The translations under genes and the position numbers were made by a program. Source: Actinomycetota bacterium (GTDB taxonomy: Bacteria; Actinomycetota; Acidimicrobiia; Acidimicrobiales; AC-14). Taken from it: 44,669 nt of DNA. How positions within the stretch are numbered: position 1 is the first letter of the stretch; the number at the start of each line of letters is the position of its first letter. Below are positions 1 to 44,669 of the stretch, piece by piece. The notes beneath the pieces are model-generated. The model did no database searches and had not been told where the DNA came from. It saw only the letters and a program-made list of their open reading frames with translations. The DNA lies in the NCBI GenBank assembly GCA_040754375.1, contig JBFMCT010000029.1:1-44669 (forward strand). The letters are read 5' to 3'.

Positions 1-490
1 AGACCAGGTAGGGGGCGTCGAGCTCGCCCCGCTCGGCCATGAACAGGTTGTGGGTCCACTCCGCGCCGCACTCGACGGACACGACCGTGTGGATGAGCTC
101 GACCCTGGGCAGGCCGGGGATGATGCCGGCCAGCAGGTGCTCGAGCCGGGGGTGGGTGGCCCCGGTGGCCGCCACCGAGCACCCGTCGCACGAGCCGCCC
201 ACCATCCAGATCAGGTAGATCTTCTCCAGCGGGCCCAGGCGGACCTTGGACGTGTCGGGCTCTACCGCACGCGAACGCACCCCGATGGGGGCCATGGGGT
301 CGAGCGGGTTCTGGCGCCAGTCGAGGTAGCCCCCGCCGGCGGGCATGATGGAGCTGCCCGTGGCCGACCCGGCCGACCCGGCTATGTCGAGCCCAGCCGC
401 CTCGCCTCCGCTAACCTTACCCCGAGTGTCCTTAGGAAGACGCCGAGTGGTCGACTGCCCAGAACCCTTGCCCGCACTTCCGGTCGCCAT
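1..490 (-). CDS. [NiFe]-hydrogenase small subunit, N-terminal part (runs off window)
   Basis: The leftward frame is open from ATG 490 to the window edge, giving 163 codons of the N-terminus. About 90 residues of Gly/Ser-rich and polar extension precede the motif LIWMVGGSCDGCS. Its Cys101 and Cys104 are the CxxC pair that in this family begins ligation of the [4Fe-4S] cluster nearest the NiFe site. The stretches IIPGLPRVELIHTVVSVECG and NLFMAERGELDAPYLV also look like hydrogenase small subunits. I see no twin-arginine export signal, so a cytoplasmic or peripheral enzyme is likelier. A G-run sits about 10 bases before the ATG. The gene diverges from the regulator/hyp cluster, whose maturation proteins would serve the missing large-subunit partner. 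The subgroup cannot be assigned from this fragment. Confidence 0.85.
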   Translation of the reverse strand, partial: MATGSAGKGSGQSTTRRLPKDTRGKVSGGEAAGLDIAGSAGSATGSSIMPAGGGYLDWRQNPLDPMAPIGVRSRAVEPDTSKVRLGPLEKIYLIWMVGGSCDGCSVAATGATHPRLEHLLAGIIPGLPRVELIHTVVSVECGAEWTHNLFMAERGELDAPYLV

Positions 491-525
491 CTTGGTCAGA
501 CCCCCCCTTTTGGGTCGAAACTAGA

Positions 526-543
526 GGTAGACTACACCTATCT
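526..543 (+). promoter_or_regulatory. Element shared by both regulator modules, copy 1
   Basis: GGTAGA-N5-CCTATCT lies in the divergent region between the hydrogenase small subunit and the first winged-helix gene. A near-identical GGTAGA-N5-CCTGTCT stands before the paralogous gene at 2335. This copy also contains the small palindrome GTAG-A-CTAC (527-535). It could be a promoter core or an operator for the PadR or winged-helix proteins; its role is inferred only from its position and duplication. Confidence 0.4.
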
Positions 544-604
544 GGCCCGCCCGTCAGGTAGCAGTGTAGCGCCGGGTGGGCAAATCCCGAGGGGAGGTTC
601 GCTG

Positions 605-1012
605 GTGAGCGAGACGCTGGACGCACCGCACTGCGGCGCTCTGAAGTCCATGTTCTGGCGGAGCGAGATCCTCCAGGTCATGTACTGGCTCCGGGGCGAG
701 GGCTTCGGCGAGGAGGTCGACGCCGGCCTCATCGAGCGCTTCCTGGGCGTCGATGCCGAAGTAGGTATCGACTACCTCGACCAGCTCGTCGAAGAGGGCC
801 TCATCGACCGGATCGGCGATCTTTACACCCTGTCCGAGCTCGGCAAGCGCGAAGCTGGGTTGGAGTTCGCGATCGCTTTCGACGACCTGACCAACCAGGC
901 TCACGGAGAATGCGGGCCCGACTGCCCGCACTGCTTCCCCCCTGAGGGAGTCGACAGCGACTGCACCGAGGGTTGTCCAGCGTTCGAGCTCTCCCAGGAG
1001 GCCAGCCGATGA
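605..1012 (+). CDS. Winged-helix-like protein with Cys-rich tail (module copy 1)
   Basis: This 135-residue protein starts at GTG 605, seven bases after GGGGAGG (591-597); the frame is open further upstream but would overlap the divergent hydrogenase gene. Residues about 13-95 resemble a small winged helix (WRSEIL, MYWLRGEGFGE, a DQLVEEGLI helix, then a DLYTLSELG wing). The tail has His100, Cys103, Cys107, Cys110, Cys120 and Cys124, a spacing that could bind a metal or Fe-S cluster. It overlaps the PadR gene by ATGA, implying translational coupling. A paralogue at 2335 has the same layout and the same partner. I do not recognise a named family. A redox- or metal-responsive regulator of the hydrogenase genes is my inference from position. 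Confidence 0.75.
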   Translation: MSETLDAPHCGALKSMFWRSEILQVMYWLRGEGFGEEVDAGLIERFLGVDAEVGIDYLDQLVEEGLIDRIGDLYTLSELGKREAGLEFAIAFDDLTNQAHGECGPDCPHCFPPEGVDSDCTEGCPAFELSQEASR

Positions 1013-1389
1013 AACTCAGCAACGACGAGGCCCAGGGTGGTCTGCCCCGCAACTACCTACGGGCCAGCCTGTTGCTGCTGATCGCCGAGACGCCGGCCCA
1101 CGGCTACGACCTGCTCGAGCAGATCGGCCACCTCGGCCTGCGCAACGTCGACCCGGGCGGGCTCTACAGGGCCCTGCGGGTGATGGAGAAGGACGGGCTG
1201 GTCGAGTCGTGGTGGGAGCACTCGTCGGCCGGGCCGGCGCGCCGTAGCTACCGCCTCACCGAGGACGGCATCGACTGGCTTCACGCCTGGGCCGGCGCCC
1301 TGCGCGAGGGCCGGCGTTACCTGACCACCTACCTCGACCGCTACGACCGCATCGTCGACACAGTGCCGGTCGAGCAGTCCCTGTCATAG
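1009..1389 (+). CDS. PadR-family transcriptional regulator (module copy 1)
   Basis: The 126-residue product starts at ATG 1009, overlapping the upstream stop as ATGA, with CAGGAGG just before. It has the PadR winged-helix signature: LPRNYLRASLLLLIAE, HGYDLLEQI, then DPGGLYRALRVMEKDGLVES and the wing sequence RRSYRLTEDG. PadR proteins bind DNA as dimers and usually repress nearby genes. The C-terminal dimerisation helix is short, as in subfamily-2 PadR proteins. It is most similar within the window to the PadR at 2736. Given its place facing the hydrogenase gene, it probably controls this locus, perhaps through the shared element at 526-543. Confidence 0.88.
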   Translation: MKLSNDEAQGGLPRNYLRASLLLLIAETPAHGYDLLEQIGHLGLRNVDPGGLYRALRVMEKDGLVESWWEHSSAGPARRSYRLTEDGIDWLHAWAGALREGRRYLTTYLDRYDRIVDTVPVEQSLS

Positions 1390-1444
1390 CGACCACGCCC
1401 CGCGGGCGGGAACAATCCGCCCCGGCGCGTACGCTGGTGAACAC

Positions 1445-2215
1445 ATGAGCTCTCTCCGAATCGCAGTGGCGGGCAAAGGCGGTGCCGGCAAGACCACGTT
1501 CTCGGCCACCCTGTCGAGGCTGCTGGCCCGCCAGGGCCGCGACGTGATCGTGATCGACGGCGACAGCAACCCCAACGTGGCCGTCGCCCTGGGGGTCGAC
1601 AGAGAGCTGGCCGAGTCCCAGCAGCCCCTGCCCATAACCTTGGTCTCGCGCAGGATGGGGGGCCCCGCCCTCAAGGACCCGATCGACAAGGTGCTGGCCG
1701 ATCACTCGATCCCCGCTCCCGACCAGGTGCGGGTGCTGATGATGTGCCTGCCCAAGCACGCCGACGAGGGCTGCCTGTGCACGTCCCACGCCACCGTGGC
1801 CGGGCTGATGAACGACATCGCCGACCGGGAGGACTCGGTGACCGTGCTCGACCTCGAGGCCTCGCCCGAGCACCTGAGCCGGGGCACCACCCGCAACGTC
1901 GACGCCCTGTTCCTGATCGTCGAGCCTTATTACCGGTCCTACGAGACAGCCAAGCGCATGGCTGCCCTGGCCGCCGAGCTTCCCATCCGCCGGGTGGCCG
2001 TGGTGGCCAACAAGCTGCGCAACGCCCGCGACGCCGAGGCCATCCGGGAGTACTGCGAGATGGTCGGGCTCAACCTCGACGGCGAGCTACCGTGGAGCGA
2101 GGCCGCCATCAACGCCGACAAGGAGGGGGTCCCGGTGCTCGACTACGAGCCCAGCGACCCGTTCATCTCGGCCGTGGCCAAGGTCGCCGACCGGGTTACC
2201 GCCCTGAGCGACTGA
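1445..2215 (+). CDS. CooC-type nickel-associated P-loop ATPase
   Basis: The 256-residue protein starts at ATG 1445 and belongs to the MinD/CooC group of deviant-Walker ATPases: GKGGAGKTT at residues 10-18, then VIVIDGDSNPN (Walker A' aspartate region) and VTVLDLEASPEH. Cys110-Leu-Cys112 (EGCLCTSH) matches the CxC through which CooC dimers bind a metal. CooC proteins use ATP to load nickel into carbon monoxide dehydrogenase. No CODH gene is visible here; the neighbours are [NiFe]-hydrogenase and hyp genes, with hypA and hypB absent from the window. A role in hydrogenase nickel loading is therefore an attractive inference, not shown. It lies between two copies of a regulator module. Confidence 0.85.
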   Translation: MSSLRIAVAGKGGAGKTTFSATLSRLLARQGRDVIVIDGDSNPNVAVALGVDRELAESQQPLPITLVSRRMGGPALKDPIDKVLADHSIPAPDQVRVLMMCLPKHADEGCLCTSHATVAGLMNDIADREDSVTVLDLEASPEHLSRGTTRNVDALFLIVEPYYRSYETAKRMAALAAELPIRRVAVVANKLRNARDAEAIREYCEMVGLNLDGELPWSEAAINADKEGVPVLDYEPSDPFISAVAKVADRVTALSD

Positions 2216-2294
2216 TCGGCGGATAGCCCGACGGCGGCCCCAGGCCAGGTGGCGGTCGGCGAAGTCGCGGGAAAGTCATGCCGGGGACCCCTCC

Positions 2295-2312
2295 GGTAGA
2301 TGTATCCTGTCT
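2295..2312 (+). promoter_or_regulatory. Element shared by both regulator modules, copy 2
   Basis: GGTAGA-N5-CCTGTCT sits 22 bases before ATG 2335. It matches the copy at 526-543 at all but one of its 13 conserved positions. The surrounding intergenic sequences otherwise do not align, so the element looks selectively kept. Its short distance to the start codon suggests a promoter or an autoregulatory operator. Confidence 0.4.
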
Positions 2313-2334
2313 CTATCCACCGGCCACCTTGCGA

Positions 2335-2739
2335 ATGAGCACTTACTCACCCAAGTCCGAGGGCCTGCGGGCCCTCTACTGGCGAAGCGAGATCCTGCGG
2401 CTCATGTACTGGCTGCGGGGCGAGGGCTTCGGTGACCTGGTCGACGCCCCGATGCTGCGGCGTTACCTGGGCCTGGACGCCAAGGTGGGGCTCGGTTACC
2501 TCGAGAACCTGGTCGAGGACGGTCTGGTGGTGAGAGACGGCGATTGGTTCGCCCTGTCCGAGCAGGGGCTGGTCGAGGGCGAGGAGGAGTACCTCTGCGC
2601 CTTCAGCGACCTGCTCAAGCCCGTCCACGGCCAGTGCAGCCCGGAGTGCTGGTGCCAGATGTCCGACGAGGAGGCCCAGGCGTGCTCCTCCCAGAAAGAA
2701 CGGCCGACCCCCACAGAGAGGAAGAGCCGCAACCCATGA
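2335..2739 (+). CDS. Winged-helix-like protein with Cys-rich tail (module copy 2)
   Basis: This 134-residue paralogue of the protein at 605 shares WRSEIL, MYWLRGEGFG, LENLVEDGL and a closing HGQCSPECWC motif. ATG 2335 aligns with the start of the other copy; the frame extends to 2278 but the extra residues have no counterpart. The tail carries His98, Cys101, Cys105, Cys107 and Cys117, so the exact spacing differs from copy 1 (CxxxCxxC becomes CxxxCxC). It overlaps the next PadR gene as ATGA, as in copy 1. A metal- or redox-sensing transcription factor is plausible; no named family is recognised. It heads the run leading into hypC-hypF. Confidence 0.75.
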   Translation: MSTYSPKSEGLRALYWRSEILRLMYWLRGEGFGDLVDAPMLRRYLGLDAKVGLGYLENLVEDGLVVRDGDWFALSEQGLVEGEEEYLCAFSDLLKPVHGQCSPECWCQMSDEEAQACSSQKERPTPTERKSRNP

Positions 2740-3107
2740 GCCCCGCAACCAGCCGGGACACCAACGGTGCCCTGCCCCGCCACTACCTCAAGCCCTGCCT
2801 GCTGCTGCTGCTGGCCGAGGGCCCGTCCCACGGCTACGAGCTGCTCGAGCACGTCCGCAACATGGGGATCAAGGGCGCCGAACCCGGCGGTCTCTACCGC
2901 TACCTACGGTCGATGGAGAAGGAGGAGCTGGTCAGCTCGTGGTGGGAGCCTTCCCAGGCTGGCCCGGCCCGGCGCACCTACGTGCTCACCGACGAAGGGG
3001 CCGCTGCCCTGGAGGTGTCGGTCGGCTCCCTGCGGGACGTTCGCGAGATCCTGGTCAGCCTGCTCGACCGCTACGACGAGCTGCCCGCCAAGTCGAGTGC
3101 TCACTAA
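2736..3107 (+). CDS. PadR-family transcriptional regulator (module copy 2)
   Basis: The 123-residue product starts at ATG 2736 inside the upstream stop (ATGA). The PadR fold is clear: LPRHYLKPCLLLLLAEGPSH, GYELLEHVRNMG, EPGGLYRYLRSMEKEELVSS, and the wing RRTYVLTDEG. It aligns along its length with the PadR at 1009, including the tail LVSLLDRYDE against YLTTYLDRYD, so the whole two-gene module has been duplicated. hypC begins 69 bases downstream in the same direction. It is likely to act on this locus; ligand and target are unknown. Confidence 0.88.
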   Translation: MSPATSRDTNGALPRHYLKPCLLLLLAEGPSHGYELLEHVRNMGIKGAEPGGLYRYLRSMEKEELVSSWWEPSQAGPARRTYVLTDEGAAALEVSVGSLRDVREILVSLLDRYDELPAKSSAH

Positions 3108-3176
3108 CCCCGCCGGGGTGCGAGAATGAGTTGAAAGCCAGCGGCGGCCCCGGTCCCGAACGAATGAGGTGCGCGT

Positions 3177-3569
3177 ATGTGTCTCGGTATCCCCGGAAAG
3201 CTCGTCGAGATCGTTGACCTCGCCGAGCACCGTGCGATCGCAGACGTCGACGGTGTCAGGCGCGAGATCAACATCCACCTCGTCGAGGGTGAAGCCGGCG
3301 GCATCAAGATCGGAGACTGGGTCCTGATCCACGTCGGGTTCGCGATGTCCCGTATCGACGAGGAGGAGGCGGCCCGCACCCTGGCCTTCATCAAGGACCT
3401 CGGGAGCCTCTACGACGACGAGCTGGCCCAGTTCGCGTCCAGCGGCACCGACCCAACCGAGTTCCATGCCGCCGGCAAGGCCGCCCCGGGGGCTTCCGAA
3501 CAGGTGGCACCCGGCGCAGGGGCCGCACAGGTGGCACCCGGCGCAGGCGCCGCACAGGTGGCATCGTGA
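3177..3569 (+). CDS. hypC: Hydrogenase maturation chaperone HypC, with a repeat tail
   Basis: The N-terminus MCLGIPGKL with Cys2 is the HypC hallmark: HypC binds HypD and carries the Fe(CN)2CO unit to the hydrogenase large subunit. The beta-barrel portion (VDGVRREINIHLV, IGDWVLIHVGFAMSRID, then EEAARTL) ends near residue 90. At 130 residues the protein is longer than the usual 75-90 because of an Ala/Pro/Gly tail made of two and a third copies of QVAPGAGAA, encoded by 27-bp repeats. ATG 3177 is fixed by the essential Cys2. The stop overlaps the GTG of hypD by four bases (GTGA), so the two are translationally coupled. Confidence 0.96.
   Translation: MCLGIPGKLVEIVDLAEHRAIADVDGVRREINIHLVEGEAGGIKIGDWVLIHVGFAMSRIDEEEAARTLAFIKDLGSLYDDELAQFASSGTDPTEFHAAGKAAPGASEQVAPGAGAAQVAPGAGAAQVAS
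3501..3563 (+). repeat. 27-bp tandem repeat in the hypC tail
   Basis: Units lie at 3501-3527 and 3528-3554, with a 9-bp partial unit at 3555-3563. The two full units differ at one base. They encode QVAPGAGAA and keep the reading frame. Confidence 0.9.
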
Positions 3570-4708
3570 GGTTCGTCGACGAGTACCGCGACCCGGTCGC
3601 GGCGCGGGCGTGCGTGGCCGAGATCGACCGGGTGGCCGGTTCCATCGCCGAGGCCAAGGGCCATCACCTGAAGTTCATGGAGGTGTGCGGTGGCCACACC
3701 CACACCATCTACAAGCACGGCATCGAGAACGTGCTGCCCCCCTCGGTCGAGCTCGTCCACGGGCCCGGGTGCCCGGTGTGCGTCATCCCCATGGGCCGGG
3801 TCGACGACGCCATCGCCGTGGCCAAGACCCCGGGCACGATCTTCACGTCGTTCGGCGACATGATGAGGGTGCCGGGCGGTTCCGAGAACCTGCTCGAGGC
3901 CAAGGCCCAGGGCGCCGACGTGCGCATGGTCTACTCCCCCCTCGACGCCCTGCGCATCGCCATGGCCAACCCCGACCGCGAGGTCGTGTTCTTCGCCGTC
4001 GGCTTCGAGACCACGGCCCCGTCCACGGCCGTGACCCTGCTCAAGGCCAAGGAGAAGGGCGTGCGCAACTTCTCGGTCTTCTGCAACCACGTCACGATCG
4101 TGCCGCCCCTCAAGGCCATCTTGGAGTCGCCCGACCTGCGCCTCGACGGCTTCCTGGGCCCAGGCCACGTCTCCACCGTGATCGGCAACCACCCCTACCG
4201 GTTCGTGCCCGGGGTCTACGGCAAGCCGCTGGTCACCGCCGGGTTCGAGCCCCTCGACATCCTCCAGGCCATCGTCATGCTGTGCCGCCAGATCGACGAG
4301 GGCCGGTGCGAGGTCGAGAACCAGTACACCCGGGCCGTCGTCGATGCCGGCAACCCCAAGGCCCTCGGGGTCATCCGCGAGGTCTTCGAGCTGCGCCCCC
4401 ACTTCGAGTGGCGGGGCCTGGGCTTCATCTCCCAGTCGGCCCTCAAGCTGCGTGAGAGCTACGCCGCCTTCGACGCCGAGCTGAAGTTCGAGGTGCCGGG
4501 CGTGCGGGTGGCCGACCCCAAGGCGTGCCAGTGCGGCGAGGTCCTCAAGGGCGTCATCAAGCCGTGGGAGTGCAAGGTGTTCGGCACGGCCTGCACCCCT
4601 GAGACCCCCATCGGCACCTGCATGGTCTCCTCCGAGGGCGCGTGCGCCGCTTATTACAACTACGGCCGCTTCACCAAGCAGGCGACGATCCCCGTCAAGG
4701 TCGGTTAG
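3566..4708 (+). CDS. hypD: Hydrogenase maturation protein HypD
   Basis: HypD is the Fe-S scaffold on which, with HypC, the Fe(CN)2CO group is assembled using cyanide from HypE/HypF. The 380-residue length is normal. Visible family motifs are CGGHTHT (Cys41), GPGCPVC (Cys69 and Cys72), SFGDMMRVPG and GFETTAP. The C-terminal [4Fe-4S] region has cysteines in CQCGEVLKG, WECKVFG, TACTPE and GTCMVSSEGAC. The GTG start overlaps the hypC stop (GTGA), consistent with co-translation of two proteins that form a complex. hypE begins 6 bases after the stop. Confidence 0.97.
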   Translation: MRFVDEYRDPVAARACVAEIDRVAGSIAEAKGHHLKFMEVCGGHTHTIYKHGIENVLPPSVELVHGPGCPVCVIPMGRVDDAIAVAKTPGTIFTSFGDMMRVPGGSENLLEAKAQGADVRMVYSPLDALRIAMANPDREVVFFAVGFETTAPSTAVTLLKAKEKGVRNFSVFCNHVTIVPPLKAILESPDLRLDGFLGPGHVSTVIGNHPYRFVPGVYGKPLVTAGFEPLDILQAIVMLCRQIDEGRCEVENQYTRAVVDAGNPKALGVIREVFELRPHFEWRGLGFISQSALKLRESYAAFDAELKFEVPGVRVADPKACQCGEVLKGVIKPWECKVFGTACTPETPIGTCMVSSEGACAAYYNYGRFTKQATIPVKVG

Positions 4709-4714
4709 CCCCCG

Positions 4715-5878
4715 ATGGCCGACGGGGGGGACGGCTCGGGGGACGCTGACGGCACGGGCCACGACAGGGTGGCTCCGGAAGACGGGGTGGCTCCGGAAGA
4801 CGGGGTGGCTCCGGAAGACATAGTCCTGGAGCGCATCGAGGCCTTCCGGCGGCGGCGTCCCAAGCTGCGCGACGACTTCATCAACTCGGCCCACGGGGCC
4901 GGGGGCAAGGCGTCGGCCGCCCTCATCGACGCCGTGTTCCTGGAGGCGTTCCGCAACCCCACGCTGGAGACGATGGCCGACGGGGCCGTGCTCACCCTGC
5001 CCTCGGGCGAGCGCCTGGCCTTCTCCACCGACTCCTACGTGGTCAAGCCGGCCCGGTTCCCGGGGGGCTCCATCGGCCACCTGGCGGTCCACGGCACGGT
5101 AAACGACCTGTCGATGATGGGAGCCCGGCCCCAGTGGCTGTCGGCCGGGTTCATCCTCGAAGACGGCTTCTCCATAGAGGAGCTGCGCGACATCGTGGCC
5201 GACATGCGCGAGGCGGCCGTGGCCGCAGGCGTCGAGATCGTGACCGGGGACACCAAGGTGGTCAACAAGGGGGCGGGCGACGGGGTGTACATCAACACCG
5301 CGGGCGTCGGCCTGATCCCCGAGGGCGTACGCCTCGACCCGTCGCTGGTCCAGCCCGGGGACAAGGTCCTGGTGTCGGGCAAGATCGGCGACCACGGGGT
5401 GGCCGTTCTCATCGCCCGTGGCGACCTGGCCCTGGAGGCCGACATCCCCTCGGACACCGCTCCCCTCAACGGCCTGGTCGAGACCCTGCTGGCGGCTGCG
5501 CCCAACACCCGGTTCCTGCGCGACCCGACCCGGGGGGGCGTGGCCACCGTCTGCAACGAGCTGGCCCGGGCCGCCGAGGTGTCGGTCGTGCTCCAGGAGT
5601 CGGCCATCCCCGTGCGCAACATCGTCAACGGGGCGTGCGAGATCCTGGGCATCGACCCCCTCTACGTGGCCAACGAAGGCCGCCTGGTGGCCGTCGTGCC
5701 GCCCGGGGAGGCCGACGCCGCGCTGGCCGCCATGCGCGCCCACCCGGTGGGGGCCGACGCCGCGGTCATCGGCGAGATCCGCGACGACCCGCCCGGCATC
5801 GTGATCCTCAACACCCACTTCGGGGGCAACCGCATCGTGGACATGCTGGTGGGCGACCCCCTGCCCCGCATCTGCTGA
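4715..5878 (+). CDS. hypE: Hydrogenase maturation protein HypE (thiocarbamoyl dehydratase)
   Basis: HypE takes a carbamoyl group from HypF on its C-terminal cysteine and dehydrates it with ATP to a thiocyanate, the source of the CN ligands. The protein ends in PRIC, with Cys387 as the last residue, the defining feature. Other PurM/HypE-like motifs are HGAGGKAS, FSTDSYVVKPARFPGG, GTVNDLSMMGARP and DPTRGGVATVCNELA. The product is 387 residues, longer than the usual 330-350 because of an acidic 36-residue N-terminal extension carrying three VAPED units. The start at 4715 is the first ATG after hypD; a later start would trim this extension. The stop overlaps the presumed CTG start of hypF. Confidence 0.96.
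   Translation: MADGGDGSGDADGTGHDRVAPEDGVAPEDGVAPEDIVLERIEAFRRRRPKLRDDFINSAHGAGGKASAALIDAVFLEAFRNPTLETMADGAVLTLPSGERLAFSTDSYVVKPARFPGGSIGHLAVHGTVNDLSMMGARPQWLSAGFILEDGFSIEELRDIVADMREAAVAAGVEIVTGDTKVVNKGAGDGVYINTAGVGLIPEGVRLDPSLVQPGDKVLVSGKIGDHGVAVLIARGDLALEADIPSDTAPLNGLVETLLAAAPNTRFLRDPTRGGVATVCNELARAAEVSVVLQESAIPVRNIVNGACEILGIDPLYVANEGRLVAVVPPGEADAALAAMRAHPVGADAAVIGEIRDDPPGIVILNTHFGGNRIVDMLVGDPLPRIC
4769..4820 (+). repeat. 18-bp tandem repeat in the hypE N-terminal extension
   Basis: Two exact units (4769-4786, 4787-4804) and a 16-bp third unit (4805-4820) encode VAPEDG three times. The GTGGC-start of each unit resembles that of the hypC-tail repeat. Confidence 0.85.
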
Positions 5879-8163
5879 CGTCCCGCCGGTTCCGCGTCAC
5901 CGGCACCGTCCAAGGCGTCGGGTTCCGCCCCTTCGTCTACCGCCTGGCCATCGAGCTCGGCCTTGTCGGCGAGGTCTCCAACGACAGCCTGGGCGTACTG
6001 ATCGAGGCCTCCGGGCCGCCCGAGGCCCTCGACGCGCTGGCCCGGCGGATCGTGGCCGAGGCTCCCCCGCTGGCCCTCGTCGAGTCACTGGAAGCCACTG
6101 ACGTCGCCGGTGTGGGCACCGGGCCCGGGTTCCGCATCGTCGACAGCCGGTCCGGGGGGGCACCCGCGGTGGCCGTGCCCGCCGACGTGGCGACGTGCGA
6201 CGACTGCCTGGCCGAGATGGCCGACCCGGCCGACCGCCGCTACCGCTACCCGTTCGTCAACTGCACGAACTGCGGGCCCCGCTACACGATCATCGAGTCC
6301 ATCCCCTACGACCGGGCGGCGACCACCATGGCGCCCTTCGCCATGTGCGCCGACTGCCGCCGGGAGTACGAGGACCCGGCCGACCGGCGGTTCCACGCCG
6401 AACCGGTGGCCTGCCCGGCGTGCGGGCCCCACCTCTCCTACGGCGACCTCCACGGCGACCAGGCCCTGGCCGGGGCGGCCGCCGACCTGGTCGCGGGCCG
6501 GGTGCTGGCCGTGAAGGGACTGGGCGGCTACCACCTGGCGTGCGACGCCACCAGCGAGCGGGCCGTGGCCGACCTGCGCACGCGCAAGGCCCGCGACGAC
6601 AAGCCCTTCGCCGTCATGGTCCCCGACCTGGAGGCCGCCCGCGCCCTGTGCCAGCTATCGCCGGCAGCCGCGCAAACCTTGGCTTCGGTGAGGCGCCCGA
6701 TCGTGCTCGCCCCCCGGCGCCCGGGTGCGGCCGTGGCCGCCGGGGTGGCACCCGGCCTACCCGAGCTGGGCCTGATGCTGCCCTACACGCCCCTGCACCA
6801 CCTGCTGCTGGCCCAGGTGGGGCGGCCCCTGGTCATGACCAGCGGCAACCTGTCCGACGAGCCCATCGCCCACGAGGATCCCGACGCTCGCGAGCGCCTC
6901 GGTCCGCTGGTCGACGGGGCCCTCACCCACGACCGGGCCATCCACATCCGCTGCGACGACTCGGTCGTACGAGACGTGCCCATGGGTCCCGAGGGCCCCG
7001 CTGGTGAGCCCGAGGGCTTCGTGCAGATGGTCCGGCGCTCGAGGGGCTACGCCCCCGAGCCCGTACGCCTGCGCCAGGCCACGTCCCGCCACGTCCTGGC
7101 CGTGGGGGCGGAGCTGAAGAACACGGTAGCCGTGGCCAAGGGCGACAACGTGGTGGCCAGCCATCACATCGGCGACCTCGAGCACCTGGCCGCCTACCGG
7201 TCGTTCCTCCAGGCCGTCGGCCACCTGTGCCACCTGACGGGCGTGACCCCCGAGGTCGTGGCCCACGACCTGCACCCCGAATACCTCTCGACCAAGTTCG
7301 CCACCGACCTCGACGACGTGGCCCTGCTGGGGGTGCAGCACCACCACGCCCACATCGCCGCCTGCCTGGCCGAGCACGGCCGTGCCCCGGGGGAGCCCGT
7401 GCTCGGGGTGGCCTTCGACGGGCTGGGCATGGGCACCGACGGCACCATCTGGGGCGGCGAGCTCCTGGTGGCCGACCTGCGGGGTTTCCAGCGGGTGGGC
7501 CACCTCGAGCCGGTGCCCCTGGTGAGCGGCAACCTGGCGGTGCGCGAGCCGTGGCGCATGGCCACCGTGTGGGCCGACCACGCCCTGGGTCGCGACGAGG
7601 CCGAGCGGTTCGGCCGGGCCGTCGACGACCGCTGGCGGGCCGTCCTGGCCCTGGCCGAGAAACCCGACGCCTTGCTCACGACCAGCGCGGGCCGGCTGTT
7701 CGACGCGGTGGCCGCCCTGCTGGGCCTCCACCCCCGGGTGACCTACGAGGCCCAGGCGGCCATCGCCCTCGAAGCGCTGGCCACGACGGTGCCCGTGGCC
7801 GAGGCACCGGCGGGTTGGCCGGTCGAGGTGCACGACGGCGACCTGGTGCGCATCGACCCCTCCCCCCTGCTGGCCCGGGTCGTGGCCGAGCGCGACCGGG
7901 GGACGGCGCTCCCGCTCATCGCCGCCGGCTTCCACCGGGCCCTGGGGGAAGCGGTGGTGGCCGCCTGTACCCGGCTGAGCAGGGCCCACGGGCTGGGCAC
8001 CGTCGCCCTGTCGGGCGGCGTGTTCCAGAACGCCCGCCTGACCGCCGTCGTGGCCGGCGGGCTCACCGAAGCCGGGCTCACCCCCCTCGTCCATCGCCGC
8101 CTGCCCCCCAACGACGGCGGCGTCAGCGTGGGCCAGGCCGCCATCGCCGCCGCCTCGACCTGA
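5875..8163 (+). CDS. hypF: Carbamoyltransferase HypF, probable CTG start
   Basis: HypF turns carbamoyl phosphate and ATP into carbamoyl-AMP and passes the carbamoyl group to HypE. Domains in order: acylphosphatase (FRVTGTVQGVGFRPF, residues about 6-90); two CxxC zinc fingers from Cys108 (CDDCLAEM, NCTNCGP, CADCRREY, CPACGP); a YrdC-like domain; and a Kae1-like domain with HHHAHIAACLAEHG (about residue 489) and LSGGVFQNARL (about 712). Total length 762 residues is typical. In frame there is no ATG, GTG or TTG near the expected N-terminus. CTG 5875, overlapping the hypE stop as CTGA, gives MTSRRFRVTGTVQG, which fits the family start exactly. ACG 5878 or CTG 5872 are the alternatives. Confidence 0.94.
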   Translation: MTSRRFRVTGTVQGVGFRPFVYRLAIELGLVGEVSNDSLGVLIEASGPPEALDALARRIVAEAPPLALVESLEATDVAGVGTGPGFRIVDSRSGGAPAVAVPADVATCDDCLAEMADPADRRYRYPFVNCTNCGPRYTIIESIPYDRAATTMAPFAMCADCRREYEDPADRRFHAEPVACPACGPHLSYGDLHGDQALAGAAADLVAGRVLAVKGLGGYHLACDATSERAVADLRTRKARDDKPFAVMVPDLEAARALCQLSPAAAQTLASVRRPIVLAPRRPGAAVAAGVAPGLPELGLMLPYTPLHHLLLAQVGRPLVMTSGNLSDEPIAHEDPDARERLGPLVDGALTHDRAIHIRCDDSVVRDVPMGPEGPAGEPEGFVQMVRRSRGYAPEPVRLRQATSRHVLAVGAELKNTVAVAKGDNVVASHHIGDLEHLAAYRSFLQAVGHLCHLTGVTPEVVAHDLHPEYLSTKFATDLDDVALLGVQHHHAHIAACLAEHGRAPGEPVLGVAFDGLGMGTDGTIWGGELLVADLRGFQRVGHLEPVPLVSGNLAVREPWRMATVWADHALGRDEAERFGRAVDDRWRAVLALAEKPDALLTTSAGRLFDAVAALLGLHPRVTYEAQAAIALEALATTVPVAEAPAGWPVEVHDGDLVRIDPSPLLARVVAERDRGTALPLIAAGFHRALGEAVVAACTRLSRAHGLGTVALSGGVFQNARLTAVVAGGLTEAGLTPLVHRRLPPNDGGVSVGQAAIAAAST

Positions 8164-8183
8164 AGCCCCCTGGCCTGGTCAGG

Positions 8184-8747
8184 TCAGGGCCGGCCGTGGA
8201 CCTCGGTGACCGCTCCGTCGGCGCCGGTCACCCGCAGGACGGGGCCGGCGGGGGTGGCGGCCGAGGCGAACGTCAAGCCCAGCACCTCGCAGCGCAGTGG
8301 CCCGGTGACCAGGGAGGCGCCCTCGAGGACGAACATCTCGGCAACGCACGTGGCCGGGTCGACGACCAGGACCTCATCCACGCCCATCTCGGCGTAGAAG
8401 CCGAACTTGTCGTAGGTCTCGTCGCCAGGTGAGCGGACCTCGACCACCAGCTCGGCCCGGCCCTCGATCCCCCGCTCGGTGGCGTGCTCGCGCCGGTAGG
8501 CGGCCAAGTCGGGGATGCGGTGGTCGGGGCGGCCCACCCCGGGCCGGTAGAGCTCGGTCCCGTGGGAGAAAGTCAGGCCCCGGCCCTCGGCCGCCGGGCC
8601 CAGCACTGCCGCCAGCCTGGTCGTGAACCGCTGGTGGGGCCCGCTCGGTGCCGGCACCATATGGAGCACCCCGTCCCACATCTCGTCCCAGCGGTCGGCG
8701 CCTGTGCGCCGCCGCTCTTCTAGGAGGTCAGGTGGGACCATGACCAT
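8184..8747 (-). CDS. Uma2-family (DUF820) putative endonuclease
   Basis: This leftward gene gives 187 residues from ATG 8747, about nine bases after AGGTG; GTG 8759 or ATG 8741 are alternatives. Family traits are DEMWDGVLHMVPAPSGPHQ near the N-terminus, then IPDLAAYR, AELVVEVRSPGDETYDK and GVDEVLVVDP, the PD-(D/E)xK-like core. Uma2 proteins are abundant in some cyanobacteria and actinobacteria and their function is unproven; most are called restriction-endonuclease-like. It converges on hypF with 20 bases between stops and is not obviously linked to the hydrogenase genes. Confidence 0.8.
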   Translation of the reverse strand: MVMVPPDLLEERRRTGADRWDEMWDGVLHMVPAPSGPHQRFTTRLAAVLGPAAEGRGLTFSHGTELYRPGVGRPDHRIPDLAAYRREHATERGIEGRAELVVEVRSPGDETYDKFGFYAEMGVDEVLVVDPATCVAEMFVLEGASLVTGPLRCEVLGLTFASAATPAGPVLRVTGADGAVTEVHGRP

Positions 8748-8837
8748 CACTGCTCTCACCTACATGAGAATACACGAAAGCAGACGCACCGGGCGGGCCA
8801 ATGGCACCGCCCGGTGCGCCGGAACCGCAGGCCGGGG

Positions 8838-9362
8838 CTAGCCCCAGCCCCCGCCGCCGGCCGACTCGGTGCCGACGAGGCGTACCACCAGCTTGACCTC
8901 GGGCTTGATCTGCAGGTTGATCACCGGGACCTTGAACGGCTGGACCCCGAAGTCGCGGATGTCGAAGGTGTGCTCGGCCTCGACCTGCAGGCGGCCGCCG
9001 TTGAGCGACGCCTGGACCTCCTCGACGAAGTCCTGGCTCACTCCGTGGAAGGTGAAGGCCCCGGCTACCTTGAAGCTGTCGGGGCCGCCCTCCACGCTGC
9101 GCAGCTCGTAGCGCACGTTGGGGTACTTCTTGGCGTCGATCTGCTTGCGCAGCGCCATGTCCTCGAGCTTCTTGCCCGTGCCGAGTTGGTCGACGTCGGC
9201 CTCGATCCAGGCGGATGCGCCAGGGCCCGGAGCCAGCTTGCCGTCGACCACGTCGACATTGGCCTCACCGCGGAGATTTCTGATCTCCCCGTGGATCGGA
9301 TGCACGCTCGAATCGGCATTCAGCTCCACGACGCTTTCGGACGTCCACGTGAACTTGGCCAC
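8838..9362 (-). CDS. YceI-like family protein
   Basis: The 174-residue product starts at GTG 9362, with AGGGGGTGA upstream. The YceI lipocalin-like fold binds isoprenoid or other lipids. Family features are the opening FTWTSESVVELNADSSVHPIHGEI, the middle LRKQIDAKKYPNVRYELRSVEG and AGAFTFHGVSQDFVEEV, each written here as conserved blocks rather than a single stretch. No signal peptide is visible, so a cytoplasmic location is likely. The C-terminus LVVRLVGTESAGGGGWG is Gly-rich. It stands alone between an endonuclease-like gene and a cluster of small unknown genes. Confidence 0.75.
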   Translation of the reverse strand: MAKFTWTSESVVELNADSSVHPIHGEIRNLRGEANVDVVDGKLAPGPGASAWIEADVDQLGTGKKLEDMALRKQIDAKKYPNVRYELRSVEGGPDSFKVAGAFTFHGVSQDFVEEVQASLNGGRLQVEAEHTFDIRDFGVQPFKVPVINLQIKPEVKLVVRLVGTESAGGGGWG

Positions 9363-9437
9363 TCGTCGATCACCCCCTATTAGGCGGCACTCTGCCGCGG
9401 GATGGTGATCTTATAAGGCGCGAAAGCGGGGCCGGCC

Positions 9438-10016
9438 TCAGCCCCCGCTGAGGGGGTACCAGGAGCGCTTGAACGACGAGCCCTGGTGGGGCCTCCCATA
9501 GTGGCGCTTGAGCTGCTGGTAGACGAGGGCATCGCCCTGCCAGATCGGGTGCGAGGGCAAGTCGGCGTCGGTGTCCGACGGGGCCGGCCCCAGCTTGCTC
9601 TCGATCTTGCGGACGGCGTCGTCGGGCGACGCCGCGTCGGGCACCTCGGCGTGGAGCAGGTCGTAGGACGGGGCCAGCGCGGCGAACAGCTCGGCGGCCG
9701 CCATCTGCTCGAGCTCCTGGCGGCTGGGGCCGTCCTCGCTGAGGCTCAGGACCCAGTCCTTGTCCTCGGCCATCGGTCCTCCCGAGCTCCGGGGAGCCCG
9801 CGCCCGCGCCTCTTTGGGGGCTTTGGGGGCCTTCTCCTTCTTGCGCCGCTTGCCGCTCTCGGGCTGGACCGGGGCCGCCTGGGCCTGGGCCTGCTCAGGC
9901 GGGGGTGAACTGGGCGGGGGCATCGCCGGTGGGGACGTCGTCGGTGGGGACATCGTGGTCGTGCCACCGCCCCCTTGCGCCGCCATCTCGGCCCATGCTT
10001 GTTCTTCGTCGGCCAT
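9438..10016 (-). CDS. Unknown protein with Pro/Ala-rich linker
   Basis: This 192-residue product starts at ATG 10016, 6 bases after the stop of the membrane protein gene at 10023. Residues about 20-80 are low-complexity: MSPPTTSPPAMPPPSSPPP and then a Lys/Arg/Ala stretch (KRRKKEKAPKAPKEARARAP). A compact C-terminal part follows (ELEQMAAAELFAALAPSYDL, PDDAVRKIESKLG, HPIWQGDALVYQQLKRHYG). I do not recognise a family. The close spacing suggests it is expressed with the two membrane proteins at 10023 and 10479. Confidence 0.65.
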   Translation of the reverse strand: MADEEQAWAEMAAQGGGGTTTMSPPTTSPPAMPPPSSPPPEQAQAQAAPVQPESGKRRKKEKAPKAPKEARARAPRSSGGPMAEDKDWVLSLSEDGPSRQELEQMAAAELFAALAPSYDLLHAEVPDAASPDDAVRKIESKLGPAPSDTDADLPSHPIWQGDALVYQQLKRHYGRPHQGSSFKRSWYPLSGG

Positions 10017-10022
10017 CGTGAC

Positions 10023-10403
10023 CTACCCGTGCTGCTCTGCCCAGGCCCGGCGGAACCCGCTCGAGCCCGGCTGCGTACCGGCTGCTTCCTCGTCGTCGTC
10101 GACATCCTGCAGTTGCAGGGTCATCTTGGCGATCCGAGGGTCGACGATCATGTCCTCGGGCTCGAGGCCCCAGGCCAGGAGCTGCTTGGCCGCCTGGTCG
10201 ATGGCCATGACGTCGTTGAGGATGATGCCCACGTACTTGGGGACGGGCTCGACCTGCTTGCAGATGGACTTCACGCCCACGATCACCGTGCCCAGGGTGA
10301 AGGTGACCCGGTTGAGGGTCCAGGCGACGGCGATCAGGTAGAGGGCGATGATCGCCACCGCTACCGCGATCCCGATGAAGAGGACGATCGACGCTACAGA
10401 CAA
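10023..10403 (-). CDS. Small membrane-anchored protein, unknown
   Basis: The 126-residue product starts at TTG 10403 with GGGGGA about nine bases before. A single N-terminal transmembrane segment (residues about 4-28, IVLFIGIAVAVAIIALYLIA) is followed by a soluble region with VKSICKQVEPVPKYVGIILN and an acidic DVDDDEEAA stretch. It lies between two other small leftward genes and is likely to be in an operon with them. The middle part loosely resembles actinobacterial DUF948-like membrane proteins, but I cannot assign it. Confidence 0.65.
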   Translation of the reverse strand: MSVASIVLFIGIAVAVAIIALYLIAVAWTLNRVTFTLGTVIVGVKSICKQVEPVPKYVGIILNDVMAIDQAAKQLLAWGLEPEDMIVDPRIAKMTLQLQDVDDDEEAAGTQPGSSGFRRAWAEQHG

Positions 10404-10478
10404 CCTGAGTTCCCCCTTGTTCCCATGACCTGAGTTCTCATGACTTGCTTGTGATGCCGGACGACGGCGCCGGGCCGG

Positions 10479-10742
10479 TCAGTCCTCCTCGACGGGCAGG
10501 AGGCGGGCCAAGGCGAGGCCGTAGCGCGTGACGTTGAGCCGGGCCGTGCCCGACAGCTCGCACGTGCGGATCAGGTTGGGCACGCAGTCGAGCGTGCCCG
10601 TCAGGAGCACGCCGTGCTCCAAGATGTCCTGAACGTAGGCGTCGATCTCCTTGATGGGCCGCCAGACCTTGTTGAGGAAGTACACAACGGCCGGGGCCAC
10701 GACCCCGATGAGCAGGATGTTTCCGATCCACCACCAGACCAC
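10479..10742 (-). CDS. Small membrane protein, unknown (first gene of a three-gene set)
   Basis: GTG 10742 is chosen because AGGAG lies eight bases upstream; the frame is open to 10805 but that extension has no ribosome site. The 87-residue product begins MVWWWIGNILLIGVVAPAVV, one transmembrane segment, then a soluble part IKEIDAYVQDILEHGVLLTG with a Cys pair further on (LDCVPN, RTCELSG). It may be an integral-membrane partner of the proteins at 10023 and 9438. No family recognised. Confidence 0.6.
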   Translation of the reverse strand: MVWWWIGNILLIGVVAPAVVYFLNKVWRPIKEIDAYVQDILEHGVLLTGTLDCVPNLIRTCELSGTARLNVTRYGLALARLLPVEED

Positions 10743-10785
10743 GCGTCGGCTCCTAGAGAGAGAACGGTCGGTTCCAAAACTGACG

Positions 10786-10822
10786 TGGCGATAGTAGGCC
10801 ACCAAACGGGCATGGCGATAGT
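10786..10822 (+). repeat. Two direct copies of TGGCGATAGT before the small membrane gene
   Basis: TGGCGATAGT occurs at 10786-10795 and 10813-10822, 27 bases apart, in a locally AT-richer stretch (10743-10919) that should hold the promoter of the leftward gene at 10742. On the minus strand each copy reads ACTATCGCCA, so ACTATC could form part of a -10 box or an operator half-site. The function is guesswork. Confidence 0.3.
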
Positions 10823-10919
10823 GTCACAGACATCTAGTTGTTGCTTAATATGCGACGTCGCTTTATGCCTATGACTTCTATCTGTTCAGCACACTTAGAT
10901 GTGCCGGAGCAGAAAAGGG

Positions 10920-11474
10920 TCAGCGCGACAGGATGATCTTGTCGCAGACCGAGCAGTAGAAGTCGGTCGTGGTGAGCGCCTCGCGCCACTCCGCGGGCAG
11001 CCACTGGATGCTCTTGCAGCTCCGGCAGAAGATCTTGCCGGTGTGCACGGCCTCGCCCGCCCCCGCCATTATCGAAGGGCCGTTGCGCACCTTGGGCTTG
11101 GGGCGGGACCGGGCCTGGCCGTTGACCATGGCCCGCTCGCGGGCCTCGCGCTCCTGCTTGGCCTTGGCCTCGGCCCGCGCCCGCTCGCGCACCACGTCCT
11201 GCCAGGCCGGTTGCGCCCGGGCCCGGGCCATGCGCTCGGCCGCCGCCCGCTCGTCGGCCACGATGTTGTAGGTGACCTCGTCCTTGCGGCCCCGCTTGGC
11301 CAGGTCGTAGGCCTTGTTGAGCTGGGCCATCCGGCGCTGGGCCTCGTCCTTGACCGGGTCGGGAGCGTCGACGAACCGGTCGGGGTGGAAGATGTAGGCC
11401 AGCGTGCGGTACGCGGTGGTGATCTCGGCGCGGGTGGCCCGCTGGGGGACCCCAAGGACCTCCCAGGGCTTCAT
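10920..11474 (-). CDS. J-domain protein with C-terminal zinc ribbon
   Basis: The 184-residue protein opens with a J domain: WEVLGVPQRATRAEITTAYR, then HPD at residues 30-32, which stimulates the ATPase of a DnaK-type Hsp70. Residues about 75-125 form a charged Ala/Arg/Glu helix. The tail has Cys150, Cys153, Cys174 and Cys177 (CRSC, then CSVC), a likely zinc ribbon. The DnaJ Gly/Phe region and four-repeat zinc domain are missing, so this is a specialised co-chaperone, not DnaJ itself. The next leftward gene upstream encodes another small Cys-rich protein. Confidence 0.85.
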   Translation of the reverse strand: MKPWEVLGVPQRATRAEITTAYRTLAYIFHPDRFVDAPDPVKDEAQRRMAQLNKAYDLAKRGRKDEVTYNIVADERAAAERMARARAQPAWQDVVRERARAEAKAKQEREARERAMVNGQARSRPKPKVRNGPSIMAGAGEAVHTGKIFCRSCKSIQWLPAEWREALTTTDFYCSVCDKIILSR

Positions 11475-11636
11475 CGGGCGGCCCCCTCAGGACCGCTACC
11501 CACCTCGGACGACTGCTCGGTGACGCGCAACTCCCTGTCCTCCACTCAAACCCTGCACCGCCCCGGCAGGACCACTAGAACCTATCCGTCGCCGGCACCG
11601 CACCGAGATGCCCCCCGTCCCGCCCGCCGCGGCCCG

Positions 11637-11798
11637 TCAGCGAGGGGCCGGAGCCTCGATGGGGCACAGGCAACCTTCGATGTACATGTCGCAGCCGCTG
11701 CACGTGATCCGGCCGTGCTTTGCGTCGATGTAGACCCCACGGTTGCACATGGCGCACCGGCTCTGAGAGATGATGCCATCAGCTTGGGTCTTCTCCAT
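11637..11798 (-). CDS. 53-residue Cys-rich protein
   Basis: A short leftward frame from ATG 11798 to TGA 11637 encodes 53 residues with six cysteines: Cys15/Cys18 (CAMC), Cys33/Cys36 (CSGC) and Cys43/Cys45 (CLC). The first four suit a zinc-ribbon site and the CxC near the end could add a ligand. Basic and acidic residues are balanced and no signal or membrane segment is visible. It lies upstream of the J-domain gene in the same direction, 162 bases away, and divergent from the GlsB-like gene. No family is recognised. Conserved Cys spacing and normal codon use support it as a real gene. Confidence 0.6.
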   Translation of the reverse strand: MEKTQADGIISQSRCAMCNRGVYIDAKHGRITCSGCDMYIEGCLCPIEAPAPR

Positions 11799-11881
11799 GG
11801 CGCCAGTATCTCACCGTCGCGGCGAGCCGTCCCAGCGAAGCCCCGGGTGTGGGCCCGGGGGGACCTGGGAACACCCCAGCT

Positions 11882-12142
11882 ATGAACGAGTCACTGGTCC
11901 TCTACCTGCTGGGTCTGGCGCTGTTCGGCCTCATCGTGGGGGCCATCGCCCGCCTCCTGGTCCCCGGCCCGAGCCCCATGGGCCTGCTGGGGACGATGGC
12001 CGCGGGCGTGGCCGGTGCCTTCCTCGGAGGGTTCGTGGGCAAGCTCCTGTGGGGCGAGGGCTACACGCCGGGCTGGATCATGTCGGTCCTGGGCGCCATG
12101 GTCGTCGTCTGGGCCCTCACCCGCCGCCGGGTCTACGGCTGA
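11882..12142 (+). CDS. GlsB/YeaQ/YmgE-type small membrane protein
   Basis: The 86-residue product starts at ATG 11882. It has three hydrophobic segments: about residues 5-26, 33-56 (GLLGTMAAGVAGAFLGGFVG) and 64-80. The Gly-rich GAIARLLVPGPSPMG and the glycine-spaced second helix are characteristic of the transglycosylase-associated protein family, often stress-induced, with no established biochemical function. It precedes lhr by 40 bases in the same direction but is probably independent. Confidence 0.8.
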   Translation: MNESLVLYLLGLALFGLIVGAIARLLVPGPSPMGLLGTMAAGVAGAFLGGFVGKLLWGEGYTPGWIMSVLGAMVVVWALTRRRVYG

Positions 12143-12182
12143 TCCCTGCCCGCCCTGGCCGGGGGGGCCGTAGCCTGGCTCC

Positions 12183-15100
12183 GTGGCTTCGCTCGACCGG
12201 TTCTCGCCCGTGGCCCGGGCGTGGTTCGAGGCGACGTTCGAGGCCCCCACCCCGGCCCAGGAGCAGGGCTGGGACGCCATCAGCCGGGGTGAGCACACCC
12301 TGGTGCTGGCGCCCACCGGCTCGGGCAAGACCCTGGCCGCCTTCCTGTGGGCCCTTGACCGGCTGGCCACGACGGCGGGCACCGCCGGGCGCTGCCGGGT
12401 GCTGTACATCTCCCCGCTCAAGGCCCTGACCTACGACGTTGAGCGCAACCTGCGGGCCCCGCTGGCGGGCATGGCCGTCGAAGCCGGCCGTAGGGGGCTG
12501 GCCGTGCCGGCCGTGAAGGTGGCCACCCGCACCGGTGACACACCGGCGGCCGACCGGCGCGACATCGCCCGCCACCCGCCCGACATCCTCATCACCACGC
12601 CCGAGTCGTTGTACCTCATGCTCACGTCCGCGGCCCGCGAGGTGCTGGCCGGGGTCGAGCACGTGATCGTCGACGAGATCCATTCGGTGGCCGGGACCAA
12701 GCGGGGTGCCCACCTGGCCCTGTCCCTGGAACGGCTGGAGCGCCTCGTCTCCCTGGCCGCCCACCCCGCCCCCCAGCGCATCGGCCTGTCGGCCACCCAG
12801 CGCCCCCTGGACGAGATCGCCCGCTTCCTGGGGGGCCGCGATGGCACCGGTACCCGGCGGCCGGTCACCGTGGTCGACGCCGGGGCCCGCAAGACCCTCG
12901 ACCTGCGGGTCATCGTGCCCGTCGAGGACATGGCCGAGCTGGGCCGGCCCGTGGGCACAGGCGAGCTGGGCCGGCCCGTGGGCACCGGCGGAACGGGCGG
13001 AACCGGCGGTGGCGGCCACGAGGCCCTGCTGTCGGGGCCGGCGGCCGGCGACCCCGAAGTGCGCCACTCCTTCTGGCCGGCCGTTCACCCCGTGCTGTTG
13101 GAGCTGATCCGGTCCCACCGCTCGACGCTGGTCTTCGTCAACTCCCGGCGGCTGGCCGAACGGCTGGCCAACCGGCTCAACGAGCTGGCCGGAGAAGACC
13201 TCGTGCGGGCGCACCACGGGTCGGTGGCACGCGAGCAACGGCTGGAGATCGAGGACGCCCTCAAGGCGGGCAAGCTGCCGGCCCTGGTGGCCACCAGCTC
13301 CCTGGAGCTGGGCATCGACATGGGTGCCATCGACCTGGTCGTGCAGGTGGAGTCGCCCACCTCGGTGGCCAGCGGGCTCCAGCGGGTGGGCCGGGCCGGC
13401 CACCAGGTGGGCCAGGCGTCCCGGGGCCGCATCTTCCCCAAGTTCCGGGGCGACCTGGTCGAGGCGGCCGTGGTCGTCCAGCGCATGAAGGCCGGGCTCA
13501 TCGAGCAGACCCGGGTGCCCCGCAACCCCGTGGACGTGCTGGCCCAGCAGATCGTGGCCATGGTGGCCATGGACGACATGACCGTCGACGAGGTGGCCGC
13601 GGTGGTGGCCGGGGCCGAACCGTTCGCCGAGTGCACCCGCCCCGTGCTCGAGGGGGTCCTCGACATGCTGGCCGGCCGCTACCCGTCGGACGAGTTCGCC
13701 GAGCTGAGGCCCCGCCTCGTATGGGACCGGGTCGAAGGCACGCTGCGGGCCCGCCGGGGGGCGCGGATGCTGGCCGTGGTCTCGGGCGGCACGATCCCCG
13801 ACCGGGGCCTGTTCGGGGTGTTCACGGCGGCCGCCGCCGGGAGCGGGGGCTCGGCCCTGGGCCGCGTGGGCGAGGTCGACGAGGAGTTCGTCTACGAGAG
13901 CCGGCCCGGGGAGACGTTCGTCCTGGGGGCGACCACGTGGCGCATCGAGGACATCACCCGCGACCGGGTGGTGGTGACCCCGGCCCCGGGCGAACCCGGC
14001 AAGATGCCCTTCTGGCACGGGGACCGGGTGGGGCGGCCGGCCGAGCTGGGGCGGGCCATCGGGGCCTTCCTGGGCGAGGTGGGCACGTGGACCGACGAAC
14101 GGCTGGCCGAGGAGTGCTCGCTCGACCCCCTGGCCGTGCGCAACCTGCGCTCCTACCTGGCCGACGAGGTGGCCGTCACCGGCGCCCTGCCCACCGACCG
14201 CCAGATCGTGGTGGAGCGTTTCCGGGACGAGCTCGGCGACTGGCGGGTGTGCGTGCTGTCACCGCTGGGCGGGCGCGTCCACGCCCCGTGGGCGCTGGCC
14301 GTGGAAGCCAAGGTCCGCTCCCGGTTGGGCGTCGAGGTCCAGACGATGTGGAGCGACGACGGCCTGGTGGTCCGCCTCCCGGAGGCCGACGAGGCCCCGC
14401 CGGTGGAGTCGGTCCTGCTCGACCCCGAGGAGGTCGAGGAGCTCGTGGTGGCCGAGCTGGCGGGCTCGGCCCTGTTCGCCACCCGCTTCCGGGAGAACGC
14501 CGCCCGCGCCCTGCTGCTGCCCCGGCGCCGACCGGGCTCCCGCACGCCCCTGTGGCAGCAGCGCCAGCGGGCCGCCGACCTGCTGGCCGTGGCCTCGCGC
14601 CACGGGACGTTCCCCATCCTGCTCGAGACCTACCGCGAGTGCCTGCGGGACGTGTTCGACCTGCCCGCCCTGGTCGAGCTCATGGGGTCGGTCCGCCAGC
14701 GCACCACCCGGGTCGTCTCGGTCGACACCCTGCGTCCGTCCCCCTTCGCCCAGTCGCTGGCCTTCGCCTACGTGGCTTCGTTCCTCTACGAAGGCGACGC
14801 CCCCATCGCCGAGCGCCGGGCCCAGGCCCTCACCCTCGACCGGGGCCTGCTGGCCGAGCTGCTGGGCTCGGAGGACCTGCGGGAGCTGATCTCCCCCGAA
14901 GCCCTGGCCGGGCTGGAGGCCGACCTCCAGCACATCGACGAGGACCGGTGGGCGGCCGACGCCGACGCGGCCCACGACCTGCTGCGCCGCCTCGGCGACC
15001 TCACGCCGGGCGAGCTCCGGGCCCGGTCGGTGGCCGACTTCGCACCCGCCCTGGTGGCCGAGCGGCGGGCCGCCGAGGTCCGCATCGCGGGCGAGGCCCG

Positions 15101-16751
15101 CCTCATCGCCGCCGAAGACGCCGGCCGCTATCGCGACGGCCTGGGCGTCCAGCCCCCGGCCGGGCTGCCCGACGCCTTCCTCGTACCCGTCGAGGACCCC
15201 CTGGGCACGCTCCTGGCCCGCTGGGCCCGGGGCCGGGGCCCGTTCGTGACGGCCGAACCGGCGGCCCGCTATGGCCTGCCGGCGGCCGCCGTCGAACCCG
15301 TCCTGCGGGAACGGGCCGACCGCGGCTTGCTCCTGCGGGGGGAGTTCCGGCCCGGCGGCACGGCCCGGGAGTGGTGCGACCCCGAAGTGCTGCGGCGGCT
15401 GCGCCAGCGCTCGCTGGCCGCCCTGCGCCGGGAGGTGGAGCCCGTCGAGGCCGAGGCCCTGGCCCGGTTCCTGCCTTCCTGGCACGGCGTCGGCAGCCAG
15501 GCGCGCGGCCTCGACCGCCTCGTCGAGGTGGTGGCCCAGCTCCAGGGGGTGGCCATCCCCGCGTCGGTGCTCGAACGCGACGTGCTGGCCTCCCGGGTGC
15601 ACGACTACTCCCCCCGGTGGCTCGACGAACTGGCGGCCGCCGGCCAGGTCGTGTGGCTGGGGGCGGGACCGCTGGGGCGCGACGACGGCAAGGTGATCGT
15701 GCTGCTGCGGGACGAGGCCGCCGCCCTGCGCCCACCGCTGCCGGCCGACGAGGACCGGCCCGCGGGCCCCGAGCACGACCGGCTCCGGGCGGTCTTGGCC
15801 CGCCGCGGAGCCTGCTTCTTCGGCGACCTGCGGGGAACCGACGAGCGCCAGACCCTCGACGCCCTGTGGGACCTGGTGTGGGCCGGCGAGGTGACCAACG
15901 ACTCGTTCGCCGCCCTGCGGGCGTTCACCGGCTCGGGCGGCCGGCACGGGGGTGGGAGCGGGGCCCGCGGGGCGGGGGCCCGGCGGGGGCGCCCCAACCT
16001 CGGGTCGCTCACCGTGCTCGGCCCCCCCACCGCTCAGGGCCGGTGGTCGCTGGTCGACGCCGACCTGGGCGCCTGGTCGGGGGGGTCAGCCTCCGACGGC
16101 GGGAGCGGGGTGTCGGCCACCGAGCGCAGCCGGGCGCTGGCCGCTGTCCTGCTCGAACGCCACGGCGTGCTCACCCGCGAAGCCGTCCGGGGCGAGGGCC
16201 ACGCGGGCGGGTACGCGTCCGTCTACTCCGTTCTGCGGGCCTTGGAGGAGGCCGGCCGGGCCCGCCGGGGCTACTTCGTGGCCGGTCTGGGCGGTGCCCA
16301 GTTCGCCCTGCCCGGGGCCGTCGACCGCCTGCGGGAGCGCCCCCCCTCGGGGCCCCCGGCGGCCGTCGTGCTGGCGGCCACCGACCCGGCCAACCCCTTC
16401 GGCGTCGCCCTCCCCTGGCCCGCCCCCGCCACCACCGACACCGCGGTGGCCGGTCCCGGTGACGGTCCGGCGGGTGCGGGCCGGCCCGTCGCCCGCCGGG
16501 TGGCCGGCGCCTACGTCGTGCTGATGGGTGGCCGGCCGTCGCTCTACCTGGAGCGCGGGGGCCGCTCGCTGGTCGCCTTGCGGGCCTTCGACGGCTCGTG
16601 GGAGCAGGCCGCGGTCGACGCCCTGGGCACGCTGGTGGAGGGTGGCCGGGCCAAGCGCCTGGCCCTCCAGCGCTTCGACCCGGCCCTCGAACCGGCACTG
16701 CGGGCCGCCGGCTTCGTGCCCTCGCCCAAGGGCCTGGTGCGCTACGGGTGA
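12183..16751 (+). CDS. lhr: Lhr-type ATP-dependent DNA helicase
   Basis: Lhr is a 3'-5' ssDNA-dependent ATPase and translocase linked to DNA repair. The 1522-residue product, starting at GTG 12183, matches the full bacterial Lhr length (about 1500). RecA-like motifs: LAPTGSGKTLAAFLWALDRL (Walker A, about residues 42-60), VIVDEIHSVAGTKRGAHLAL (motif II, DEIH), LSATQRPLDEIARFLGG (motif III), VFVNSRRLAERLANRLN, SSLELGIDMG and QRVGRAGHQ (motif VI). The winged-helix, beta-barrel and long C-terminal domains follow. Small Gly/Thr insertions, including ELGRPVGTG twice at 12940-13000, sit in a loop between the two RecA domains. nei2 follows 6 bases after the stop, an arrangement known in mycobacteria. 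Confidence 0.96.
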   Translation: MASLDRFSPVARAWFEATFEAPTPAQEQGWDAISRGEHTLVLAPTGSGKTLAAFLWALDRLATTAGTAGRCRVLYISPLKALTYDVERNLRAPLAGMAVEAGRRGLAVPAVKVATRTGDTPAADRRDIARHPPDILITTPESLYLMLTSAAREVLAGVEHVIVDEIHSVAGTKRGAHLALSLERLERLVSLAAHPAPQRIGLSATQRPLDEIARFLGGRDGTGTRRPVTVVDAGARKTLDLRVIVPVEDMAELGRPVGTGELGRPVGTGGTGGTGGGGHEALLSGPAAGDPEVRHSFWPAVHPVLLELIRSHRSTLVFVNSRRLAERLANRLNELAGEDLVRAHHGSVAREQRLEIEDALKAGKLPALVATSSLELGIDMGAIDLVVQVESPTSVASGLQRVGRAGHQVGQASRGRIFPKFRGDLVEAAVVVQRMKAGLIEQTRVPRNPVDVLAQQIVAMVAMDDMTVDEVAAVVAGAEPFAECTRPVLEGVLDMLAGRYPSDEFAELRPRLVWDRVEGTLRARRGARMLAVVSGGTIPDRGLFGVFTAAAAGSGGSALGRVGEVDEEFVYESRPGETFVLGATTWRIEDITRDRVVVTPAPGEPGKMPFWHGDRVGRPAELGRAIGAFLGEVGTWTDERLAEECSLDPLAVRNLRSYLADEVAVTGALPTDRQIVVERFRDELGDWRVCVLSPLGGRVHAPWALAVEAKVRSRLGVEVQTMWSDDGLVVRLPEADEAPPVESVLLDPEEVEELVVAELAGSALFATRFRENAARALLLPRRRPGSRTPLWQQRQRAADLLAVASRHGTFPILLETYRECLRDVFDLPALVELMGSVRQRTTRVVSVDTLRPSPFAQSLAFAYVASFLYEGDAPIAERRAQALTLDRGLLAELLGSEDLRELISPEALAGLEADLQHIDEDRWAADADAAHDLLRRLGDLTPGELRARSVADFAPALVAERRAAEVRIAGEARLIAAEDAGRYRDGLGVQPPAGLPDAFLVPVEDPLGTLLARWARGRGPFVTAEPAARYGLPAAAVEPVLRERADRGLLLRGEFRPGGTAREWCDPEVLRRLRQRSLAALRREVEPVEAEALARFLPSWHGVGSQARGLDRLVEVVAQLQGVAIPASVLERDVLASRVHDYSPRWLDELAAAGQVVWLGAGPLGRDDGKVIVLLRDEAAALRPPLPADEDRPAGPEHDRLRAVLARRGACFFGDLRGTDERQTLDALWDLVWAGEVTNDSFAALRAFTGSGGRHGGGSGARGAGARRGRPNLGSLTVLGPPTAQGRWSLVDADLGAWSGGSASDGGSGVSATERSRALAAVLLERHGVLTREAVRGEGHAGGYASVYSVLRALEEAGRARRGYFVAGLGGAQFALPGAVDRLRERPPSGPPAAVVLAATDPANPFGVALPWPAPATTDTAVAGPGDGPAGAGRPVARRVAGAYVVLMGGRPSLYLERGGRSLVALRAFDGSWEQAAVDALGTLVEGGRAKRLALQRFDPALEPALRAAGFVPSPKGLVRYG

Positions 16752-16757
16752 CGGCCC

Positions 16758-17576
16758 TTGCCTGAGGGCGACACGATCTTCCGCAGTGCCGCCACCCTCC
16801 GGCGCTGGCTGGCGGGGCGGGCCGTCACCGAGGCCACGACCACTGTCGAGGGCTTCCCGGCAGCCCGGCTGGTTGGCCAGCGGGTCGAGGCCGTCGAGGC
16901 CCAGGGCAAGCACCTGCTGGTGCGCCTGGGCTCGGGGCAGGTGCTGCACACCCACATGAAGATGACCGGTTCGTGGCACGTCTACCGTTCCGGCGAACGC
17001 TGGCGGCGACCCCGCTCCGAGGCCCGCCTGACGGTGACGTGCGGCGACCGGGTGGCCGTCTGCTTCAACGCCCCCGTCGTCGAGCTCCTGCGGCCCGGCG
17101 CCGAACGGGTACATCGCGCCCTCGCCGGCCTCGGCCCCGACATCCTGGCCGTCCCCCTCGCCGTCGACGAGATCCGCGATCGGGCGCGGGCAGGCGCCCC
17201 GGGCGTAGCGCTGGGCGAGTTGCTCCTCGACCAGACGGTCGCCGCCGGGATCGGCAACATCTGGCGCTGCGAGTCGCTGTTCGCCGAGCGCCATAACCCG
17301 TGGACGCCCCAGGCCGCCTTGGACGACGACCAGCTCTGCTCGTTGTTCACGACGGCCGCCCGCCTCATGTCGGCCCAGCTCGGGCCGTTCACCGGCCGAG
17401 GCCTGGACCGGTGGGTCTACGGCCGGGCGGGCCGCCCCTGCCCCCGGTGCCGCGCCCCGGTCCTGGCCCGCCGCCAAGGCGAGATGGCCCGGGTCGCCTA
17501 CTGGTGCCCCCGGTGCCAGCCCCTCGCCCCGGCTCCACAAGGTCCGGGGGCCGCGAGGGGCCCGAAGGGTTCGTAA
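16758..17576 (+). CDS. nei2: Nei2-type endonuclease VIII / Fpg-family DNA glycosylase
   Basis: The 272-residue product starts at TTG 16758. Removal of the initiating Met exposes Pro2, the catalytic nucleophile, followed by Glu3 (PEGDTIFRSA), the Fpg/Nei signature. KHLLVR supplies the conserved lysine; the helix-two-turn-helix is around GELLLDQTVAAGIGNIWRCE. The C-terminal zinc finger starts near residue 228 (CPRC, then CPRC). Such enzymes excise oxidised pyrimidines and nick the abasic site. The position directly after lhr, with 6 bases between, suggests an operon for repair of damaged DNA, as in mycobacteria. Confidence 0.93.
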   Translation: MPEGDTIFRSAATLRRWLAGRAVTEATTTVEGFPAARLVGQRVEAVEAQGKHLLVRLGSGQVLHTHMKMTGSWHVYRSGERWRRPRSEARLTVTCGDRVAVCFNAPVVELLRPGAERVHRALAGLGPDILAVPLAVDEIRDRARAGAPGVALGELLLDQTVAAGIGNIWRCESLFAERHNPWTPQAALDDDQLCSLFTTAARLMSAQLGPFTGRGLDRWVYGRAGRPCPRCRAPVLARRQGEMARVAYWCPRCQPLAPAPQGPGAARGPKGS

Positions 17577-17647
17577 CAGCCGCCTTGGCCGCAGGGCCTC
17601 GGTGGCCGGACCCGACCGGCCCGGGGAGGCGGCCGAGGACCGCCTCC

Positions 17648-17653
17648 TATACT
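17648..17653 (+). promoter_or_regulatory. Possible -10 box before the citrate synthase gene
   Basis: TATACT matches the sigma-70 -10 consensus at five of six bases and stands out in a G/C-rich 157-base intergenic region. No good -35 is visible, and the 80-base leader to ATG 17734 shows nothing else. Weak support. Confidence 0.3.
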
Positions 17654-17733
17654 GCCCACCCGGAGCCCGGCCACCGCAACGGGGCAGGGGCGGCTCCGCA
17701 CCGAGCCCGGTTGTGACGACGAGGGAGGTCGGG

Positions 17734-19296
17734 ATGGCTGACACGACGAAGACGCGCAAGGTCGCCGACGCCATGACCACCGACGTCCTCACGGCGTCGC
17801 CGTCGGGCACGGTGGCCGAGACCTGCAAAGCCATGCTCACCCGCCCGGGCGGCAAGGTGGGGTCGGCCATCGTGGTCGACGACGACCGGGTCATCGGCAT
17901 CTTCACCGAGCGCGACGTCGTGCGGGCCTCGGCCGCAGGAGCCGACCTGAGCATCGCCAAGGTGTCCGAGTGGATGACGGCCAGCCCCGACTCGGTCAGC
18001 CCGGCCACCGACCTCAACGACGCCTACGTGTCGCTCGTCCAGCACGGCTACCGCCACTTCCCGGTCACCGAGGACGGCAAGCTGGCGGGAGTCATCTCCA
18101 TGCGGGACATGTTGGGCATGGCCTTCGTCCGCCCGGTGAAGCACCCCAGCCTCATCGAAGCCCCCAAGGGCCTCGAGGGGGTGGTGGTGGCCGAGACCGA
18201 GGTGGGCGACGTGCGGGGCCAGGAGGGCTTCTACCACTACCGGCAGTACAACGCCACCGAGCTGGCCCGCAAGCGCACGCTCGAAGACGTGTGGTACCTG
18301 CTCTACAACGGGCACCTCCCCACGAAGCTGGAGCGCGGCGACTTCATGGAGGAGATCAAGGAGCTCCGCAAGATCCCCCCCAGCGTCAAGAAGCTGCTGC
18401 CCGATATCGCCCGGGCGGGCGAGACCTTCGTGCCCCTCGACGCCCTGCGCACGGCGTGCTCGACGCTGGCCTACGCCCTCGACTTCAAGTCGTGGATGGA
18501 CATCGACCAGGCCACGTTGCGCCACAACGCCATGCAGACCAGCGCGGTCATGCCCACCCTCATCATGGCCCTCTACCGCCTGCAGAACGGCCTGGAGCCG
18601 ATCGAGCCCAACCCCTACCTGCCCTACGCGGCCAACTACCTCTACATGCTCACCGGCAAGGTCCCCGAGCCCGAGCACGCCCGCGCCATCGAGCAGTACC
18701 TGATCCTCACCACCGACCACGGCTTCAACGCCTCCACGTTCACCGCCCGGGTCATCACCTCGACGGGTGCCGACCTGGGGGCGGCCGTAGTCGGGGCCAT
18801 CGGGGCCCTGTCGGGCCCGCTCCACGGCGGGGCGCCCAGCCGCGCCCTCGACATGCTCGATGCCATCGGCACCCCCGAGAACGCCGACCCGTGGATCCGC
18901 AACGCCATCGAGAAGGGCGAGAAGATCATGGGCTTCGGCCACCGGGTCTACAAGACCGACGACCCTCGCTCCCTGCTGCTGCGGGAGGTGGCCGTACGCC
19001 TGGGCGGCGACAAGTCCGAGTTCGCCACCAAGATCGAGCGCACGGTGGTCGACATCCTGGCCGAGCTCAAGCCAGGAAGGCACCTGTACGCCAATGTCGA
19101 GTTCTACGCGGGCGTGGTGATGGACCGCGTGGGTTTGCCACCGGACCTGTTCACCCCCACGTTCACGTCGAGCCGGGTCATCGGGTGGACGGCCCACATC
19201 CTCGAGCAGGCGGCCGACAACCGTCTGATCCGGCCCAGCGCGCACTACGCCGGCCCGCCGCCGCCCGTCCCCGTCCCCGACCTCGAGGACGCGTAG
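17734..19296 (+). CDS. CBS-domain/citrate synthase fusion protein
   Basis: Citrate synthase condenses oxaloacetate with acetyl-CoA. The 520-residue protein starts at ATG 17734 after GGGAGGTCGGG. Residues about 8-130 form a CBS-domain pair (VADAMTTDVLTASP, VIGIFTERDVVRASAAG, then VSEWMTASPDSV and AGVISMRDMLGMAF), which usually bind adenine nucleotides. The citrate synthase domain runs from about residue 145: catalytic His364 (LHGGAPSRALDML) and His403 (GFGHRVYKTDDPR). At the third catalytic position, where E. coli GltA has Asp in NVDFYSG, this protein has Glu456 (NVEFYAG), a change also found in some actinobacterial paralogues as far as I recall. Nucleotide control of the enzyme through the CBS pair is inferred. 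A 2-methylcitrate synthase activity is possible. Confidence 0.9.
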   Translation: MADTTKTRKVADAMTTDVLTASPSGTVAETCKAMLTRPGGKVGSAIVVDDDRVIGIFTERDVVRASAAGADLSIAKVSEWMTASPDSVSPATDLNDAYVSLVQHGYRHFPVTEDGKLAGVISMRDMLGMAFVRPVKHPSLIEAPKGLEGVVVAETEVGDVRGQEGFYHYRQYNATELARKRTLEDVWYLLYNGHLPTKLERGDFMEEIKELRKIPPSVKKLLPDIARAGETFVPLDALRTACSTLAYALDFKSWMDIDQATLRHNAMQTSAVMPTLIMALYRLQNGLEPIEPNPYLPYAANYLYMLTGKVPEPEHARAIEQYLILTTDHGFNASTFTARVITSTGADLGAAVVGAIGALSGPLHGGAPSRALDMLDAIGTPENADPWIRNAIEKGEKIMGFGHRVYKTDDPRSLLLREVAVRLGGDKSEFATKIERTVVDILAELKPGRHLYANVEFYAGVVMDRVGLPPDLFTPTFTSSRVIGWTAHILEQAADNRLIRPSAHYAGPPPPVPVPDLEDA

Positions 19297-19305
19297 CCCG
19301 CCGCC

Positions 19306-19761
19306 GTGGCCCTCTCTGTCGAAGAGGCCACGTCGGCCACGCCCGAGGTGGTCGCGGCCGTGCAGCGCCTGGTCGGGCAGCTCTCCTCCAGTGCCCAACC
19401 GCCCTCGGCCGAGCAGATCGCGGAGATCACCAGTTCGCCGGCCACCGTGCTGCTGGTGGCGCGCGACGGCGACGGCGACGGCGACGGCGGGTTGGTCGTC
19501 GGCATGCTCACCCTGGCCTTGTTCCGGATCCCCACCGGTGTACGAGCCTGGATCGAAGACGTCGTGACCGACCAGTCGGCCCGGGGCCGGGGGGTAGGCA
19601 TGGCCCTGACCGAGGAGGCCGTCCGCCGAGCCGGCGCGGCCGGCGCCCGAACCGTCGACCTCACCTCTCGGCCGTCGCGCGAAGCCGCCAACCGCCTCTA
19701 CCAGCGAGCCGGCTTCCGGCCCCGCGACACCAACGTGTGGAGGTTGGACCTCGAGGCGTAG
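19306..19761 (+). CDS. GNAT-family N-acetyltransferase
   Basis: The 151-residue product starts at GTG 19306, 9 bases after the citrate synthase stop. The GNAT core is clear: VRAWIEDVVTDQSARGRGVG (the RGRGVG acetyl-CoA pyrophosphate loop), ALTEEAVRRAGAAGARTVDL and the final REAANRLYQRAGFRPRDTNV motif. A short DGDGDGDG run at about residue 54 comes from a small hexanucleotide repeat. The substrate is unknown. The close spacing suggests co-transcription with the citrate synthase gene. Confidence 0.85.
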   Translation: MALSVEEATSATPEVVAAVQRLVGQLSSSAQPPSAEQIAEITSSPATVLLVARDGDGDGDGGLVVGMLTLALFRIPTGVRAWIEDVVTDQSARGRGVGMALTEEAVRRAGAAGARTVDLTSRPSREAANRLYQRAGFRPRDTNVWRLDLEA

Positions 19762-19935
19762 TTCGACCGCCGGGCCCGGCCGGCGGTACGACCGCGTCGG
19801 TGCCGCGGACGGCCGGTCGATAAACGCCTTCTCCAACCTCCTTTCGAGTCGCTCTCAACGGCCGGACGCAATGGGGCTGCGTCGAGGTCGACAGCGTCCC
19901 GCAGCCGGAACACCCGGGCATCGCAGCATGTGAAC

Positions 19936-20610
19936 TTACGAACGCGGTCCGCGGGGCCGGCGCTGACGCAGGAGCTGGTCGATAGCGGTGTCGCCCAGCC
20001 AGGTCTCAAACCCCTCGGGCGTCCAACCGCGCTGGCCAACGAGGAGGAGCCAGACGTCGGGGTGGTTCAGCGTCCAAAGGATGTCCGTGGCACGTGCCAC
20101 GTCCAATCCGTCTACCAGGGCGCCAGCTTGATGGAGGGTCGTAACGATCGCGCCCTGGTTCGCGTAGAAGTCTGACTGGATGAGCGACCAGAGGTCACCG
20201 ATCTCGTCATCACTGGGCGCCGCGTCTCGGATCACCCCGAGCAGAGCTCCGATCCTTCGCTTCACGCCACACGATGCAGCGGCCAGACGCCGCAGCTTGC
20301 GTTCGGGATTCGGCTCATCGAGTACTTCGAGGTACCAGGGCCTCGTTGCCACAGGCGCGTCGTCGGTGTCGCCCTTGAGGGCGAGGTCCCACACTGCACG
20401 GAGGAGCCCGGCCTTCGTCTCGAATGCGAGGTACACCGTCTTGAGCGCGACGTCGGCCTCGGCGGCGATCGCGCCCATCGTGGTCGATGGGTAGCCGTCT
20501 GCTTCGAAGAGCCGCTGCGCCGCGCTCAGGATCGCCAACCGGGTCGCCGCGGCCTGCTGTTCGCGCCTCGGCGACCGGTAGGGACGTGCACCCTTGACAT
20601 CCTGCGCCAT
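19936..20610 (-). CDS. TetR-family transcriptional regulator
   Basis: The 224-residue protein starts at ATG 20610. Its N-terminus holds the TetR helix-turn-helix: RLAILSAAQRLFEADGYPST, then TMGAIAAEADVALKTVYLAFETKAGLLRAV in successive blocks. The C-terminal part is the variable ligand-binding and dimer domain. It diverges from a methyltransferase gene at 20690, and the 79-base gap holds a perfect palindrome (20632-20654) which is the likely operator. TetR proteins normally repress themselves and the divergent gene until a small molecule binds; the ligand is unknown. Confidence 0.9.
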   Translation of the reverse strand: MAQDVKGARPYRSPRREQQAAATRLAILSAAQRLFEADGYPSTTMGAIAAEADVALKTVYLAFETKAGLLRAVWDLALKGDTDDAPVATRPWYLEVLDEPNPERKLRRLAAASCGVKRRIGALLGVIRDAAPSDDEIGDLWSLIQSDFYANQGAIVTTLHQAGALVDGLDVARATDILWTLNHPDVWLLLVGQRGWTPEGFETWLGDTAIDQLLRQRRPRGPRS

Positions 20611-20639
20611 TTGACTAGCGTATCCCTTACGTCATTACA
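20611..20639 (+). promoter_or_regulatory. Predicted promoter of the methyltransferase gene
   Basis: TTGACT (20611-20616) and ATTACA (20634-20639), 17 bases apart, make a plausible sigma-70 -35/-10 pair for the rightward gene. The -10 lies inside the left arm of the palindrome, so a bound TetR protein would block it. Confidence 0.4.
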
Positions 20640-20654
20640 GGTCCCATGTAATGA
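20632..20654. promoter_or_regulatory. Perfect palindrome, likely TetR operator
   Basis: TCATTACA - 7 bases - TGTAATGA is a perfect inverted repeat with 8-bp arms in the gap between the divergent TetR and methyltransferase genes. TetR operators are commonly palindromes of this kind between divergent genes. Confidence 0.7.
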
Positions 20655-20689
20655 TTCGTCGGAACGAGTACCGACTCAAGGAGGAAGTG

Positions 20690-21523
20690 ATGACGGATCA
20701 GCTGCTCAGCGGGTCGCAACGGGCGATCTGGAACGACCTGGTAGGCGAAGCTTGGGTGCGCCACGCCGACCTGCACGACCGCCAGGCCGAGCCGTTCGGC
20801 ATCGCCGTCATGGACGCCCTGGGTGAAATTCGCGGCGCCAGGGTCCTCGACGTGGGCTGCGGGACGGGCGCCACCGTTTCCCATCTCATCGAGCGGGGTG
20901 CCGGCGCGGTGGTCGGTGTCGACCTCAGCGAGCCGATGCTCACCGCCGCCCGCACCTGGATCGAGGACCCGCGTGCCCATTTCGAGGTAGGCGACGTTCT
21001 CGATGCGGCGCTGGGCGGCCCGTTCGATGTCGTGTTCTCGCGCTTCGGGGTCATGTTCTTCTCCGACCCGGTGTCGGCGTTCGCACGGCTGCGTTCCTAT
21101 GCGGCGCCCGATGCGCGACTCGGGTTCTGCTGTTGGGGCCCGCCCGTCGCCAACCCGGTCATGACGCTGCCGGTCATGGCGTCCGTTCCGGTGCTGGGCC
21201 CGCCCCGGTTCGCAGGCCCCGGCGAGCCGGGGCCGTTCTCCCTTCCCGAGCCCGCAGTCGTGCGGCCCATCCTGGAAGCGGCTGGCTGGACTGACGTGCG
21301 GATCACCGACCTCCAGCTCGATCCGCCGCACCCAGCGGGCGGCGCTGACACGGTTGCCGACGTCGTCATGGATTTCAACCCGCTATTGGTCGAAGGCCTT
21401 CGACGGCATCCCGAACGCCGCGCCGCCACTCGGTCGGCGATCGTCGATGCCCTCCGACCGTTCGAACGCAACGGTACGGTGCACCTCGGCGCCCGCGCGC
21501 TCATCGTCACCGCCCGTTCGTAA
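20690..21523 (+). CDS. SAM-dependent methyltransferase (class I)
   Basis: ATG 20690 is chosen because AAGGAGG (20678-20684) sits five bases before; the frame starts earlier at 20651 but that would lie in the operator. The 277-residue product has SAM-binding motif I VLDVGCGTGATVSHL, motif II VVGVDLSEPMLTAAR and an acidic VGDVLDAAL segment, followed by DVVFSRFGVMFFSDPVSAFA. It resembles the UbiE/class-I methyltransferases that act on small molecules. The natural substrate is unknown; probable control by the divergent TetR protein suggests a response to a small compound. Confidence 0.85.
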   Translation: MTDQLLSGSQRAIWNDLVGEAWVRHADLHDRQAEPFGIAVMDALGEIRGARVLDVGCGTGATVSHLIERGAGAVVGVDLSEPMLTAARTWIEDPRAHFEVGDVLDAALGGPFDVVFSRFGVMFFSDPVSAFARLRSYAAPDARLGFCCWGPPVANPVMTLPVMASVPVLGPPRFAGPGEPGPFSLPEPAVVRPILEAAGWTDVRITDLQLDPPHPAGGADTVADVVMDFNPLLVEGLRRHPERRAATRSAIVDALRPFERNGTVHLGARALIVTARS

Positions 21524-21708
21524 CCCCGGGACCGCCGGCTCCGACGCACGCCGCTCCGTGAGTCCGGTCGGCGCGCAAGGCGCCGCCGAATCACGGGTCG
21601 AGATCGACCGGCCGGACCGTCCCCTATGAGGACCGCCTGACCACCGGGGCGGTCGCCACCCGCCCGGTAACGGCACTGCGGCGCGAGGTAAGCGCGCGGT
21701 CTCTCCCC

Positions 21709-22512
21709 TTATCGGGCGCCGCGAGCAAGGCGTCGCCGGTAGGCCGTAACCCCGACCAAGAGGCCCAATCCGGCAACGAACCAGAAGGCGGAGTAGTCGC
21801 GACCTCGCACAGCGCCCAACGACAGCTCGTAACGAACAGGCGCGCCCTGGGCGGAGCGTCCCAGGACGGCCACGGGAGTGACGCCGTCATCGACTTGCAC
21901 CACGTAGAACAGCCCTGCGCTCGTCGAGATGACCGGAGCCCTTCCGACCACGTCCCCGCTCCTTGAGCCGACGGTGACATCCTCGACGCCTAGTGGCATT
22001 CGACCGAAGACGAACGCGGGCGCACGCGTGTCGTTAAAGAACAGAGGACGGTATTCGTCATTCCCCAACGAACCCCCGCCCGGCGTGCTCGCGCACATGC
22101 CCGGCTCCACATTGACTCCTGGCAGCTCGACCGATAGGCACAGGTTGGCGTCAGGCCCACTCAGGTACAGCGACCACACGCGGCCATCGGGCGCGGTGCC
22201 GGTTGTGATGACGGATATGCCGTCTCCGATGAAGCGAGAGGGTGGGATCGGCGGAGGTGGCGGGAGCTCACTCGGGTTGCCGGTGGCCGCTAGGTCGGTG
22301 GACACACTCGTCGTGTCGGAACCACGGCTCACTGTCAGCAGGGCCACGGCCGCGATGACGACGGAGCACGCCACACCGGCGGTGAGGAGGCTCCGAACTC
22401 GGTGTCTGCCTTTCTGCCAGACGGGCGGCGACGCGTTGGCCAACCTCAGGACGCTGGTCCGGGCCGCCTCGGACGCCCGGTAGGCGCGGAGGTCCAGTTC
22501 GTCGGGCCTCAT
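21709..22512 (-). CDS. Membrane protein partner of the ECF sigma factor (anti-sigma-like)
   Basis: The 267-residue product starts at ATG 22512, overlapping the sigma-factor stop by four bases. A short cytoplasmic N-terminus with DELDLRAYRASEAARTSVLR precedes a membrane segment at residues about 43-62 (AGVACSVVIAAVALLTV). A Pro-rich linker (LPPPPPIPPS) and an extracytoplasmic domain follow, then a second membrane segment near residue 245 and a basic tail (YRRRLARGAR). The pairing with an ECF sigma factor suggests it sequesters sigma or passes an envelope signal to it. No zinc-binding HxxxCxxC motif is visible, so it is not a ZAS-type anti-sigma factor. Confidence 0.65.
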   Translation of the reverse strand: MRPDELDLRAYRASEAARTSVLRLANASPPVWQKGRHRVRSLLTAGVACSVVIAAVALLTVSRGSDTTSVSTDLAATGNPSELPPPPPIPPSRFIGDGISVITTGTAPDGRVWSLYLSGPDANLCLSVELPGVNVEPGMCASTPGGGSLGNDEYRPLFFNDTRAPAFVFGRMPLGVEDVTVGSRSGDVVGRAPVISTSAGLFYVVQVDDGVTPVAVLGRSAQGAPVRYELSLGAVRGRDYSAFWFVAGLGLLVGVTAYRRRLARGAR

Positions 22513-23012
22513 CCCTGGCCTCCTCCCTCGTCGCTCACGTGCAGTCCCAGATCAGCGCCGAGCGCCTTCCGGGCCCGGTGGAGATGCGCTTTCACGGTGC
22601 CTTCCGCACACTCGAGGAGAGTTGCGATCTCCTGGATTGACCGGTCGTCGACGTAGTGGAGACCCACCACCTGCGCTTGCCTCCGAGGTAACCGTCTTAC
22701 CGCCTGCCAAAAGGCCTCCGCATCGGGCGGCAGCTCGTCGGGAAGAACCCGACGGGCCGCGACCCGGCCAATGGCCTTGGCCTCGGCAATCCGCCGGCGG
22801 ACGAGCGACGTCGAGCGGTTCAAACAGATCCTCCGAACCCACGCACCAGGTTCGTCGTACCGCTCGATCCTCTCCCACTGGCGGTGCGCGGCCAGAAAGG
22901 AGTCCTGTGCCAAGTCCTCCGCAGCCTCCCGGCTGCCCGAGAGGACGTACGCCAGCGCCAAGACCCGGCCATACTCGCGCCGGTAGAAGGAGTCGAACTC
23001 AGCCGGTGCCAT
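22509..23012 (-). CDS. ECF-family RNA polymerase sigma factor
   Basis: I chose ATG 23012, which places the usual FDSFYRREYGRVLALAYVLS right after the start; GTG 23048 would add 12 residues, and neither has a strong ribosome site. The 167-residue product has sigma region 2 (EAAEDLAQDSFLAAHRQWER) and region 4 (LPRRQAQVVGLHYVDDRSIQ, then AEGTVKAHLHRARKAL), the core of SigE/SigM-like ECF factors. It overlaps the membrane protein gene at 22509-22512, so sigma factor and presumed regulator are made together. Promoters it recognises cannot be read off here. Confidence 0.9.
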   Translation of the reverse strand: MAPAEFDSFYRREYGRVLALAYVLSGSREAAEDLAQDSFLAAHRQWERIERYDEPGAWVRRICLNRSTSLVRRRIAEAKAIGRVAARRVLPDELPPDAEAFWQAVRRLPRRQAQVVGLHYVDDRSIQEIATLLECAEGTVKAHLHRARKALGADLGLHVSDEGGGQG

Positions 23013-23443
23013 CACGTCATGCCTTGGGTGCTGGTGCAGGATCGCCACCGTCTTCTACTCGCTCGAGCGGACCGCCAGGTTTACACGCATCCCCAAGATG
23101 TGCGGCTCTCCTGACATCGGAGTAGGTGATCGGGGGCCGCTCCTGGCGCTGAAGCACCTGTAGGACGGGAGCCGTTGACCATCCGGAGGCGGTGCAAGAG
23201 ACACGCACCGGCCGCGGCCTGGCCTACGTCTGGCAACTCCCCAGAAGGCAGAAAGAGAGGCCAATCCGCCCTCGGGTCGCTGGCGACCAGCGCAGCGCGG
23301 CTGTCCGTCCTAGTGGGTGTTCAGCGATCCGTACCCGGCGGCCCAGGCTGACCTCCTCTCGTGGACGATAATCGTCCTCATGATGGTCGGGGGTTTGGCC
23401 TTGGCGGTCGGCGGCCTGCGCCGAGTGACCGGTCGGGCCACGC
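23013..23443. other. Intergenic region without a supported gene
   Basis: Between the sigma-factor start and the stop of the DUF3592-like gene I see no open frame with a ribosome site and family resemblance, no tRNA, and no obvious stem-loop terminator. It should hold the promoter of the leftward sigma-factor operon, but no clear GGAAC-type ECF box was found. Confidence 0.4.
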
Positions 23444-24916
23444 TTACCCGGCGGTGGCCAGGGCGGACCTGACGATGTCGTGGTGGAGATACGGGCTCAC
23501 ACCGGTGATGTGGACCAGGTAGCCGCGGCTGCCGCGCACGAAGGCGAACCGCGTGCGGTCGGGGCCGCCTTCGGTGGAGACGACCGAACCGCGGGCGCCG
23601 CTGCCGGCGGGGACCGCGACGGCCCGGGGCCGCTCGACGCACCACGTCGTCATGCGCAGGGCCTCGAAGTGGAGCGGGCCACGTTCGGACGAGAACTGCA
23701 ACACCTGCACAGCGACCTGGCTGCCGTCCCCGACGAACACCCGCTGCGCGCCGTAGAGGAACCCGGCGTCCTCCAGCAGCACAGGCCCGACGGGGTCGTC
23801 GTATGCCCCCAGCCCCAGCAGTTCGGCCGGTACCGGTGCGAACCCGGCGACCTGCGGGAGGAAGTCCGGCAAGGCCAGTTCGGGCACGACAGCCTGGTCA
23901 GCAGTCCCGACAGTGGATGGTGGGGCCACACAGATGTGGCGGCGAGCTTCGACGGCCGCGGGCACCAAGGCGGGCGCAGCGACCATGACCGAGACCGGGA
24001 GAAGGACCAGGAACCGGGCCGGGGAAGGCCGGCATGTGCGCTCCTTCTGGCGCAGGCGCTCGGCGAGGTCGGGCGGAAGGGCCGGGATGTCTCCACGCTG
24101 ACGCCACTCGGGAACAGCGTCCTCGGAGGCGCCTGGCACGGGGCCCGGCAACGGCAAGGGGTGGGCCGGGAGCGTTCGCTTCGGAGGGCGGCGAAGCCTG
24201 CTCGCCGGCCAGATCCGCCGGTCCGGGGTATCGACCACGACTATCCCGAGGCGGCGGACGTCGCCTATCACCCGCACCTCCACGGGACCGGTGGGCAGGT
24301 CGCCGTTGTCAGCTAGACGGAACGCGTGCCTCGCGGCCCCGGCCGACGACAGTACGGCCCAGGGCGATGGCACCTGGCCCGGCACCATGGCGCCGGTCAG
24401 GAGCATCGACTGCCGCGGCCCTGGGCTGGCCGCGACCCGGAGAAGCCGGCGGGGCCACCGCCAGGCCTGCACCACGAACGCGGCCCCGATCACCAGGAGC
24501 GTCGCGGCGATGAGAAAGAGCACCCGGTACTCGGGGTTCCATCCCTCCAGCGGGCGGGCCCGGCTCGGGTTCTGGGGGTCGTAGCGGACGAGCACGGTCG
24601 CACCCCGCCAGTGATCCTCCAAGTCGTCGACGGGAAGGCTGGCTTCGACGAGCCGGCCTTCCTCGGTCGCGAAGGCCACCCGTACCCGGTCGGACACCTG
24701 CCACGACGACGCACCGACGACCTCGGCCGGAGCCACCACACCGTTGCGGTCCAGCTCGGCCATGGCCTGCCACTGGGAAAGGCCCATGACCGTGACCACC
24801 AGCGCCGGGGCGATCATCAGCCCGGCGGCCGCGAAGAAGGCGTTGCACTGTAAGCGAAGGCCGGGATCGTCCCCGGTCCGGATGGGAGGCGCCGGGTGGT
24901 GGCGTACGGCGGTCAC
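23444..24916 (-). CDS. DUF3592-like membrane protein
   Basis: The 490-residue product starts at ATG 24916, overlapping the stop of the upstream gene. It has a first membrane segment at about residues 27-47 (FFAAAGLMIAPALVVTVMGL), then a DUF3592-like part (VRVAFATEEGRLVEASLPVD and WRGATVLVRYDPQNPSRARP), a second membrane segment near 132-152, a basic cytoplasmic stretch, a third hydrophobic segment near 305-320 and a long C-terminal domain. That last part ends near VHITGVSPYLHHDIVRSAL and looks like the C-terminal region of the neighbouring exported protein. Function unknown. Confidence 0.6.
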   Translation of the reverse strand: MTAVRHHPAPPIRTGDDPGLRLQCNAFFAAAGLMIAPALVVTVMGLSQWQAMAELDRNGVVAPAEVVGASSWQVSDRVRVAFATEEGRLVEASLPVDDLEDHWRGATVLVRYDPQNPSRARPLEGWNPEYRVLFLIAATLLVIGAAFVVQAWRWPRRLLRVAASPGPRQSMLLTGAMVPGQVPSPWAVLSSAGAARHAFRLADNGDLPTGPVEVRVIGDVRRLGIVVVDTPDRRIWPASRLRRPPKRTLPAHPLPLPGPVPGASEDAVPEWRQRGDIPALPPDLAERLRQKERTCRPSPARFLVLLPVSVMVAAPALVPAAVEARRHICVAPPSTVGTADQAVVPELALPDFLPQVAGFAPVPAELLGLGAYDDPVGPVLLEDAGFLYGAQRVFVGDGSQVAVQVLQFSSERGPLHFEALRMTTWCVERPRAVAVPAGSGARGSVVSTEGGPDRTRFAFVRGSRGYLVHITGVSPYLHHDIVRSALATAG

Positions 24917-25629
24917 CCGACTGTTCCCCGCATCAGGAAGGCGACCTCACGCGCCCACGACTCCAATACCTCGAACGGATCGCCTTCGATCTTGCGGCAG
25001 ATGCACAGGTTCGCCCGCACGGCCGTGTCCCCCACGACGAAGCTGGCCCGCAGGGGAGGCCGCCGGTCGTGGTGGTAGGCGAACATGACGCCCCCGGCCA
25101 CCCCGGGCAAGGGCCGCAGGCTGCCCGCCACCCCGTGCTCGCACTCGGCCAAGAGCACGGTTCGGGCATAGGACGCGGCCGCCTCGGGGCTGGCCAAGCG
25201 GAATGCTTCGAGCCCGAATACCGTCGTCCCCGCCTCGAAGCCGACAGCTTGAGCCGCCCGCAGCCCGTTGGCGACCATGGCCTCCGTGACGGTCGACGGG
25301 AGGAGAAGCGGGGTGGACCGGCCATGGGCTTCGGGCGTGGCGTACTCGTGGTGCCCGGACATGAACGCGTCACCGAGGTCCGGCACCTGAGGTCTCGGGA
25401 CGAACCCGGACACGGTCTCGAGGGCCCGGCCGGGTGTGAACGGTGCGGGGTCGGGCTCGGCGGCCGGTACCGCGCCGCAGTCACGGGCGGGGGCCGCCGC
25501 CGCCGGTGACCGCCCGGTCAGCAGATCACTGCGAACGACGACGGCGCCAAGGGCCGACCCGACGAGCGCGACCATGACGAGCCCGACCACCAGCGCCCGT
25601 CCCGTCGGTTGTCCGTTCTCCTGCGCCAT
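24913..25629 (-). CDS. Signal-anchored extracytoplasmic protein, unknown
   Basis: The 238-residue product starts at ATG 25629. A hydrophobic segment at residues about 12-32 (ALVVGLVMVALVGSALGAVV) is a signal peptide or N-terminal anchor; an Ala/Pro-rich stretch follows. The exported part contains cysteines in RDCGAV, AECEHG and NLCICRK that could form disulphides. It overlaps the DUF3592-like gene by four bases and so is likely to be co-expressed with it. No family is recognised. Confidence 0.65.
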   Translation of the reverse strand: MAQENGQPTGRALVVGLVMVALVGSALGAVVVRSDLLTGRSPAAAAPARDCGAVPAAEPDPAPFTPGRALETVSGFVPRPQVPDLGDAFMSGHHEYATPEAHGRSTPLLLPSTVTEAMVANGLRAAQAVGFEAGTTVFGLEAFRLASPEAAASYARTVLLAECEHGVAGSLRPLPGVAGGVMFAYHHDRRPPLRASFVVGDTAVRANLCICRKIEGDPFEVLESWAREVAFLMRGTVG

Positions 25630-25715
25630 CGGGGCCCGCGTCCTTCCGTCCCCGGGTACATCGGCCAGGCGGGCCCGATGCTTGACTCCAATGACGAGAG
25701 CGCGATGATCGGTAC

Positions 25716-26066
25716 GTGGCCAGAGGCCGGATCAGGCGGGCGTGGTCCTGGTTGTGGGCCCCTACGGCCTGGCGGCCCGGCACGTCGAGGTCGTCACCAC
25801 CGAACTGGGAGTGCCCGCTCTGTCATCGTCCGGTGGTCGTTGGCGGCACCACCCGGCTCGGCAGCGTGTTCACCGGTCCGATGATGGTGCCGCCCACCCG
25901 CCAGGAGCTCATCAATGCCTGTGCGGCCCACGGCCGAGCCCGCTGGCCCGAGCCGCCGCCTGGCCGACGGGCCACGGGGCACCGGCGTTCAGGTGGCCAT
26001 GGCGACCCCGGAGAGGTAGTCCCGAACGAGAGCACCGACCAGCGCGGGCTTGTCGATGGGGAGTGA
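25716..26066 (+). CDS. Small zinc-finger-like protein, tentative
   Basis: A rightward frame from GTG 25716 encodes 116 residues, of which the first 80 look like a real protein: a Trp/Arg-rich start (RRAWSWLWAPTAWRPG), then WECPLCHRPVVVGGTTRLGS and MVPPTRQELINACAAHGRA. CPLC with the later CAAH could hold one zinc. Codon use in this part is G/C-biased at third positions as in a genuine gene. Its 3' end runs 78 bases into the convergent hydrolase gene, so the true stop or a frameshift may be elsewhere. Confidence 0.45.
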   Translation: MARGRIRRAWSWLWAPTAWRPGTSRSSPPNWECPLCHRPVVVGGTTRLGSVFTGPMMVPPTRQELINACAAHGRARWPEPPPGRRATGHRRSGGHGDPGEVVPNESTDQRGLVDGE

Positions 26067-26759
26067 GTGCTCGCCGGGCAGGATGGCGAGGCGGGCTTCA
26101 GGGATCGTGCGGGCGATCTTGGCGGCGTGCTCGGCCGTCACTGTGTCATGGTCGGCGGCCACGACCAGGGTGCTGGCCCGGAGGCCTCCTAGCTCGTCGA
26201 GGTCCACCAGAGGGAACGCGGTCCACGCGGGCGCCAGCTTCTCCCATACGACGTCGAAGTGCCCCGGGCCGTCGGGGGACACGGCGGCGTACATCTCCCG
26301 TAGGAACGGGGGCAGAGCCTCGATGGGGACCCGCTCCGGAAGGGGCAGCATCTCGGCGGGGAGGCCGTCCTCGGTGAGCGCGCAGCCCATGAAGGTAAGG
26401 GTTCTCACCAGGTCGGGCCGGGTCAGGGCGACAAGCAGGGCGATGACCGCTCCGTCGCTCCAGCCGACGAGGTGCGCCGGAGCGATGGCCAGCCGATCGA
26501 GGTAAGCGACCGTGTCGGCAGCCATGTTCTGGTAGGTGATCGGGCCGGCCACGTCGGGCGTGCGGCCGTGGCCCCGCCGCTCGGGGCGGTACACCCGGTA
26601 GGAGGGCGCGAGTTGAGATGCAAGGCCGGCGAATGTGTCGATCGTGCACATCCCGCCGTGGAGGAGAACGAGCGGCTCACCGGTCCCGGAGATCTCGTGG
26701 TAGGTGCGGACGCCGTCGAGGTCGACGTAGCCCTGTTGAGCGGCTTCTTCGATGGTCAT
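25989..26759 (-). CDS. Alpha/beta hydrolase
   Basis: ATG 26759 gives 256 residues; an upstream start at 26774 is possible. Fold features: oxyanion region VLLHGGMCTIDTFAGLA, nucleophile elbow GWSDGA, acid ADHDTVTAEHA and catalytic His in LPGEHSLPIDKP. The nearest characterised groups are haloperoxidase- or lactone-hydrolase-like enzymes. The substrate cannot be read from the sequence. It lies beside an HD-GYP/LuxR gene with another alpha/beta hydrolase on the far side, all leftward. Confidence 0.85.
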   Translation of the reverse strand: MTIEEAAQQGYVDLDGVRTYHEISGTGEPLVLLHGGMCTIDTFAGLASQLAPSYRVYRPERRGHGRTPDVAGPITYQNMAADTVAYLDRLAIAPAHLVGWSDGAVIALLVALTRPDLVRTLTFMGCALTEDGLPAEMLPLPERVPIEALPPFLREMYAAVSPDGPGHFDVVWEKLAPAWTAFPLVDLDELGGLRASTLVVAADHDTVTAEHAAKIARTIPEARLAILPGEHSLPIDKPALVGALVRDYLSGVAMAT

Positions 26760-26805
26760 GGCTGAGAGTCGCACGCCGTAGCCGGACTGCCATGAGGAGT
26801 TCCCC

Positions 26806-28404
26806 TCAGGGCCCCTCGCCGCCGTCCCAGGCGCTGACCAGCTCGTGGCGCATGGCGAACATGGCGGCCTCGGCCCGCGTCGATACGCCGATCTTCAGGT
26901 AGATGCGCTCGATGTGGTTGCCGGCCGTCTTGGGTGTGATGCCGAGTTGGGCGCCGATCTGCTTGGCGGTCATCCCGCGGGCCGCAAGCTGGAGGACCTC
27001 GATCTCGCGCGGGGTCAGCCCGGCGGGCGTTGCGCGCGCCCGCCGAGCGACATGGCCGGCGGCCGCCAGGACGGCGTCAACCGCGGAAGGGTCGAGCTCG
27101 CCGTCGCGGGCGGCCCGGCGCAGCTCGCCTCCGGCCGCGTCCCGGGGCCAGGCCGATCGGTGGGGCCGGTCCTCGAGGAGAGCGTGGTACACGTCGGCGG
27201 CCGCCAGCAGCCTGCCCAGTCTTGGTACGGCACCACCGGCCACGGCCCGCGGGTAGCCCGAGCCGTCGTGGCGCTCGTGGGCGGCGGAGGCGATCGAGGC
27301 CAGTAGCGCCAGGCGCCCCGCCCGATGAACGACCCGGTCGGTGTAGTAGGCGTGCAGCCGCACCCTTTCCATCTCGCTGTCGGTCAGCGGCCCAGGCTTG
27401 TCCCAGATCGAGTTCGGGACACCGTTGCGGCCGATGTCGTGGATGAGGGCGGCCCGCCGCAGTGTCACGAGTTGCTCGTCGGGCAGCCCCAGCTCTCGTC
27501 CGGCCGAGACCGCGAGCGACGCCACGCCTCGCGAGTGACCGGTGAACCACGGCGACTTGAGGTCGGCGTAGTCGCCCATGAGCTCCAGCGCGCTGTCGAG
27601 CTCGCGGTTGGTGAGCCCCCCTCGACCACGCGGCTGGGAGGCGACGACGTGCTGCCACGACGACTCGGCGTCGACACCGGCCAGGACGTCCTCGGCCACC
27701 TCGCACCACGCGTCGGCCAGCGCGGGGCCGACGGTGGCCGCCCCCCGGCGGGCCGCCCGCCTGGTGGCCTCGGCCCCGCCACTGCGGTCGTGCACCTCGA
27801 CCAGGGTGGCCAGGTTGGCGATCCGGACCGGCAGGCGCACCTGGTCACCGCGCAGCTTGTCCGGGATGCCCTTGCCGTCCCATTGCTCGAAGGTCTGCAG
27901 AAGCGAATCGACCACCGCCTCACCGAGATCGAGCCGGCGAGCCATCTCTGCGCTCACCCGGCAGTGAGCGAGCAGAGCCGATGTCAGCGTGGAGCCCCCC
28001 GAGCTGAGCAGTTGGAAACGGGCCCTGGCCCGGCGTAGGACGCCGCCATCGCCCCCGGCTCGCCCCATCGCGAACCGTAGGAAGGCGAGGTTCGTGAGGG
28101 TGTCGTAGACGCCCGCCCGAAAGGAGATGTCGTCACCGAAGAGGCTCGACAGTTCGAACGACGAGCCGGTACAGCCCGCGGCCACGAACAGCGTTGCCCA
28201 GTATGCGGCGTCACGGTCCTCCTGGGGGGTATCGATCCGGTCGGCGAGCCGGACCGCTATCACACAGGAGCGCAGGACGTGCTCCAGCGGCTGTCCCAGA
28301 CCGAGGTCGCTGGCGATGGCGATCGACCCGACGACCTCGGACAGGTGCACGCCCGAGGAGGCGTCGTCCCGAGCGGAACCGCTGGCCCCCATCGGCCCCA
28401 GCAT
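26806..28404 (-). CDS. Tandem HD-GYP protein with LuxR-type DNA-binding domain
   Basis: ATG 28404 (or 28392) gives about 532 residues; the frame continues upstream through the next gene, but that is only a shadow. The C-terminal half of the metal-dependent HD-GYP domain is clear: HDIGRNGVPNSIWDKPGPLT from about residue 322 and ERHDGSGYPRA near 380, with the DVYHALLEDRPHR tail. The N-terminal half repeats its architecture in degenerate form (FEQWDGKGIPDKLRG near 175, ANLATLVEVHDR) without the HD pair. A LuxR helix-turn-helix closes the protein (LTPREIEVLQLAARGMTAKQ, then AGNHIERIYLKIGVSTRAEA). Such HD-GYP domains degrade cyclic di-GMP in other bacteria; the fusion suggests transcription control coupled to a cyclic nucleotide. 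Confidence 0.85.
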   Translation of the reverse strand: MLGPMGASGSARDDASSGVHLSEVVGSIAIASDLGLGQPLEHVLRSCVIAVRLADRIDTPQEDRDAAYWATLFVAAGCTGSSFELSSLFGDDISFRAGVYDTLTNLAFLRFAMGRAGGDGGVLRRARARFQLLSSGGSTLTSALLAHCRVSAEMARRLDLGEAVVDSLLQTFEQWDGKGIPDKLRGDQVRLPVRIANLATLVEVHDRSGGAEATRRAARRGAATVGPALADAWCEVAEDVLAGVDAESSWQHVVASQPRGRGGLTNRELDSALELMGDYADLKSPWFTGHSRGVASLAVSAGRELGLPDEQLVTLRRAALIHDIGRNGVPNSIWDKPGPLTDSEMERVRLHAYYTDRVVHRAGRLALLASIASAAHERHDGSGYPRAVAGGAVPRLGRLLAAADVYHALLEDRPHRSAWPRDAAGGELRRAARDGELDPSAVDAVLAAAGHVARRARATPAGLTPREIEVLQLAARGMTAKQIGAQLGITPKTAGNHIERIYLKIGVSTRAEAAMFAMRHELVSAWDGGEGP

Positions 28405-28507
28405 TCCAGGCGCCGGGCCCCAGTGGAGGCCGGTGGCACGGTGCACGCCCCAGGCCGGGCCCGGACCGGGACTTCTTCGGTCGCCAGGCCCGGCCGGGGC
28501 CGGCCGG

Positions 28508-29344
28508 TTAGCTGCCGGGCTCGGCGAGGAAGTCGAGGACCAGCGTGCTGACGAGGTCGGGCGCGGTGTCGATGGCGACATGCTGCTGGCCGGCGAGGAC
28601 CTCGACTCGGGCGTCGGGCAGGGCCGCGGCGACGGCCTCGGTGGACGACTGCAGGAACGGGGGGCTGTCGCTGCCCAGGAGCATGAGGGTCGGCACGGCC
28701 AGCGCCGTGAACCGGTCGGGGTCGAACTGGTATGCGGCCGACGCCCGTTCCTCTCGCAGGAGGGTGTGGGCCGCGGCCACCCGTCCCTGCCAGGCGGGCA
28801 GGCGCCGGGCCCGGTCGAGCTCGTGCTCGGGCATACGCACCACGTCCCGGAAGAACGTGGCCAACAGTTCGTCGCGCTCGCCCGCGGCCAGCAGGGCCTC
28901 CATGCGTTCGACGACATCGGGAGGGGCGGCGCCGTCGTCGAACAGGACGGGCGGTTCGTAGAGCACCAGCTTGCGGACGTTGGGGGCCCGCAAGGTGGCC
29001 TCCAGCGAGCACAGGGCCCCGTAAGAGTGCCCGAACAGGTCGACCGGGGCCCCCGATTGGCCGGCCAGCGCATCGATCACGGCCGCCACATCGTCGTACT
29101 CCCGCTCGATGTCGTAGTCCTCGGCGTCCCCGCTGGCCCCCCGGCCCCGCCGGTCGACGGCACACACCAGGGCGTCGACCCCCAGCCGTTCGGTCACGGG
29201 AGCCCAGCGCGTGTGGTCGGCCGTCGTCCCGTGCACGAGCACGAGGGGCCGGCCCCGGCCCGTGGCCCACCATGCGATCTCCACCCCGTCGGGTGCGGTC
29301 GTCGAACCCTGCACCTGCCCCACCTCCTGCACCGGCATGCTCAT
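28508..29344 (-). CDS. Alpha/beta hydrolase
   Basis: ATG 29344 with GGAGG upstream (GAGGAGGCC) gives 278 residues; an upstream ATG at 29398 is possible. Features: LVLVHGTTADHTRWAPV (oxyanion), nucleophile FGHSYGALCSLEA, PVLFDDGAAPP lid region, and acid/His region VLAGQQHVAID. The family includes esterases, epoxide hydrolases and haloperoxidase-like enzymes. Its stop is 103 bases before the HD-GYP gene start. The rightward BTAD regulator begins 84 bases beyond its start, so a divergent promoter region lies between. Confidence 0.85.
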   Translation of the reverse strand: MSMPVQEVGQVQGSTTAPDGVEIAWWATGRGRPLVLVHGTTADHTRWAPVTERLGVDALVCAVDRRGRGASGDAEDYDIEREYDDVAAVIDALAGQSGAPVDLFGHSYGALCSLEATLRAPNVRKLVLYEPPVLFDDGAAPPDVVERMEALLAAGERDELLATFFRDVVRMPEHELDRARRLPAWQGRVAAAHTLLREERASAAYQFDPDRFTALAVPTLMLLGSDSPPFLQSSTEAVAAALPDARVEVLAGQQHVAIDTAPDLVSTLVLDFLAEPGS

Positions 29345-29427
29345 CTTCGCGGCCTCCTCCTGCTCGGTTGTGGGCCCAGTCTGGGGGCACCACCTCACGC
29401 GGACCTTGCGGGACCTACGCTGGCCCG

Positions 29428-32400
29428 GTGGCGCCGCGGGTCCGGGTCATCGGCCCCCTCGCCGTGGAGGAGGGCGACGCCCGGCTGGAAGGGCCGGGCC
29501 TGGGAGGGGCCCGGGAGCGGCGCCTGCTGGCCGTCCTGGCCATGGCCGGAGGCGAGGCCCTACCCAAAGACGTGCTGGCCGAGCGCCTGTGGGACCGCCC
29601 TCCCGTACGCCACGCGGCCGCCGTAGAAACGGCCGTCAGCCTCCTGCGCCGGGCCGTCAGGCCCTGGGGTCTGGACATCGAGACCCGCCACGGCGGCTAC
29701 CGGCTGGCGTGCTCGTCGGACTGGCAGGAGCTGCACGGGGCCATGGCCGCCGGCCGCTGGGACGAGGCCCTCGCCTTGGCCGCCGGGGAGTTGCTGGCCG
29801 GTGAACCGGCGACCGAGTGGGTCGTACGCCAGAGGAGCGAGCTGGCCCGCGCCCGGCTGGATGTCACCGTCAAGGCCGCCGGTACGGCCGCTGCCCGGGG
29901 CGACGACGAGGCCGCCGCCTTGCGGTTCGCAGCGGCGGTACGCGAGGCCCCCCTGCGAGAGGACGCCCACCGCGGCCTGATGGCCGCCCTGGCCCACCTG
30001 GGCCGGCCGGCCGAGGCCCTCCGGGCCTACGAGCACTGCCGCCGGGCCCTGCGCGAGGAGTTGGGGACGGCCCCTGCGCCCGAGACCGACGCCCTCTACG
30101 AACAGGTCCTGGCCGGCCGGCCCCCCACTCGGCCATCCTCGTCCCCGCCCGCGGGCCGGCCGGGGCCACCCCGCGGCGAGGTCGACGCGCCCCTGCTCGG
30201 TCGCCGGGCCCAGCTCGGACGGCTGGCCGCCGCCATAGGGGCCGCTGCCGCCGGCCGTGGGCCGCGGGTGGTGCTGGTGGCGGGCGAACCGGGGATCGGC
30301 AAGAGCCGGCTCGTGGACGAGGCGGTGGCCCGCGCTCCCGTCCCTGAGGTGCGGCGGGCGGCCTGCTTCCGCTTGCTGGCCGGCGTCCCCTACGGGGCGC
30401 TGCGCGACCTCGCCCCAGAACTGGCCCCGGACCTGGACGCCGGGCCGGCCCCGGGGGTCGCCCCGGCCGCGGTCGCCGGCCGGCTGGCGGCGCGGTGGTT
30501 GGAGGCCCTGGCGGGCCGCCCGGTGGTCGTGGTGGTGGACGACCTCGGATGGGCCGATCCCCCGAGCCTCACTGCGCTGGGGCTCGTCCTGCGGGCCCGT
30601 CCGAGCAAGCTGGCCCTGCTGGCCACGGGCCGCGAGGCCGACCTGGCGGGCGAAGGGGCCCCCACCCAGTTCCTCGAACTGGCCTCCGGCCTCGGGGCCC
30701 TCGAACGGCTCGACCTGGGGCCGCTGGGCGCCGACGAGGTGATGGCCGGCGGCTACGCGTTCGAGCTCTGGGAACGTTCGGGCGGGCACCCCCTGCTGCT
30801 GCGCGAGCTGCTGGCCGGCGCCCAGGACTCCGACCTGGCCGCGGGTGTGCTCGGCCGGGCCCGGACGGCCGGGGCCGACGCCGTGGAGCTGGTGCGGGCG
30901 GCCGCTGTCGTGGGCCGGCCGGTCCCCCTGGGCTCGTTGGCCACCCTGGCCCGCATCACGGGCGCCGGAGCCCGGCGCGCCGCTGGCGCGCTGGCCGACG
31001 CCGGGCTCATGGCCGAAGCCCGCGGGACGTGGCGGGTGCGCCACGACGTGTTCGCCGACCTGGTCCTGGGGGAGCTCGACCCGCCGGCCAGGCGGGACTG
31101 GCACAGCCGGGCCGTCGAGTGGCTGCTCACCTCCGAGGCCGGGCCCGAGGAGGTGGCCCACCACGCACTTGCCGCCGGGGACTGGCCCAGGGCGCTGGCC
31201 GCCAGCCTGGACGCCGGCGAGCGGGCGGCGGCGGCCTACTCCAACCGGGAGGCGGCCGGCCACTACGGACGGGCCCTGGCCGTCCTCGACGAGCAGCCGG
31301 GGGCCACCCCGGACAGGCCCGCGGTCCGCCACCGGGCGGCCGTGGGCCGGGCACGGGCACTCCTCGTGTTGGGCGAGACCGAGCAGGCGGCCGCCACCGT
31401 CGCCTCCCTGCCCGCCGGGCAGGGCCCGGCCGAGGTGGAGCGCCTGCTGGTCGAGGCCGACTGCCACTGGGCGGCGTGGAAGCCGTCCCTGGCCCTCGCC
31501 CCGGCCCGCGCCGCCCTCGACCTGGCGACGTCGCTGGGCGACGACGACCTGGCGGGCCGGGCCCACGCCTTCATCGCCAACCCCTACGGCAGCCTGGGCG
31601 AGCTCGCCCTGGCGTCCGAGCACGTCGCCGCCGCCCTGGCCGTGGCCGAGCGCCGGGGCGTCGCGCCGCCCGCCCTGGTCGTCTACCGCCTGGCCCTGGT
31701 CCGCCACCAGCGGGGCGAGGAGCCCGGCGCCCTGGAGGCCCTCGATTGGTGCCGGGCGCTGGCCACCGACCAGCACGACGAGCGCGCCCTGGTGTTCGAG
31801 CGGGTGGTCAGGGCGTGGGCGCTGGGCGCCCTGGGCCGCTACGGCGAGGCCCTGGCCGCCCTCGACGACGTGGGTTCGGTGGGGCGGGGCGAGGAGGCAG
31901 TGGTGCGGGCCCGGGTGCCCAATACCCGGGCTTCGCTCCTGTTCGACCTCGGTTTGGTGGAGATGGCTCTCGACGCCGACGAGGAGAGCCTGGAGATCGC
32001 TTGTGACCAGGGTGGCCCGGCGGCCCTCGAGCCCCGAGTCCACACCCTTCTCAACCTGGCGGCCGACCACCTGCGTCTCGGGGACCCGGGCCGGGCCGCC
32101 ACCCGGCTGGCCGAGGCCGAGGCCTTGGTGCCCGAAGCCGAGTACGCCCGGTTCCGCTACCTCAACCGCCTCCACTGGGCCCGCGGCCTGCTCGCCCTGG
32201 CCGGCGACGACATTGAGACCGCCCTGGCCGCAGCCGCCGAGACGGCGACGATGGCCGACCGCTACGGGGCGCCCAAGTACCGAGCCAGGGCGCACCTGCT
32301 GAGGGGCGAGGCCCTGGCCCGGCTGCCGGCCGGCGCCCGGGCGGGCGCCGAAGCCCGGTCCGAGCTGAGGGCCGGCATCCGCGTGGCCGAGGGCCACGGC

Positions 32401-32538
32401 TTCGCGGCCTTGGCCGAGCACGGCCACCGCCTGGCCGCGGCGGCCACGGCCAGCGCCCACCACGAGCGGCGGGCCAGCCAGTGGAGGGCACGGATGGTGG
32501 CCTCGGTCGACGGCCCCCTACGGGACCGCCTCCACTGA
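29428..32538 (+). CDS. BTAD-AAA-TPR transcriptional regulator (SARP/LAL-like)
   Basis: GTG 29428 is the first in-frame start clear of the divergent hydrolase; the open frame upstream is a shadow. Of 1036 residues, about 1-95 form an OmpR-type winged helix (RVRVIGPLAVEEGD, then AVETAVSLLRRAVRPWGLDI), 100-235 a BTAD helical domain (LREDAHRGLMAALAHLGRPA), and a Pro-rich linker follows. The ATPase domain has VLVAGEPGIGKSRLVDEAV (Walker A, about residue 285) and VVVVVDDLGWADPPSL (Walker B, about 365). The rest is a TPR-like helical array. SARP-type proteins activate secondary-metabolite or stress genes; the target here is unknown. The repeat-rich region is very Ala/Arg-rich, so domain limits are approximate. 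Confidence 0.88.
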   Translation: MAPRVRVIGPLAVEEGDARLEGPGLGGARERRLLAVLAMAGGEALPKDVLAERLWDRPPVRHAAAVETAVSLLRRAVRPWGLDIETRHGGYRLACSSDWQELHGAMAAGRWDEALALAAGELLAGEPATEWVVRQRSELARARLDVTVKAAGTAAARGDDEAAALRFAAAVREAPLREDAHRGLMAALAHLGRPAEALRAYEHCRRALREELGTAPAPETDALYEQVLAGRPPTRPSSSPPAGRPGPPRGEVDAPLLGRRAQLGRLAAAIGAAAAGRGPRVVLVAGEPGIGKSRLVDEAVARAPVPEVRRAACFRLLAGVPYGALRDLAPELAPDLDAGPAPGVAPAAVAGRLAARWLEALAGRPVVVVVDDLGWADPPSLTALGLVLRARPSKLALLATGREADLAGEGAPTQFLELASGLGALERLDLGPLGADEVMAGGYAFELWERSGGHPLLLRELLAGAQDSDLAAGVLGRARTAGADAVELVRAAAVVGRPVPLGSLATLARITGAGARRAAGALADAGLMAEARGTWRVRHDVFADLVLGELDPPARRDWHSRAVEWLLTSEAGPEEVAHHALAAGDWPRALAASLDAGERAAAAYSNREAAGHYGRALAVLDEQPGATPDRPAVRHRAAVGRARALLVLGETEQAAATVASLPAGQGPAEVERLLVEADCHWAAWKPSLALAPARAALDLATSLGDDDLAGRAHAFIANPYGSLGELALASEHVAAALAVAERRGVAPPALVVYRLALVRHQRGEEPGALEALDWCRALATDQHDERALVFERVVRAWALGALGRYGEALAALDDVGSVGRGEEAVVRARVPNTRASLLFDLGLVEMALDADEESLEIACDQGGPAALEPRVHTLLNLAADHLRLGDPGRAATRLAEAEALVPEAEYARFRYLNRLHWARGLLALAGDDIETALAAAAETATMADRYGAPKYRARAHLLRGEALARLPAGARAGAEARSELRAGIRVAEGHGFAALAEHGHRLAAAATASAHHERRASQWRARMVASVDGPLRDRLH

Positions 32539-32683
32539 CGGCGCCCACTCGGCACGAGCCATGGCCCCGGTTTCCCGGCCCACCACCAGTCCACGCCAGC
32601 TCAGGGCTGGTGGGCACGCACGGTTGCCCGGCGATCGCGACGGCCGTGAGGTTGGCGCAAGGGGCCGGGGTTAGGGTCGCCGA

Positions 32684-33538
32684 GTGGAGCCATCGCCCGG
32701 GGAGCAGCCGTTCGCCGACTTCGACGCCTTCGAGGCGTCGACATGGGAACGCCAGGCGGCCGGCTACGACGGGTTCTTCCCGGCCATGACGGCCCAGGCG
32801 GCCGGGCCGTTGCTCGACGCGGCCGCCGTCGGGCCCGGGGCCCGGCTGCTCGACCTGGCCACGGGGCCGGGGGTCGTGGCCAGGGCGGCGGTCGCCCGGG
32901 GTGCGCACGTCGTCGGGCTCGACGTCGCCGAGGCCATGCTGGCCATCGCCCGCGTCCGGTGCCCTCCACTCGGCCTGTGCCGGGCCGACGGGCACCACCT
33001 TCCGTTCGCCGCCGGGTCGTTCGACGCCGTGACTGCCAACTTCGCCGTCCTGCACATGGGCCGGCCCGACGACGCGGCCGCCGAGGCCGCGTGGGCCCTC
33101 GTGCCCGGCGGCACCCTGGCCGTGACGGTGTGGGGCCACCCCGAGGAGGTGGCCATCTTCGATGCCTTCCAGCGAGCGCTGGCCGCCTGCGAGGCGCCGC
33201 CCACCGCGGGAGTACCCGAGGGCCCGCCCTTCTTCCGCTACTCCGACGAGGCGGCCCTGACCGGCCTGCTGGAAGGGGCCGGCCTGGCCGAGGTGTCGGT
33301 GACGACTCTCGCCTTCACGCACGAGGCGGCCGACGCCGAGCAGGTCTGGCAGGCGCTGGTGCACGGGACGGTCCGCACCGCCGCCCTGGTCGCCAGCCAG
33401 GGCGACCGGCTCCGCCAGGCGGTCCACGACGCCTTCGTGTCCGAGTTGGAGGCCCACCGCCGGGGCGGCCGGCTCGCGCTGGCGGCCGCCGTCAGGATGG
33501 GGACGGGTCGGGCTCAGGGCCGTCCGGTGGAGGGCTGA
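32684..33538 (+). CDS. SAM-dependent methyltransferase (class I, UbiE-like)
   Basis: GTG 32684 gives 284 residues. SAM-binding motifs: RLLDLATGPGVVARAAVARG (I), HVVGLDVAEAMLAIARVRCP (II), FAAGSFDAVTANFAVLHMG (post-I, D/N). An N-terminal FEASTWERQAAGYDGFFPAM resembles UbiE/COQ5-type proteins. The gene overlaps the convergent antiporter gene by 47 bases, which is unusual in length but both frames are well supported. Substrate unknown. Confidence 0.88.
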   Translation: MEPSPGEQPFADFDAFEASTWERQAAGYDGFFPAMTAQAAGPLLDAAAVGPGARLLDLATGPGVVARAAVARGAHVVGLDVAEAMLAIARVRCPPLGLCRADGHHLPFAAGSFDAVTANFAVLHMGRPDDAAAEAAWALVPGGTLAVTVWGHPEEVAIFDAFQRALAACEAPPTAGVPEGPPFFRYSDEAALTGLLEGAGLAEVSVTTLAFTHEAADAEQVWQALVHGTVRTAALVASQGDRLRQAVHDAFVSELEAHRRGGRLALAAAVRMGTGRAQGRPVEG

Positions 33539-35207
33539 GGCCGCCGGCCGGCGCGCCGACCCCCAGTCCCAGCAGGTCGCAGGTGGCGTCGGCCGCCACC
33601 GCGAAGGGGCGCAGGACCACGTCGGCCCCCAGTTCGGCGTAGCGCTGGGCGTCGTGCTCGTTGAGGGCCGTCAGGGCCACCCGGCCCTGGTAGCCGTGGT
33701 GGCGGAGCCCGTGCAGCAGGGCGAGCGAAGCGGGCGCCGACGGGATCGTGCTCACCACCCACGCGGCCGAGGCCAGCGGGAGGGTCTCGAGGAAGTCGAG
33801 GTCCTCGGCGTCGCCGAAGACGACCCCACCCTCGGTGGTGCCGTCGCCGGTGCCCCCTTTGGTGGCTGACGGGCCCTGGTCCGATACCACCCGGGGGTCG
33901 AAGTCGACGGCCAGCACCCGCTGGCCGGCCCGGCGCAGGGCGGCCACGACGTGCGAGCCGTAGCGCCCCAGCCCGTAGACGATCACGTCGTAGCCGCCGC
34001 CCACGTCCTCGGGCAAGGGCCGGGTGGTGCGAGCCTCGAACCGGCGCAGTACGGGCGCCAGCCGGTCGAAGAGCTGGTGGGAGTACAGGATCATGTAAGT
34101 CGACAGGCCGATGGTCACCAGGCCCACCACGGTGATCAGGGCCACCGTCGAGTCGTCGATGTGGCCCAGGGCCAACCCCAGGGTGGCCAGGATCAGGGAG
34201 AACTCGCTGATCTGGGCCACCGTCAGCCCGGCCAGGAACGACACCCGCGCCGGGTAGCGCATGGCCCCCATGATCACGAGCACGATCAGCGGGTTGCCCA
34301 CCAGCACGAACAACGACAGGACGGCCGCGTTGCCGAGCTGGGTGGCGGCGTCGCTGAACTCCAGCCGGGCACCGAGATCGAGGAAGAAGAACAGCAGCAG
34401 GAAGTCCCGCAGCCCCACCAAGCGCGCCCCGGCGGCGTCGCGGTAGGGGGTCGAGGCCACCGCCACCCCGGCCAGGAAGGCCCCCACCTCCACGCTGAAC
34501 CCCAGGTGCTCGCTGACGGCCGCCAGGGCGGTGGCCCATGCCACCGCGAACAAGCTGAGCAGCTCCTGGGAACGGGCCGCCCAGTTGAGGGCGGGTGGCA
34601 GCAGGTAGCGGGCGAACACGAACAGGCCACCGAGGAACGCCCCGCCCTTGGCCAGGACGAGGGCCACCTCCGACGCCAGGCTCTCGCCCGGGCCACCCCC
34701 GAAGGCGCTGAGCACGATCATTACCAGGACGACGACGATGTCCTGCACGACCAGGAAGCCCACGGCGATGCGGCCGTGGAGCTGGTCGAGCTCGCGCTTG
34801 TCCGACAGGAGCTTGACGATGATGATCGTCGACGAGAAGGTGAGGGCCACCGCCACGTAGAGGGCAGTGGTGGCGCTCATGCCCAGGCCGAGGGCGATGA
34901 GAAAGCCGATGCCGGAGGTGAAGGCCACCTGGCCCAGGCCGGTGGCCAGGGCCACGGGGCCGGTGGTGCGGATGAGGTGGACGTCGAGCTTCAGGCCCAC
35001 CAGGAAGAGCAACAAGGCGATCCCCAGCCGGGCCAGCAGCTCCAGCTCGTCTCCCCCGCTCACCCAGCCCAGGCCGGCAGGGCCGGCCAGTACCCCTACG
35101 GCGATGAGAGCGACGATCAGGGGCTGGCGCAGGCGGTTGGCGACCAAGCCGGCCACGGCCGCCAGGCCCATGATCAGGGCGAAGGTCGTGAACTCGTCGT
35201 GCACCAC
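33492..35207 (-). CDS. CPA2-type cation/proton antiporter with RCK domain (KefB-like)
   Basis: The 571-residue membrane protein starts at GTG 35207. About 12 membrane helices fill residues 5-380 (ALIMGLAAVAGLVANRLRQP, then LGIALLLFLVGLKLDVHLIR and VALTFSSTIIIVKLLSDKRE). A cytoplasmic RCK_N nucleotide-binding part follows near 405 (VIVYGLGRYGSHVVAALRRA, AVDFDP). An acidic and Gly/Thr-rich insert (about 465-480) is unusual. CPA2 antiporters exchange K+ or Na+ for protons and are gated by NAD(H) or other ligands on RCK domains. It overlaps the methyltransferase gene at its 3' end. Confidence 0.88.
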   Translation of the reverse strand: MVHDEFTTFALIMGLAAVAGLVANRLRQPLIVALIAVGVLAGPAGLGWVSGGDELELLARLGIALLLFLVGLKLDVHLIRTTGPVALATGLGQVAFTSGIGFLIALGLGMSATTALYVAVALTFSSTIIIVKLLSDKRELDQLHGRIAVGFLVVQDIVVVLVMIVLSAFGGGPGESLASEVALVLAKGGAFLGGLFVFARYLLPPALNWAARSQELLSLFAVAWATALAAVSEHLGFSVEVGAFLAGVAVASTPYRDAAGARLVGLRDFLLLFFFLDLGARLEFSDAATQLGNAAVLSLFVLVGNPLIVLVIMGAMRYPARVSFLAGLTVAQISEFSLILATLGLALGHIDDSTVALITVVGLVTIGLSTYMILYSHQLFDRLAPVLRRFEARTTRPLPEDVGGGYDVIVYGLGRYGSHVVAALRRAGQRVLAVDFDPRVVSDQGPSATKGGTGDGTTEGGVVFGDAEDLDFLETLPLASAAWVVSTIPSAPASLALLHGLRHHGYQGRVALTALNEHDAQRYAELGADVVLRPFAVAADATCDLLGLGVGAPAGGLSPPPDGPEPDPSPS

Positions 35208-35305
35208 GGCCGGCCAGTCTCGCGGGCCCGCCCCTCAAGCCGAGGCGCCGGCGCGCCGATACCTCCGGTTGGCCCGATCAGCCACAGACAACGGAGGGCA
35301 CGCCG

Positions 35306-36613
35306 GTGATCGACATCGACCTGCTGGACCGCCAACTCGAAGAGGCGCTCACCGAGGAGGTCCGGCTCCTCCGCGGCTCGTCGTCGGCGTGGACGACATC
35401 CGGGACGGCCCAGCCGGGCGGTACGGCCTGGGCCGGGGCCCCAACGGGCCCGGCCCACCCCGCAGCCGACCAGGCCCCCTGGGTGTTGGACGACACGGCC
35501 TGGGCCGCGGACCGCGCCGCCCCGGCCAGCGTCGCCCCGGCCAGCTCCCCCCAGGCCAGCCCCCCATCGCCCCCGAGTGCCCCAGGCCACACCGCGTCCC
35601 ACCGCACCGCCGCTGACCGGACGGCCCCGGGCGGCACGGCGCCCCCCAGGCCATCGGGGGACGGACGCCGGCCGGCGCCCGCCTCCCCCGGCCGGGACCG
35701 GGCCGGTGGCCGCCGGGACCAGCGCCCGTCCACGCCCTCACCCGCGCCCGGCACGGCGTCGGGTTCGCCCCGGGACCGGCTACGGCTGGCCGCGGCGGTC
35801 CTGGCGGGCGCCGGGGACGACACCGAACCCCAGATCACCGAGCTGGCCCGGCGCATCCCCGCCGTGCTGGCCACGGGCGACATGGCCGAGGTGGACCGCC
35901 TGCTGGCGGCCCACGCCGCCCTCGCCCGGGACGAGGGCCGGGCCGCCGACCGGGCCGACGCCGCCGCCTGGGCCACCATGCGAGCCCTCATGGCCGGGCG
36001 GCCCGTCACGCTGGCTGCACCCTGGTCAGGGGGTGCCGAGGCCGAGCGGGCGTGGGCGCAGAGGTTCTGGGCGGCCATCGAGTACGGGACGGCCAGCGAG
36101 CGCGAGGAGCTGCTCGACCACTGCCGGGAGCGGGCCTACCGCCACGGCGACCAGGCCTGGAGGGCGTGGCTGGCCCTGCTGCTGGCCCGCCTCGGGCGCC
36201 TTGACGAGGCCGGCCGGGAGCTGGCGGGCACGCTTGGGGCCCACGGCCTGCGCCTCGACGCGGTCGCCGCCCTGGCCGAGGTGGCCTTCTTGACCGGGGC
36301 ACGCGACCAGGCGGCCGCCCTGGGGCACTCCCTGTCGGCCACCGCCGCCCAACTGGTGGTCGTCGGCCCGGGCTGGGCGTGCGCCGGGGCCGTCGAGCGG
36401 GCCCGGGCCCACGTGGCCGTGGCCCGGGGCCGGGCCGCGGAGGCCGACCGTCACTTCGCCCAAGCCGTCGAGGTCCACCGCCGGACCGGGGCCCTCCCCC
36501 TGCTGGCCCGGACATTGGACGAGTGGGCGGCCGCGCTGGAGGGCCGCGACGAGGCCCGCGCCCGGAACTGCCGGGAGGAGGCGGCCACGGTACGGGCCGG
36601 TCAGCCCTCGTAG
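35306..36613 (+). CDS. TPR-like protein with Pro/Ala-rich linker, unknown
   Basis: The 435-residue product starts at ATG/GTG 35306. An N-terminal acidic helix (IDIDLLDRQLEEALTEEVRL) precedes about 130 residues of Pro/Ala/Ser-rich disordered sequence. From about residue 150 there is a helical array with TPR-like repeats (RLRLAAAVLAGAGDDTEP, then RAHVAVARGRAAEADRHFAQ and RTGALPLLARTLDEWAAALE). The C-terminal repeats resemble those following AAA domains in actinobacterial regulators, so it may be a broken-off or stand-alone TPR scaffold. Its end overlaps the next leftward gene by 13 bases. No enzymatic motif is visible. Confidence 0.6.
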   Translation: MIDIDLLDRQLEEALTEEVRLLRGSSSAWTTSGTAQPGGTAWAGAPTGPAHPAADQAPWVLDDTAWAADRAAPASVAPASSPQASPPSPPSAPGHTASHRTAADRTAPGGTAPPRPSGDGRRPAPASPGRDRAGGRRDQRPSTPSPAPGTASGSPRDRLRLAAAVLAGAGDDTEPQITELARRIPAVLATGDMAEVDRLLAAHAALARDEGRAADRADAAAWATMRALMAGRPVTLAAPWSGGAEAERAWAQRFWAAIEYGTASEREELLDHCRERAYRHGDQAWRAWLALLLARLGRLDEAGRELAGTLGAHGLRLDAVAALAEVAFLTGARDQAAALGHSLSATAAQLVVVGPGWACAGAVERARAHVAVARGRAAEADRHFAQAVEVHRRTGALPLLARTLDEWAAALEGRDEARARNCREEAATVRAGQPS

Positions 36614-37083
36614 ACCGAAGCCCTCCACGTGCCGGTGAGGGGGATCAGCGACAGGATGGTCGAGGCCGCCAGCAGCCAGTCCAGCACCTCGCCGTGGCTG
36701 ACCCAAGGAGGCACGGCCACGACGAGGCCCTTCTTCGAGTAGTCCTGGAGCACGACCCACTTGTCGGGCACGGGCCGGCCCCGGTCGGCCAGGCGGGCCT
36801 TGGCCCCGGCGCCGGTCGGGTGGAGGATGCCGATCGTGGGGGGTTCGGGGCGGGAGCGGCCGGGGTCGCCAGGTGTCCACGTGGCCAACGGCACGTCCGG
36901 GCCCCGGGCCGAGAAGATGGAGAACATCCCGCTGCGGGGCGGGGGCACGTCCTCCACGTGGACAGCCGGCTCGAAGTTGACCCAGCCCTGGCCGGCGGCC
37001 GCGATGGCCGCCATGCGAGCCAGCACGGCGTCGGGCCGCCCCTGTTCGAACTCGACGTAATCGGGCTCGCCTGCCCTTGACAT
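36601..37083 (-). CDS. Unknown protein with a C-terminal hydrophobic segment
   Basis: The 160-residue product starts at ATG 37083, overlapping the upstream stop by one base (TGATG). It opens with EFEQGRPDAVLARMAAIAAA, has a basic Pro-rich middle and ends with a hydrophobic region (VLDWLLAASTILSLIPLTGT), perhaps one membrane helix. It forms a tight pair with the gene at 37083-37541. I do not recognise the family. Confidence 0.65.
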   Translation of the reverse strand: MSRAGEPDYVEFEQGRPDAVLARMAAIAAAGQGWVNFEPAVHVEDVPPPRSGMFSIFSARGPDVPLATWTPGDPGRSRPEPPTIGILHPTGAGAKARLADRGRPVPDKWVVLQDYSKKGLVVAVPPWVSHGEVLDWLLAASTILSLIPLTGTWRASVYEG

Positions 37084-37541
37084 CAGCCCGCGGGCGGCGG
37101 CTGGTAGCCGACAGGGCCGATCCGGCCCAGCATCCAGGCGGCCACCGAGTCGACCCGCACCCGTACGAACCCGCCCCGGGTGGGTACGCCGCGCCCGTCC
37201 CCGCCCACGACGTGGGCGTCACGCAGGTGAAGGAACGACGGCAGGAGCGGGTCGTCGTCGAGCTCTCCGGCGGCCAGCCGTTCGGACTCCGACGGGTAGA
37301 CCTGGGCGCCCACCATCCTGATCACGTCGCCGAAGCCGCTCGACGAGCCGGTGTCGTCGAGGGAGCGGGCCAGGCCCTCGAACCACGCCCGTGCCCCGAC
37401 CAGTTGGCCGGTGACCCAGGCGCCGCCGACGACCATCGACAGGCCCAGTTCGGTGATCGTCCCCTGGTTGGCCAGGTTGGCGAACGAGGCCAGCATCAGG
37501 TCCCGGTAGGGGTCCTCCTGGGGGTTCGGCACGGGCCCCAC
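37083..37541 (-). CDS. Unknown protein, weakly like gas-vesicle accessory GvpU
   Basis: The 152-residue product starts at ATG 37541. The N-terminal half, LASFANLANQGTITELGLSM, then VVGGAWVTGQLVGARAWFEG, resembles the pattern of GvpU, a gas-vesicle accessory protein, by eye only. There are no gvp genes nearby, so a gas-vesicle role is not supported. The second half contains an Asp-rich and charged loop and ends VRVRVDSVAAWMLGRIGPVG. It is translationally coupled to the gene at 36601. Confidence 0.6.
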   Translation of the reverse strand: MGPVPNPQEDPYRDLMLASFANLANQGTITELGLSMVVGGAWVTGQLVGARAWFEGLARSLDDTGSSSGFGDVIRMVGAQVYPSESERLAAGELDDDPLLPSFLHLRDAHVVGGDGRGVPTRGGFVRVRVDSVAAWMLGRIGPVGYQPPPAG

Positions 37542-37559
37542 CCTAAACCCCCGGGCGGC

Positions 37560-38861
37560 TCAACCGGCCGGCTCGAAGCGCAGGAGCGAGCCCGCCAGGT
37601 TCAGCACGTAGAGCTCGCCCGCCGAGTCCTCGCCGAACGAGGCGATGGAGAAGCCCGGCGCTCGCACAGCGGCGTCGTCCCCGCTCACCAGCACGCCGTG
37701 GTCCACGGCTTCCCCCCCGGACTGCACCAAGCCCCAGATGGTGCCCGAACAGGCGTCCCCGAACACGTAGATCCCCCTCAGGGTGGGCACCCGGCTCCCC
37801 CGGTAGACGTGCCCGCCCGTGACCGAGCACCCCTGGTCGTGGCCGTACTCGTGGATGGGCAGGACGGCTCCCGGGGGGTTGGGCCCCTTCACCCGCCGGG
37901 AGCCCTCGACCTGCGCCCACCCGAAGTTGGTCCCGGCGGGCGCTGCGCCAGCCAGGAAGTTGACCTCCTCCACGGCGTTCTGGCCGACGTCGCCGATCCA
38001 CAGGTCGCCACTCTGGCGGTCGAAGCTGAAGCGCCACGGGTTACGCAGCCCGTACATCCAGATCTCGGGCCGGGCGCCGTCCTGGCCCGAGGCGAACGGG
38101 TTGTCGGGGGGCACGGTGTAGCCCGCACCACCCGAGGGCCGGGGGTCGATGCGCAGGACCGACCCGAGCAGGTCGGCCAGGTTCTGGGCCCGGTTGCCGG
38201 GGTCGTTGCCGCTCCCACCGTCGCCCAGACCGACATAGAGCATCCCGTCAGGCCCGAACGAGACCTGCCCGCCGTTGTGGTTGCCGAAGGGCTGGTCGAC
38301 GGACAGGACCACCCGGCGGCTGGACGTGTCGGCCCGGCCGTCACGGAAGGCGTACTCGACGACCTGGGTGTCCCCGCTGCGGTCGGTGTAGTTCACGTAG
38401 AGCCGGTCACCGTCGGGAGAGAAGGCCAGGCCCAGCAGGCCCTGTTCCGAACCGGTGGACACCTGGCCCGACAGGTCGAGCACGGCCGCGCTGTCAAGGC
38501 CGCCGGGATCGGCCGTCTGGCCCCGGACGACCCTCCTCACCCGCCCGGTCTTCTCGGCCACGTAGATCGAGTCGTCCCCGGGCCGCACGGCCATGGCCAC
38601 CGGGCTCTGCACGTCGGCCACCCTGACGAGGCGCACGTCCGCCCGGCCGACCTCGGGCGGGCCGGCCGGCTCCGACGGCTCGGTCGGCCCCGGGCCTTCG
38701 CCGCCCGGGCCGTTGCCGTTGGCGGGTGCCTCGCCCTCAGCCGTCGTCCCCGGCCCCGCGCCGTCGCCCCCGCCGTTGCCGCCCGCGCTGCAGGCGGCGG
38801 CCACCAGCACGAGAGCGAGCACGACCAGGGGGGTACGGCGGCGGCGCCCGGGGAGGCTCAT
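37560..38861 (-). CDS. PQQ-type sugar dehydrogenase, exported lipoprotein
   Basis: The protein is a six-bladed beta-propeller of the glucose/sorbosone dehydrogenase family. ATG 38861 overlaps the thioesterase stop by four bases. Residues 1-27 are a lipoprotein signal with basic MSLPGRRRR and a lipobox ending VAAACS, so Cys would be lipidated. A Gly/Pro-rich linker (about residues 28-70) precedes the propeller blades: SPVAMAVRPGDDSIYVAEKT, EQGLLGLAFSPDGDRLYVNY, NHNGGQVSFGPDGMLYVGLG and RNPWRFSFDRQSGDLWIGDV. Bound PQQ and Ca would be needed for activity; whether the cell makes PQQ is unknown. The 433-residue length fits. Confidence 0.85.
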   Translation of the reverse strand: MSLPGRRRRTPLVVLALVLVAAACSAGGNGGGDGAGPGTTAEGEAPANGNGPGGEGPGPTEPSEPAGPPEVGRADVRLVRVADVQSPVAMAVRPGDDSIYVAEKTGRVRRVVRGQTADPGGLDSAAVLDLSGQVSTGSEQGLLGLAFSPDGDRLYVNYTDRSGDTQVVEYAFRDGRADTSSRRVVLSVDQPFGNHNGGQVSFGPDGMLYVGLGDGGSGNDPGNRAQNLADLLGSVLRIDPRPSGGAGYTVPPDNPFASGQDGARPEIWMYGLRNPWRFSFDRQSGDLWIGDVGQNAVEEVNFLAGAAPAGTNFGWAQVEGSRRVKGPNPPGAVLPIHEYGHDQGCSVTGGHVYRGSRVPTLRGIYVFGDACSGTIWGLVQSGGEAVDHGVLVSGDDAAVRAPGFSIASFGEDSAGELYVLNLAGSLLRFEPAG

Positions 38862-39646
38862 CGGAGGGGCCGCACCAGCCCCTCCTGCACGACCGAGACG
38901 GCCAAGCGGCCCTCGGCGGTGAAGATCGACCCCCGGGCGAAGCCTCGCGCCCCGGTCATGACCGGGCTGTCCTGGTCGTAGAGCAGCCACTCGTCGGCCC
39001 GGAAGGCCCGGTGGAACCACATGGCGTGGTCGAGGCTGGCCAGCATCACGCCCGGCGCCTCCCACACGTGCAGCCCGTGGGCCGACAAGGTGGTGTCGAG
39101 CAGGGTCAGGTCGGAAGCGAAGGCCACCACGCAGGCGTGCAGCAACGGGTCCTCGGGCAGGGGGCCGTCGGCCCGGAACCAGGCCCGTCCCCGTGGCCCC
39201 GGCCCGCCCACATCGACGGGCCTCACGTCGATCGACCGAGGCCCGTGGGGCGACGTGGCCAGGTCGTCGGGGCCGGGCACGGCGGGCATGGCGATCTGGT
39301 GGTCGAGACCCTCCTCGGAGATGTGGAACGAGGCCGCCAGGTTGAAGATGGCCCGCCCGTGCTGGATCGCCACCACCCGGCGGGTCGTGAACGAACGCCC
39401 GTCACGGATGCGGTCCACGTCATAGACGATCGGGACCGCCGGGTCCCCGGGACGCAGGAAGTAGGCGTGGAGGGAATGGACGGTCCCCCGGGCCACGGTG
39501 CGGCCTGCAGCCACCAGGGCCTGGCCCGCTACCTGCCCACCGAAGACCCGCTGGCGGTCGTCCTTGGGGCTCACCCCCCGGAACAGGTTGACCTCGATCT
39601 GCTCGAGGTCGAGCAACTCGACCAGTTCCTCCAGGGGCGTCGCCAC
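38858..39646 (-). CDS. tesB: Acyl-CoA thioesterase II (TesB)
   Basis: A double hot-dog thioesterase that hydrolyses medium- and long-chain acyl-CoA. The 262-residue protein starts at ATG 39646. Family blocks are FRGVSPKDDRQRVFGGQVAG, HSLHAYFLRPGDPAVPIVYD, SFTTRRVVAIQHGRAIFNLA and the C-terminal SLDHAMWFHRAFRADEWLLY and GSIFTAEGRLAVSVVQEGLV, which carry the Asp, Ser/Thr and Gln of the active site. The downstream sugar dehydrogenase gene overlaps its stop (ATGA). To its right, the RHS remnant begins about 56 bases beyond this start. Confidence 0.92.
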   Translation of the reverse strand: MATPLEELVELLDLEQIEVNLFRGVSPKDDRQRVFGGQVAGQALVAAGRTVARGTVHSLHAYFLRPGDPAVPIVYDVDRIRDGRSFTTRRVVAIQHGRAIFNLAASFHISEEGLDHQIAMPAVPGPDDLATSPHGPRSIDVRPVDVGGPGPRGRAWFRADGPLPEDPLLHACVVAFASDLTLLDTTLSAHGLHVWEAPGVMLASLDHAMWFHRAFRADEWLLYDQDSPVMTGARGFARGSIFTAEGRLAVSVVQEGLVRPLR

Positions 39647-39701
39647 CCGCTCATGTTGCCAGCCCGCCGCCGCCCGTCCTCGTCGCCCTCACGAGCCAGA
39701 T

Positions 39702-41491
39702 GTGGCGGTCCGAGCCGGGATTGCGCGCTTCTACCTCTCGGCCAACGGCAAGGCCAGGCTGTGGGTCGACGACGTGCTGGTGGTCGACGCCTGGGCGCCC
39801 CACGCCAACCCCGTGGGGGGCCCCGAGGTCGAGCTGGCTGCGGGGCGCCACCGCGCCCGCCTCGACTACGTGCCCGAGGGCACGCCGTTGCTGGGCCTGT
39901 CCTGGGGCCCTCCCGGCCTGGCCCCCCCGGCCCCCGTCCCGGCCGCCAACGTGTTCCCCCGCCGCGGTGCGGTTGTGCGGACGACCACCTACGAGAGCCC
40001 GGGAGTGCTCGTTGGCGGGGCCACGGCGACGGTCGTCGACCGGTCCCTCTCCCACGACAGCGAGGACCCGACGCGCCTACTGTCCAAGACGACGGTCGAC
40101 CCCATGGGCGAGGCCAGCGAGCCCGGGCTGGGTACCATCGAGGCCAGGGTGGACCTGCTCGGCCGTCTCGTGCCCTACACCGACGTCTGGGGCAACCTCA
40201 CGTCCTATTCCTACGACCAGGCCGGCCGCGAGTTCTCGGCCACCGCCGCCTGCGGGCCTGCCCAGGCCGCGGGGCTCAACACCAACCGCACCCGGGCCGT
40301 GGACAACGGCGGGGCCACCGACTACTGCTACGGCACCGACGACCGCCTGCTCTCGAGCTCCCCGGCCACCGTGGCCCTGGCCTACGACAGCCGGGGCAAC
40401 GCGGTGGGCCTCGACGGCCAGGAGCTGGTCTTCGACGGGGCTGACCGCCACGTGGCCACCAACGTCGGCGGTGCCGCCCGGGTCACCTACTCCCGGGACG
40501 CCACCGGGCGCATCGTCAGGCGGGCCGAGGCAGGCCAGCCCGCCTCCCGCCACGGTTACTCCGGCCCGGGCGACGCCCCCACGTTCGTCACCGACGACGC
40601 CGGCGCCGTGGCCCGGCGCTACGTCGCCCTGCTCGGGGGTGTGAGCGTGACCGTCACCGGCCAGCACCAGAGGTGGAGCTACCCCAACGTCCACGGCGAC
40701 GTCATGGCCACCGCCGACGCCTCCGGGGCCAAAGAAGGCCCCACCGTGGTCTACACCCCCGACGGCCAGGCCCTCGGCCCCGTCCCCGGCAACCTCGACG
40801 GCCCCTTCGGCTACGGCTGGCTGGGCTCGCACCAGCGCCCCACCGAGCACGCCGACGGCCTGGCCCCGGTCGTCCAGATGGGAGCGAGGCCCTACCTGCC
40901 CTCCATCGGCCGCTTCCTGGCCCAGGGGCCCGTCGACGGCGGCAGCGCCAACGCCTACGACTACCTCTCGGGAGACCCGGTCAACGGCCTGGACCTCACG
41001 GGAATGGCCGAGCAGCTTGGGCCTAGCCCGGCGACCTGCATCGACCTCCAGCCCTACGTCGAGGAGATCGTGATGTCGACCGAGTGCAAGGTCATGCGTG
41101 AGGCGAGGTTCCGTGAGATGAGAACGCCGGGGTCTCGTTCGACTACAACGCCACGGTCCCGTACTCCGAGGGGGCTCCGGGCGCAGCTGCGAGCGTCAGA
41201 TCGAGGATTGATGTCTCGCTGCATGCCTGCATTGCGATCTGTGTCAGTCGTGGAGCACAAGGGGGAGCTCCATAATGGGGTATCGGTTGCTGCGGTGTGG
41301 GAGCGTCAGCAAATGTACTGTATACGAGCCAACCAGCACCGCTTCGTAACTGCTTTCAACTTGGCGCCAGCGCTGGTCGGCTTGCTGGGAGTACCGGAAG
41401 CCCGGGGGTACCAGGTGATGTTGCAGGTGGACTTTCGTTCGGAGGCTCGGTAGTTGTCGGCAGAACGAAGTATGTGAGTACTGGATGCTAA
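39702..41491 (+). pseudogene. 5'-truncated RHS-repeat polymorphic toxin with broken tip
   Basis: The frame has no convincing start before GTG 39702, which falls inside a PA14-like fold (ARFYLSANGKARLWVDDVLV), so the 5' part is lost. YD/RHS repeats follow (ARVDLLGRLVPYTDVWGNLT, TYSRDATGRIVRRAEAG), ending in the conserved RHS core (GRFLAQGPVDGGSANAYDYL, SGDPVNGLDLTG). About 40 codons later TGAGA is doubled (41114-41118, 41119-41123), shifting the frame by 5 bases. In the restored frame the variable tip runs NAGVSFDYNATVPYSEGAPG and onward, crosses a stop TAA (41273-41275), and ends at TAA 41489-41491. RHS tips act as secreted or contact-delivered toxins; this one should be inactive. The 3' end is where the IS481-like element has inserted. 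Confidence 0.85.
40456..41170 (+). repeat. Long direct repeat, copy 1 (RHS core end plus tip start)
   Basis: This 715-bp stretch is nearly identical to 43550-44259. Differences I can see are the extra TGAGA at 41114-41123, one G/A near the QPASRHGYSG codons and one T/A in the MREARF region. Beyond 41170 the sequences diverge completely. Confidence 0.93.
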
Positions 41492-41492
41492 C
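41487..41492 (+). repeat. Left target-site duplication GCTAAC
   Basis: GCTAAC immediately precedes the left end of the IS481-like element and is repeated at 42951-42956 just beyond its right end. Confidence 0.8.
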
Positions 41493-41504
41493 TCTTGACC
41501 GACC

Positions 41505-41592
41505 GGACATCGTTCCGGTCGGCGCCGAGGTAGACGACCGTCAGGACATCGTTCCGGCACACGACTTCACATGCCGACGGGACATCGTTCCG
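41505..41592 (+). repeat. Left-end array of the 13-bp motif GGACATCGTTCCG
   Basis: Exact copies begin at 41505, 41544 and 41580, spaced 39 and 36 bases. These probably are transposase-binding sites. Confidence 0.85.
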
Positions 41593-41605
41593 CTCGGCGC
41601 CACCG

Positions 41606-42790
41606 TCAACGGAGGACTCGAGAGATGGCGTAGTCGCCGTGATGGATGACCTCGCCGTCGAGGGTGACGACGAGGACCTTGCGGGCCCTCACCTTGATGA
41701 TGGCGGTGACGTACTGGTGGGTCTGGTCCTCGGCGACGGTGATGCGCTTGCCGAAGAGGTCGACCCGGCGGTTCGATCGCACGTAGCGGACGACCTCAAT
41801 GCGCCCCTGGGCGGGCAGGCGTGTCGGCGGTTCGTAGCTGGCCGACAGTGGGTTGCGCAGCCGGCCGGCCATGACCTCGCTGGGGCTGGCGCCGCCGTGG
41901 GCGGCGTAGCGGTGGTGAGTGTTGTGGAAGGCGACGAAGGCCCGGTTCTCGGTCCGGAGGTGGTCGATGCCGCCGAAGACCTCGGTGCGGAAGAAGCTCT
42001 TGTCCCACACGTCGTTGAAGTGCTCGATGACCCCGTTGCGCCACGGCTCCCGCAGCGGGATGAAGCGAGGCGTGACGCCCAGGTCCAGACACGTGGCCAC
42101 GACCGGGCCGAAGTACTCCGAGGCGGGTTGGATGCCTCCCCTGAAGTTGGCGTGGTTGTCAAACTGGGCCACCGCCGGCACCCCGACGCTTGACCAGATC
42201 CCCACCAAAGACCGAGCCAGCAACGGCGGGCGGCACACGTCGAGGATGTCGTTGGCCGCCTCGTGCGATCCGACGTCGATCAGGTTCAGGGCGTGGAACT
42301 CGACGCCACCGAAGAGGTGCCGGGGACCGACGAGGTCCACCTGGTGGGTGGTGCCGGGCTCGACGCCCACCGGGGCCGGGTAGGGAACGCCCCTGGAGAC
42401 GTAGCGGGGCGAGCGGCGACGGGGCCGGCTGAGTCCGGCCCGGGCCAGCACGCGCTCGATGGTGCGCGACGGCGGGATGGGGTCCACCCCGAGCCGGCGC
42501 AGCTCCCACTGGATGGCGAGGGATCCGTACTGCGCCCGCGGGTTGGCTACCAGGCGCTCCCGGGCAGCGAGGATCTGATCCCGCAGCTCGTCGGGTGTCC
42601 GCGTCGGTGAGCTGTGCGGCGCCCGGGACCGCTCCTGAGCCCAGCGGTCAGCGTGGCCGTCCTCAGCGTGGCGGGCCACCCACTTGCGCACCCAGCGGTC
42701 GGTTCGGCCCAGTGCCGAGGCGATCTGGTCCGGACTCTCCCCGGCCAGCCTCCGACGGACCGCCTCACGACGCAGTTCTTCCTCGGACAA
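41606..42790 (-). CDS. IS481-like DDE transposase
   Basis: The 394-residue protein starts at TTG 42790, eight bases after GAGGAGG on the minus strand. An N-terminal helix-turn-helix (RREAVRRRLAGESPDQIASA, LGRTDRWVRKWVARH) is followed by a second DNA-binding part (PPSRTIERVLARAGLSRPRR) and an rve-type catalytic core. The likely DDE residues are the Asp in HQVDLVGPRHLFGG, the Asp in VAQFDNHANFRGG and the Glu in REPWRNGVIEHFNDVWDK. The gene fills the element between 41493 and 42950 and appears intact, so it may still be active. Confidence 0.9.
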   Translation of the reverse strand: MSEEELRREAVRRRLAGESPDQIASALGRTDRWVRKWVARHAEDGHADRWAQERSRAPHSSPTRTPDELRDQILAARERLVANPRAQYGSLAIQWELRRLGVDPIPPSRTIERVLARAGLSRPRRRSPRYVSRGVPYPAPVGVEPGTTHQVDLVGPRHLFGGVEFHALNLIDVGSHEAANDILDVCRPPLLARSLVGIWSSVGVPAVAQFDNHANFRGGIQPASEYFGPVVATCLDLGVTPRFIPLREPWRNGVIEHFNDVWDKSFFRTEVFGGIDHLRTENRAFVAFHNTHHRYAAHGGASPSEVMAGRLRNPLSASYEPPTRLPAQGRIEVVRYVRSNRRVDLFGKRITVAEDQTHQYVTAIIKVRARKVLVVTLDGEVIHHGDYAISRVLR

Positions 42791-42828
42791 CCATGCCTCC
42801 TCGCTCGATGATGAGCGAGAAGCAAAAC

Positions 42829-42938
42829 CGGAACGATGTCCTGGCGGAAGCGCATCTCCACCACCGGAACGATGTCCTGTCGGCTAGCGACGTCCTGTTG
42901 CGGAACGATGTCCAGTCGGTCGCGCCGGAACGATGTCC
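42829..42938 (+). repeat. Right-end array of the 13-bp motif CGGAACGATGTCC
   Basis: Exact copies begin at 42829, 42865, 42901 and 42926, so the first three are spaced by 36 bases, and a degenerate copy lies around 42885-42895. The motif is the reverse complement of that in the left array. Reading rightward in one frame it encodes repeated RNDVL peptides. Confidence 0.88.
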
Positions 42939-42950
42939 TGGCGGTCCTCA

Positions 42951-42956
42951 GCTAAC
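42951..42956 (+). repeat. Right target-site duplication GCTAAC
   Basis: Matches the left copy at 41487-41492 and directly follows the element end. Confidence 0.8.
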
Positions 42957-43365
42957 CCGCCACCGTCAGTTCTGGCCTTGGTTCCTAGGAGTGTCACTAG
43001 TACTTGCCATAATAGCGGTCCTTACGCTTCCATCGTTCCTGGAGAGTCGGTTCGGACCAGCCGTTCGTACCTATATTGGGGCTCTTCGCGAAGGCAACTT
43101 AGACGCTGCCTACGAGATGCTGTGCGGTACAACCAGGGACTCAGTGTCATTCGACTCTTTTAGGAGCATGGTAGAAAGGGACTTTAACCGCATTGGTAGG
43201 ATCAGGGTGGTCCGCCCTCTACGTGGTGAGCAGAGAGCTGCCTACCATGTTCTTGAGGGCGAGAGGCAACGCGTGTTGTCGGTGATCTCCGTCGTGATGG
43301 AGGATGGCGAGTGGCGGCCATGCCCTCAAGGCGGTCCCTTTGGAGATCTCCGGTCACCACCGTGA
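42952..43365 (+). pseudogene. Small membrane protein cut from its start by the IS; candidate immunity gene
   Basis: Removing the element and one GCTAAC joins ATG 41485-41487 to CTA-ACC-CGC, giving a 138-residue protein beginning MLTRHRQFWPWFLGVSLVLA. It has one membrane helix (WFLGVSLVLAIIAVLTLPSF) and then an NTF2/DUF4878-like fold (YIGALREGNLDAAYEMLCGT, SFRSMVERDFNRIGRIRVVR). The original start codon overlapped the RHS tip stop as ATGCTAA. Base composition here is clearly lower in G/C than the flanks, like the tip. Position and overlap point to a toxin-immunity pair; the identity as an immunity protein is inference. An in-frame ATG inside the IS right end (42808) could start a longer hybrid product of 185 residues. 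Confidence 0.7.
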
Positions 43366-43435
43366 TAGACGCATCACGCTTGGGAGGGGCCGTCCCGCCG
43401 CGTCGTCTTGTCTACGGCCTCGGCCTCCACCTCTT

Positions 43436-44337
43436 CACCACCATGGAAGCCAGGGTGGAGGGCACCGTGCTGGCCACGGCCTCCTACGACCCCTCCGCTG
43501 GGGAGCTGACCTCGGTGGCCTACGGTAACGGGACCACGCTGGCCGAGCTCCACCAACGTCGGCGGTGCCGCCCGGGTCACCTACTCCCGGGACGCCACCG
43601 GGCGCATCGTCAGGCGGGCCGAGGCGGGCCAGCCCGCCTCCCGCCACGGTTACTCCGGCCCGGGCGACGCCCCCACGTTCGTCACCGACGACGCCGGCGC
43701 CGTGGCCCGGCGCTACGTCGCCCTGCTCGGGGGTGTGAGCGTGACCGTCACCGGCCAGCACCAGAGGTGGAGCTACCCCAACGTCCACGGCGACGTCATG
43801 GCCACCGCCGACGCCTCCGGGGCCAAAGAAGGCCCCACCGTGGTCTACACCCCCGACGGCCAGGCCCTCGGCCCCGTCCCCGGCAACCTCGACGGCCCCT
43901 TCGGCTACGGCTGGCTGGGCTCGCACCAGCGCCCCACCGAGCACGCCGACGGCCTGGCCCCGGTCGTCCAGATGGGAGCGAGGCCCTACCTGCCCTCCAT
44001 CGGCCGCTTCCTGGCCCAGGGGCCCGTCGACGGCGGCAGCGCCAACGCCTACGACTACCTCTCGGGAGACCCGGTCAACGGCCTGGACCTCACGGGAATG
44101 GCCGAGCAGCTTGGGCCTAGCCCGGCGACCTGCATCGACCTCCAGCCCTACGTCGAGGAGATCGTGATGTCGACCGAGTGCAAGGTCATGCGAGAGGCGA
44201 GGTTCCGTGAGAACGCCGGGGTCTCGTTCGACTACAACGCCACGGTCCCGTACTCCGAGACGTCCGTTGGAACGGCAAGGAGTATTTCTCTGGGGACGGT
44301 CGCGATGGGGCTACGCGTTGCAGGTGTGGGCCTAGGG
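43436..44337 (+). pseudogene. Second RHS fragment with a different, IS21-truncated tip
   Basis: The stretch before 43550 encodes part of an RHS repeat (EGTVLATASYDPSAGELTSV, AYGNGTTLAEL). At 43550 it is joined, out of frame, to the second copy of the RHS core; the break point lies within a YD repeat, so sequence has been deleted. The core frame then stays open through GRFLAQGPVDGGSANAYDYL and, unlike copy 1, without the TGAGA duplication. After 44259 a new tip starts (SETSVGTARSISLGTVAMGL, RVAGVGLGCV) and is cut by the IS21-like element near 44338. This is an orphan tip cassette of the sort seen behind RHS genes. Confidence 0.85.
43550..44259 (+). repeat. Long direct repeat, copy 2
   Basis: 710 bp corresponding to 40456-41170; the offset is 3094 bases before the TGAGA indel and 3089 after it. 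Both ends mark abrupt loss of similarity. Confidence 0.93.
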
Positions 44338-44440
44338 TGTGTAATCCGGCCGAAAGCGGACACTGATTCCGGAGGAAACCGGACACCCGTTCCGGACGAA
44401 AGCGGACATGCGTTCCGGTTGGTTCCGGACACCTGATCCC
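44338..44440 (+). repeat. Left end of an IS21-like element with 23-bp repeats
   Basis: Three units of the pattern (G/C)CGGACA(C/T)NNNTTCCGG begin at 44356, 44379 and 44402, exactly 23 bases apart, followed by a partial GTTCCGGACACC. IS21 elements carry multiple repeats near their ends. TGTGTAA near 44338 is the probable outer end, though the exact border cannot be fixed without the right end. Confidence 0.6.
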
Positions 44441-44533
44441 CAGCGCGACGGGGCGGCGCCTTGGTCCACCAAGGCGGGCACGCGGCCTTCTTGGATGACG
44501 ACTTCCACAGTTGTCATTCGAGGGAGGACCGAC

Positions 44534-44669
44534 GTGCCCAGGAGGAAGCTACCCATGCGCAAGATCACCGAGGTCCTGCGGTTGAAGGCCGCAGGGATGA
44601 ACAGTCGTGACATCGCCGCCAGCGTCGGGGCGGGTAAGACGACCATCTACGAGTACCTGGCCCGGGCCG
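44534..44669 (+). CDS. istA: IS21-family transposase IstA, N-terminal part (runs off window)
   Basis: GTG 44534 follows AGGGAGG; ATG 44555 is an alternative. The 45 residues visible include MRKITEVLRLKAAGMNSRDI and AASVGAGKTTIYEYLARA, the helix-turn-helix opening of IstA. The GAGKTT within it mimics a P-loop by chance in a helix-turn-helix context. The rest, and the istB helper ATPase expected after it, lie beyond the window. Confidence 0.85.
   Translation, partial: MPRRKLPMRKITEVLRLKAAGMNSRDIAASVGAGKTTIYEYLARA

Follow-up and report, generated by a model that had tools for sequence, protein, structure and literature searches.

In soils, which act as a sink for atmospheric H2, high-affinity hydrogenases are important. 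To our knowledge, there is no account of how cells switch on the hydrogenases of groups 1l and 1m. CooC ATPases, which insert nickel, form nickel-binding dimers. The group 1m hydrogenase cluster of Actinobacteria has already been described, with a CooC-type ATPase, a "BirA homolog", a DUF1059 gene and two small membrane proteins (PMC9561532). The section of that paper on group 1m (section 6) names no PadR protein, Cys-tailed winged helix, operator, selenocysteine or absence of HypAB. Among the literature matches listed, none combines a high-affinity hydrogenase with PadR.

The window analysed here is a stretch of 44,669 nucleotides from an Actinomycetota bacterium of the class Acidimicrobiia (assembly GCA_040754375.1, contig JBFMCT010000029.1). 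Gene calls place two pairs, each consisting of a winged-helix protein with a Cys-rich tail (WH) and a PadR-family protein, on both sides of a CooC-type gene and divergent from a hydrogenase small subunit (Table 1). A sequence-only reading of this DNA had proposed this layout; the ATGA overlap that it reported is seen at each WH/PadR junction, and the tails HGECGPDCPHC (WH1) and HGQCSPECWC (WH2) are present. CooC of the window is a P-loop NTPase of the CbiA/MinD class with a CxC motif. A profile built on the small subunits of complete relatives recognizes the small-subunit fragment. The fragment has no Pfam match and a weak NCBIfam match (E 1.1e-4), since base 1 of the window is the contig edge and only 163 residues remain. 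Sigma-70 promoters and terminators were not found in positions 400-3300, a search that is uninformative at the GC content of this region.

Table 1. Features of the hydrogenase end of the window (positions in the window; strand as + or -, a point for palindromic sites).
Feature	Position	Strand	Remarks
[NiFe]-hydrogenase small subunit, 5' part (163 aa)	2..490	-	truncated at contig edge; small-subunit profile
Operator 1 (candidate): CTAGAGGTAGACTACACCTAT	521..541	.	30 bp from small-subunit start codon, 63 bp from that of WH1
WH1, acidic winged-helix protein, Cys-rich tail	605..1012	+	GTG start, GAGGGGAGG immediately 5'
WH1 tail HGECGPDCPHC...DCTEGC, C-x3-C-x2-C form plus two extra Cys	902..976	+	
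PadR1, PadR-family regulator	1009..1389	+	PF03551 66.8 bits, cut-off 27; ATGA overlap with WH1
CooC-type P-loop ATPase (GKGGAGKT), CxC motif EGCLCTSHATV, Cys form	1445..2215	+	
Operator 2 (candidate): GTAGATGTATCCTGTCTCTAT	2296..2316	.	18 bp before WH2 start codon; weaker: 3 mismatches, 19.4 bits
WH2, acidic winged-helix protein, canonical C-x3-C-W-C...C tail	2335..2739	+	
WH2 tail HGQCSPECWCQMSDEEAQAC	2626..2685	+	
PadR2, PadR-family regulator	2736..3107	+	PF03551 64.9 bits, cut-off 27; ATGA overlap with WH2
hypC	3177..3569	+	PF01455 90.5 bits
hypD	3566..4708	+	
hypE	4715..5878	+	
hypF	5866..8163	+	profile match from 5866; start approximate

The hydrogenase of the window resembles the published group 1m (PMC9561532). 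Genes for the peptidase, the Fe-S protein, CooC and the TPR protein were found by profile across the window and a further contig of the same genome (C5), and the group 1m cluster likewise has a peptidase, a NifU-type Fe-S protein, a CooC-type ATPase and a TPR protein. Small and large subunit genes are adjacent in complete relatives (e.g. locus L055), as in group 1m of Actinobacteria; in the genome of the window itself both are cut by contig ends. The label group 1l was dropped on account of these adjacent subunits (PMC9561532). In locus L072, four small frames separate the subunit genes and recall the membrane proteins of group 1l (PMC9561532). The sequence-only reading had held the arrangement to be undescribed; the type of cluster around the pairs is already published as group 1m. 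PadR and Cys-tailed proteins are absent from section 6 of the paper, although WH could be what that section calls a "BirA homolog".

The partial large subunit of the same genome (contig C5) lies outside the group 1h clade (support 100). Large subunits of group 1h (C. necator pHG1, Streptomyces) are 44 to 45% identical to that of L055, and neither WH, PadR, CooC nor the operator was found in the group 1h loci examined from these organisms. PF00374 matches in 109 genomes of the class that lack WH. Nine of them, chosen for a profile like that of WH genomes, were sampled for large-subunit loci; L194 fell below the 300-bit limit of the tree and was excluded. Of the eight WH-less genomes in the tree, seven fall with group 1h, and the eighth (G288, 75% complete) groups with the 1m type. 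Two additional large subunits in WH loci (L065, L066) sit on a long branch of their own.

The two pairs had also been called a duplicated module. Two copies of the same module are indeed present, with 52% identity between WH1 and WH2 (101 aa) and 53% between PadR1 and PadR2 (112 aa), but they are not a recent copy. PadR1 branches with the copy that comes first in two relatives (SH-aLRT 97); PadR2, in a separate large clade, branches with the copy that comes second in the same two (SH-aLRT 98). Hence, on these trees, the pairs are two old, long-separate lineages of one module, and a recent tandem duplication is ruled out within the limits of a short search with SH-aLRT support only. WH1 lacks the CWC form and stands on a long branch.

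Using the WH sequence alone, 80 loci with 84 WH genes were fetched (the best of 154). PadR follows within 400 nt downstream of 80 of the 84, and the C-x3-C-x1/2-C motif is kept in every one. In an alignment of 43 rows, three of the Cys never vary and a fourth is retained in at least 90%. The frameshifted WH of L082 was excluded from two alignments. A hydrogenase subunit gene lies in the fetched DNA of 72 WH genes; eight of the other 12 adjoin hyp, HycI, NifU or TPR genes of the cluster, and for four (L087, L108, L147, L159) no hydrogenase-cluster gene was seen in the fetched stretch. Clear WH matches (E < 1e-30) occur in 12 of 395 genomes of the class, and in each of these the contig with WH also has a hydrogenase subunit gene no more than about 8 kb away; weak matches in seven genomes (E 0.0017 to 0.009, within frames of 482-732 aa) were dismissed as chance. 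The two outcomes that the sequence-only reading had named as contrary to it, a pair found mostly away from hydrogenase genes and cysteines that are not conserved, are thus the opposite of what the relatives display. A mobile or phage origin of WH was rejected, the WH1 query giving no match in plasmids or viral contigs. Among named strains, the pair is found in Geodermatophilus, Blastococcus, Modestobacter, Pseudonocardia and Amycolatopsis marina.

Based on this dataset, we hypothesize, with a probability of roughly 0.55, that WH and PadR form a regulatory unit dedicated to the group 1m-type [NiFe]-hydrogenase, in which PadR reads the operator while WH senses and modulates. In the gap that separates the small subunit from WH, a PadR dimer would bind the 19-bp palindrome TAGGTGTAnnnTACACCTA and so control two divergent operons, that of the hydrogenase and its own (WH-PadR-CooC-hyp). 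WH, co-translated with PadR, would be an acidic winged-helix partner with no DNA reading of its own. Its C-x3-C-x1/2-C...C cluster, joined in some members by a His-rich tail, may sense nickel or the Fe-S/redox state and so alter the grip of PadR on DNA. In the genome of the window, two old units would be placed in series, before hydrogenase/WH1 and before WH2-PadR2-hypCDEF. Pairing, cysteine conservation, hydrogenase linkage, and the operator and its positions give support at the level of sequence; PadR as the binder, its contact with WH, the ligand and the sign of control are what we infer. Counting against this reading are WH1, which departs from the CWC form, the slightly negative charge of PadR as a whole, the loci that lack a site or have WH without PadR, and the looser sites elsewhere in this genome. 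The earlier interpretation is partly supported; its term "two-component-like" is loose, as no kinase or receiver was seen.

A rival explanation, which we consider unlikely, casts WH as a maturation factor whose Cys cluster and His-rich tail hold nickel or hand it to CooC as a stand-in for HypA, with PadR as the sole regulator. In group 1l-type operons a Cys-tailed WH lies between the genes for a HycI-type peptidase and NifU, with neither PadR nor operator, so that WH may have a job independent of PadR. HypB exceeds the cut-off in just 3 of 27 genomes with WH and HypA in 6, which would fit such a stand-in, but the genome of the window carries both. In 37 of 86 WH proteins the Cys cluster is followed by three or more His, a number that none of 86 PadR-type proteins has in its last 20 residues; the remaining 49 WH proteins, including WH1 and WH2, lack such a tail. 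The strongly acidic character of WH (mean pI 4.7; none of 43 net positive) would also suit a maturation factor, whereas the predicted winged-helix fold and the tight pairing with a DNA-binding protein type speak against one.

The fold could also mean that WH is itself a DNA-binding regulator of the MarR/DtxR kind, PadR being accessory or regulating something else. Structurally, WH comes closest to chains of MarR, MntR, DtxR and IdeR (Z 10 to 11, rmsd 1.4 to 5.6 A); Z values of 10 to 11 are reached with many winged-helix families simultaneously. Against this, Foldseek gave no chain at E 0.001 or better, the wing and helix 49-61 of WH are acidic, and the operator is missing where WH stands without PadR, which makes a DNA-reading WH improbable. 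Comparison with PDB sequences gave nothing convincing (best E 0.0033, alphaRep; 0.015 for a metal-dependent regulator), and no family in Pfam or NCBIfam exceeded its cut-off. WH is labelled a winged helix, with no finer fold assignment. PadR1 displays the PadR fold, a winged helix plus a long C-terminal helix. The recognition helix (49-61) is positive in 34 of 45 PadR proteins, and the whole protein is slightly negative (mean net charge -2.0).

The common palindrome nTAGGTGTAnnnTACACCTAn precedes both pairs of the window and lies in most small-subunit/WH gaps of the relatives; Operator 1 is the sole match in its genome at up to one mismatch. A first matrix, fitted on the same 73 non-redundant WH-upstream regions that it scored, finds sites of at least 19 bits in 24 and of at least 12 bits in 25, a score reached by <0.1% of shuffled regions. 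A refined matrix, trained on loci that were later counted and are partly near-copies, finds 117 sites, spread over 70 of 81 loci (the other 11 have none), 61 of them between small subunit and WH and one inside an annotated domain; the reversed matrix gave one site and column-shuffled matrices 0.8 on average. Sites of at least 12 bits are present in 19 of 21 loci with PadR versus 0 of 9 without, a comparison confounded by the PadR-less loci being mostly of another clade and hydrogenase arrangement, several on short contigs. At up to one mismatch, 7 of 395 genomes of the class contain the pattern; its backwards control likewise occurs in 7, none of them with WH. At up to three mismatches, pattern and control give 11 vs 2 sites in the genome of the window, 8 vs 1 in G225 and 14 vs 13 in G314. 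That an outside regulator (e.g. TrmB-type) reads the palindrome, the pair owing its position to co-inheritance with the cluster, is hardly probable: looser sites in the same genome do lie ahead of a TrmB-type gene and of genes with BNR repeats (one at 27.5 bits), so that another regulator may use a similar palindrome, but the high-stringency pattern tracks WH-PadR genomes (5/12 vs 2/383 without WH), and the sites turn up ahead of both pairs in the three genomes with two pairs, as well as in several families. The conserved palindrome makes the proposed role of the module in hydrogenase control much more likely.

As 24 of the 27 WH-bearing genomes have no HypB over the cut-off, CooC may insert nickel in its place. 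A wider proposal, which we put forward tentatively, is that actinobacterial hydrogenases of groups 1m and 1l have a nickel system of their own, in which CooC, often with selenocysteine in CxC, would replace HypA/HypB and WH would report nickel or Fe-S supply to a PadR reading a single palindrome common to the hydrogenase and maturation operons. Several CooC genes, one in the genome of the window, have an in-frame TGA at the metal motif (first Cys of CxC), read here as probably selenocysteine; no title or abstract opening among the literature matches listed concerns a selenium form of CooC.

With two regulator genes, a predicted operator and named carrier strains, control of this hydrogenase becomes testable, and the HypAB gap together with the probable selenocysteine CooC points to a different route of nickel insertion.

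Among known systems, CooC nickel-insertion ATPases share the deviant P-loop GKGGxGKT and the CxC motif with CooC of the window; unlike known CooC, it is tied to a hydrogenase here, and in several relatives TGA takes the place of the codon for the first Cys of CxC. WH appears to share the winged-helix core of MarR-, MntR- and DtxR-type metal and redox regulators, but differs in its acidity, its C-terminal Cys cluster, sometimes with a His tail, and the lack of a family-level sequence match. The PadR proteins are alike in sequence and fold to the PadR family (PF03551; e.g. LmrR, Rv3488), including the conserved Arg in helix 49-61. Unlike typical members, they are almost always preceded by a partner gene of a different winged-helix type and have a candidate hydrogenase operator.

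Base 1 of the window is a contig end and lies inside the hydrogenase small-subunit (SSU) gene, which is separated by 114 bp from WH1, the first of two acidic winged-helix proteins with Cys-rich tails (WH). Two WH-PadR pairs with ATGA overlaps at both junctions, placed around a CooC-type P-loop ATPase (CooC), had been described in the sequence-only reading, and this arrangement is borne out in the window. By profile matches, the start of contig C5 of the same genome carries a large subunit cut at its 5' end, a peptidase, NifU, another peptidase and a TPR protein, with a further CooC beyond these. Judging from gene order, this is very probably the remainder of the window's hydrogenase operon. 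A Uma2-family nuclease-like gene and a YceI-domain gene adjoin the hyp genes.

Features of the locus and related sites (window positions unless a contig or a fetched locus, L-number, is named)
Feature	Position	Strand	Remark
Hydrogenase small subunit	2-490	minus	cut by contig end
Candidate operator	521-541		5' of first WH-PadR pair
WH1	605-1012	plus	
PadR1	1009-1389	plus	
CooC-type ATPase	1445-2215	plus	Cys form
Candidate operator	2296-2316		5' of second WH-PadR pair
WH2	2335-2739	plus	
PadR2	2736-3107	plus	
hypC, hypD, hypE, hypF	3' of PadR2, in that order		
Uma2-family nuclease-like gene	8184-8759	minus	
YceI-domain gene	8838-9362	minus	
In-frame TGA of second CooC	contig C5 7415-7417 (L184)		GAG*TCGSHAAV; after hydrogenase operon genes
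Loci with TGA-bearing CooC	L062, L067, L069, L070, L072, L074, L076, L080, L082, L096, L150, L151, L152, L154, L155, L157, L160-L165 and others		
Operator-like palindromes	L200 4422, L201 4163, L202 3987, L205 3013		TrmB-type gene/BNR-repeat loci

As judged from sequence, WH is a real family even though no Pfam or NCBIfam family matches it over cut-off. Searching with a two-row model gives clear hits (E below 1e-30) in 12 of 395 genomes of the class; in the phylum, 19 of 396 genomes, own genome included, match at E 1e-6 or better. A 26-row model yielded 154 relatives in named genomes, and the best 80 of these loci, which were kept, hold 84 WH genes. Within this best-80 set the tail cysteines, pointed out earlier as possible metal or Fe-S ligands, are kept in all 84 (C-x3-C-x1-C in 82, C-x3-C-x2-C in 2). 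PadR lies within 400 nt downstream of 80 of the 84, and ATGA, GTGA or TTGA holds the WH stop codon in 39 of these 80 pairs. CooC is found within 2.5 kb of 72 WH genes, and 72 have small- or large-subunit genes in the fetched stretch; for the remaining 12, the neighbours include hyp, HycI, NifU or TPR genes in 8 cases and none of these in 4. In a second set of 30 loci, PadR follows 22 of 31 WH genes and subunit genes accompany 25 of 31. A pair found mostly away from hydrogenase genes, the condition set to refute the sequence-only reading, is not what these counts show.

For the two pairs of the window, the sequence trees speak against a fresh copy: PadR1 and PadR2 fall in different clades. PadR1 is nearest to the first copies (tree support 97), and PadR2 to the second copies (support 98, inside a different 31-row clade), of L133 (genome G225) and L136, which carry two pairs each like the window; WH2 joins the same second copies (support 88), and WH1 is a long branch. 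By these sequence trees, the pairs are two lineages of the module. In L133 and L136 the second pair lies directly 5' of hypC, yet 3 to 6 kb after CooC. The first operators (palindromes predicted from sequence and taken as PadR targets) of all three two-pair genomes share GACTACACCTAT, the second ATGTAT.

Across 73 non-redundant regions upstream of WH, TGTA-N3-TACA is the most enriched dyad (16 regions versus 0.07 expected). Fitting on these regions gave nTAGGTGTAnnnTACACCTAn, with two-humped scores (of the 73 regions, 24 reach 19 bits and 25 reach 12 bits). In the 1.3 Mb of 81 loci, a refined matrix (25 bases, 71 training sites) finds 117 sites of at least 13 bits, spread over 70 loci, compared to 1 site for the reversed matrix and an average of 0.8 for column-shuffled matrices over the same loci; these counts are partly circular, because the matrix was trained on the counted loci, some of them near-copies. 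Of these sites, 61 sit in the small-subunit/WH gap, 26 have no annotated gene facing away and 1 is inside an annotated domain; the remainder precede WH, SSU, hypF, hypC, hypD, CooC or PadR. Two other tests are less circular. In the other set, sites of at least 12 bits (some weak) occur in 19 of 21 loci with PadR versus 0 of 9 without, a comparison in which some genomes are shared with the first set of loci and several PadR-less contigs are short. Across 395 whole genomes, 7 contain the strict pattern: 5 of the 12 with WH, always within the hydrogenase locus, and 2 of the 383 without; the pattern written backwards also hits 7 of 395, none with WH and all 1.8 Mb or less. The refined matrix scores 8.1 bits at most in ten loci of group 1h [NiFe]-hydrogenases. 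Allowing up to 3 mismatches, six genomes display 11, 8, 14, 5, 5 and 5 sites versus 2, 1, 13, 1, 0 and 3 for the control. Several loose sites of the own genome are placed upstream of, or right at the beginning of, a gene for a TrmB-type regulator or BNR-repeat genes. This argues against an operator exclusive to the module and means either a wider regulon or a like sequence read by another regulator.

The PadR1 model has the PadR fold (pLDDT 89; Foldseek E 4e-7), and the WH2 model is a winged helix near MarR, MntR, DtxR and IdeR (pLDDT 87.5, its tail less certain). WH is acidic throughout (pI 4.1 to 5.3, 43 rows), wing and helix 49-61 being negative. In PadR, helix 49-61 is the presumed recognition helix; it carries a positive charge in 34 of 45, the whole protein being slightly negative. 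Therefore, PadR is likely the DNA reader and WH its partner. At least 3 His (up to 13) follow the Cys cluster in 37 of 86 WH, versus at least 3 His within the last 20 residues in 0 of 86 PadR-type proteins; such tails suggest nickel as a ligand. Neither WH1 nor WH2 of the window has a His-rich tail of this kind; long ones (9 to 13 His) occur in L095, L100, L104, L111, L125 and L126. In L072-L078, operons of group 1l type, a Cys-tailed WH lies between a HycI-type peptidase gene and a NifU gene, accompanied by neither PadR nor operator. WH may therefore also act without PadR, and this is where the model is under most strain. Two Chloroflexi loci (L156, L158) hold such a Cys-tailed WH plus a separate WH-PadR pair.

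CooC-like genes are whole in 125 rows and split by exactly one stop codon in 26, of which 5 are repeat fetches from a single genome. In every one of the 26 the stop is TGA and coincides with a metal-motif Cys: in 22 it is the first Cys of CxC, and 4 are in a paralogue. At the position which we take to be that of a bacterial SECIS, a stem of at least 6 bp occurs in 18 of 19 distinct TGA genes versus 12 of 90 Cys genes; the mean folding z-score of the same 48 bases is only slightly lower in TGA genes (-0.89, n=22) than in Cys genes (-0.26, n=60). Of the 11 numbered genomes with TGA-bearing CooC, 9 exceed the cut-off for tRNA-Sec and 9 that for SelB; since 13 of 16 other numbered genomes also exceed it for tRNA-Sec, this RNA does not discriminate. 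TGA-bearing CooC genes probably encode selenoproteins.

HypB passes the cut-off in 3 of 27 genomes with WH (own, G225, G740) and falls below it in 24; among 5 WH-less genomes whose large subunit is of group 1h, 3 pass and 2 lack HypB. For HypA, 6 of 27 pass (21 fall below) versus 5 of 5. These are draft genomes, with a small group 1h sample (n=5). WH genomes under these cut-offs still have hydrogenase loci with hyp genes. From these counts we infer that HypAB may have a substitute in the CooC-type ATPase; this would not be strict for the own genome, where both HypA and HypB are present.

In the large-subunit tree, C. necator, Streptomyces, own contig C21 and 7 WH-less genomes form a group 1h clade (support 100) that is set apart from the WH-carrying clades. 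Extra large-subunit genes of the window's type, for which the fetched DNA shows no small subunit, are L185 (own contig C1), L198 and L199 (G225); they occur in the family with two regulator pairs. In published group 1m clusters the two subunits are adjacent and accompanied by a peptidase, an Fe-S protein, CooC, a TPR protein and a 'BirA homolog'; in group 1l, small membrane proteins separate the subunits (PMC9561532). L072 and loci like it agree with group 1l. The gene content of the window's relatives fits group 1m, and it is by gene content that we read the window hydrogenase as 1m.
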